Assembly: GCF_964019385.1 (NCBI RefSeq)
Contig: NC_088643.1
Location: forward strand, 47,065,550-47,129,549
Reading direction: 5' to 3'
DNA: 64,000 nucleotides
Source: Sycon ciliatum
Taxonomy: Eukaryota > Porifera > Calcarea > Leucosolenida > Sycettidae
Numbering within the stretch: the first letter of the stretch is position 1; every line of letters begins with the position of its first letter. This document shows positions 1 through 64,000 of this stretch, one piece after another. Under the pieces are notes generated by a model that did no database searches, was not told the DNA's origin, and saw nothing but the letters and a program-made list of their open reading frames with translations. The translations under genes and the position numbers were made by a program.

Positions 1-141
1 AGTGTAGCCTTATTTCAATACCCAAAAATCTGTACATACTGGAAAAGATGGGCCTTGCCCAAAAATTCGAATCTTTTTTCTTTTAGCGATTGGTGTAGGC
101 CAGAGACCGTTTGGAGAGACAGAGTGTGGTGAAGATGTATG

Positions 142-594
142 TGTTCGGTCCTCCACCTTCTTCCATCATACGATTAGTAATATTACTACATGTATTAATA
201 GGTCGCGGCACTGAGTTATGTCTTGTCTCATGCCATCTGTGCATACGCGGTTCGGGCACACCCGCGTGCTCGGGGCTCGCGCGAACTGAACCATGTGAAC
301 CGTGAGCAGTACTTTCATCCATATTTGCATGCAACCTGCCCTTATTCATACATGTACTGATAGTGTAGTCAGTGCTGGTGTTAGTTTTCTGTTTCGCAAG
401 TGGAGACAAGTAGTTGTAGTTTGTTTTCCTCTGCTCGAATGATGTGTTTGTTCTTGCAATAAGTCCTTCCGAATAATACCTTTCTCCTTGTCTGAGTCCT
501 GTTCCATCGTGTCTGTTGTGAGAGTCAAGTGACTTTATTAGTGAGGGTTGTGACAGCCCGGACAGCACGAGATTACGAGTCCAGTGATCCGACA
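142..594 (+). repeat. 5' LTR of BEL element
   Basis: This 453-bp long terminal repeat starts TGTTCGGTCC and ends GATCCGACA. It matches 7831-8283 over its whole length as far as I can align by eye. Translated stretches within it, including one antisense to the LTR, look like chance open frames. Confidence 0.96.
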
Positions 595-597
595 TTC

Positions 598-615
598 TGG
601 TCCTTCGAGCCGGAT
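598..615 (+). promoter_or_regulatory. Primer-binding site, matches tRNA-Tyr 3' end
   Basis: TGGTCCTTCGAGCCGGAT lies 3 bases after the LTR. Its complement ends in CGAAGGACCA, the expected 3' end of an animal tRNA-Tyr whose acceptor stem starts CCTTCGA. Minus-strand cDNA synthesis would be primed here. The tRNA assignment is from remembered animal tRNA sequences, not from a tRNA in this window. Confidence 0.8.
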
Positions 616-635
616 CCTGTTGCGATTCGTCAGGT

Positions 636-1611
636 ATGGACACATCGGAACATCAGACATCAGAAGTGGACGACGGAGCGAGCGTTGCTTCTCCTCGTGA
701 GGAAGCTGCTGCTGCCGCCGCCGCTGAGGACACGCTCGGAGAGTCAAGACATTCGAGTGATGTTTCGGTTCTCGAGAAGCTCGTGAGAGATCGAAGCAAA
801 TTGAAGAGCAGTTTCACCAGAGTGGCTGGCGAGTTGCAGCGGGAGTTTGCTAAAAGAGCACCAAGTCTGCGGTACCTAGCTAGAGATTTACAAGAAGCTG
901 AGCAACTAGATCAAGAGATTCGGGAGCTGGTTACCAGACACAGGGAAATCTTGGAGTCAAGAGATGACGACCGGGAACTGCTAAAACTAGATGGTTGGGA
1001 CAGGGCGTACAGGACGCAGCGATCCTTCCTCTCCGATGTAAGCTCATACGTAGAGCGTGAGGAAAGGATGCAGGCTTCAACACGTAGTCCCTCCGTTGGT
1101 GTTGGCAGAAGCAGTTCCAGGTCAAACTCGAGAGGCACCCTGGACTTGGATGCCACGGAACAAATGTTGATGGTAGCAGAACGTGCGCCGAATTCTGATA
1201 TCCCTGGTGCCATTGGTCACACTTCGTTGCAGATGAGCAACAAGAGTCCTGTCACTGCAAGTGCTCCTGAAGTCCATGAAAGCAGTCTGGATGGCGTGCC
1301 TGCTGGCAATGCTGGTCATTCATCAAGTGGTGCTGGGCACCCAGCCATGCAGACTGTAAGTTCTAGTCTTGCTATTATGAGTGGCAGAAGATCAATGCCT
1401 GTGCTTGGTAGGACAACCCCTTCTTTGTCACCTCTACAAGTCAATAGGCCAGGTAGTGTATTGGGTACACTCACTGCATCCAGTAAGTTGGCTGGTACTA
1501 CTACTAGTAGAAGTCAAGCAAGTGTGACCACCAGGTCAAGGGCACCTCAACTGGCTCTGGGTGTGGGTACACAAAGTGTGAGTGCTGTGCAAGTTGCTCA
1601 ACAGCATCAAG
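636..1611 (+). CDS. gag: BEL gag N-terminal part (interrupted ORF)
   Basis: The frame opens with ATG at 636, 20 bases after the primer-binding site. The first ~120 residues are charged and probably coiled coil (around EKLVRDRSKLKSSF and LQEAEQLDQEIREL). They are followed by a Ser/Thr/Pro-rich low-complexity region. The frame stays open to 1736, but the last ~41 codons come from an inserted DNA element starting near 1613, so the genuine gag reading ends about there. It continues in the same frame at 2246 on the far side of the insert. The function is assumed from position: the N-terminal part of the particle protein. Confidence 0.85.
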
Positions 1612-1612
1612 T

Positions 1613-2245
1613 AGGGATGTCAGCGAACGCACTGCGCAGGCCTCTGCGCATGCATTGCGTCATCGATTTTTTGAACGTGATCGCGGCCGACAGAGAAAAC
1701 ATGGCCGCGGTCTGTTTGCACCGCTGGGAGTCGTAAAATTACTGTTCTTCTGTCCCCGCGACCATTCAAATCATACACGATACAGGAGGACCCACGAGCT
1801 CACCACGTTCTCCCCGGTCGATTTCTCTGAAAGTTTGCACATCGTGAAACACCAGTATGAGAGGTGTTCAGGCCAATTTTCAAGGGATTACCCTGGTTGG
1901 ATCGTTCCAAAATCGGACTTGCATTTCTCGCTCGAGGCCATTTCTTGCGCGATGGAAGCGCTCTGCCCTGGTGAGTAACCAGCGTCGCGCTTGGTAGAGA
2001 GTTGCTGCAATCAGCTCCCTGATGTCTTCGCTGCCATTGTCAGAAGCGATGGACCCTGAATTTGTTTGAGAGTCTCTGGATGCTACATTTCCTCAGCCTA
2101 GTTTTCAGCCATTCCGTGCATCTTCTTCGCACGATTTATTTTGCAAAAAAATGAAAGGGTTCATGAGTTTTTTTGTCGGCCGCGCGTAGATGGGCCAGGC
2201 TCACCTGCGCAGATGGGCTGCGCAGTGCGTTCGCTGATATCCCTA
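1613..2245. mobile_element. TIR DNA element inserted in BEL gag
   Basis: About 632 bp are bounded by ~27-bp inverted repeats: the left end reads AGGGATGTCAGCGAACGCAC and the right end reads as its complement with one mismatch near the tip. The flanks carry the direct repeat CATCAAGT(A) at 1605-1613 and 2246-2254, an 8-9 bp target duplication. The inside has no transposase and only short chance open frames, so this is a non-autonomous element. An 8-bp duplication would suit hAT; 9 bp would suit Mutator- or Merlin-like elements. I cannot choose between them. Confidence 0.88.
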
Positions 2246-5200
2246 CATCAAGTATTAGTTTCTGCTGTGAACAGTGGCAGTGTACCGTCAGTACCTGTGC
2301 CAGTGGCAGCTCCCTGTGCTCCACCAGTGCTAATGTCCGCACCCACAGCCACCATGCAGCTACCAACAGTGCATCAATCGGTAGCCACAGTTAGCAACAC
2401 TGTGCCTTTTCCAAGTTATTGGTCAGGCCAGCAAGCATGCACCCAGGCGATGCCACCACTGCAGCCTGCGCTGCTGCAGCAGCCACAGCCGCAGACAGCT
2501 GCACCTATTATTTCAAAACTGCCAATTTTCAATCCAGCAGCTGGACAGCTCAATCCATGGGCCTCATCGTTCAAGCCCATAAGTAGGCCAGCAGTGACCC
2601 TGCCTGTAACAGCACCAGTAACTGTTCAGTCGACACAGCTTCCACCATCCTACAAGCCGCCCACCATGCCGGTAGTAATAGAGCAAACTGTGAAGCCCAT
2701 GGAACTGCCTAAGTTCAGCGGACTGGACCAGGACTACATTCCGTGGCGCCAAAGGTTCATCCGCGTCATCCATGAAAATCCCCGGTACACGAGCGATCAC
2801 AAACTCGCGAGGCTGCGTGAGGCAGTGGATGGAGGCCGTGCTGCGGAGATTGTGAGAGGGATTCTGGATGGCCCGGACGCCTACAGCCATGTATGGACCG
2901 AGCTCGATGCTTGGTATGGTGGTAGCGACAGGCTAATAGAGCACCAGATTCGGGATGTAGTGAGTCAAGCACGTATTACCAGTGACGCAGACTTGAGTGG
3001 GCTGCAACGGTACGCCATCAAGCTCCGTACCACTGTCGCCAACCTCCGAGCAAGTGGTGTGAGTCCTGGAGTAGAGCTGTACATAATGGCGTCTGAGAAG
3101 GTACCCAAGCGTCTCTTGGTAAAGTATTTCGAGAGGCATGGCCAGGTCAATGACGTCTTCACGTTCTCTGCATGGCTGGTGGAGCACGTCCGCACTCTGA
3201 AGCGGGCAGCCGACAGGATTCCCACTGAACGCCCCAAAGACATCAGCAGTCAGGCTACCAGGGAACGATCCACGGCCACACACCGTACGTTTGTTGGGAC
3301 TCATGACGCCGTCAGCAGCGGTGCCAAGGCGTCTTGCAAGAAGTGCAGTGGGCAGCACACCCTAGCCGAATGCAGCAGCTTCAAGGCATTGTCAACTAGC
3401 AAGCGTTGGGATTTGGTGAGGTTGCTCGAGCTGTGTGCGTGTTGCCTGTCATCTGGGCACTGGGCCGCTAGCTGCAGCAAAGACACCTGCAGTAAGTGCA
3501 ACAAGCGGCATCATGGTTTGCTGCATGCTGAGATGAAGGGCCAGACAGGTGCGAGGCGCGGGCGACCCTCGCCAGCTCAGAGGTCTGTCACCAACCATTC
3601 TTCCTCGTCCACAGCCAGCCGTACTGGAGCTGGCTCCATTGGCAACTCTGCTGCGGTGAACGAGAACAGCCTCAGTACGCATGGATGTGGTACCACTGCC
3701 GCATTCATGGTGTTGCAGGCCGACGTCATCGGCGAACATGGCAAGAAGATGAAGGCCACTGTGCTGCTTGACTCCGGATCGTCTTGTAGCTACATAACAG
3801 AGGATGCAGCTCACAAGCTGGAACTTGAAGGCCCGAAGTCACAAGTGGAAACGGCAGTCATCGGCGGCGGCAAGGTGACTGGGCTGAGACAACAGGTCAG
3901 CGTCAGCGTGTGCCGCACTGATGGTGACACTCCGAGCGTCACTGTGCTTGATGCCTGGGTACTGCCAGCAGTCACGGTCAACCTGCCACCAGTCGACTGG
4001 AATGCAGAGAAGAAGCACTGGTCCCACCTCCAGGACATACAGTTCCCCGACTCAGCTGGTCAGAGCATCGACCTACTGATCGGATTGAACGCTGCCAGCC
4101 TTCACACTGCGTATGAGGAGCGGAGTGGCAGTGAGGGAGGTCCGATTGCTCGGCTTACACCGCTGGGGTGGATCTGCTTTGGCCCAACGCCAATCGACGC
4201 TACTGCACCGCAGGCATTCACACTGCATGGCGCCTCCGTATCCAGCGCAGCTCAACTCGACCAAATGGTGGAGAAGTTCTGGAGCCTAGAGGCTGTTGGT
4301 ATGCAGCCTACAACCACGGAGTACCTGAGCCCTGCGGAGAAGCAAGCCGAGGCCGTCACATCCCGCAGCTTGAGTTACAGCGACTGCCGATTCCAGGTTG
4401 CCATTCCGTGGAAGGGTGGCACCAAGCCGAGTGTCCAGTCCAACAAACATCTCGCTTTACACCGTCTGGAATCTCTGCAAAGGGCACTTGACAAGCGGCC
4501 GTCAATCAAGCTGCAGTATACGAAAGTGCTGCAGGCGTACCTGGAAAAAGGATACATTCGACGCGTCTCCGAAGCGGCTGATCTCTCCATCCCTGACCAG
4601 TGGCACCTTCCCCACTTCCCTGTGGTACGGGATGACAAGACGACAACCAAAGTTCGAGTTGTTTTCGATGCAGCTGCCAAGTGCAACGGATATTCGATCA
4701 ATGACCTGATGCATGCAGGGCCTAATCTGATGAACAACCTTGTTCATGTCCTGCTGCGCTTCTGTCTCGAGCCCATTGCGATCGCCGGTGACATTACAGA
4801 GATGTTCCTTCAGGTTCAACTCGCTCCTGAAGACCGCAAGTATCATCGATTCTTGTGGCAGTCGTCACCGGGCACCATCGACACCTTTGAGTTCCTGCGA
4901 CTGGTATTTGGCATCAAAGCCTCGCCATACCTGGCTGGCAGGGCGCTCAAACAAGTGGCAGAGGAGTGCTGTTCGACGGCGGTGCCTGCTGCTAAGGAAG
5001 CTATCGACCACAGCTTCTACGTTGATGATCTGCTCAACTCCCAACCAACTGAGCAACTGGCAATCTCTGTGCGAGCTGATCTGCAGCACACTTTGGCACG
5101 AGGAGGGTTCCATATTCGGAAATGGATCACCAACTCCCCCGCAGTGCTGCAGTCCATTCCTGTTGAACACCGCGCTGTGACAAATACCCGTGACATTGTC

Positions 5201-7723
5201 TCTCACGAGCAGCCACCTGCGTCTCCGAAGACTCTGGGGGTCACATGGGTTGCGGCGCAAGACCAGTTCACGTTCCGCTACCCAGAGCCGGTCGACGTAG
5301 AGTACACCCGGCGAGGTGTGCTCAGCTCCATGGCGCAGCTGTTTGATCCGCGTGGCCAGCTCAGCCCATTTACGATCCGAGCAAAGGTGAACTTCCAGCA
5401 GAGCTGCATCAGCGGGCTGGGGTGGGACGATCCTCTTGGCCACGAACAAGCTGTGAAGTGGAAGCGGTGGTTCAGCGAGTTTGAAGACCTCAGCTCTCTC
5501 AACATTGAACGAAGCTTCAAGACTGCCGACAGCAGGGGAGAGCTGCAGTTGCACACGTTCTGTGATGCATCCGATGCCGCTTATGCCGCTGTGACGTACG
5601 TGCTATCACCGCAGACTGATGGCGCCAACAGAGTGACACTCGCCATGGCAAAGGCCCGACCCTCCCCGGTCCGTCGCAAGTCCATACCCATGCTAGAGCT
5701 TCAAGCCGCTGTGCTTGGCGGTCGGCTGGGTGCCAATGTTGGCGTTGCTCTAAGCATTCCATCGGCCCGCCGGTTCTTCTGGACGGATTCTATGAATGTT
5801 CTTTACTGGGTGAGATCTCCAAGCCGCAAGTTCAAGGTTGAGGTTGGGAACCGGATCTCGGAGATTCAGGAAACCACCAGTAGCCGGCACTGGCAGCACG
5901 TACCTGGTAAACGGAATCCTGCCGACCAAGCCACTCGCGGTCTCTCTGCTGCGCAGCTCGCGATCAATGAAGTCTGGTGGCATGGCCCTGCGTTTCTTGC
6001 TGCTCCGGAATCTGAATGGCCAGCAAAGCAGATTGTCGTTCCCCAGGAGCTGCCAGGACTGACAAAGAAATCCATGTGTGCTAGCTTCGTCGGAAGTTCT
6101 ACTGCTGCAGCACCCACTGATCTTGGTCCAGCCCGGTACTCATCGCTGGACAAGCTGATTCGCATCACAGGCTGGTGCCGTAGGTTTGCTCGCCGTGCGC
6201 GCCGTAAACCACAGCCAGCGGATAGCAGTCAACAGCAGGTCACTGTGGCTACAAAGACTGGGACGCTTGTCATCAACGAACTCTCGGCAGAGGAGCTGCA
6301 ACAAGCGGAGCGTCTCTGGATCAGTCAGGCTCAGCAAGATGCGTATCCAGAAGTGTTCAAACGTGTCCTGGGCAACAAGGAGCTGCTGGGTTCGGATGCG
6401 TTGGTGCAGCTGCGACCTACCATGGATCAGTCTCACTGCATCCCAGTCATGCGGGTCGGTGGTCGACTACAGACGTCCCACCATCTCCCTGGCGAGCTGA
6501 GGAGTCCCACCATCCTGCCCCCAAGGCACCGCGTCACCCAGCTGGTGATTGGACGCGAGGATGACCGCTGTCGCCACTCAGTCGGGCCCAACCACCTCCT
6601 CTCCAATCTGGCCGACAAGTTTTGGATTGTTCGTGGCAAGATGGCTGTGCGTTCCCACCGCCATGCTTGCGTGAAGTGTCGCAGAACCTGGGCTAGGACA
6701 GCCAATCCAGTCATGGGCCAGCTTCCTGTCTTCCGCACAGCACCACCACTGCAAACCTTCTCTCGCGTTGGTATTGACTTTGCCGGCCCGTTCCACACTC
6801 GGCAGGGCAGAGGTCGTACCCAGCTGAAGCGGTATGTATGCGTGTTCAAATGTCTGCAGACAGGCGCCTGCCATCTGGAAGTTGTCAACTCTTTGGATGT
6901 GGACGGCTTCCTCCTATGCTTCACTCGCTTCTGCAAGCGCCGCGGAACTCCTACAGAGATTCTTTCGGACAACGGAACAAACTTTGTTGCCGCCGAGCGA
7001 GAGCTGAGGGAGGCTTGGAGTCAAGCTAGTGAGCAAGCAGGCCAGCGACTCGCTACACAAGGCATCAAATGGCGTTTCAACCCACCGTTGTCGCCCCATT
7101 TTGGTGGCTATTTTGAGTGCCTGGTCAAGGCAATGAAGAAGGCTCTCCAGTCCGTGTTGTACCGTGCTGACTTGACTGATGAGGAGCTCCAGACAGCGCT
7201 AATTCAAGCCGAAGCGTTGCTGAATTCGCGTCCGCTGACTGTCGTTTCAAGCGATGCTGATGACCCGGCCCCCCTGACACCGCTGCACTTTCTTGTTGGC
7301 CATCAAGATGTCTCTGCTGCCCTGGAAGATGTTGCTGATGCAGAACAAGTGGTACACCCACATCGCCGTTGGAAGTATGTTCAGCGGCTGACACGTGACG
7401 TGTGGAGCAGGTGGCTCAAGGAAGTTGTGCCGAAGCTGAATGTGCGCTCCAAATGGCACCGCGGCGAGCAGAATGTCAAAGAAGGTGATGTCATGATTGT
7501 GCTTGAGGAGCACACGCCACGAGCCCGCTGGCCACTCGGGAGAGTGCAAGCTACGTACCCTGGTGAAGATGGTGTAGTGCGCGTGGTGGACATCAAGATC
7601 AACGGCAAGATCTACCGTCGTTCAGTTGGTCACCTTGTGCCGCTGGAGGTACCCGACGCTTCACCCGCAAACGCCATTCGCAGCGTCAACACCGGCATGA
7701 CCATTGGTGACATCACCGAGTGA
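2246..7723 (+). CDS. pol: BEL gag-pol polyprotein, main part
   Basis: The open frame extends from an ATG at 2141 (inside the inserted element) to TGA at 7723, 1860 codons; numbering is from that ATG. The order is: a proline-rich linker; a capsid-like region (~188-350, starts MELPKFSG, as in DUF1759); zinc knuckles with Cys/His from C399; aspartic protease with DSGS at D544; reverse transcriptase with D884 and YVDD at 960-963; RNase H near D1142; a zinc-binding HHCC-like region (~1480-1520); integrase catalytic residues D1546, D1610 and E1659; and a C-terminal DUF5641-like domain (~1770-1850). This protease-RT-RNase H-integrase order with the A17-type protease is diagnostic of BEL/Pao. No stop or frameshift was seen after 2246. 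The original start is the ATG at 636, now separated by the insert. Confidence 0.95.
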   Translation, partial: HQVLVSAVNSGSVPSVPVPVAAPCAPPVLMSAPTATMQLPTVHQSVATVSNTVPFPSYWSGQQACTQAMPPLQPALLQQPQPQTAAPIISKLPIFNPAAGQLNPWASSFKPISRPAVTLPVTAPVTVQSTQLPPSYKPPTMPVVIEQTVKPMELPKFSGLDQDYIPWRQRFIRVIHENPRYTSDHKLARLREAVDGGRAAEIVRGILDGPDAYSHVWTELDAWYGGSDRLIEHQIRDVVSQARITSDADLSGLQRYAIKLRTTVANLRASGVSPGVELYIMASEKVPKRLLVKYFERHGQVNDVFTFSAWLVEHVRTLKRAADRIPTERPKDISSQATRERSTATHRTFVGTHDAVSSGAKASCKKCSGQHTLAECSSFKALSTSKRWDLVRLLELCACCLSSGHWAASCSKDTCSKCNKRHHGLLHAEMKGQTGARRGRPSPAQRSVTNHSSSSTASRTGAGSIGNSAAVNENSLSTHGCGTTAAFMVLQADVIGEHGKKMKATVLLDSGSSCSYITEDAAHKLELEGPKSQVETAVIGGGKVTGLRQQVSVSVCRTDGDTPSVTVLDAWVLPAVTVNLPPVDWNAEKKHWSHLQDIQFPDSAGQSIDLLIGLNAASLHTAYEERSGSEGGPIARLTPLGWICFGPTPIDATAPQAFTLHGASVSSAAQLDQMVEKFWSLEAVGMQPTTTEYLSPAEKQAEAVTSRSLSYSDCRFQVAIPWKGGTKPSVQSNKHLALHRLESLQRALDKRPSIKLQYTKVLQAYLEKGYIRRVSEAADLSIPDQWHLPHFPVVRDDKTTTKVRVVFDAAAKCNGYSINDLMHAGPNLMNNLVHVLLRFCLEPIAIAGDITEMFLQVQLAPEDRKYHRFLWQSSPGTIDTFEFLRLVFGIKASPYLAGRALKQVAEECCSTAVPAAKEAIDHSFYVDDLLNSQPTEQLAISVRADLQHTLARGGFHIRKWITNSPAVLQSIPVEHRAVTNTRDIVSHEQPPASPKTLGVTWVAAQDQFTFRYPEPVDVEYTRRGVLSSMAQLFDPRGQLSPFTIRAKVNFQQSCISGLGWDDPLGHEQAVKWKRWFSEFEDLSSLNIERSFKTADSRGELQLHTFCDASDAAYAAVTYVLSPQTDGANRVTLAMAKARPSPVRRKSIPMLELQAAVLGGRLGANVGVALSIPSARRFFWTDSMNVLYWVRSPSRKFKVEVGNRISEIQETTSSRHWQHVPGKRNPADQATRGLSAAQLAINEVWWHGPAFLAAPESEWPAKQIVVPQELPGLTKKSMCASFVGSSTAAAPTDLGPARYSSLDKLIRITGWCRRFARRARRKPQPADSSQQQVTVATKTGTLVINELSAEELQQAERLWISQAQQDAYPEVFKRVLGNKELLGSDALVQLRPTMDQSHCIPVMRVGGRLQTSHHLPGELRSPTILPPRHRVTQLVIGREDDRCRHSVGPNHLLSNLADKFWIVRGKMAVRSHRHACVKCRRTWARTANPVMGQLPVFRTAPPLQTFSRVGIDFAGPFHTRQGRGRTQLKRYVCVFKCLQTGACHLEVVNSLDVDGFLLCFTRFCKRRGTPTEILSDNGTNFVAAERELREAWSQASEQAGQRLATQGIKWRFNPPLSPHFGGYFECLVKAMKKALQSVLYRADLTDEELQTALIQAEALLNSRPLTVVSSDADDPAPLTPLHFLVGHQDVSAALEDVADAEQVVHPHRRWKYVQRLTRDVWSRWLKEVVPKLNVRSKWHRGEQNVKEGDVMIVLEEHTPRARWPLGRVQATYPGEDGVVRVVDIKINGKIYRRSVGHLVPLEVPDASPANAIRSVNTGMTIGDITE

Positions 7724-7818
7724 TCAGTAATGTGTGTTCCGCTCATGCTTTGCTTTCATCTTCTCACATAAATCTGTGTGTGTAATAGATTCTCACTCAT
7801 AGAAGTTTCTTTTCGTTC

Positions 7819-7828
7819 GAGAGGGAGG
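7819..7828 (+). promoter_or_regulatory. Polypurine tract of BEL element
   Basis: GAGAGGGAGG ends two bases before the right LTR, where plus-strand priming is expected. Confidence 0.75.
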
Positions 7829-7830
7829 TA

Positions 7831-8283
7831 TGTTCGGTCCTCCACCTTCTTCCATCATACGATTAGTAATATTACTACATGTATTAATAGGTCGCGGCAC
7901 TGAGTTATGTCTTGTCTCATGCCATCTGTGCATACGCGGTTCGGGCACACCCGCGTGCTCGGGGCTCGCGCGAACTGAACCATGTGAACCGTGAGCAGTA
8001 CTTTCATCCATATTTGCATGCAACCTGCCCTTATTCATACATGTACTGATAGTGTAGTCAGTGCTGGTGTTAGTTTTCTGTTTCGCAAGTGGAGACAAGT
8101 AGTTGTAGTTTGTTTTCCTCTGCTCGAATGATGTGTTTGTTCTTGCAATAAGTCCTTCCGAATAATACCTTTCTCCTTGTCTGAGTCCTGTTCCATCGTG
8201 TCTGTTGTGAGAGTCAAGTGACTTTATTAGTGAGGGTTGTGACAGCCCGGACAGCACGAGATTACGAGTCCAGTGATCCGACA
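7831..8283 (+). repeat. 3' LTR of BEL element
   Basis: This is the second copy of the 453-bp LTR, starting TGTTCGGTCC and ending GATCCGACA, followed at once by the GTATG target duplication. Confidence 0.96.
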
Positions 8284-8566
8284 GTATGGGTATAGTGGAT
8301 GGCCACAGTGGAGTCTTCGCACCTTGAGAAATCCTGGGAAAGCATGATAAATTAGACTTGCGGTGGGGGACTCTTGCCACATACGAAAGTGAAATTCAAG
8401 TAGACAGCAAAACTCCAGTATTAAAATTAAATTAAAATGTGGATTCAGGTATACTCCCCATGCCGGACGCGTCCTTCCCCACTACCAACACACCGAGTCC
8501 CATCCATGGTGTTTCAAAGAAAACAATAACAGCAATGCAAAAAATATATATCCCTGACTGCCATAC

Positions 8567-11007
8567 CTGCACACCAGAAATAGCTTTGACCACCGTGGAC
8601 TTTCCATGTGCTACGTGGCCAATTGTACCTGTTAAAAGAGCAAGACAACAAAAAAACAGACCGAGCTCAGGGCGACTGGGCCTAAAAAAATACTGCGAAG
8701 AGTAAGCAAATAGAAAACCTTGCACAGTCATACGTGCACATAGCTTTTCTTCTTCAGTTTTTCCAAGCCAAAAGGACACGTTACGTGAATTCAAAGACTG
8801 TTTTCAGCCGAGGGGAGGGACGGGTGGATGCACAGTGCTCAAAAATGCTTCGAGGAAATTCGTAAACTCCAATTGGATTTCGCCGAAGCAACATGTGTCT
8901 GCCAACTGCGGTGTCTGATTGGGTGGACCTGTTGGTCCGGTGATAACCTGCGGCCCTGGTGATGACAGTGATATGAGTGAAGATGAGGTTCATGCAGAAG
9001 TGTGTGTGTGTGTGTGAAGTGAGCGACGGCAGTGCGAGCGACAGCAGTGACATGGGTGACAGCGATACCAGTGAAGATGAAGTGGATGCTAATGTGCACA
9101 CAGGTGGGGATGACACCAGTGACAGTGACCATTCTGATGATCAGTGAACGTATCACCAAGAGTACATAACCCCCCAGAGTGTGCAACTCCCACATACCCT
9201 GCTGTCCTGAGAGAACTTCAAGTTGACGTCATTATTTATGACGCAATGCTCCTTGCACCAGTGATTTACAACATGTGTACGGGTGTCAACGCATCACACG
9301 TTTTTCTTTGCAATAATTTGTACAGGATCGATCGGCTTCGGTCAATCACAGGTTCCGGATTCGTCTGATAACCCGTGTACAGTGCGCATTGCATCATCAA
9401 AATGACGTCAACTTGAAATTCTGTCGGGACAGCACCCATAGTGGAGTTGCACGCTCTGGGGGGTATGTACTCTTGGTATCACCTAGGGACAAGCTGACGC
9501 ACGTCACACGTTTCTCACAGCAAAAGTTGAGCTTGGTTCACCGACCCCACGATGTGGCTTGCGATGGAGCTGTGACTAAGTTTTTGGAGAAAAAAATTGT
9601 CGTTGGCATTGCTTGTGGCTCGTCACGTTGCAGAAGTAATAATTGTATATTGCGCTTAACTCATCCCTAAGCCAAAATAGTGCCTACGGTGTTTCTAAAC
9701 CGAGCACTTATCAGAGAAATATAATCTTGAAACCTGGATAAACGGTGACAGACTGATTCGCTAGCTACGTGAACTATTTCTAGTATGTGCAATCCAGCCT
9801 CCCATTGGTAAACTGTGAAGCAGCATTTGCTGGGATTCGGGGTGGGAAATTAGTGTGCATGCCGCCCAATCAAGCAAATTGCACTCACCGATATTCACAG
9901 TTGCTTGACGGCTAATGACTTCTGGAGAATCGGGTGTTAGTTTTGATACATCCTGTCGCATACAAAAAAAACAATATAAGCACCAGCAGCATTATTATTC
10001 TTAGTCCAAACATTCACACACGGTCTCCATCCTGCAAGGTCACTTCAGGTTCACCAGATTTTCGGGAATGGCCCATCATCGACATGAAACACTGAGTAAA
10101 AACATTGTTTCACCCTGATGATCGGGGCCATGTCCGAAATCTTGGTGAACCTGAAGTGACTATAAAGCAGCAGAGAGACCATGAGTGAGCGTTGGGACAG
10201 AGAAAAGTAATAAGACTTACATTGCAAATTAACAATAATATTAGGGCACGTTTGGTTGGTACGAACTAGAACAGGATTCACCAGAACAGCGCGTTTGGTT
10301 GGGACTGCACCTGTTCTGAGTCGGCCAGAACATGTTCTGCTTGCTCCGGGCTCCCGGCCGGAGCAGACCGAGCAGTTTCACTTTTTCACAGTGAAACCTG
10401 GCGGGAACATCGATTTTGGTCCCAAATGATCACGTGCATACGCTTTTTGGGTTGGACTCGTTGTACCGTACAAAGTGACCATGGTGACCCATACACATTT
10501 TGAAGAATGCACCAAGTTTGGCACATTTTTCCACAAAAATGTGCTCTGTTTCTGGAGTACCGTTTGGTTGGCATGAGGCTGCTCCATGTGCACCAGCTGT
10601 TCGATCCTGTTCTAGATCGTACCAACCAAACGCACCCTTAATGATGCGATGCTTGAAGATGTACACTGATGTACTAACAATTGCAACATCGACCATTCCT
10701 GGAATCGAAAAGTAAGAGCTGGGGCATACAGTAGCAGTGTAAGAGGAGTAGCTATTGCCAAAATAAAATACCTAAACTGCGATATTTACAGAATTAGGAA
10801 CTGCTACTGTATTGCGTCTAGCTGACTAGATTCTGAAACCATTCTGCTTCAGTGAGTAGCAATACGCGTTCAACGACAATAGACGCTTACAAGAGTTTCA
10901 AGATTCTGAATGGCTAGGCCAGACGAACCGTTCGCTGATGCAGATCCAGTTGTGGCGACAGTCGGGGCGTCGCTTGTCGACGCTTCACTATCCGCTGCTG
11001 AAGCCAT
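8567..11007 (-). CDS. EIF2S3: eIF2 gamma subunit, first three exons (partial)
   Basis: eIF2-gamma is the GTPase subunit of the cytoplasmic factor that brings initiator Met-tRNA to the ribosome. Exon 1 (11007-10891) starts MASAADSEAST and ends at GTAAGC; it is a Ser/Ala-rich leader. Exon 2 (9952-9889) encodes DVSKLTPDSPEVISRQATVNI. Exon 3 (8628-8567) encodes TIGHVAHGKSTVVKAISGVQ with the G1 P-loop (HVAHGKST). Phases are continuous and all borders are AG/GT. The known protein then continues with a conserved Arg/Phe-rich region that I do not find before the window edge, so about 400 residues lie off the left side beyond the BEL element. Intron 1 carries a Harbinger-type MITE and a foldback; intron 2 carries one copy of the 7-bp-TSD family. 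Confidence 0.9.
9157..9475. mobile_element. CAAGAG-type MITE, copy A (7-bp TSD)
   Basis: The ends are CAAGAGTACATAACCCCC and its complement. The target duplication is GTATCAC at 9150-9156 and 9476-9482. Nearly the whole element folds back on itself: AAGTTGACGTCATT near the left recurs inverted near the right. It has no coding capacity and lies in eIF2-gamma intron 2. Confidence 0.9.
10039..10160. repeat. Short foldback repeat
   Basis: GTCACTTCAGGTTCACCA at the left end recurs inverted at the right end, with imperfect pairing through most of the ~120 bp. No clear target duplication was seen. It lies in eIF2-gamma intron 1. Confidence 0.75.
10244..10637. mobile_element. PIF/Harbinger-type MITE
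   Basis: The ends are GGGCACGTTTGGTTGGTACG and, inverted, GGGTGCGTTTGGTTGGTACG. Both sides are flanked by TTA (10241-10243, 10638-10640), the 3-bp TWA duplication typical of Harbinger elements. The interior is AGAACA/TGTTCT-rich with no transposase. Confidence 0.85.
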
Positions 11008-11513
11008 ATTTCGTTTTCAACCAAGTCCGAGCGGCTTTCGTCTCTCGTTGGAATGTAGGCGCTGCTGATGGATTCCAAGTCTCTTGCTAATAAGCGTTAC
11101 ATGTTTGCAGTCAACTGCACCTTCTCATCAGCAGGTTCTCGACCGACCCATTGTGCCAGGAAGATGAACGATGAGCTAGCAACAAAAATATTATTTCCAG
11201 ATTGAAGAAACTGGAGAAAGAACGCGAAAGAACACATTCGTGAGTTTACATTGTAAAATGTAAGGATATTCTATCAAACCATGATTCATGCACTGCATGC
11301 AGCACACGTAGGTCCTCGATCATTCTGGCGCATGCCTGCGTGCGTGAGCGGAGGCAAGTACAATCATGCACAGGTCAGACCTCGCTAAAACGTAATCTCT
11401 GGGGTTGTACGGCAAATTTTATGTTATACCGAGGTTTATGTTTAAAATACATAATTAATTATTGTCATGTAGTGGCACACCAATAATATGCAACAAATAA
11501 CAATGAATATGTA

Positions 11514-11702
11514 CAGTCAACTTCGCTTATAACGACACTCGGCGGGGCATCAGAAAAGTGTCCTTATTCGCGAAGTGTCGTTATACCCGAAGTCTCATTA
11601 TTATGTGTTATAGTAGGATGGGACTTTGCTCTGGGCATGAAAATTCTGTCGCTATTCGCGAATTGTCGTTATATCCGCAGTCGTTATTAGCGAAGTTGAC
11701 TG
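11514..11702. mobile_element. Mariner-type MITE, copy 1
   Basis: The element starts CAGTCAACTTCGCTTATAAC, ends in the complement, and is flanked by TA on both sides. It is 189 bp and non-coding. A related copy is at 45797-45982. Confidence 0.88.
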
Positions 11703-11817
11703 TATGTCAAAATGACACTCTTTGCTTACTGATTACAACTAAAGCGCTAATGATCCACTCTGATCAACTCAGGAAGTGTGCGTATGTTCAAGGGTGTATA
11801 CTGCATGTGTTGAAAAC

Positions 11818-12225
11818 TAGGGCTCAAACGGTTAGTCCGATTAACCGGTTGCAGACCGGTTACGAAGAATTAACGGTTAACCGATAAAGATAACGGTTGC
11901 GCAGTAACTTTTCAGTAAATTTTCCAAGTATCAGGTCGTTGCAAAGTATGCACTTTCGCAGGCTGTCGCATGCGTACGCAATTTCTGGGCTTTCAACTCG
12001 GTCATATCTGGTCTCTTGGTGTGAGAGTATGTATGAATGAGCATGCAAGAGAATGTACATGTGTGCGTTGTACTGAATAGGGTACATTTTTTGAATGAGT
12101 ATAGTCAAATATACGGTTAAAAAAGAGTCCGCAGGATTGCCGTGGCTTATAGGTTATAACCATTAAACCGACCGTTAGCTTAGCAGTTAACCTTTAGGGG
12201 TAAAACAATGACCGTTTGAGCCCTA
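11818..12225. mobile_element. hAT-type MITE
   Basis: TIRs are TAGGGCTCAAACGGT with the complement at the right end. A perfect 8-bp duplication TTGAAAAC lies at 11810-11817 and 12226-12233. TAGGG tips and 8-bp duplications are hallmarks of hAT elements. The 408-bp interior repeats AACCGGTT/TAACGGTTAA motifs. Confidence 0.9.
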
Positions 12226-12662
12226 TTGAAAACACAGTTACACTACTACTAAGTATGTCCACACGACTTGCAAAAACTTGTACTCAAGTAATAGTTGTAG
12301 TGTTCGAAGAACGCATGAATGCTAGTATGGGCGTTGCAAGCAAGGGTATGCAGCCGTGAGCAGAAATTTCAAGAAAAGAAAGTGATTTGGGCCGGAAAGA
12401 CACTCGACTGTACGACGTTTTGTGTTATGCTGAGGTTTCTCCGATTGGGACCAAGCGAACACTGCGGAGCAGTGTGTTATAGCGCACATTACGCTATAGC
12501 GGATGTTATAACGAGGACATTTTGTGCAGAAGTGATGCGGTTTCGGCAGGGACATTTCCATTTCTTACGTTATAGTGAGGTCTATGTTATAGCGAGGGTC
12601 GTTACAGCGAGGTCTGACCTTTACACGTCGTTATGTAGATAAAGAGTACAGGTACACAGGAC

Positions 12663-12709
12663 CAGGGAGTCATCAAATACCACGTCCATGGTATTTTGAC
12701 GACTCCCTG
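12663..12709. repeat. 47-bp hairpin
   Basis: CAGGGAGTCATCAAATACCA pairs with TGGTATTTTGACGACTCCCTG (one mismatch) around a short loop. It is a free-standing inverted repeat with no coding context. Confidence 0.7.
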
Positions 12710-13000
12710 ACAGGTACACATGTACATAAAAATTAGTACCATGCCGCATACAGTGCATGGTTTATACAGTTCAAGCTGCTGAGCAAAACTCCCCTCTCTC
12801 CCGACTAGGCCCTACTATACACTCCAGTCCAGACTTGTATGTTGTATCTGTGTAAACCATCATCATGGCACGGTCAATCTACATGTACATGTCATTGTAG
12901 CCTTCTTTGTATTTTACAACGATACTCGATAGCCCCTACAAATGAGAGTCCTCCGGCTCCGTAGAGTACTAGAGGGCTCAATATTAGTATTCATTCGAAT

Positions 13001-13168
13001 AGAGCTATTGTACACACAACTCACAAGTCACAGAGCACCACGAATCATCCGGCTGTAATGTCGGATGATTGCCTATGGAGCATGGGCATGAAACGATTAC
13101 CGGTAGTTACAACCAGATGATGTGTGGTACTCTGTGACTTGTGTGTAGCAAATCTAACAATAGCCCCT
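13001..13168. repeat. Small inverted-repeat element
   Basis: TAGAGCTATTGT at the left and ACAATAGCCCCTA at the right are imperfect inverted ends. Inside them CACAAGTCACAGAG recurs inverted. The TAG(R)G-like tips suggest a decayed hAT-type MITE. No convincing target duplication was found. Confidence 0.55.
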
Positions 13169-13255
13169 AGAACGATATTTTCAGCCAGTCAAGCCAAATC
13201 ACTCAATTGACTTTTTTGTATACAATGCCTTACCTCTATAACGACGTACCAGTAA

Positions 13256-13661
13256 GGGGCCGTCCGTAAATATCGATGTTTTTTTAGAGACGATATTTGT
13301 TCATATCTCCCCAGACCCCCCCCCCCCCCCCCTTATACGAACATACATACAGGTATGCAGTGGACCGATATTTTTAATATTGAACGGTTTGTGTGTACAG
13401 GTAGGTACATAATACTTGCTTGTAGCAAGACTCTTGGTACTAGTAGTAGTACAAGTCACAAGGTTCAAGTGCCTGCAAGGCCCTGCATGCTGCATGGTGC
13501 ACGAGCCGCGACAAGCAAGTACAAGGTGCATACCTAAAAATAGCGTATGTGAAGATCGATATTTTTTCCGCCAAAAACAACGAACAGCGTCAACCCCCCC
13601 CCCCCCCCCCATACGAACGAATATCGTCTCTAAAAAAACATCGATATTTACGGACGGCCCC
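13256..13661. mobile_element. PIF/Harbinger-type MITE, copy 1
   Basis: The ends are GGGGCCGTCCGTAAATATCG and its exact complement; TIRs extend about 40 bp (through AGAGACGATAT). Flanks are TAA on both sides (13253-13255, 13662-13664), fitting a TWA duplication. Two long C runs lie inside. A 639-bp relative is at 53464-54102. Confidence 0.9.
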
Positions 13662-13857
13662 TAATATGGCCTGACAAATTGAAGTATTTTACAAAACAAT
13701 GTCTAGCAGGGAATTTGTAGAGTTCACATCTATTCTAGTCAGGCTAGCGGCGACCGGAGTAACCGCGGCAGCATTATTGGAGAGGTTGTGCACAACAAAA
13801 ATTCGCACTATTTGGCTGTTACGGCCTGGAGTACTCGTGACGGAAGTCCTGGTATTA

Positions 13858-14267
13858 GAGAGGTTCCGGGGTACGATTTTCCGTGCCAAAATCCGTATGG
13901 TCGCTACGGATTTTTTCCAGGGGTGCTCCATACGATTTTTCGGCACGGAGAATCCGTGTGGACTGGTTTTCATACGAACCATGTTTCGTATGGAGATTTT
14001 GCGTCATCGGGTGCAGAAAGATTTTTCGCGTACAAATTTGGTACGAGAAACATCGATTTTTCGCGGGAAGTTTTGATTTCGGTACAAATTTTCAAAGTAT
14101 AAAGGCATAGCGCGGGAATGTGACGTGTTTGCGATCGTAACCTAGGCAATGACGGCAAACACATAAGTTCCGTACTCCGGAACATTTCACTGCTCAAAAA
14201 CGACGTATAAAAATCCGTAGAGCCTCTACGGATTTTTGGCACGAAAAATCGTACTCCGGAACCTCCC
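13858..14267. mobile_element. Inverted-repeat element with TATTA duplication
   Basis: The left end GAGAGGTTCCGGGGTACG pairs with the right end (complement GGGAGGTTCCGGAGTACG), and the arms continue through TTTTCCGTGCCAAAATCC. TATTA flanks both sides (13853-13857, 14268-14272). The 410-bp interior contains more fold-back and no conserved protein. Confidence 0.8.
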
Positions 14268-17200
14268 TATTATCTTTCGTCAACTTTCGACGGAAAAGAG
14301 CTCGACAGCGAGAATTAGCGTGTTGGCATAGCCGGCTGGTCATGGAGCCCCGGAATCTGTGAAAAACGATGTACGTGTGGGTATTTTCCGTACGTGCAGT
14401 AGTTTGACAGCCAGAATTCGCAATTACTTCACGTTGCCTACTAGTATGTAAAATATGTGCTCTTACAGTACTGTACTATGTAGAAGTAGTTGTCAAGTAG
14501 TTAGAAAGAGGTTTATGTACTCTTGGGTTACATGTACTTTCTCGGTGTGCAACATTTGGAGTTTTCAAGAATTGGACTGGTTTGGGACAAGAAACTTTCG
14601 AGATTCATCTCCTTAATTCATTGTGTAGTGTCCGCAATCCATGCACGGCCTGTGACAGGACAGTTTGCGGTATTTTCAAGTCACAAATGTGTTCAAAAAA
14701 GAAATGTGAAGTTGTGGCACATCCACATTGCCACTGGCGGCTATGCAATTACTGCATCATCATCAGTTGACAGCTTTGCAATTTGGCAAAGCAGCAGCAG
14801 AGCGATGCACTACAGCGTGGAGGTAAAGCGAAACCACGGACTCGCGCTGCATAGCTCCCATAAGTGAATCCGCCGACTCACCCTGTATATGTAACGCCCA
14901 CAAGGGATTCTGCAAGTAACATTAGTTACCACTATGAAATCATTTGCACAACCTCAATTGTGTTTAGAAACACAGCCAGCTTAGAGAGTGGTTTCGCTCA
15001 TGCCAGGCCTCCACCATTGCTGGTTATACCAAGGTGGCAGATGCAGTACACAACGGCGAGGGTGAAATGGTAAGCTAACAACCAGTGCTGCAGGGGGTGA
15101 AACCTTGTTAGCTGCAGCCATGTTACCCTCACTCGGAGAAGTGGGGATTGACAAAATTATGTTGGTCGCAATAGGACTTTGAAGTACAACAGCGAAAGCT
15201 GTATGGTAGTGCCAGTATTGTTGCTGTTGTTATTGGTTGTTTTCTTTAAAGTCAAACTGTTACATAGTTATCGACACAGGCAATTCTGCCTTCTAATTGG
15301 AGAGTGCAAACTCCAGATTAAAGTACACGATATTATACTCTGCCCCCACGGAAATTTCGGGAAAATTCTTCGAAAGTTGCGCAAATCTTGCGGTGCATAT
15401 TGGGCTGAAGTTGCGGCCAAATATGCGGTAATGGGCCATTCACACTACACCCAAAACATGGCGTGCGTGACGCTTTCGTCCGGATAGCCATGACAACGTG
15501 GAACGTGGTGGGGAAATCGTACCCCTGATACGAAAACGTAGACGACGTATCCAGACCCTGTACCGAGGTTCGTTCTGTCGTTCCTGGCAGTTTGAGTCCA
15601 AAGGAAGCTGTGCGCACAGCTGTACGAAAAGCGTGTACGTGCCTGTGTGAATGCACCTGCATGAAAACGACGTCTGCCAGTACGTCGTATTCCAAAACGT
15701 GACGCGTATTGTAACGTAGTATGAATAGCCTATTAGGAGCTGAACTTCCGGTAAAATATGACAGAACTTGTGGTAAAATGTGTGGGTTCATACTTCATAG
15801 ATCTTCAGTCATGTGTCTGATGCAGTGCTCTTGTACCCAATTTCCATCACATGCACCGTACCGGAATGGTACTTCGAAGTACAAGCATGACATGCAGAGT
15901 ACTCACACTAGTGCATGCATGCCGCACGCGCCAGAGCCAGTCGACGGTACGGGCAACGCTTTCACGAACACTGAAAAACACCATGAATTCTCGAAATCTG
16001 ATATTTTTTCCTCACAATTCGCGGCGATTCTGCAAAATCATCACATTTTGCGGGACACACCAAAATTCGCTGACTTTGTCGCGGCCGAGAGATCGCGATT
16101 TCCTATGGGGACAGTATACTGTACCAGAACACACGGCACTTTTGGTAACAGCTTATTATGCTACTTCAGTGTAAGCAACATTATTACTGTACAAGATGCA
16201 CACAGTGCTGCCACATACTCACAGGGCCTTGACGGTGTATCGCGTATACCGGTTCATCCAGCATTTTAGCAGGAGCTTACATTAACCCCGGTGTACATGT
16301 GACGGTTGCCTACATGCATTCCTGCTGTGTCACCCCATCCATTCCGTGAAGCCCAGTGTAAGTGATGTTGCCAGGATGGGTGAAATGTTGTGGCAAAATA
16401 TTGGACCAGCACCCATACATTGGTGGGATACTCAGTACAGGAGTCCTCACGCACGGACTAGCTATGCATTGGTCAGGCCGTTGGATAGAGAACGCGATTC
16501 ATGCACTCATCTCCACTGGTATTTGCGTGGCACTCATGGGCTCAGTGCACACAGTCAGGAGTCTTGGGCACCTGAAGCGGGTTCAAGCGGCTGGAATATA
16601 AGGTGTATCAGCTCAGGAAACCCTGGCTCAGTGCAGTGTACGGCTGATGCCAGTCATCATCACTGCTCATCGCATGCCCAAAATTAATGTGTGTGGAAGA
16701 TGCATATGAATAGAGGCAGGAACAATGCTGGGCAATTCCCCGGCAACGCAGGTGCAGTCAGACAAGAGGCCCCACACTATTGCTCCACATATGCCAAAGG
16801 TTGGAAAAGGGACACAAACTTCTGAAACATACTCGCCGACGTATTATTGGGTAAGTCAGCTACGGTCAGCCTACATGGTATTCGCTCAGGCTTTGGCGGG
16901 CAGATGATCACCGCTGGATGCTGTACGAGTGTAGATGAAGCACAGCTAGTGGTTCGACGTCAGAAAGGAACAGATCCCACCCTCACAAGGTCATGCTGAC
17001 ATTATATTCGATGAGTCCACACGGATAGAATAGCCGTGACCTGAGACCCAAGTAGATACTGGCATATGCACTGGTACTGGGCTGGGCAAAGATCCTGAGA
17101 CCATGCTGGAATTCACTTACACCGCCATCTGATTGTTGGAGACATAATCCTGGCCTTTGGCCAATGGCTGCCGCAAGTCCATACTGTATTACACTTGCAG

Positions 17201-18842
17201 TGAAGAGGGATAGCCCCCTCCGAAATGCCCAGTAGATCTACATGTAACTGAACTCAGTCATAGTCATACAGTCAGACTGAACTGCTATGGATATTTGCGC
17301 ATGTACATGTACTGCAAGCCACACACAAACACTGTCACAGCAGAACACGTGCCGGAAATCCAGTTTACTTGTAAGTTTAGGGTTCACGGATTGGCATGCT
17401 AGCGTCGCCAGCTACATCATGCACGTGACAGGCGCGTGCATATACTGTCCCACACAATCGGTCAGTGCTCAAATCGCATTTTCCCATCAATATCACTCAC
17501 TTTCAACTCTACGGGATTCATTACGGTTGGCTCAAACTGCCTGAATTTTTGAATCCACACGCACGAAAGACGTTCCAAGACTTCCACCGTTCGTATTTTT
17601 TCAAACGAGTGCCGGGTTTTCCAGTAACTTTGGCCAAAGTTCGGCTAAAAAAACAGGGGGAGCCGTTGCGTTTCCGTAAAATACTGAACGGTAGAAGGAT
17701 AGCCAAGGTCGAGAGCAAAACAACAAGCCATTATTTGTCAAAATCGAACAAGAAACGGCTCAGCGCATCTATTTTCCGTGCACGCGCGCGCGTACTTTGG
17801 CCGACAAGGTGTGGAGAATTTCTGAAGAAGAAGAATAACAAGAGCAGCAGCGCTCGGAACAGCCGTGCTGGATACTTCCAATCCCGACGATGGAGCGTGT
17901 TGGCTGTCGTGAGCTGCTGAAACGACCATGACATTTCTTTTTCTTTGTATACCCTAGATATCTTGACGTGCCCTAGCTCAGTTTCGGCCTCTTTACAGGA
18001 AGAATATTTTCTTCCATGGCATCAGCGGCCAAACAGCAAGAAGAGCAACAGATCGAGATTTGCAGGGCAAACAAAGGATGCGTGCAGCTACATCTAGTCA
18101 GGTTCGATGCAGCTGCGCTTTGCCAGAACCTCAGCAGATAAGAAAAGACGACAGAGTGTCTCAGATGGAGCTGGATCTTTCGCCAAGACCGCCACCCCCG
18201 CCATCATCAAGTCCAGGTCAGTCAGAAAAATGCAAAGCCCGAGTGAAGTGAAGCCACTGAAGCCAAGGAAAAATTCAAAAAGTACGCTCTCCGGCTAGAC
18301 TTCGAGTCGATATTTTTTTACTTCGATAGGCGCTGTCGCGGCCTGTAACGCGCGTCCATAATCCAAAATGGAGGCGCACGTGACGGGTGCTTTTAGTGGC
18401 AAGCCGTGAACCCTAAAGTTGTAGCCAACATACCACACGTTGTCACTGCCCTGCAGACTGTGATCTGCTGCCGGATGCCGTAGCCAAGAGTACTCCCTGG
18501 CTGTTGTAATTTTAAAACAAACTACATAACTGTTACTTCAGCTTCAAGCCTCCGCAATCATCATGATCATACGTCCATTGCTGTGCGAGTTAGGATGGTA
18601 GATCTACATGTAGTAAACACTGAGGACGTCTGAACTACGGGAACTGAGTCAGACTCATAGCTGCATACGACTCGAAGCAAAAGAAGTGAAGTAGTAGTAG
18701 TATTAGTATTACAGTGTAGTAAGTAGCCAAACATACAATCATGCACTGGTGCAGGACAAACAAAAAATTGAAAATTACTGCAGTCTGGTAGACTGTACAA
18801 AATCGTATGTCAGCGCCGCAGCGGTACAGGGTACATGTACCT
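14268..18842. other. 4.6-kb stretch without a supported gene
   Basis: Several open frames of 60-180 codons occur on both strands. None shows a family motif, a convincing exon border pair or sustained coding character. No large inverted repeat stands out, and most of the stretch is unassigned intergenic or intronic DNA. Confidence 0.5.
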
Positions 18843-19304
18843 ATTACCCATATAAAAACCGCTCTGTGAGCGGTTCTGAAAAACCTCTACTGGTGCAGCC
18901 CCGTCGTAAAACTAAAAGTAAGAAATTAGGACTGGTGCATTGTCCTCCCAAATGTGAACTGATCCACCTAAATCGCGATTGACGGGACCCGAACGCACCA
19001 GTAGCACGAGGTTCTTACCTGTGGATGCAGCTGGGGACGCTGGTCCATAGCCAAAGCCAAAGGTGGGCTTCGGGGTACTGTAAGTGTTGTATGGTAACTT
19101 GATCGGCGCCGGTCCATTGCTGTAATCCTGTGCCCTCCCGACCTCGTGCTACTGGTGCGTTCGGGTCCCGTCAATCGCGATTTAGGTGGATCAGTTCACA
19201 TTTGGGAGGACAATGCACCAGTCCTAATTTCTTACTTTTACGACGGGGCTGCACCAGTAGAGGTTTTTCAGAACCGCTCACAGAGCGGTTTTTATATGGG
19301 TAAT
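18843..19304. repeat. Large near-perfect palindrome with 128-bp core
   Basis: The left arm (18843-19012, 170 bp) and right arm (19141-19304, 164 bp) are inverted copies. By eye they differ only by one 6-bp indel near the GTCGTAAAA segment. Arms begin ATTACCCATATAAAAACC. The core (19013-19140), read on the minus strand, gives a Pro/Tyr/Phe/Gly-rich frame (YSTPKPTFGFGYGPASPAAS) that ends exactly at a G|GTAAGA splice donor. That is what an exon of a minus-strand gene would look like, but no polypyrimidine acceptor precedes it. It may be a foldback transposon, a captured exon or an assembly artefact. Confidence 0.85.
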
Positions 19305-21033
19305 TTCAGTTCTTTTTCTGTTCCCTCCCGCACCCCGGCCCAGCTCCGAAGATAAACATGGTGAGCATGCGCGCGATGCACTGTATGTAGCCATGCGATT
19401 GCAGTAGCACACGGATACATTCCAGCCCTTCCCACCTCGCTACCCCGCACACAGACACATTGTGACAAACAAGCACATGCACATGGCACACACACATGGG
19501 CACGCACACACATACACACACAGTGACACATACACACACAGTGACACACACACACGGCCCAAACAGGAAAATTCTTGATGAACAGTGTATAATGCCATGC
19601 AAAGCAGTGGCCACCATACTTCAGGAAGTCAGTTGTGAAACAAAATAAAGGTAAGCTGGCAGCCAAAGCACAACATTGCAAACCGTGATGATATTTGCGT
19701 AAGGATTGCAGTTTGCAGACCACACCATGGAAGCAGTGAGTGCAGAATGATTGTAATGTCATACAAAGACAAGCAAAGAAGTGGCCACCATACACCAGAA
19801 ACTTGCAGAAAGTCACATATCCAACAGATAGAGAAGTGAACAGCATCTGGTACAGCCCACACAAAACCAAGCTGACCTGATACTCGTCCGAAGATCGTAA
19901 GTGGCAGATCCTTTTCAACGATAGCATGCAGGTGTACGTTACACGCATGGACAAAATCTGACCGTGTCACCAGCATACATTGTCATCACATGCATACCCC
20001 ACAAGTTACACACATGCACAGTAGAAGCACAATAAAAGCAATGGAAAAATATGAAGGGGTTGATGAAGCATCTTCACACTTCAATTTCAGACTTCGATGT
20101 GGTCGTCACGGGGTGATATACCTGCAAGATACAAGTGATACAGAAAGAAAGCATAAGGTCATGAGGTAGGCTATGAGACACCACGAATGGGTCACCTACA
20201 TGTATGTTCAGGGTTGGTGTACACACACACACACGCAGAATTATCATAATCGAGAATTTCCCAAACTACAGAAGAGCAATGAAATCCATTTGCATGCACA
20301 GGAGCAATTTCGCAGTATGATGCGCAGCTCGGGAATACACCTGTTGGCAATGGATTACATTCCCATTGGAATTCCCATTCACGTGGGATTCACAGAAGCA
20401 ATTTGGCAGTGTGCTGCGCAATGCGACACGACCTGCGATTCTGCGTGCGATGCAAACTCGCACAAAATACCATTCACAGAATCACGACAAGACGTCAGCG
20501 ATGCAACAGCGCCTTGCTGACGTGCCTCAAGTCAAAGCTCAATGAGAATGCGTTTGTCGGTTACAACTGGTACAAATGTACAAGCAATTTCTGAACTCTC
20601 CTGTGAATCCTGCTTTAAGCAGTGCAGGAATGTCCCTCCCCCCCCCCCCCCCCTCCACACCCTCAGGGAACTTGACAAGGAAGGGTGGTCTTCGCGGTTC
20701 CCAACATCTATTTGCAGTTTCTGGTCTCCACTATGTCTTTTCAATGGGGATTTGTACGTACCATAAAAGCAAGCCTAAAAAATGAACAGCATATTTCCCG
20801 TTCCCCCACTGGGGAGGATGCGTTCCACAGCTATCCTGACAAGATATTCCGAGAAGCGGTGCTGAGTGCAATGCATTGTGAAACTGAAAAAGCTGACCAA
20901 GCCGCGGCATATAACGTCTAAACTTCAATTGTAGTTCGCCAGCTGACTACTTTCAAACTCCATGTAGGTTGGAGTACAGCTGGCTTAGAAGTTGACAACA
21001 ACGGCGCACGCACATAAGCAATGGCCACCTTAC
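19305..21033. other. Unassigned stretch with CA microsatellites
   Basis: CA/TG-rich tracts lie at about 19440-19555 and 20220-20236, and a C run at 20637-20653. A 220-codon minus-strand open frame (19292-19954) is largely driven by the CA repeats and by duplicated GGTGGCCACT-type blocks; I do not call it a gene. Introns of the minus-strand gene at 21034-21283 may extend here. Confidence 0.45.
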
Positions 21034-21283
21034 CTGTACTGTAGCAGTACTTCCGAGTTCCCGTATGGGAGTTCCCTCACTGTGTGTGCAATAGCAGCCT
21101 CATCGGACCAGTTCAATGCGACGCGGACAGTCCGACACTGAGGAGGACATTGAAGAAGTCAGAGACAGGAAGAATGGTTGATTTACAATTCAACTAGCAA
21201 GGCTGCACACCCACGAAGTTCCACTCACCATTGTGCCGTCCTTCTTGGAATGCAGAAATGACGCTTCCTCTCGAGAACGCAGC
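21034..21283 (-). CDS. Two exons of an unrecognised gene
   Basis: Read on the minus strand, exon 21283-21229 follows CTCTGTCACAG and encodes LRSREEASFLHSKKDGTM before GTGAGT. Exon 21137-21034 follows CTCCTCAG and encodes a stretch beginning CRTVRVALNWSDEAAIAH and ending LLQYR before GTAAGG. Phases join without a shift, and both borders are standard. I do not recognise the family. More exons must exist on both sides: possible upstream ones are the duplicated blocks at 21656-21975. The gene would be divergent from COQ10, with their 5' ends within about 0.7 kb if those blocks are its first exons. Confidence 0.5.
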
Positions 21284-21550
21284 CTGTGACAGAGAAAAAG
21301 GAAGGAGCATCGCCATCGGCATTGGTCCTCTGCTATCACCGATTGCCGAGTTGCACAGTTCACTCTAACAAGACTGAGGATGTTCAAGAACTCCCCATCC
21401 ATACCATTATTGGAGTAAGAGGAAAGGTCAGATTGCCTAGTTCCTACTTCCTAGGGCCTAGCATTCCTGGATGCCAGGATGTGCTCCCCCCCCCCCCCTC
21501 CCTTCTACTGCCTGGATCATGGAAAGGGCAACATATGTGACAGCATTCAC

Positions 21551-21945
21551 CAGTACAGTCGGAGGAGAACATGGGAGAAGGCAAAAAAGGGCAACACACA
21601 TGAATCCCTTATAAACAAGCAGTGGCAACTCTAGCACCAGCAATGTTGGACTTACATCCCAGCCATTGCCGCCGGATTCAGCGGCTTCTTCTTCTTCGTC
21701 TCCCATCTTGGAAGCACTCCTTCCCGTAAGTTCAGTCCTGGGATCGGGAGTACAGTCGGAGGAGGACGTCGGAAAAGGCAAAAAGGCAACACACATGATT
21801 CCCTTATAAGCAAGCAGTGGCAACTCTGGCACCAGCAATGTTGGACTTACATCCCAGCCATTGCCGCCGGATTCCCACGCTTCCTCTTCGTCGTCTTCCA
21901 GTTCCCAGGTTCCATCTTGCAAATACTCCTTCCCGTAAGTAAGTG
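21551..21945 (-). repeat. Tandem duplication containing an exon-like block
   Basis: About 200 bp occur twice in direct orientation (roughly 21551-21750 and 21751-21945). Each copy, on the minus strand, ends in an acidic, Gly-rich frame reaching SGGNGWD immediately before GTAAGTCC (donors at 21655 and 21850). The upstream copy reads LEDDEEEAWESGGNGWD; the downstream one reads MGDEEEEAAESGGNGWD. The two differ by 14 bp inside the block, so they are not interchangeable in the same frame. Whether either is a real exon of the gene at 21034-21283 is unresolved. Confidence 0.6.
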
Positions 21946-22049
21946 CAGTCCTGGCCTGGGTGGATGCGCAGTACATTGACGATGGCGGAGATGGAGCAGG
22001 TCAGGGAGCCCTATAGGGTCCCGAGAGCAGATTGTGGCCAAATTCGGGA

Positions 22050-22722
22050 CGATGCCGGACGCCAGTCAGTATGAAGTAGCGAATTGCGGACCGCCACGTA
22101 GATTGGGGTCGCGGGGTCATAATCCATGGGCACTACTCGTACGTTGCTCCAAAAAAGGGCACTGCACTGTTCCACAGTTGCTGTTAGCGGTCGCCAAAGG
22201 CACTTGGTAGGCCGGTAATTGGGTCACGTGTCAACAAAGTGTCAACAAAGTGTCAACAACGTGTCGACTACGTGTCTTTAGCGGTACACTAATTTTGGTG
22301 TCCCCAAACTGAAAACATCGAGCACCAGTATGGAAAGGCTTTAGACAGAAAGCCTTTCCAATATGGAAAGGCTTTAGACAGAAAGCCTTTCCAATATAGC
22401 TATGTATAATGTAGGGTATGACGATGATTCTTCCAATGCGATCGCGATCGAAACGCTGCGTCATGATTCATGAAGCTTGCTCAACCCAGGTCATTACGTC
22501 ACAGAACTCGTGGACTTTTCGGTATCTAGCGCCGCGCCGGGGAACTTTTTGGGCAACGACAAAGGATGCAAAAAAAAGAAGACGTTTTCCAAGCCTCTGA
22601 AATCGAAGTCGTTGTACTTGTCTGAACCTATCGTAAATTCAGTTTCGTTGTTCGTCACAATCTGTCTTCCACATAGCCATAGCTTTGCAGTTGTGTATAG
22701 GATACAGCTTATTTTACCTAGA
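22050..22722. other. Region upstream of COQ10
   Basis: No gene is seen. It contains the palindromic tandem at 22330-22396 and an AT/GC-mixed stretch up to the COQ10 start codon. The promoter of COQ10, and possibly of a divergent minus-strand gene, should be here, but I see no decisive TATA or initiator element. Confidence 0.4.
22330..22396. repeat. Tandem pair of a 34-bp palindromic unit
   Basis: The unit ATGGAAAGGCTTTAGACAGA plus AAGCCTTTCCAAT occurs twice in a row, and each unit is itself a hairpin (GGAAAGGCTT/AAGCCTTTCC). It lies in the region upstream of COQ10. A short GTGTCAACAA tandem precedes it at about 22228-22265. Confidence 0.8.
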
Positions 22723-25700
22723 ATGGCTGGTCGATTACTTTGGACGCGGTGTGCTTGCCGAGCCGTTCACTCAGCACATACAGCGCCAACTACATCATCG
22801 TGAGTTACAGCAGCGTAGTCTGATTCAGACTTGTTGCTGTTGTGCTTACTGGCGATTTTACTCCCTTTGATGCTACAGGACAAGGACAATACAAGCTAGG
22901 TCAGCAATGGGGTTCCCTGGTATACCCAGCCTTCCCAGCTTCTTTCCGAGCGGACAGAAAGAGATTCACTTCTCAGAACAGAAAATTCTTGGGTAAGAGA
23001 AATAGCTTCCTCGAAACTCTTTGTCAATTTCATCCCTTGGGGTTTCTATATGCACTTTTCAATACATGCAGTCGAGAGTACAGTCATATTTACTCTTGAT
23101 GCAGCATGGTTAGCTCGTACAATAGAAGTACTGTAGGCCAGCAGTACAATGCGCTCTAGGTGTGGCAACATTGGACATCCCTATTGAGAGTGGGTCGAGG
23201 AGTGATGACAGGCACAGCCAGCCGAGCAGTTTGTGAGCGCACGTCAACCACTCATGTGGTCCCGAATTTGAGAGTGTGTGCGTGTGTGCGTGCGCGCACA
23301 TGCGGTTTGTGTGTGCGTGCGTGTGTGTGCAATGTCATGCTGCAAGGGAGGAGCTATTCCAACATCCATTGTCATAAATTTGGGTATTGCCTTTCTCTGT
23401 GTCAGGGCAGCAAGGTTCCGGTTCACTGGGTTGTAGGCCATCACTCTATAGTGGATCCATATAATATTAGACTTATACCTCTCCATATTCACCCTCTCGT
23501 CCCTAAAACCCAACAAACGAGTCCTGTTGGTCATACATGTACATGTACGCAGAACTAACGTAAGTCGTTGTTGCTTCACTGAGCCTTCAGACCGACTGGC
23601 GTGTTCTTGCCTGAATCGGAGGGCGGCGTGTTCAGAATCTTGTTCAATCGATCGTGTACACGTACTGGTGCATGTGGCATGGGAGGTGACGACCTTGGAG
23701 AACACGCTCGTGCCAATCACCATGGAGAACACGCTCGTGCAGCTTTCTGGCGGGAGCCAATCATTAGAGAGGTTTCGTTTCACGCGAAGATTTAACCAAT
23801 CAGAGAGAGGTTTCGTTTCACGCGAAGATTTGACCAATCAGAGAGAGGTTTCGTTTCACGCGAAGATTTGACCAATCCGCGATCATCACGCCAATTCGGG
23901 AGTCGGTTTATAACAGCGAGCCAAGTGGTTCTACCCTCACTTCTTTTCTTTTTAGGCAGCGCTTCGGAGCTGTTGTGTGCCGTAGGAAAATTCTACGCTA
24001 ACGTCCTTGAACAGGGCTGTTCTGAGTACAAACGGAATTCCTGGCTTGCCGCTTGATCCGCAATCATCGGGCCATTGACATGTTGAGCGTCCAAAACCTT
24101 GTTTGCTCGCTGGAACGCTCCGTCTGTGAAGATGCTCACTGTCAGCACCTGGTCACATGCGGATCCAGCGGCAATGGCAAGCAAGGAATTTCGTTTGTAC
24201 TCTGAAAAGTCCTGTCTACGGAAGTTAGCGTAGACATTTTCTAGGGCACTCGACAGCTCCGGTGCGCTGACTGAAGAGGAATCAAGCGCAGCACCGAGTA
24301 CTGCTCTCTTTACAGTACAATGTAAGTATCGAAAAGTGGTGAATATAAGCGGTGAATATTCAGCAATATTCACCACTTATGTAGATGGCCAATTGTATGT
24401 GGGTGAATATGGAGTGAGGTATAAATAACAATACCGGATGTCAGTTCGAGACCCGGAATTTGTGGAAAAAGCCGGTGCCTGGACGAAAAATTATTCATGT
24501 ATGTAAGCAGACCCGAAAAGAAGATCAGTCGATGTGAAAGCTGTGCATGCTTGCGTGTTGACCACTGCAGGTACACACCCGAACAAGTCTACTCAGTTGT
24601 GTCCAACGTGAACAGCTACTGTCACTTTGTACCTTGGTGTCGTGCATCGAAAGTCTTATCACACTCCGGAGCAACTGGTACAGCTGAGCTCGTCGTGGGC
24701 TTCCCACCAGTCTTAGAGAAATACACGTCGCAATTAACACTGAAGGAGCCATCCTTGGTTAAGGTTAGCATGACTACTGTACACTGAATCCTAGCTTACG
24801 CTTGAAAGCAGGTGGGATTCTAGTTTAGAAAGTTCTCTATGGTTGTTCTGAATAAAGTTTCCCTGGTTTGTCTTTCATTACGGTGCTTTTTATGAACAAA
24901 TGTGCCCACGAGTCCATGGATGAGACTTCTGTTGTACATGTAGTCTTAGCAAATGAAATACCGTATATTCTCTATTATAAGCGCCGTGCTTATATTTTTT
25001 CAACACCCCTCTACCCCGTGCTTATATTGGAGACCGCGCTTATATTGGAGACCGTGCTTATATTTTTTCAACCAATACATCCATACAGGGCAAGAAGAAA
25101 TACATGCTAGATATCATGCATGCCGCATTGATTTCCACCAAGATCGTGCTAATAATAGAGACCGTGCCTATAATGTTTCGAAAGGTGCTCACAGTGTGCT
25201 AGTATTAGAGACTGTGCTAGTAATGGAGACCTGCGCTTATATTAGAGAATATACGGTAGTCATTTGCTGGAAACATGTGTACAATGCACATTACACCCTT
25301 GCATATTCTTCTCTTTTTTCCTTTCACCGCCACAAATTGTTTTGGTCGTAAAGTTTCTGACAGATGTACTGTATCTTGTAAATTGAAACAAGTCCTGCAT
25401 TTCTTTGTTCTGTTGTCAGTAATGAATGGCCCTAAGATATTTTATTTGCATGGAGTATCAGGCAACCTCTCAATTTCATGCACCCATGAAACTAGACCCT
25501 ATCTCTTCCGAATTGACATGTGCCCTGACTACAGATTAGCTAGCTTGGAAGCAGTTGGGAGTGAACCAATGTGTCCTGCATGTGGAGGTGTCCTGTACAT
25601 ATATTTTAATACATGTACAGGACACCTCTTTTAGTCTTTTAAACTATGGAGGTGTCCGTCCGCCAAGTGTGGTTGTACCAATTACATCCAATAATCCATT

Positions 25701-26906
25701 CCTCTTGCAAGTTTAGATCAATACTGTAATTGTCGTGGTGGCGGGCATGTCGCGGCACATTGAATCTGTCGGGACAGATATATGCTACACCATGTGTTGC
25801 GGCATATGCACAATAAGATGATGTACTGAATCTTGATCAAAGTTCTACTGACGTTTGGTGTTCAGGCTGTTTCTGCAGATTCACGGCTCTTCAAGAGTTT
25901 AGAAAGCACGTGGCATATTAGTGCTTCTCCAAGTGGTTCTACAAAGCATGCTCACATTCACTTTGAGGTAAGTCTCCTTGTCTTTCATTGCTTTTCTTGC
26001 CGTAGTTGGCTGGTATCCGCTGTCACCTATTAGCTTGTTCTCAATCATGTCATGATAAAATTGTTATTTTATACAATATAGTGTCACATCTGCAGATAAG
26101 GTCATCACTCTGCACTGCTTGCATCGAGCACTCTACTGGCAGTTATCACCCACTGGTGTGTTGTACTGCCGGGCGCTGAAGAACAGGAGTGAGATCGGAG
26201 TCGTAGCTTAGGCCGTTTTTGTTCTTCGTGTACTATATTCCATATGCATAGTGGACTCGCCACGCTGTGTGCATGCCAGCACACTTATCTTGATGAAATC
26301 CTGGTTCACTCGTGCTTCAGTGCCGGACAGTACTGTGGACATTGTATGTGTTACCTTGCACCAGAGTTTCATGACTACTCCCGAGTGTACAGGCTAATGT
26401 ACAGAGCGTGCCCTTGTTATTCAGTGCTGTTCCAGTACTGAGCCTTCGAACATATGCTTTGCCCAAGAAGATCAACATATCAAATCACTGAAAGCAGACT
26501 CACAAATGAATGACTTTGTATTCACTTGGCTTGAACTCAAATCTTCATCTGCCCGAGCCTGCTCCAATTAATCTGTATGGTGTGTGATCTGAGAGAAAAC
26601 AGAGATTTTGTGTGAAGAACCCTGCTTTTTTCTTCAAGATTTTTACACGGCACAAACTATTTGTTGTCGCACAAGCTGTTGTGTATCAATGCATTGGCTG
26701 TTGGGAGATATTCTTTGTTCTTGTGTTTACTGTGTGTTTTGTGTTATCAGATTTCTTTTGAGTTTGTGTCTTCGTTCCACTCTAACCTTTCTCGGCTGTT
26801 CTTCGATGAAGTAGCGAAGCAGATGGTGTCTGCATTCGAGAAGAGGCTGGCACGCGTATATGGTCCAAGTTTGCTCCCTCCCTCAACTAAAGAAACAAAA
26901 TTATAA
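22723..26906 (+). CDS. COQ10: Coenzyme Q-binding protein COQ10, complete, 5 exons
   Basis: COQ10 is a START-fold mitochondrial inner-membrane protein that binds ubiquinone and is needed for its proper use in respiration. Exons: 22723-22799, 22930-22992, 24571-24763, 25866-25967, 26751-26906; together 196 aa, phases continuous. The N-terminus [18 protein letters not shown] is Arg/Ala-rich and fits a mitochondrial targeting peptide. Family signatures follow: [12 protein letters not shown] into [16 protein letters not shown], then [18 protein letters not shown], and the C-terminal [17 protein letters not shown] 9-bp alternative acceptor for exon 2 would keep the frame. Introns carry an inverted-repeat element, a CCAAT-bearing tandem array and a mariner-like MITE. 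Confidence 0.93.
23765..23880. repeat. Triplicated 37-bp tandem with CCAATCA
   Basis: Three copies of a unit containing GAGAGGTTTCGTTTCACGCG and GACCAATCA lie head to tail, with only single-base differences. A separate 27-bp duplication (GGAGAACACGCTCGTGC) lies just before, at about 23693-23743. Both are in COQ10 intron 2. Confidence 0.85.
23964..24261. repeat. Inverted-repeat element in COQ10 intron 2
   Basis: The left arm 23964-24060 (starts CGGAGCTGTTGTG) and right arm 24160-24261 are imperfect inverted copies, including AATTCTACGCTAAC and GAGTACAAACGGAATTC segments. There is no coding content and no clear target duplication. Confidence 0.7.
24959..25258. mobile_element. ACCGTATATTC-type MITE, copy 1
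   Basis: The ends are TACCGTATATTCTCTATTAT and the complement GAATATACGGTA. The interior repeats GTGCTTATATT and GAGACCGTGCT motifs. A second copy lies at 44182-44409, sharing long internal blocks such as GCTAGATATCATGCATGC. TA flanks suggest a mariner-like origin. Confidence 0.8.
25585..25628. repeat. 44-bp hairpin in COQ10 intron 3
   Basis: GAGGTGTCCTGTACAT pairs with ATGTACAGGACACCTC around a 12-base loop. The two 16-base arms are perfect complements. Confidence 0.85.
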
Positions 26907-29250
26907 TGGTATGTTATGTGTGGTAACTTGCAAGCTTATAGGAATGGCTTATTGCATGGTAGAGAATTGAATGCCTGGCTACTGATCATCTTCAGTCCTC
27001 TTCTCTTTCTTTACTGACATCTGGCCACTGGCTAATGGGGAAGACCAAAGGGAGATAATGTTCTGGATACTTGCCATGACTAGTGCCACCTCTACAACAT
27101 TTCTTCTTCTTCATGCTTTCCCCGTAACTACTCCTCAAGCCTATGAACTGGTAACACCCGAATGCTGTTTCTTTTCCTTTCTTCTCACTGTCCAGGTACT
27201 AATATCAATAACAAGTCATAATATGCCTGACTAGGTAGTATCTCACATATATTATCACAGCAAAACTTTTCAATAATCAATATTGCTCTGAAACCTGAAA
27301 CTTGAGACATTGAGCCACCGCCGTTTAATAATTATTTATGTGCGAACACGATTCACGAAACGCCACGATTTACATCACACGCAAATTCTATGGTATTAAT
27401 AGGTGTTTTTCTTTTGCTTGATCTTTGTTTGACGGTAGTTGTCCATGTGTACTCGTATCTATATCTGTGTGTTCTCATGTATCTAACTCATACTAAGTCT
27501 TTGAGGTAAGAGTGAGGCACACTTTCTCAAGTCATGCCACCAGTTGCAGTGGCTTTCTTATTTATCTGTCTTGTCTGTACGGCGTGTGCATGTATGTCTA
27601 TTTTTCTCAAATACACCTCTGCAAATCCTCCTGTGCTTTTCCCCTTTTGTTTTTTTCTTATTCTTTTTCTACTTCCGGTACATGTTGTAGCTTTCTTAGA
27701 CACTGAATACTGTTTGCTTTTTTTTCTTCTTCTTTTTTTCCGATAAGCACTCGTACAACTGACATCATGACCGTACTTTTGTTGGCTCTATTGGTGTTGC
27801 CGGATCGAGTCAACAGCAATGATAGCAGAATGGCTTTCACTTATTTAGTTCGCTTTGCCTGCTCTGCCAGGCTATTATGTTATGTTATTGTTGTAGTAGA
27901 ATATTTAATATCATTATTCACCTCAGTCCTGGTATGCTCATACTGTGCGCATATTATGGCTCACTGCGCCCGTATGATTCTTACTGTATGGGGTGAAGAT
28001 AAGTGAAAATTGGTCACTTATTACCTATGAATGACATAGGTTGTCAGTTGACGATCAAGTGATTCGTTGTTGGTTGTCTTCAGGCATTCAATTTCGTTAA
28101 AGCATGTCAGGATAGTGAGGCAACTTAGACCACTTGGAATCACAGTTCTCCATTCTACATACCATGAGTGGCTTGATCTGTCTGTTTTTCCTGTGGGTTA
28201 TTGGCTGAAAAGCTTTTCCAGTACTCGATAAGCACATTTTGCAACTGTTATCGAGCACGACCGTAACGAGCAAGCGACAAGAAATCTGCATGCATGATTG
28301 TCTCTCCCCTACTACAATTCTTCAGAATGCTACAGTTGGGTTGGTGGTTGTGCTCTTGCTTGGATACAATACGTGTAAATGGTAGGTTATGAACTTATGA
28401 CTGGACAAAACTGCTTCTGCTGGCTCGGTAAACACTGGTAAACAACAACTAAACAGGGCGTACAAGCACCGAGGCCGAGGGTGATCATAATCATAATAAA
28501 TTAATAATTAACATGGTGGTGGGGGAGGAGGGCCGGTGTAGGGCTCCCTGCCTGGCCATTGCTTCTCGATCCGGGATTCCCCCTTTCCTGCTGATTGTAC
28601 AAAAAGTAATACGCTCCCATAGCCCAGGAGCGTATGTACAACCAAGAGTCCATAACCCCAGCAATTGGCTGGCTACATCATCAGACACAGGGTCCACCAC
28701 AAAGCCAAAAGAACGAAACAGTTCTATCCTCAGATTTGCAGATCTGCCAGGCAAGACAGTTGAGTTGGCTTCAAGAGTCTACCCCTAGGCCCCTCCCCCC
28801 CCCCCCCCCCCCCGGGGGGGCCCGGCCCCCTGTGCAGCAGGGAACCCTAGCCTAGGCCTCGGGCCGCGCCGGCCGTATACCGGTACCAGGCTAGCGATCT
28901 CTTCGGTACCGGTACGAGTCGTAGCGTCTCGCATTTCTTTTTTGCGGCTTTGGCCTAGCGGCGCCTGCGTTTTGTGTTCTTGCGTCGGGCGGCATACGTA
29001 TGGCGAGTTTGGATACATGGGTGACGTGTACGCACGCCCTCGGCCTCAACTCAAGCGAGCTTTGCCGCCGCGATCCCCCATCCGATATCCGGAACTCATC
29101 TTCTTGGTGTATTTTGATGTCACAATTTGCACAGGAACTTCTTCCATTCGAACAAGCAGTTGTTGATAGTCGAATCCACCTTGGTTTCTCCTGTCCGATT
29201 ACTAGATATTGGTTTGGGTCGCTATACGCGAAAGCGGGAACCCTGCCAGG
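26907..29250. other. Intergenic region between COQ10 and the ERM gene
   Basis: It is T-rich on the plus strand around 27640-27745 and has a C19/G7 run at 28795-28821. Just before the ERM start codon it becomes GC-rich with restriction-site-like palindromes (CGGTACCGGTACG near 28900), compatible with a promoter. No gene was recognised. Confidence 0.45.
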
Positions 29251-32200
29251 ATGCCGAAGCAGGTTAGTTAGTTAGTTCGCAAGAGATGTTACCTTCTGTA
29301 TCACCCATTTACGTATGGGTCACTCTGTCGGTCTTTTCACACTCAGAGCTCAGTTCGTGTACTTACCGTAGACTCCGAATTGGAGTTCACCATCCAGGCG
29401 ACAACGACTGGCAAAAACCTCTTCGAGCAGGTAAGCTAGTTGTCTCTCGTGCTTGTCACTTCGTCATGTTTGCCTTTTTCTTGTTTCGATGTCGACTAAC
29501 CACGATACTACCTCTGTGGTGTACCTCGCGGCTCTCAGGTCTTGAAGTCCATCACCCTCCGTGAAGTATGGTTCTTCGGACTCCAGTATGTGGACACAAA
29601 AGACAGCGTCGGATGGCTGAAGATGGACAAGAAGGTATGCTTGGTTGCAAACCCAAGCTGGCTGTGTAACGCCAGTTCTGTTCCCACATACATTTTTTGC
29701 GAGACGACTGTTTTGTTTTTGACATACAGATCCTGTCCCAGGATATCAAGAAGGACAAGGACGGCATGATTTCTCTTGACTTCCGTGCAAAGTTCTATCC
29801 TGAGGATGTCGGTGAGGAGCTTATCCAAGAAGTCACTCAGGTAAGTTGGCCAGCTGGCGGACCACTAGTATCTGCGACTAGCTCTACACAATTACATGCA
29901 GCAGCAACTACAGAATACACAGTCATACAATGTACTGTGCACACAACATCGCATGAACATAACCAATCCATCCGTGTACGAGCAGAACCCTCGTACACAT
30001 GACGTTGAACTCAGCGAACAGTGCTGTTCACCGAAATACTTATACAACAGCTCCAGGCAACGTTCGGTTCTAGCGCTTGCCGCACACTTGAAAACGCGCT
30101 AGTGTTAAAAGTCGCAGTCTGTTGTTCGTCGGTAATCGTGCGATACGAGAGATATACCGTCATAATAAGCATAATAATATTATACTCAAAAGAGAAAAGA
30201 CCAAGGAACTACAAGTACAATTATACTCGTACCGTTTTCGCATGAAATCAGATCAGGCATAAAGTGACGGTATAGAAACAAAAACCGTACGGTAACACCA
30301 GCGCTTACGTCACAATGCTGTGAATGTTGTTGATTCGGATAGATAATGACCGGATGAACAGTGTGCTTTGTAGAGTTAGCTCAAATAACCATTACTTCTG
30401 TCCTTGTGCATGTCTGTCTGTCCATATCTGTCGGTGCAGCGGTTGTTCTACCTTCAAATTCGTGAGCTCATTTTGAAGGAAGACATCTACTGCCCACCTG
30501 AGACCGCAGTGCTGTTGGCTTCATACGCAGTAAGTGCACAGAACTCAGCCAATGTCCAGCTTACGATGGTGTTACAATGCCCGAACGGTTTTTCAATTGC
30601 GGAGATGTTCGTGGGTGTGGAGAAGGCCTAGATGTGTGTATGTGTGTGTGCGCGCGCGTGTGTGTGTGTCATACGGTGTTGTGTTGTGCCATGTACGAGG
30701 GTGGTTGCGTGTGACAAAGTCTGAATGATGTCCTCCAAACAAGGACATACCACACAAGTCTCACTTCTACTCTGTTGTTGGTTGGTATGCCTGTTCCTGT
30801 GTTTAGGTGCATGCTAAGTTTGGTGACTATGACAAGAGCACCCACAAGCAAGGTTTCCTGGCTGTTGACAAGATCCTGCCCAAGAGGTGAAAAGTTAATT
30901 GCAACATGTGTCCTTTTTCTAATTGTTCCCAAATGTGTCCTGTTTCCTTGTCTATTGAAAATATAGGATTGCTAGTAATGCTTGAGGCATTTGCCATCCA
31001 GATGATTGGCCTGGCTGGATTAACTTTGGCGTATGTTACATTCCAGCCACACCAGCAGCTAACCTGATTATGACCCAAATCCATACAGAATGTGCAGGCC
31101 ACGGTCCGTAGAATCCTCTGTATCACATTGGGATGTATATCTACTAGCTTGCCAGTAATAACCACTTTTTGCAACGGAGTCAGAGGCATCTCCCATTTAG
31201 CCTGTATGCACGTGTATTTGTGTGTGTGTGTGTGCGTGTGTGTGTGCCGCTATAGAGTTCTGGACCAGCATCATCTGGATATGAACGAGTGGGAAGAGCG
31301 TATTGTCACCTGGTACTCCGAGCACCGTGGCATGCTCAAGTAAGTGCTAGCTTTGTCGATGTGTGCATCGGTGTGTAGCATTTAGGAGCACCGGTGTAAG
31401 TGGATAATTTCTGCTTTAACTACAGGAACTGCTTCAGTCGCTGATTCCTAACTCCTACCTATCTATCCTTCGCACACCGGTGCATGCTCCACGTATGATT
31501 GTCTTGAGTTGTCTTGCATAGGGGATTGATGGGATGAATTTGTACAGAGTTTGCAAAAACAAGTCCGGGTATTGCCAGTACATGTGTGAAGACAGTGTAA
31601 ATTGCAGTGTTCACAAATCCGCAGTCAGAAAGCGCGGTAACAGGGCACAAAACTGACAGGCTACTGAGACATTCAGCGACCTGAGACCTAGCTCTAACAC
31701 ACCTCCAGTGTGCAAGCCAACAGCCATCAAACTTGGAAGGTTCATGGTTTAGTAGGACCATCCTGTAACGGTTGACATTCTTTGTTGCCGTGGGATGTAG
31801 CTTGTGCACATTTTCGCTGCGCTCACCTTCCCCCTTTCCTTCCAAGTTGGAAGGCCGTTGGTTTGTGCACTGGAGGTGTGTTAGAGCTGCTTATTATCTT
31901 GTTACAGTCGTGGATAGTTGCTTCATAACTCGTTTCCTTGGGATTTTGCTGTATTATTTCGCGGCATTGTACTGAATGTGTATGGAGCCCGATTCGGGGG
32001 GAGGGGGTGTGGCGCCAGGCGAGAAACGGACATGCAACTACAGTTGTGGCAAGTGAAATCCGACACTTGGCATAAGGGACTGCACCGTGCATCCTGCAGC
32101 CTCTGCAGCCCTGCATACGTACAGTACATGTGCTGCATACAACTTTATCTGTCTGATGACAGAATTCGTACTCATCACAGTCAAGGTTCAAAAGGTGCTG

Positions 32201-35200
32201 GCAAAAATGAATGGGAATTGGATACCAATACTCCTTATGTGTACCATGTTTGTGAACTGTAAGCTGTGACCTTTCGACCTGTTTGGGATGCATACGGCTC
32301 TATAGTACAAATTAGGTGCAGTGCATTACATCATTGATGTCCATTTGAGGCGCTGTCCCCTATGGCAAGTGTCGGATTTCACTTGTCACAACTGTATTTG
32401 TCGTGTTATATTTGCAGTCAGTTGTTGGCTGTAAGGGCTATTCATCTCCTTGGTTTCCCTTGAGCTATGCACCATTGATCATCCCTGGTGTGATGTCTTC
32501 GTTCGTTAGCTTTACTTGTGTGGGCAGTTGTTATGGGTTCTAACTTTGACGGTGTGATGTCTGTCACTGTAACCTGCAGGGAAGATGCTATGCTGGAGTA
32601 CTTGAAGATTGCTCAGGATCTTGAGATGTATGGTGTTAACTACTTCGACATCAAGAACAAGAAGGGCAGCGAGTTGTACTTGGGTGTGGATGCTCTTGGT
32701 CTGAATGTATTTTCCTCTGGCGACAAGTAAGTGTGACAGGCTGCTTGTTGTAGATTGATGAATGTCAATTCGTTCACACCTACTTGTTTTCCTGCCCATG
32801 TTTGGTGTAGCTATAGTATTAGCTGGATGTGTGCAACTCTGAAGGTAAAACCTTTTTGGAATTCACATTTCATAGTCTTTTCTTTCTTGTCCATGTCATG
32901 TTTTTCTTTAACGCTTCTCAGGCTTACCCCAAAGATTGGTTTCCCATGGAGCGAAATCAAGAACATCTCCTTCAACGACAAGAAGTTTGTCATCAAGCCC
33001 ATTGACAAGAAGGCGCCGGTATGTGTGAAATCCTCGTCCCATGATAGAATGCTTTCGTTTGCGATATTCTGGTGTGCATTGCGTTTCCTCGGCCAGCGAG
33101 CTCCGCTTGCATATCAGCACCATAGCATAGGCATGAACTTAGCCAAACCATTTACCTACTCGCGGAGTCCGAGCCTGTCACAATTCCCACCCATTGCACA
33201 GTGATTACAGATTGCCATGCAGTTCTGACAACGTCTGTACTCTGCTGTTGTCTACATGTGTAACTGCCGCAGGACTTCGTCTTCTACTCTCCACGCCTGA
33301 AGATCAACAAGCGCATTCTCTCCTTGTGCATTGGCAACCACGAGCTGTACATCCGTCGCCGTGACAAGGACAGCGTTGAGATACAGCAGATGAAGGCCTC
33401 TGCCAAGGAGGAGAGACTCACCAAGCAGTTGGAGAAGTAAGTTTTTCGACGTGTCGCGGCATCCCGTGGTGCAGGTGTCATACCTTTGCAGTTATCTGCG
33501 GTGCTTTATAACATTGTTTCTACCACATGCCTGTGCAAGCTTTACATAGAAGGAGTAACTTGTTTTCACGGTGACAGCGTGAACAAGGCGAGGGCACACT
33601 GTATGGGAAACCGTGCTCCTGACTACAACCCTAAACCAGTTGGTAGAGTCTCGGTCTTGCGACCATTTAAACTGTATGGGGCAATGCCCCGGTTCAGACC
33701 CTCATTATCTTTCTAAAGGACGTAGGAAAATTTCCCTGATCTCGTAATTAGTACTTGGGACATGAAATCCGGCCGTAACTGGTACAATCCTCTGACTGTT
33801 GTTGCCTGTCGTTGCCCCTTTTTTTTTTTTGTTCCTGTCTGCTTTTTGGGGTCTGTAATTTCGTTGTGTCTGCGCATTCTTTCGCCAACTACTGCCCATG
33901 GCGTCCTTCTCTCAGCTCGTCAGCTGCTCAATAGTAAAAAATGTCATCACCAATGACTACTGTTGTGAGAAGGTGCTCACTGCAGACGAGGTTGGTGAAG
34001 TTCCGGTGCGGCCATGGGTAGGCCTTCACCACACCAGAAACCTCGCCTGCACGTTGGTAATGTAGAGTCAGCCTTGTTCACAGTGCCCTACCGATTAGGC
34101 TACCGGGGATCACACACACTCATGGGTCCTTCTTGCTACTTGAAAGTACACATGTACTATTGGTTGTCGTGGTTATCACAGGGCCAAGCTCAACCAAGCC
34201 AAGCAGTTGCGTGAGGAGTCTGAGCGCCTTCGCCTCGAGTCTGAAAAGCAGCAGAAGGAGATGTCCGATAGACTCGCCACATTGGAGGCAGAATCACGTG
34301 CGAAGCTCGAGAAGCTTGAGGCTGATGCGAAGTCTGCTTCAGATGGTAATTATCTTAACTCCTTCTCCCTTGCATTGAAAGCGTGTGCTGTGAACATGCT
34401 GCAACGAATGCCTATTACCTCTTATTGCTTGTGCATTCAGAGTTCTTTTTAGCGGTGATCACTTTGGTTTATGTTCACGATCTTGTGTGCTGTGAACATT
34501 GTAGTTGTGACTATTGATTTGCTTTTCTCTTGTCTGTAGCGCTCGAGGCTGCCGAACAGGCACGCAAGCAAGCTGAGAAGCAGAATGCCGAGCTGGATGC
34601 GGCCAATGCTGAAGCAAGAGCTCAGGCTGCAGCTGCTTCAGCGGAGGCAAGGAGACAAGCTGAGGTTGCTGCTGCTGCCGCCAAGGCTCAAGCCCAGGCT
34701 GCAGCTGACGCCAAGGCAGCGCAGGCCGCTGCCATGGAGGCTGCCAGAGCAGCAGAGGCTGCTGCAGCGGCGGCAGCTACAAGGGTGGTGCCCATTGCAG
34801 TTCCAGAAAAGCCAGAATCCATCGTTTCATCCGCAGGTACGTCATGTCTGCAGGAATCTACATGAAACATAGAATAATGGTATCCTTCGGTGCAGCCTTG
34901 GTCAGAAGCTCTTCAAAATATGCTCCTGTATTGTGATGAATTCGAATTTTCTCAGAGAAACCTGGTAGTCGAAGAAACTGGAATAATTGAGAAACCTACC
35001 TCGAGGAATTCGGAGATCTTTTGCACGCGCGGAGCGCCAAAGGGGCAAAGCGATCTTGACTGACTCGAATTGTAGTAAACTCTGCGATACTACTGTAGTT
35101 CACATGCACTGACCCCAAAATGCGGGCAGTCTTCAAGTTTCAACCACCTTTGAAGAATCTCCTATAGTCCAAAGAGGATATTAGGGACGTTTAGCAAAGC

Positions 35201-36759
35201 GAGAGTTTGAAAGAAAGTTCGAGTCTGGGAATGAGTACAGAAGCAAAACTCTAAACTTCGAAAACTTGGACGCGAAGTTGCAATGATTTACGGAAGTAGC
35301 TTTCTCTTTTCTCGGTACACACTTGACGTCAGGGTGCAGTAAATTTACAGCCCCCTGCTTGAGACTGAGCTGTATACACGGTACTATAAGATCCATTGCT
35401 AAACGTCCCTATTTAGAACACTTCTCCAGCTTTTCCAAGACTGTTTAGAACGTACCCTAATACGTGTATCATTTTCTATAACTATCTGCTTTTGTTCCAT
35501 ATGTTGATTATCAACTCTACCTGCAGACCTGGAATGTCTTCTGTATCCCAACAATTGCATTCCATTTATGGGAACCAGTGGAACCACAATGAGTTCCTAC
35601 AAGAGTACATAACCCCCCAGAGTGTGCAACTCCCACATACCCTGCTGTCCCGACAGAATTTCAAGTTGACGTCATTATTTATAACACAATGCTCCTTGCA
35701 CGAGTGATTTACAACACAATGCTCCTTGCACGAGTGATTTACAACATGTGTACGGGTGTCAACGCATCACACGTTGTTCTTTGCAATAATTTGTACAGGA
35801 TCAGATCGGCTTTGGTCAACCACAAGTTCCGGATTCGTCTGATAATCCGTGTACAGTGCTCATTGCATCATAATAATTGGATAAATATGACTAGTCAACT
35901 TGAAATTCTGTCGGGACAGTACCCATAGTTGCACACTCTGGGGGTTATGTACTCTTGGTTCCTATTAATTTTGATTCCTATTTGGGGTTAATCTGAAATT
36001 CAGAATGCAAAATCTCTCTTATGATTGGGTATGCCTGTAACTGGTACACATTTACGAATGACTACAGTATGAGCAGATACATTTATTATCGTATTCAACA
36101 TTATAATAACAATCATTCTATCTGCCTTCTACTGAGGGTAATCAGAAGACTTGAATTAAGTTTCTTTTTCGGGTATATCAAACCTCTACTGTGCTGTTTC
36201 CTTTGTTTGTGCGTATATACTCACAGTGCTGGCCAGTGATATCGATGTCGGTGATTCTGATGCTGGCGGAAAGGAGCTTGCTTCCACTCTGGATGCATCT
36301 GTTCTGGCCAAGCATGACAACGACAAGCTGTCTCTGGCTGAGAAGAACCGCAGGATGCAGGACCAGCTCAAGGTGAGATCTCTGACAGGATATGTTGTGG
36401 ATTCCGTTCTTCTGCAGCTCCTTCTTTTCCAGCATCGTACTTCATGGCCAGTTGCATGTTGTTTTTAAACTCTATAAAATTATAGTCCACATGTATTATG
36501 CCTCATTCAGGCCCTTTGCCGAATCATTCACGCCAAGACAGTGCTGTTTTGTTTGCCTAACTACTGCCCTCCCTTTGCTGCATTTTGTCCACAGAAATTG
36601 GGAAGCCAACTGGCCACCGCCAAGGATTCCAGCAAGCTGACCAAGACCGACATGCTCCACCAGGAGAACCAGAAGGCCGGACGTGAAAAGTACAAGACAC
36701 TGCGACAGATCCGCTCTGGAAACACGAGATCAAGAGTGGATGAGTTCGAGAACATGTAA
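29251..36759 (+). CDS. Ezrin/radixin/moesin (ERM) family protein, complete, 14 exons
   Basis: ERM proteins link plasma-membrane proteins to cortical F-actin. Exons: 29251-29262, 29347-29430, 29539-29634, 29730-29840, 30440-30529, 30807-30886, 31256-31339, 32580-32726, 32922-33018, 33273-33436, 34182-34345, 34540-34836, 36227-36372, 36595-36759. Total 578 aa, close to vertebrate moesin, phases continuous. The first exon encodes only MPKQ. The FERM domain (~1-300) has [52 protein letters not shown] and KIGFPWSEI. The central helix (~300-480) is charged, then very Ala-rich (exon 12). The C-terminal actin-binding tail ends KYKTLRQIR and DEFENM, including the Thr that is phosphorylated to open ERM proteins. 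Three vertebrate paralogues exist, so I do not assign one name. Confidence 0.96.
31690..31889. repeat. Inverted repeat in ERM intron 7
   Basis: Arms 31690-31741 and 31837-31889 are imperfect inverted copies (AGCTCTAACACACCTCCAGT at the left tip). There is no clear target duplication. Confidence 0.65.
32041..32394. mobile_element. CAGTTGTGGC mariner-type MITE, copy 1
   Basis: The element starts CAGTTGTGGCAAGTGAAATC, ends in the complement, and is flanked by TA. Arms extend about 45 bp (CCGACACTTGGCATAAGGGA). Its ~354 bp match 50066-50437 over nearly the full length in inverted orientation. It lies in ERM intron 7. Confidence 0.88.
35182..35411. repeat. TAGGGACGTTTAGCAA inverted-repeat element
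   Basis: TAGGGACGTTTAGCAA at the left recurs inverted at 35396-35411. The tips resemble hAT elements, but an 8-bp duplication is not evident. It lies in ERM intron 12. Confidence 0.65.
35600..35957. mobile_element. CAAGAG-type MITE, copy B (7-bp TSD)
   Basis: The ends CAAGAGTACATAACCCCC and complement are flanked by GTTCCTA at 35593-35599 and 35958-35964. The sequence matches copy A, with an internal tandem duplication near 35690-35745 (ACAATGCTCCTTGCACGAGT). It lies in ERM intron 12. Confidence 0.92.
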
Positions 36760-37628
36760 ATCTACAGCAACCCTTTAGGGTGACTCTGTCTTTCTCCCTC
36801 TTTCTGTTGAAAAGGACCCTGAACTCCTCCATGAAGCTAATGTCTCTGCTTGATTCTAGTCATATTTATCCAATTATTCCTTTTTCTAGGGCTTTCCATA
36901 TCATTTCACATTGCAAAGAATCCATTATACCATACTGAACATTTCTGCTGACATGTGTGAAGCTAATCTGATGAGACGATATCGTCGAAGTTGCCCCCTC
37001 TGTGGGCGAAACCCTATCACTGTGATCGTGAACTTTGGACTGTGGCTTATTATTGTACTAGGTGTGTGTTCAGTGAGGCCAGGCCTGCAGTGTGCAGTCA
37101 GTGCTGGAGTATTTTTTTGCTTTAATATCAAGATTATCCGGAATAATGACCATGGTCGTGCTGTGTAGATGTGCTGGCTATGTGTGTGTGTGTGTGTGTC
37201 CCGATGATCATGCAAGCAAGGGTAGCGAGTTACGCATAGGATTGAGTGTATGTGTGCCTGCCATGAGTGGTATAGACTGAAGGCCCATTCAAAGTATCAC
37301 TTTGTGCAATGCGACTTTTGACAAGCTTCGACCGCGACACACAATTAACTATCTTTTACGTTTTTGAGACATACCTATGCAGTGCCTGCACATGCAAGCA
37401 GAGTGGAAATTGTACTGGTGTGTGTATGCCTCGTGCCGCACAACGTAAATTTGAACTTTGGTCAACTTCTGCGATAGTACGCGACAGGCATTTCCTTATC
37501 GCAGAAAGTGATTATTGTGAATGGGCCTTATCGATCATAAGGCATTCACAAACACAGCTACATGCTTTGGTCAAGGTGTAGGGGATTATGTCATGGAACG
37601 AAAACTCCCTTGGTACTCTTGGTATTAC

Positions 37629-37893
37629 CAAGAGTACATGAAAACCAGAGTGTGCAGCTCGGATGGGTGGCTGTCACGGCGGAATTCCGTGATTACATCA
37701 TTTTAGTGATGTAGTGCGTACAAGCAGGATTCAAGCAGGTCTCTTTCTGCACAACTGCAGCTCAGTTGTACGCACTACGCCATTTCCCGCCTCAGATCTG
37801 GGCCAAATATGATGTAATCACGGAATTTCGCCTTACAGACACCCATAGCAGAAAAGGCCCCAAGCTGCACACTCTGGTTTTCATGTACTCTTG
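37629..37893. mobile_element. CAAGAG-type MITE, copy D, divergent subfamily
   Basis: The ends are CAAGAGTACATGAAAACCAG and complement, related to but distinct from copies A-C. The target duplication GTATTAC lies at 37622-37628 and 37894-37900. The interior (CGGAATTCCGTGATTACATC and its inverted partner) is unlike copies A-C. A lone GGTACTCTTG end lies directly to its left. Confidence 0.88.
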
Positions 37894-37915
37894 GTATTAC
37901 CGCAATACCCTTGAC

Positions 37916-38253
37916 CAAGAGAACATAACCCCCCCCCCCCCCCCCAGAGTGTGCAACTCGTTACGCCCACATACCCTGCTGTCCCGACAGAATTTCAAGT
38001 TGACGTCATTATTTATGACGCAATGCTCCTTGCACCAGTGTTTTACAACACGTGTACGGGTGTCAACTCATCACACGTTTTTCTTTGCAATAATTTGTAC
38101 AGGATCGATCGGCTTCCGTCAACCACAGGTCCCGGATTCGTCTGATAATCCGTGTACAGTGCGCATTGCATCATCAAAATGACGTCAACTTGAAATTCTG
38201 TCGAGACAGCACCCATAGTGGAGTTGCACACTCTGGGGGGTTATGTACTATTG
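37916..38253. mobile_element. CAAGAG-type MITE, copy C (7-bp TSD)
   Basis: The left end is CAAGAGAACATAAC followed by a C run; the right end is GTACTATTG. The target duplication is CCTTGAC at 37909-37915 and 38254-38260. The interior matches copies A and B (TTGACGTCATTATTTATGAC). Confidence 0.9.
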
Positions 38254-39565
38254 CCTTGACCCCCCCCCCCCCACACACACACACGCACACATGCACACAA
38301 TGTGTCACTTCCCAGCTGGATTTTCAGCAGGTGGCGGGAATTAGATCAAGGCTGCTATGTACAACTACACAAATGATCAGACTTGCCGTGCTGGAAAGTG
38401 CACATTTTCATCCGTAGGCATACTCCACTGGCATGTATTACGTACAACAGTGCATACGTCAGTTCAACACCGTATTTGGACGAAGTCGCTTCACAGGTAC
38501 ATGTACAAGTAGAAATTCGACAGGGGGCGGATCAACAGTACTTTACGGTATACGTGTCAATGTGACAGCATTGGGAGGTGCATGAAACTCAGTCACCAGT
38601 CACAGCAAGATGATTTTCTTTGGCCCTCTCTGTGGAATGAGTGGTTCCAAGCCTCATCATTCTGTACATGTACTAGTACATGTACTTCGAAGTATGTGTA
38701 AACCAAACCTGCACTCTCTGCAAAGGCGCTCTGGCATAAAGAAAGCCAAAACCAAAACCAAAAGCACTGTATAAAAAAAATAGAATTATGGGAAAAAGAA
38801 ATCAGGGTATGATGGAGGGTCAACCATCAAACATCTAAAGAACGTCTATAGAAAGATCCAGGAGCAAAGATCAGAGAACCCAGGCTATCCTAATGTTCCA
38901 GGGTAGATAAGAATACACACAAACAACCAGAATATGTTGTTGGGGACACATCCAGCCTGCGATGGCGATATATACGTGAAAGTCGCAGGGATTGTTTCTC
39001 CGTATGTCTGCAAGGCATTCCACAGGACACCGTACGTTGATGCACCCTGCCACGTCTATGTACTTTCACACATGTTGCCATTCTGGAGGTGACTCGACCA
39101 AAGCACTGGCCCTAATCGCGGCGATGAGAACGAGGAGGAGAGGTGAGGGCATCCGTCTCAAGCCTGAGTATGTGTGCTTGTCTACGACTTGCAGTGAAGA
39201 AGGATAGGGGAATCCCTTCGCCTTCACAGCACAGAACTGCCTCACTCCTATCACAAGCAAATCACCCTGTGGCTCTGTGCTGCCATGGCCAAACCAATTA
39301 GTCGCCAAGGAGTCAAGACAACAATACATTCCGCACAGTTTGCACAGGCCAGTGTGAGTTTGGACCCGCAGTCGAATCAGTGTCAATGCACTTACATGCC
39401 ACAGGTAATACAACGTGCAAAGCACTCCGCTAGGCACTGGCACTTGCGACTCAACTACTAGTACCACGTCGAGGGTGCTCATACACACTACTTCAGGCTA
39501 TGTTGCGCAGTACCAGGTCTCCACCAGTGACAACGTTGAAATTATAATTCATGAAGGTGGCATAT

Positions 39566-42500
39566 TCACATATCTTCTTCGCATACACAGTCGTCCTCGT
39601 CTTCATCATCTTCCTCACCCTCATCAGAGGTAACATCCTCTTGGTCTTCTTGCGCAATGCACAGTGGGCATGTGCATGCAAACAGGTAGTTCTCCCTACA
39701 CAGAGGCAGAGACCAAAGCACTGATCAGTTCCAAACACTAATAGCACTTCCAGCGCTGCAAGAAAACGTCGGACTTACCGCAGGTGCTTTTGACGGCTGT
39801 GCCGACTCCGATCTCGCATGCATTCATCCAGATAGCTGATGCACACCTCCTGTCAGAGCAACGGGAGAAAAAAAGAATCTTGATTATTCGAATACGGCTT
39901 GATTCAAACTTTCTTCCAGGAACGATTTCAGCCAATACAATTCCTCCAATAATAATGTCCGATCATTCTAACTGGGCATGTAGGCCTTATTAGAAGTCCC
40001 AGAAAATCCACTTTACAGAGGGTTTAGGTGGGATTCCTGCTGATAATTCAATGCTCACCGTACACTGTACGGGTTTATTCAATGTGCGCTGGCAGGCGGT
40101 ACTGATCAGTTCAGAATATGCCAAATCTGCGTCCATAGTGCATGCTAGTATAGCAACTGTGAGTTAATGGGCGCATCACGACATAAATACTGTGTAGCGG
40201 GTACATGTTCAGAAAACAAGAACGTCTGGACAATGGAAGTCCCCCCCCCCCCCCCCCCCCCCGGCAAGCTGGGATTCGAATTATCAGGATGTCACCTGTA
40301 CATGCACCTGTATAACGCCAATGCAAGCAGGGAGAAAAAGCAAGTGTGCGTGTGCACGACGGCTCCCAAATGCACATCTTACCTCGCCAATATTGATGTC
40401 CTGCATGGCAACAATACTCAATACATGATTACCAGCAGCAAAGGAAACCTCCACATTCGGTACACAGCTGTGATTCACTAGAACGCAGTAGAACATACAC
40501 AGAAGAATAGAGCCAGTCACATGCTGAATGCACAACGCTATTCACCGTAGTTATAATTTATAACGTGGAGGCACAGAACATGACGGAGTGACGAACCACA
40601 CAAGGATCGGAATTCCACAGCACAGTAGGACAAGGAGGTCCAAGGGCCATGCACTAGTACGGCTACCAAACTAAAGCTTTGTCTAGTGGAAGACTGCTAA
40701 CAGACCAGCGGAATAAACGAATATTCATAATCATTTCTCTCTTTACACGTACAAGATACTCGTCTAAAACAACAACAACAACAACAACAACACACACTTA
40801 CAGCGGCTCTGGTGGTGGTAAATACCAACGCCTTCAACATCCAAGAAAGGGCCATTCACTGCATGAGACGAGAAAAAGAAAGCAGGACATTGTACACTAT
40901 TGTTATGTTGAGTGACACAGAGTGACAGAGTTAGTGTGGACACATTCACCCTGGGATCACAGACAGCTGTCTGAGTCAATCATGCAGCATGTGTTTCCAC
41001 GTGCACATACATGTAGCTACAACTGCGGTTACTCGCTGCCTACCTTCTTGCATTGCTGCATACACGGCATCAATTGTGGCATCAATATCGTCCTTCGCTG
41101 CTTTGGGCAGGTCAGCTTTCTCTACGTTGTGTACATATCGACTGAAAGCACTGCAGCAGATGGGAAACAAATATCAGGATAACATATACCAGTCAGTTTG
41201 GTGCAATCGCTTATTTCTGCCACCAGTGGCAACCCAAAAGTACCAGCAACGTGTAAAAGAGGACCCATCTAGCCACCATAAAACACAGAAGAACACAGAA
41301 GAACTGCTGCAAGGAAATGACGTATTTCGAATTAGAATGCACAGTCCTCATAATGCAGTATGCTAACCTTGATCCAATGCCTTGCTGGTTGCGTCCAAGC
41401 AGCGCCAACAGAGACCTGAATCTGTCACCAGTCAGCCACTGTCAGCAGAAGCAGTAGCCAAGTGAACAGCAGCAGCAATATTAATACAGAATAGTCTCTA
41501 TATCGAGAAAGTACATGTATATTTAGAAGCATGCATGGGAAGGCTGGTAGAAAGGTCAGCATACAAAATATTAACAAATACCAATACTATAACCGCAATC
41601 AATAAAACTAGCTGAACCGACATTTGTGTACTTTATTCATGCAATGTAAAAAACGGTGGAGACGATGTGCAATAAAACGATGAAAATATGAAGAAATGGT
41701 GTAGGGAAAAAATATGGATTCAAACAAGTTTTCGTACAACACTCATCAGGAATCGTCGTTGTACTAAAGGACACTGAAACAGAAATTGAACTATTATAGA
41801 AAATCTAAGTTAGAGAAATAACACTAAGAGCAACAACAGTGAAATTTACAAGTGTGAATTTTAGCAATCAAAGCGAGAACTGAACAAAGGAGAAAGGAAG
41901 GAAAGACAACGTGATAACACATAACAGCAGTACATTACACCTAGAACATTAACGGCCAAGCTTGGCCGCACTAAACACGACACGTTACTTGAACAATTTC
42001 AACCCAATTATACTATCTTTCTGTACACACAAATTAGGCTTGTACAGACGCTGATAGATAGCTTCCAACACTTTTAACTGTAGTCCATAACCATGACGAC
42101 CACGGCACAATACAGTGAACGAAGAGTCGGAATACGCACCGCAACAATCAGGACTAGCCAGCAGATGATTGTACACTGAAGACTTGCTACCACGAAACCT
42201 ACGCACAACACTAACACTCTCACCGGCACTCTCACCATCACTCCCATCACTGCTCTCCGACTCACTGCTCCCTCCGCCGTCCGTTCCATCCTCCGCTTCC
42301 TCTGTACTCTCTCTGTCTCGTCCATCCCGCCTGACCGGGTCCATTGAACTCAACTCGGCCGTCCCCCTGCTATCACGTCCCTCCTTTCGCCCTCGTCCGC
42401 TGAGTGCGTAGCTTCTGTTGTAGTTGGCTGTTGATCGTCTTGGTCTTTCAATTATGGGCTTGGATGGTGGATTAGTTGTGGTTGCTGTAGATTGCGTTGT

Positions 42501-44707
42501 TGGTGTTGGTGTGGGAGTTACTGATATGCAAGGTGGGTCTTTTTGAGTCGGCATTTGTAGTGTTAATGCAGCTGTCAGTGTTGCTCGCGGTCTGCCACTG
42601 GCAAGCTCCACCGCCGCAAGAACCGATGGCGGAGGATCAGGAGGAGGCAGTGGGACCGGGATCGCAAGCGGCACCGCCTCAGCCAAAGCCGCCGGGGGCA
42701 CTGACGAGGGAACCACCGACGGCCGGAGCAAAGGCGGCGACACAAGCCGACCCTCTATCACGTCCCTCCTTTCGCCCTCGTCCGCTGAGTGCGTAGCTTC
42801 TGTTGTAGTTGGCTGTTGACCGTCTTGGTCTTTCAATTATGGGCTTGGATGGTGGATTAGTTGTGGTTGCTGTAGATTGCGTTGTTGGTGTTGGTTGTAC
42901 ACAACCCGCGGATCCTGGCTCACAGACTGTGCTTGCTCCGCCGTCGTTGGTGGCGGTGGTGGAGGAGAATGGGCGTGGTGGCTCATCGGGTCGGCTTGTC
43001 GGGTCGGCCTGATCCTCCGCAATCTACAGCAACCACAACTAATCCACCATCCAAGCCCATAATTGAAAGACCAAGACGATCAACAGCCAACTACAACAGA
43101 AGCTACGCACTCAGCGGACGAGGGCGAAAGGAGGGACGTGATAGCAGGGGGACGGCCGAGTTGAGTTCAATGGACCCGGTCAGGCGGGATGGACGAGACA
43201 GAGAGAGTACAGAGGAAGCGGAGGATGGAACGGACGGCGGAGGGAGCAGTGAGTCGGAGAGCAGTGATGGGAGTGATGGTGAGAGTGCCGGTGAGAGTGC
43301 CGGTGAGAGTGCCGGTGAGAGTGTTAGTGTTGTGCGTAGGTTTCGTGGTAGCAAGTCTTCAGTGTACAATCATCTGCTGGCTAGTCCTGATTGTTGCGGT
43401 GCGTATTCCGACTCTTCGTTCACTGTATTGTGCCGTGGTCGTCATGGTTATGGACTACAGTTAAAAGTGTTGGAAGCTATCTATCAGCGTCTGTACAAGC
43501 CTAATTTGTGTGTACAGAAAGATAGTATAATTGGGTTGAAATTGTTCAAGTAACGTGTCGTGTTTAGTGCGGCCAAGCTTGGCCGTTAATGTTCTAGGTG
43601 TAATGTACTGCTGTTATGTGTTATCACGTTGTCTTTCCTTCCTTTCTCCTTTGTTCAGTTCTCGCTTTGATTGCTAAAATTCACACTTGTAAATTTCACT
43701 GTTGTTGCTCTTAGTGTTATTTCTCTAACTTAGATTTTCTATGATAGTTCAATTTCTGTTTCAGTGTCCTTTAGTACAACGACGATTCCTGATGAGTGTT
43801 GTACGAAAACTTGTTTGAATCCATATTTTTTCCCTACACCATTTCTTCATATTTTCATCGTTTTATTGCACATCGTCTCCACCGTTTTTTACATTGCATG
43901 AATAAAGTACACAAATGTCAGTTCAGCTAGTTTTATTGATTGCGGTTATAAAATTGTTGTCTCCTCGCCGTGTGTTTAAATACCAATACAAGGAAAGAAG
44001 AACTACAAATCTCAACCTATCGTTCACCACCATCATCAATAAACTGGTTCTGTCGGGTTCATGAATTTCGGGGTCCTCATTGATGGTGATGGTGAAGAAT
44101 CTTTCCCTGATAAGTTTCCTGTCTCCAAGAAAGTTTTAAATACCAATACAATGCATCAATTCATTCAATGACAGATACATACCATAATATTCTCTATTAT
44201 AAGAGCCGTGCTTATATTTTTTCAGCACCCCTCTACCCCGCGCTTATATTGGAGACTGCGCTTATATTATAACCAATACATCCATACAGAGCAAGAAGAA
44301 CTACATGCTAGATATCATGCATGCAGCATTGATTTCCACCAAGACCGTGCTAATAATAGAGACTGTGCTAGTAATGGAGACCTGTGCTTATAATAGAGAA
44401 TATACGGTACACCCAGACCCAGAACAAGGGCATCTTCACACTATAGGCAATGCATGTACACTGAAACAGACGACTGTCATCCATGAAACAACTCAAATGT
44501 AAAAGTAAATAAGTCCTCACCAAGCATCATTCCTGCTTCCTCATTCTAGGAGATCGAGATTTTACAGAGCAAGAATGAAGAAAGGTCAGCAGGCAACATA
44601 CACTTCGACAGCACATTCCAAAAAGCAGACAGGAAACGTACCAGGCAGTTTCGTTCTCCTTCACCATACAGCAGCTGCAGACATCGGTGAATGCGTTCAA
44701 TTTGGGG
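39566..44707 (-). CDS. SMYD5: SMYD5-type SET-domain protein, 3' part (7 exons seen)
   Basis: SMYD5 is a SET/MYND protein lysine methyltransferase. Exons on the minus strand: 44707-44642 ([20 protein letters not shown], weakest), 41421-41368 ([17 protein letters not shown]), 41150-41044, 40858-40802, 40477-40383, 39849-39779, 39695-39566. They encode the SET motif [12 protein letters not shown], then [28 protein letters not shown], post-SET cysteines in [12 protein letters not shown], and a strongly acidic tail ending at TGA (39566). This matches the SMYD5 C-terminal layout, including the acidic tail. Phases join from 41421 to the stop (171 codons). One small exon between 44642 and 41421 was not found. 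The N-terminal SET half and the MYND finger are absent and should lie in the N gap. Confidence 0.87.
41717..41754 (-). ncRNA. Hammerhead ribozyme motif, left arm
   Basis: On the minus strand this is the same 38-nt motif as 43784-43821, in the inverted copy of the retroelement tail. All conserved core bases and all three stems are identical. Confidence 0.75.
41985..42836 (-). CDS. Penelope-like element protein, C-terminal part, left arm
   Basis: An open frame of 283 codons with no clear native start. The N-terminal half is Pro/Ala-rich low complexity. The middle holds [17 protein letters not shown] and acidic Ser/Glu repeats. The last ~65 residues ([44 protein letters not shown]) resemble the C-terminal half of GIY-YIG-type endonuclease domains found at the end of Penelope-like and related retroelement proteins. 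The catalytic GIY and YIG motifs themselves and any reverse transcriptase are not present. It is truncated at its 5' side. Confidence 0.65.
   Translation of the reverse strand: MKDQDGQQPTTTEATHSADEGERRDVIEGRLVSPPLLRPSVVPSSVPPAALAEAVPLAIPVPLPPPDPPPSVLAAVELASGRPRATLTAALTLQMPTQKDPPCISVTPTPTPTTQSTATTTNPPSKPIIERPRRSTANYNRSYALSGRGRKEGRDSRGTAELSSMDPVRRDGRDRESTEEAEDGTDGGGSSESESSDGSDGESAGESVSVVRRFRGSKSSVYNHLLASPDCCGAYSDSSFTVLCRGRHGYGLQLKVLEAIYQRLYKPNLCVQKDSIIGLKLFK
42882..43553 (+). CDS. Penelope-like element protein, C-terminal part, right arm
   Basis: This frame mirrors the minus-strand frame at 41985-42836 from residue ~47 onward. It has three GESA-type units where the left arm has one, and the same C-terminal [17 protein letters not shown] segment before TAA at 43553. 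The first ~46 codons come from the spacer and are probably not native. It is a second truncated copy of the same retroelement end. Confidence 0.65.
   Translation: MLVLVVHNPRILAHRLCLLRRRWWRWWRRMGVVAHRVGLSGRPDPPQSTATTTNPPSKPIIERPRRSTANYNRSYALSGRGRKEGRDSRGTAELSSMDPVRRDGRDRESTEEAEDGTDGGGSSESESSDGSDGESAGESAGESAGESVSVVRRFRGSKSSVYNHLLASPDCCGAYSDSSFTVLCRGRHGYGLQLKVLEAIYQRLYKPNLCVQKDSIIGLKLFK
43784..43821 (+). ncRNA. Hammerhead ribozyme motif, right arm
   Basis: Read 5' to 3': stem I strand GATTC; core CTGATGA; stem II GTG-TTG-TAC (3 pairs, one G-U); core GAA; stem III AAC-TT-GTT; cleavage-site base T (U17, at 43816); stem I strand GAATC. Stem I pairs perfectly over 5 bp. Every invariant hammerhead position is met. 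Stem III is very short, as described for hammerheads in Penelope-like retroelements, and it sits 3' of such an element's ORF. Cleavage would fall after 43816. Activity is not shown by sequence; the 2-nt stem III loop suggests activity may need dimer formation. Confidence 0.78.
44182..44409. mobile_element. ACCGTATATTC-type MITE, copy 2
   Basis: The left end is TACCATAATATTCTCTATTA; the right end is GAATATACGGTA. It is a shorter relative of 24959-25258 with the same internal blocks. It lies in a SMYD5 intron. Confidence 0.78.
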
Positions 44708-44740
44708 CTAAACAAACGAAAACAAGGCGCAGAAACGAAA

Positions 44741-44940
44741 NNNNNNNNNNNNNNNNNNNNNNNNNNNNNNNNNNNNNNNNNNNNNNNNNNNNNNNNNNNN
44801 NNNNNNNNNNNNNNNNNNNNNNNNNNNNNNNNNNNNNNNNNNNNNNNNNNNNNNNNNNNNNNNNNNNNNNNNNNNNNNNNNNNNNNNNNNNNNNNNNNNN
44901 NNNNNNNNNNNNNNNNNNNNNNNNNNNNNNNNNNNNNNNN
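44741..44940. other. Assembly gap of exactly 200 N
   Basis: There are 200 consecutive undetermined bases. The round size suggests a placeholder rather than a measured length. Two divergent genes lose their 5' exons here. Confidence 0.98.
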
Positions 44941-44955
44941 ATGTTATAACTTCAG

Positions 44956-57577
<12,622 letters not shown>

Positions 57578-59117
57578 GAAGAGCAGGTGTGTGATGCACT
57601 TAGCCGCTTGCATCAAATAACCACTGGTGCATTGGGTTTTACCTGCGCGTGTACGGCCATGCAACGATGGGCGTCTGCCACTGTATCGGTCTCACGCCAT
57701 GCATTTTCTTCCAACTCCTAAGCTCTGCCGTGTGATTGTGTCAACTGGCATTTGAGTTAGCGTCGGCTGCTCCTGCTTGTTCCGCCCCGGCGTATTCCTC
57801 CTTCCCTTTCTGATGGCTTGCTATTGCTAGTGCTTGGTGTCCTGGTTAGTGGAGGTCGGTCTGCCGACAACCTTTTGAACATTATGGGTAGACCTGTGTG
57901 CGAATGGCACTCTATAGCCTGTCTTTTCCAAACTGTCTGATAACCTGGCTTTGTTCAACTGTTCAAGCACACCATTTCATGTTATTACCACTGTAGCATC
58001 TACCGGCTTTTGATATCTCGTTCCTTGACTGTTCGCCGTCCCACGCAGTGGTTCTTCTTGGTCCAGTCAGTTTTGTCTTGACTTTCAGCCCACGTGTTTA
58101 CCACAGTAGCTTTCTCTTCTATCTGTGTGTGCGTGCTGGGACTAGCTGGACATCGATATGCATGTGTTATTGCTGCTGCTGCTGCTGATGGAGCTGTGCG
58201 TGGTTGTTAAGTTACGTTGTCTTCTTCTTCTTTTCATTAGTCCTGTGGTTGTTAGTTACGTTGTCTTTTTTTCATCAGTCCTGCCAGCCGATGCTATGCT
58301 GGCAGCCGTGTTCTTATGGCATACCGGAATTACCCCTTGCCTGCCTTACATGCTTTAATACCTGCATGCTCCTTTGCTCATTGGTTCGCTCTTGCTGCTT
58401 TCAAGTTGCTCTGCGATGGCAGACCGCACTTCGACATGTGCCACTGGCAAACTAACTTGATTCGAACCACAAACAGACATCTGCTCTGATCAAGAAGTCC
58501 TGAAAGCAGAGTGATCCACAAACAGACATCTGCTCTGATCAAGAAGTCCTGAAAGCAGAGTGATCTTATTCTCGTGTACTACTACATGTAGCAGCACTGC
58601 AATGCCATGCATCACGCAGCAATGACGGAGTAAAAGCGAAAGAATAAGAACGGGCATCGGGCAATAAAAGATATACGAAAAACACACACACACACACACA
58701 CACCTACAACACAAGTTAATATAAATCAGTACTATGTACAGAAGGAAAGTTGAATGCACCATACTGACACGACACACGCACGCACACAATCGGGTACCAG
58801 CACACAAATCGGATCAGAGAAGAGGGCAAGGGCAAGTACAGATGACAGCACAGCTGAAACCTCCAGTAACGGGGGACTTTGTATAAAAATGCATGCACCG
58901 ACCCACTACCACAGAGGGTAATGCATTCACATCGGACCTGCTATAATTCCGTGCTGGCAATCTGCTCACTTGTTCCTCTCAAAAACTCGGTGACATTACT
59001 GACGATCCTAATATAGGGACAGGGAATCTGTACAAGTGGTAGAGCTGGCATGCACGGAGCCTGGTTACAGCTAATGTGTGGGAAGCGAGTGTCGGAGAGA
59101 AAAATGAAGAACTTGAA
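57578..59117. other. Intergenic region after RBBP4
   Basis: It contains the RBBP4 3' UTR, a TACGTTGTCTT duplication near 58212-58266, and a 49-bp tandem duplication (58468-58565). No gene was recognised. Confidence 0.5.
58468..58565. repeat. 49-bp tandem duplication
   Basis: Two head-to-tail copies of a unit beginning CACAAACAGACATCTGCTCT and ending GCAGAGTGATC, identical or nearly so. Confidence 0.9.
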
Positions 59118-62100
59118 TTACGCCTTCGCTGCTGCGGGTACTGCTATTGCTGGTGCTGGTGCTGCTTCATCTCCAGCCTTTTCACTGCTAGTATTTGTCC
59201 CTCCTGCTTCAGCAACAGTTCTAGAAGGTTCAACAATCACTCCACGGCATTTCACGGTCATGCTGATGTCTGTGGAGGAGCAGAAACGAAAGATGCCACA
59301 GTTACTAGGAGAAGCAACAAGTAGACGCAGTGAACCGCGTGCCATGCACACAGACACAGAGACACACAAGCGCACACATCACCAACGCAGTACACTGATG
59401 AAGAGCCCTGAGCACAGACCAGATAGGAATATCTACAAGCGATCGGTAGAGTCTTTCACACCGCAATACTGGTCAGCGGCCAAAGAGTGCATTCACTCCA
59501 GCTCTTCGCAGTAAAATCCTAACCGACTACTGTGCGAATCCTATCTGACCACCTTTCAACACTGACACTATAATAGGGAGGATATTCAGGGTACCACATG
59601 GCTTGCCCCACATTCTCAAGCAACAACTTCTAGAATACACGTTAGATCAACATTGAAATAGAATGAAGGAACTGGCAGGTTATGGCCACTGAACAAGAGC
59701 ATACAGTGCCTGAAAGTCATGGAATTTTAAGTTACACAGCAATTCGGAACATCAGCACCTACCTGCTGCTTTGCTGACTCCCTGCTCAAGAAAACAGCAC
59801 CGAAAAGCACAACACGCATGCATACGCACACACGCACATACACACACACTAGCAGGTTATTCATGAGCAGCATGTGAAGGGGAGAGGAGGGCACCCCTTT
59901 CAGCCGCATCAACATTTCAACCTCCACTGGTGCTGTCCATAGGCACAGCCATACAGCACATAGTACACCGTAGTACATACCGGATAGTGCGGCGGATACG
60001 GTATCACTGTCAGGAAAACAAAATACATGTACTCAGTAGTAACCGCAACTACAGTAATGTTAGGCTTCGAAGACTTCGGCTGAAAGGAGAAATGAACGCG
60101 TATATGTACCGAATGCTTCTGCTGACTTAGTATAATAGAACACCACTTCTGATATTGGTCGCTTACGACACATATGCTCCCATCTGGACATTTCAGCTTG
60201 TGATCACCTCAAAGGCAGAAGCAGGCACAGTACATGTACATGCGAGAAGCAGCACAGCCAGACAGTGGCACTGTCGGCATTGCTTTTCATCCGCTTACCA
60301 ATCCCAAGACTTGCTTCTCGGCACCGTGACTCAACCACCTGAGCAATGTCTGTGCTGCACAGCAAAGTACATCCTGACGATTGTTTTCAAGGTGCTGATG
60401 CACTCGGTAACAGTTCGGCTGTAACAGTTAAGATAGAAAGGAAGGCAGACAGACAGATTTGTATTTATAGATTCTCCACAGGCCGTAGCCTAAATCAAGG
60501 GAGTCTCCGTAGATAGACAGAAAGGAGAGAGCCAAAACCCACAAGATGTACATTACATGCCAAACTTAGGTTTGTGAATACAAATTATCCCAAGATCCAA
60601 ACAAGAAATTTCATAATTATTATCTTGTGTACAATTACAAGCCTGTCTCATATATACAACAGAACAACAAGGACAATCAAGGCTTGGTTGCTGCTACTTT
60701 AAGTTTCATGCTCACGCAATCATCAGGCAACATGAAGATCGGGTGCCGACCATGCCGGTATATATATGCCAGGAGAGGGTGGTATAAAAAGCTGTGTGAG
60801 ACTGTGGGGGCTAGCGCAGTAGCGGTGGTGTTAAACAGTAACAGTAACAGTTTTAGGCAGGGGCTGTGTGCAGAGTGTGTGGTTGTTGAAGGCAGGGGCT
60901 AGCAGTGCAGTGTTAGCGCGGAGTGTGTGGCTGGTGTGGGCAGGAGGTGGTGAACAATGCGTGTGGATGTTGTAGGCAGGAGGCTGTAGAGCTAGCAGTG
61001 TGATAATAGCGCAGTGTAAATGCATATGGCTGGTGTGGGCAGGGTATATCGGCGCCACCATTCAAGTCACGCCATGCCAACCACATGACTACAACAAGAT
61101 ACGAGAAGTACTCCAGCTGCACTGAGTTCTCCAACTACATCTGGAAGCTGAAGAAATCCAACGCCCAATACGAAGTCGAATGGAGGATAAAAGATCGTGC
61201 CCGGGCATACTCCAACATCACGAAGCGGTGTTCCCTCTGTACCAGAGAAAAGTATCACATCCTGAACACGCTAGGGTCACCGTCCAGCCTCAACAAGCGC
61301 TCCGAAATGGTGTCCAAGTGCCGACACGAGAACAAGTATCTCCTAAAAAACCACGGTGTCACATACACATGTCTCCACAGCCTCCTGCCTACACCATTCA
61401 CGTCCACACACCTTGCTCATAACACTAGCCACGGGCTCTGATGGACACTAAACAAGACAAGCAATGGCCGTGTTGACACGTCTTACCTCACAGGGGTCGA
61501 CAATACCAAGGTTCTTAGCTAGAAAGAAACCGCTGGCCAGGAACTGCAAGCTTCGCCTGGAGGGCAAACAGAACGCGGCAATAATGTGGCTGATCGAGAC
61601 AACAACCGGTAATGACATAAACCACTTCGAGAACCTGCTTCATATTCCTTACTTCCAAAGCACATGCACATACATGTTCCTAAACTGTAGAGTGCAGTGC
61701 GTAGGGTAGAGAAGGAGAAAGCCCTATGGCGTAGGTATACACTGGGCCTATTACAGCGCATGATGAGCGCTTTAGTTAGCAACTGTACAGTAGCAGAGGT
61801 ATGCTTGGATAGGTGACATTCAACGGTGGAGTACATGTATGGGCTAACAGAAATGCATCACGCAAAATTAGAACTGAACTCACCGCAACGAGTCTGCAAT
61901 GGGAAGTGCGTCTCTCTGCCCAGGCACCATCGACGACTGGTGGGCCTATAAAGAAAAAGAAGATAGAAAATGGAGACAATCATCAATTCATCACACGGTC
62001 CACAGATGAAATCGACAGCAGTCAACTACCATCGTTCTGCAAAAACAACAGAGCTCCCTCAACGCATGTGCACGCACGCACACATGCAAGGAGACCATAA

Positions 62101-62840
62101 AACAGAGCACACCGAGGCAGGGTATACCCTCACCTAGGAAACTCTACACTGCAACACACGTGGCTTACCAAAAGCTGAACCATCCACGGGGTCAACTGCC
62201 GGAAACCAGTGAAGCGCTTCGCAATGTCTGTCAAGATGCGACATAGCATTCTTGTGCTACAAGAAAGCAATCCACACGTGTTAGAATAGATACGTTGATC
62301 AGCTGGGCATAGACCATTCTTGAATGGATATGTAATTCACCACACCCTGATAATCAACAACTGGCTTGAAAGCCCCGGATACGGCCATACACGAGTTTTC
62401 AGCTTAGAAGTAAGGTTTAAAAAAAATTGGGGCGTTAATATGAAGAGGGTTGGACTGAAGAGGTTACTAATGTGAAAATCCCAACCAAGAAGAATATGTG
62501 GAGTCCTCTATGATTGTAGGACTACACTGGCAGGAAACGCGAGTGTGGAATAATCTACATATCCTTCTGTTAAGAACTGAAGTACGCACATCAGTACAGC
62601 AGTACGTGTTTTCCTCCGATTGGGCGTTTGCACCTGAATGTACATGCTTGACAACATCTATTGCCATGATGGCAATGACAGGTGCAACCAACCTTGTATG
62701 GCTAACGTTGTCTTCAAACCATCTAGTGTGACGGATTTGGGCAAGGCCAAACTCGATCGCCTGCATTTTCACTGAAAAGCAACAGGAGGAAACAGAGCCC
62801 CATTAGAAAACAGCACCACACATTCAAAACATAATTAATA

Positions 62841-62893
<53 letters not shown>

Positions 62894-63615
62894 ACCTGTA
62901 CACCGTGACAAGATCTGCTCACCTTGCCCAGGGAAGTTGGGCTCAGTCCAGCTGTCGGGCAGGGTAGCGGCATGACACACACATTTTGTTCCATTCAATG
63001 ACAAGGTAAAACCTGCAAACAGCGCAGCATACCAGAACACAACACATTATACAATTTCGTGCATGGTTTTAGGGTTCCATGGTGAAAACACCCAGACATT
63101 ACTAACCATAGTAGAGTCAATGCATCACACAGTGTCACCACAACTGCAAAACCCTATAAACTTGTAATAGTTTGAAAACGGCAAGGCAAAACGGTTTAGA
63201 TTTACAATAAACAGCACAACACACAGTGCATGGCTGGACAGCACAACACACAGTGCATGGCTGGACAGCACAACACACAGTGCATGGCTGGACAGCACAA
63301 CACACAGTGCATGGCTGGAGTCACATTGTGTCTGTATGCACTACACCGGCACAACACACAGTGCATGGCTGGAGTCACATCGTGTCTGTATGCACTACAC
63401 CGGCACAACACTGTGTTACACAGTTCTCAAAAGTCGCCAGTCTATGAGCCACATGATCCAACAGGTAACCCATGTAACAGAGAGTCATGTATAAGTTATG
63501 CAGTCCACAGTACAGAGACACAGACACTGCTCAACATTACTAGCCATGTTGTGGGAATTAAACGACTGGACACTGAGCTCACCTGATTCAGTTATTGATA
63601 GTTCCAGGCCAGGTG
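59118..63615 (-). CDS. Unrecognised multi-exon gene, 3' part
   Basis: Minus-strand exons with standard borders and matching phases: 63615-63583 (PGLELSITES), 63012-62923 (FTLSLNGTKCVCHAATLPDS), 62771-62693 (VKMQAIEFGLAQIRHTRWFE), 61945-61884 (least certain), 61518-61487 (AKNLGIVDPCE), 60394-60299 (HLENNRQDVLCCAAQTLLRW), 59781-59763 (GVSKAA, very short) and 59269-59118 (DISMTVKCRGVIVEPS to an Ala/Pro-rich end, stop TAA at 59118). The early part looks beta-rich with paired Cys; the middle is helical; the last ~20 residues are low complexity. I do not recognise the family and assign no function. The 5' end lies to the right of, or beyond, the window. It converges with RBBP4. Confidence 0.6.
60689..60732 (-). 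ncRNA. Second hammerhead ribozyme candidate
   Basis: On the minus strand: stem I TGTTGC; core CTGATGA; stem II U-TGC-GTGA-GCA-U (GNRA-type loop, but a U-U mismatch where a pair normally closes the stem); core GAA; stem III ACT-TAA-AGT; cleavage-site A; stem I GCAGCA (6 pairs, one G-U). All invariant core bases are present. The mismatch makes activity doubtful. It lies about 350 bp from a retroelement protein fragment at 61085. Confidence 0.5.
61085..61360 (+). pseudogene. Retroelement endonuclease-region fragment (Penelope-like)
   Basis: The plus-strand frame contains EFSNYIWKLKKSNAQYEVEW, RCSLCTREKYHIL and LNKRSEMVSKCRHENKYLLK. This pattern (YIWxLK, CxLC, LNKRxE, CRHxxKxLL) is familiar from the C-terminal, GIY-YIG-associated part of retroelement proteins in marine invertebrates. 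There is no reverse transcriptase nearby, so it is a truncated copy inside an intron of the unknown minus-strand gene. Confidence 0.65.
62840..62896. repeat. (CA)n microsatellite
   Basis: An almost pure CA dinucleotide tract directly downstream (in minus-strand sense) of the exon at 63012-62923. Confidence 0.92.
63212..63410. repeat. Minisatellite with 27-bp and 54-bp units
   Basis: Four copies of a 27-bp unit (CAGCACAACACACAGTGCAT + GGCTGGA) are followed by two 54-bp units in which the same sequence is joined to GTCACATTGTGTCTGTATGC. It is a higher-order tandem array. Confidence 0.9.
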
Positions 63616-63619
63616 CTAC

Positions 63620-63736
63620 AGAACGAAATGCGAAGAAAGTAAACGGGGTTCATTACAAAAAACGAAGAAAGTGAGAGAGCGAGTAAGTGACACACATGCA
63701 CACGCAGACAAACATGCACACACACGCTCACTCACT

Positions 63737-63767
<31 letters not shown>

Positions 63768-64000
63768 TCCCCCACCTCCACACAAAAACACCCACCCACA
63801 CACCAGAGCACACAAGTGGAGCAAGGCAACACCTAAAGCTATACAGTAGCTGTACTGTTTGCCTTGACAGATGGAATTCCACGAAAAGTAGACACACACA
63901 AGAACACATACATAGAGAAATATGTATCCTCACACAGCGTGAGTTGGGAGACAGGAAGCATAAATCAACAAAAATGAATAATACACACCGGTCTGGATGA
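63620..64000. other. Right edge, CA-rich, no gene seen
   Basis: It contains CACACG/CACGCA tracts (about 63690-63770) and no exon I can support. It is likely an intron or upstream region of the minus-strand gene. Confidence 0.4.

Follow-up and report, generated by a model that had tools for sequence, protein, structure and literature searches.

A minimal hammerhead motif in both inverted arms of a Penelope-like element insertion in Sycon ciliatum

Introduction

Minimal type I hammerhead ribozymes have been reported throughout Penelope-like elements (PLEs) (Cervera and de la Pena, 2014; Lunse et al., 2017, both as relayed in PMC6155905 and PMC7761336). Their role in these elements is described as unknown (PMC7761336). 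Two aspects of PLE insertion have been approached elsewhere. With the PLE PAc (Poseidon, Anolis carolinensis) both DNA strands are cleaved and extended in vitro, and reverse transcription begins at two adjacent internal start sites (PMC11167929). Penelope families of Adineta vaga include head-to-head inverted pseudo-LTRs with target duplications of 8-10 bp in the cases described, and the formation of such head-to-head insertions is treated as an open question in the available account (PMC3846280).

A preliminary description of the window, which is the whole 64,000-nt stretch of DNA analyzed here, placed a hammerhead ribozyme in the tail of a PLE within a host gene intron. The motif is one more addition to the PLE hammerheads already published. 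The genome carries hundreds of PLE copies, however, and comparison of many of these suggests how PLEs insert; moreover, their tails bear on whether the template RNAs were cut at the hammerhead.

Results

Two identical 38-nt motifs are present on opposite strands at the sites noted in the preliminary description (Table 1), and were the only matches in the 64 kb when up to three mismatches were allowed, compared to none in 100 shuffles. The same two motifs were the sole window sites of a generic type I descriptor comprising CTGANGA, stem II, GAA, a short stem III with A15.1-U16.1, H17 and at least five stem I pairs, which selected no site in 60 first-order Markov sequences. In the conventional numbering of hammerhead core positions, the invariant core is complete (C3 U4 G5 A6 N7 G8 A9, G12 A13 A14, A15.1-U16.1 and H17), and the motif sequence provides three helices with stem I open, which is the type I arrangement. 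Cleavage is predicted at 43816/43817, in agreement with the earlier placement. Overall the initial reading was partly supported: the class of the motif, a minimal type I hammerhead with short stem III of the kind found in PLEs, situated in a PLE tail and in both inverted arms, is upheld, and other elements of the reading fared less well as outlined below.

Table 1. Features of the insertion and its surroundings (window coordinates)
Feature	Position	Strand	Details
Hammerhead motif	43784..43821	+	38 nt; matched by descriptor and pattern
Stem I	43784-43788 with 43817-43821	+	5 bp
CTGATGA core	43789-43795	+	
Stem II	43796-43804	+	2-3 bp
GAA	43805-43807	+	
Stem III	43808-43815	+	AAC TT GTT; 3 bp, 2-nt loop
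H17	43816	+	U
Hammerhead motif, second copy	41717..41754	-	Same as plus copy; H17 at 41722
GTACAAC	43774..43780	+	Conserved across families; complementary to GTTGTAC 43798-43804 (3' side of stem II)
Left target-site duplication	41576..41587	.	AAATACCAATAC; 12-bp perfect match
Right target-site duplication	43978..43989	.	12 bp; first 5 nt (AAATA) possibly element sequence
Left arm	41588..42895	-	5'-truncated PLE copy, tail outward; BLAST map to L009 unit
Left-arm outer end	41588	-	Short tail end (...ATTGCGGTTATA); 134 nt beyond minus-strand cleavage site
Left-arm open frame	41985..42836	-	283 aa; GIY-YIG C-terminal end; stop TAA 41985-41987
Right arm	42898..43977	+	5'-truncated PLE copy, tail outward; BLAST map to L009 unit
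Right-arm coding remnant	43018..43553	+	GIY-YIG C-terminal part; stop TAA 43551-43553
Tail extension	43951..43977	+	27 nt; right arm only (long tail end)
SET-domain stretch	~40383-40481	-	Pfam E 4e-5
Post-SET-like motif	39659-39682		Downstream

The host element was characterized from a full copy elsewhere in the genome (in L009), where a 3551-bp tandem unit holds a 1065-aa frame that includes a reverse transcriptase and a split GIY-YIG domain. The RVT_1 match in this copy (E 8.4e-6, 26.1 bits) is under the Pfam cut-off of 29.6, as is the Pfam GIY-YIG match (E 0.018-0.05) under its own cut-off. The GIY-YIG motif C..C...YVGRT is conserved in an alignment of the query with 15 relatives (16 sequences in all), and many of the 120 proteins listed among 1477 related proteins carry precomputed PF00078. 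From its motifs and the attached GIY-YIG, we take the reverse transcriptase to be of the PLE kind. An NCBIfam search of the element produced weak reverse transcriptase matches alone, and a PDB sequence search with the element yielded nothing useful. Relatives also were sought in viral and genome contig collections, in which 4 and 29 stretches, respectively, matched a pattern and none was confirmed. The window copy lacks the reverse transcriptase and retains the C-terminal part alone of GIY-YIG. As proposed, the open frame preceding the motif finishes with the C-terminal portion of a GIY-YIG protein of the Penelope type. The element displays the tandem and inverted pseudo-LTR arrangement, 5' truncation, short target duplication and optional tail of PLEs. 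Judged by its sequence, the motif belongs with the minimal hammerheads of PLEs and lies in the pseudo-LTR of a PLE that encodes an endonuclease and is present in high copy number.

A genome-wide pattern search recovered 975 matches to the motif and a single match in the backward control. In a sister family the motif is identical at 31 of 38 positions without gaps (33/38 in a pairwise alignment that placed a 14-nt gap before the final two bases), and identity outside the motif is 46% upstream and 60% downstream. Changes between the families are confined to N7, H17, the stems and the loop, and one stem I pair is compensated (A-U to C-G). Of 18 sister copies in which the region is present, 16 keep CTGANGA and GAA; the other two have lost a core base, an uncompensated change of the type that the preliminary description had held against a ribozyme, and GGA replaces GAA in 4 of the 100 motif matches listed. 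Losses of the core in some copies are expected because those copies are dead. In an alignment of seven sequences, the helices showed one A-U to C-G change together with several one-sided changes that preserve pairing, and 123 of 500 shuffles reached the same number of double changes. Paired cells in this alignment amounted to 94.3%, which was reached by 24 of 500 shuffles, and slid structures attained 16-39%.

The Rfam covariance models returned no family match on the motif strand, whether the gathering threshold or the looser limit of E<=10 was applied. Five weak hits at the motif were snoRNA models on the opposite strand, and a sister-family copy likewise gave no hammerhead match in Rfam. 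Such a match does not define the type I class, and although the preliminary description had named the lack of a covariance-model hit as grounds for rejection, this lack is outweighed, because the genome holds the 975 pattern matches and the sister family changes only at positions where a hammerhead permits it. For the isolated 38-mer, an alternative fold was predicted at -7.5 kcal/mol compared to ~+5 kcal/mol for the hammerhead structure when stem III was given 2 bp; the 2-nt loop of the 3-bp stem III is too tight for the energy model, and the hammerhead fold is not energetically preferred. The Rfam outcome and the poor monomer fold would suit a conserved binding site or promoter part of the pseudo-LTR whose likeness to a hammerhead is accidental, as would the similar conservation of the TAGTACAACG block directly upstream of the motif (identity of 11/14 and 12/14 in two other families). 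Nevertheless, such an origin is very unlikely: every invariant hammerhead position is satisfied, the differences between families keep to N7, H17, helices and loop with one compensated, and minimal hammerheads recur throughout PLEs according to the sections on these elements in PMC6155905 and PMC7761336.

When RNA of the entire insertion was folded, all 38 nt were predicted to pair with the opposite arm, and with either strand of the insertion the complement is transcribed first and the sense motif later. The earlier suggestion that whichever strand is transcribed exposes one ribozyme is unsupported by this predicted fold. Instead, the ribozyme at the present site would normally be buried in a long hairpin and inert. 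The GTACAAC and GTTGTAC segments form a possible competing 7-bp helix that is conserved; no double change that would signify covariation of this helix was found in the alignment.

Sequence comparison within the window confirmed the inverted arms, which constitute one insertion at 41588-43977 bounded by 12-bp target duplications. Among 380 mismatched left/right flank pairs, 1.6% reach 12 bp by chance. Both arms contain an internal template jump: the left arm runs through unit positions 3951 to 2785 and then 3174 to 3028, and the right arm through 3980 to 3042 and then 2796 to 2695, with 18 unassigned nt between the pieces. The right-arm coding remnant sits inside a 225-aa open frame (42876-43553). 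The arms differ by two substitutions and a 24-bp difference in repeat number, which could reflect two independent PLE insertions that face each other by chance. However, the 12-bp duplication surrounds the pair, and among the listed places of two families most pairs are tail-out and none is tail-in, so that independent origins have almost no likelihood. In the window, the element is represented by a single dead insertion. Its assignment to a SMYD5 intron is plausible and was partly shown: the SET-domain stretch (best PDB match SMYD3, E 0.095) and a post-SET-like motif lie downstream, but the N-terminal SMYD5 exons were sought and not located.

Arrangement was assessed across insertions in the genome. 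Neighboring pairs among the 100 places listed were tail-out in 25 of 28 cases and tail-in in none (shuffled mean 7.1, maximum 17 in 20000), and those among listed places of the sister family were tail-out in 17 of 23 cases and tail-in in none (shuffled mean 5.8, maximum 15), although segmental duplication has produced some of the tail-out pairs from one another and the counts thereby overstate independence. One long and one short outer end were observed in 16/17 and 13/13 scorable insertions, or 29/30 in total (P = 2.9e-8 for at least 29/30 if ends are independent and equally frequent); the exception, L012, has two short ends. The short end stops ~20-35 nt before the long end in sampled insertions, and 27 nt before it in the window. 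Direct repeats of at least 11 bp flank 15 of 20 scored loci compared to 13 of 380 mismatched flank pairs. A narrower pass with less slack around the BLAST-defined ends detected flanking repeats in 12 of the 20 loci; five of the 20 have no flanking repeat above 7 bp, and some long repeats are (AAT)n-like. Inner ends of paired arms are unequal, lying 9 to >1800 nt apart in the loci that were read. Inner ends at the hammerhead cut would point to cleaved RNA as template, but only one of 38 inner ends (L032) is within 5 nt of the cut and there is no cluster in the 19 loci with simple junctions. This count left out L018, L019, L023, L025, L033 and L045, as well as L030 and L031, which are duplicates. 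Tails extend 134-161 nt beyond the cleavage site.

Arms within a pair are near-identical: where they overlap, the arms of 18 loci differ by 0 to 15 substitutions, and by three in the longest overlap of 6227 bp. In a two-template test, 3 of the 93 substitutions in these 18 loci had both alleles elsewhere, and many lacked enough context. The near-identity also fits copying of one arm from the other. One means to this end is self-priming, in which a short palindrome lets an antisense template or cDNA fold onto itself and serve as its own primer, giving head-to-head arms, as head-to-head rotifer PLE copies are interpreted in the available account (PMC3846280). A copied arm should share the tail end of its template, yet nearly all scorable insertions have a long and a short end. 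Furthermore, direct repeats lie outside both arms in most scored loci, and the inner ends differ in position, even though an internal fold-back site permits some difference. Tail-out arms with unequal inner ends and one short and one long outer end fit priming on two strands and speak against self-priming, which is improbable as the general route.

Discussion

The observations are explained best, and probably correctly, by a PLE-type hammerhead within one dead insertion that arose by two-strand priming from two start sites. The element endonuclease would cut both target strands ~12 bp apart, and each target 3' end would then prime cDNA synthesis on element RNA from one or other of the two start sites, 27 nt apart in the window insertion and ~20-35 nt apart in the sample. 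Both cDNAs would be 5'-truncated and undergo one template jump each before being joined head-to-head. Priming appears to have occurred on both target strands at this locus. The template RNAs apparently were uncut at this hammerhead, because the tails continue for 134-161 nt beyond the predicted cut. In living tandem copies, the ribozyme may cleave read-through transcripts, either in dimeric form or together with the element protein. A more general rule for these families can be offered only tentatively: target-primed reverse transcription may proceed on both strands, one from the inner site and the other from the outer site ~20-35 nt away, which would yield inverted insertions that have a long end and a short end. 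The template hammerhead may be held off, perhaps by the conserved GTACAAC/GTTGTAC helix, until released by the element protein or by a tandem partner. The paired long and short ends and the target duplications in hundreds of copies make two-strand priming directly testable.

Known PLE hammerheads, as described in the sources cited, share with the present motif the type I order and complete core, the very short stem III and the pseudo-LTR location, and tandem copies are available for dimer cleavage in both instances. Unlike those hammerheads, the present motif was missed by the Rfam models, and many of its copies are in inverted pairs in which the whole transcript comprises the sense motif and its complement. 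Metazoan retrozymes, in the available description, also have type I hammerheads in retrotransposed DNA, but are small non-autonomous repeats with RNAs of ~170-400 nt, in contrast to a 3.55-kb element with reverse transcriptase and endonuclease (PMC7229834). The 3551-bp unit with a 1065-aa frame, as opposed to a small non-coding repeat, rules out retrozyme identity.

Similarities to the Adineta vaga Penelope families, within what is recounted of these in PMC3846280, include inverted pseudo-LTRs, target duplications and long inserts within the open frame. A 31-bp tail is optional on one inverted pseudo-LTR in A. vaga, comparable to the 27-nt extension in the window. The present family differs in its high copy number and ~12-bp duplications, in the long and short ends that mark almost every scorable insertion of the present families, and in an insert that splits the GIY-YIG domain. 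The available A. vaga account is without mention of a hammerhead.

The element and PAc both combine reverse transcriptase and GIY-YIG in one open frame with a pseudo-LTR and a hammerhead near the start of the frame, and, as in PAc, two reverse transcription start sites would bound the tail and both DNA strands would be extended (PMC11167929). The start sites appear to be split between the insertion ends in the present family, whereas PAc showed no strand difference in vitro; this lack of a start-site difference between strands with the lizard enzyme is a point against the explanation favored here (PMC11167929). In L009, ~95 nt separate the hammerhead from the first ATG downstream of it, whereas the hammerhead of PAc overlaps the start of the open frame (PMC11167929).

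Identity of the element

The final segment of the right-arm frame had 11 relatives among 20 candidates from the protein collection, and in three of these (P0001, P0003, P0011) a long low-complexity stretch is preceded by the N-terminal half of a GIY-YIG domain (ECRQCASRYVGRT...). A search of the genome (538 Mb, 313 contigs; the window is C1:47065550-47129549) revealed at C1:30.31 Mb a copy, L009, with an uninterrupted 1065-aa frame (stop to stop) joining a reverse transcriptase to a split GIY-YIG domain. The Penelope-like frame with a GIY-YIG-associated C-terminus put forward in the preliminary description is thus borne out. The RVT_1 (E 8.4e-6) and GIY-YIG (E 0.05) matches in L009 are under the curated cut-offs. 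A ~230-residue stretch rich in P, S, E and D interrupts the GIY-YIG domain (ORF residues ~766-1000), and the copy sits in tandem with a period of 3551 bp. A protein search centred on the reverse transcriptase yielded 1477 proteins with E <= 1e-3 from 6174 candidates; in an alignment of the query with 15 of the best 120 of the 1477, all have the reverse transcriptase motifs and C..C...YVGRT in common. By sequence, the element is an endonuclease-containing Penelope-like element (PLE). The window copy has no reverse transcriptase and is dead.

Features of the window insertion and its surroundings (unit positions are those of the unit read from L009)
Feature	Position	Strand	Remark
Post-SET-like motif	39659-39682
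SET-domain stretch	~40383-40481	-
Target-site duplication AAATACCAATAC	41576-41587 and 43978-43989		adjoins both outer ends
Left arm	41588-42895	-	5'-truncated, one template jump; unit positions 3951-2785, then 3174-3028
Right arm	42898-43977	+	5'-truncated, one template jump; unit positions 3980-3042, then 2796-2695
Inner junction of arms	~42895/42898
Hammerhead motif	43784-43821	+	38 nt
Hammerhead motif	41717-41754	-	38 nt; same sequence as plus copy
GTACAAC	43774-43780		could pair with stem II 3' side in a 7-bp helix
141-nt direct repeat	42755-42895 and 42370-42510		product of left-arm template jump
12-nt coding repeat GGTGAGAGTGCC	43278-43323	+	also in left arm
BEL/Pao LTR retrotransposon	2102-7723	+	1873-aa open frame
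Frames flanking BEL/Pao frame	83-652 and 7793-8395	-
BED-finger / DUF659 (hAT-like) transposase remnant	49078-50053	-

The hammerhead motif and its relatives

The 38-nt hammerhead motif that had been noticed in both inverted arms is indeed present and identical in the two. Its order is GATTC-CTGATGA-GTGTTGTAC-GAA-AACTTGTT-T-GAATC, with a stem I of 5 bp, a complete core, a stem II of 2-3 bp, an AAC/GTT stem III with a 2-nt closing loop, and U at H17. A generic hammerhead descriptor detected just these two sites in the 64-kb window and none in 60 Markov sequences. The Rfam hammerhead models, a covariance search proposed in the preliminary description, gave no match to the motif, including at E<=10, where the weak matches were snoRNA models on the opposite strand. 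As the nearest-neighbour model is unable to score the 2-nt loop, the hammerhead fold was computed with a 2-bp stem III; its predicted energy for the 38-mer is ~+5 kcal/mol and that of the best fold -7.5. Energy alone would give no hammerhead call, and the monomer is expected to be a poor ribozyme.

The pattern CTGANGA-N3-14-GAAA-N4-14-TTTGAATC had 477 + 498 genome matches, and the backward pattern 1 + 0. Among the first 100 listed of these 975 places, four were unlike the window family and four had GGA in place of GAA. A few (e.g. C1:240028, C1:918742) hold a variant of 32 nt in which GAA is followed by one A less, a change that would weaken stem III. A sister PLE family, found with query P0006 (150 matches scored of 8099 candidates), has the motif GCTTC-CTGAGGA-GTGTTGTGC-GAA-AACTAGTT-C-GAAGT in the same place past its stop codon. 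Ungapped, 31/38 bases agree between the families; pairwise alignment gives 33/38 because a 14-nt gap displaces the last two bases. The flanks are 46% identical upstream and 60% downstream. The motifs differ at N7, at H17 and in the loop of stem III; in addition, the sister motif has U-G for U-A in stem II, and C-G for A-U and G-U for G-C in stem I. Across seven representatives 94.3% of cells are paired, compared with 16-39% in slid structures, and there is a single double change, a count equalled by 123/500 shuffles; agreement of the sequences with the proposed structure is good and the statistics are weak. When 26 sister copies (L049-L054, L089-L108) were sampled irrespective of motif, it was seen in 18 and absent from the piece fetched in eight. 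CTGANGA and GAA were kept in 16 of the 18, a core base being lost in L096 and L098; among the 16, A15.1 was lost in L053 and one helix change each occurred in L092 and L101.

Most scored insertions combine a long with a short outer end

The element tail faces outward in both window arms, which on sequence grounds are one insertion, not two. The left-arm tail ends in ...ATTGCGGTTATA and the right-arm tail is 27 nt longer. The right duplication copy opens with five bases that could instead belong to the element, so part of the duplication may be microhomology. The only internal length difference between the arms is the copy number of GGTGAGAGTGCC (three versus one exact copies).

Neighbours <12 kb apart among the first 100 listed motif places formed 28 pairs, not all independent as several are segmental duplicates: 25 were minus-then-plus (tails out), two minus-minus, one plus-plus and none plus-then-minus. 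Strand shuffling gave a mean of 7.1 tails-out pairs (maximum 17 in 20000). The sister list of 150 gave 17 tails out, then 1, 5 and 0 in the same order (shuffled mean 5.8, maximum 15). Outer ends of the window family were taken from 22 paired loci, reduced to 20 by merging L020, L030 and L031, which have the outer flank and inner ends in common; with L018, L019 and L022 unscorable, 17 were scored. Loci with one or no mapped end (L029, L032, L033, L039, L040, L043, L045) were left out. One short (~398-416) and one long (~423-440; blast, unit coordinates) end occurred in 16/17 loci, and two short ends in L012. Both end regions were obtained from 17 sister pairs, four unscorable, and all 13 others had one long and one short end. 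The combined count is 29/30 insertions, and the chance of at least 29/30 is 2.9e-8 if ends are independent and equally frequent. No statement of this rule was found in those parts of the open-access literature that were searched, among which some central publications on the structure and hammerheads of PLEs were missing.

Direct repeats of at least 11 bp flank 15/20 loci (L020, L030 and L031 counted singly; L018 and L019 omitted) versus 13/380 mismatched flank pairs, among which the maximum, 33, came from (ATT)n-like targets. The flanking repeat is <=7 bp at L012, L020, L022, L036 and L048. In the loci read, the inner ends of paired arms are unequal by 9 to >1800 nt; where they meet, they overlap by up to 11 nt or have up to 18 nt of additional sequence between them. 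Many sister-family insertions (ends L055-L086) are sited in (AAT)n / (ATT)n microsatellites; a preference for AT-rich simple sequence is known in other PLEs (PMC11167929; PMC3846280).

A proposed model of insertion

When the long/short-end rule is put together with rotifer and lizard PLE data, two-strand priming from two start sites is the simplest model: target-primed reverse transcription would occur on both target strands, starting at the inner site on one and at the outer site on the other. Rotifer PLEs, like the window family, form head-to-head inverted copies; the cases described have 8-10 bp duplications, and one of the two inverted pseudo-LTRs may bear a tail, which is 'optionally present' (PMC3846280). 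With a purified lizard PLE, both strands of the target are cut and extended, and reverse transcription has two adjacent internal start sites, the tail being the sequence between (PMC11167929). No difference in start site between strands was seen for the lizard PLE (PMC11167929); the window contributes the division of genomic copies into long and short ends. The rotifer authors explain the inverted arrangement by self-priming on an antisense RNA (PMC3846280), a less likely origin for the arms here. Self-priming would be expected to give equal tail ends, and the long/short difference in nearly all scored insertions favors two-strand priming. Paired arms are nearly identical in sequence, which does not decide between the same source RNAs for both and one arm copied from the other.

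The hammerhead in the inserted copy

Beyond the cleavage site the tails continue for 134 nt in the left arm and 161 nt in the right, and in L009 one 6.2-kb arm continues across a hammerhead that lies intact between tandem units. Because of this, the RNAs that became insertions appear not to have been cut at the hammerhead. Inner ends showed no clustering at the cut (1/38 within 5 nt). The lizard PLE hammerhead needs protein in order to cut and is dispensable for insertion in vitro (PMC11167929). PLE hammerheads may self-cleave as a tandem dimer (PMC7761336); the window insertion has none. On either strand the complement is transcribed ahead of the motif, and in the predicted fold of RNA spanning both arms the whole 38-nt motif is base-paired to the other arm, so the motif in its present place is most likely inert. 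The earlier proposal that transcription of either strand exposes one motif is not supported by this predicted fold. The GTACAAC helix is kept in the seven representatives, one pair being lost in L005; as no double change is present, its competition with the ribozyme is a suggestion only.

Genomic context

The insertion sits upstream of the SET-domain stretch and post-SET-like motif, and a location within an intron is therefore likely but unproven. These stretches and frame 41211-41441 resemble SMYD5; the preliminary placement in a SMYD5 intron is plausible. Elsewhere in the window, the BEL/Pao frame comprises Peptidase_A17, RVT_1, rve and DUF5641, and the two minus frames flanking it, which have a long identical stretch in common, are probably its LTRs.
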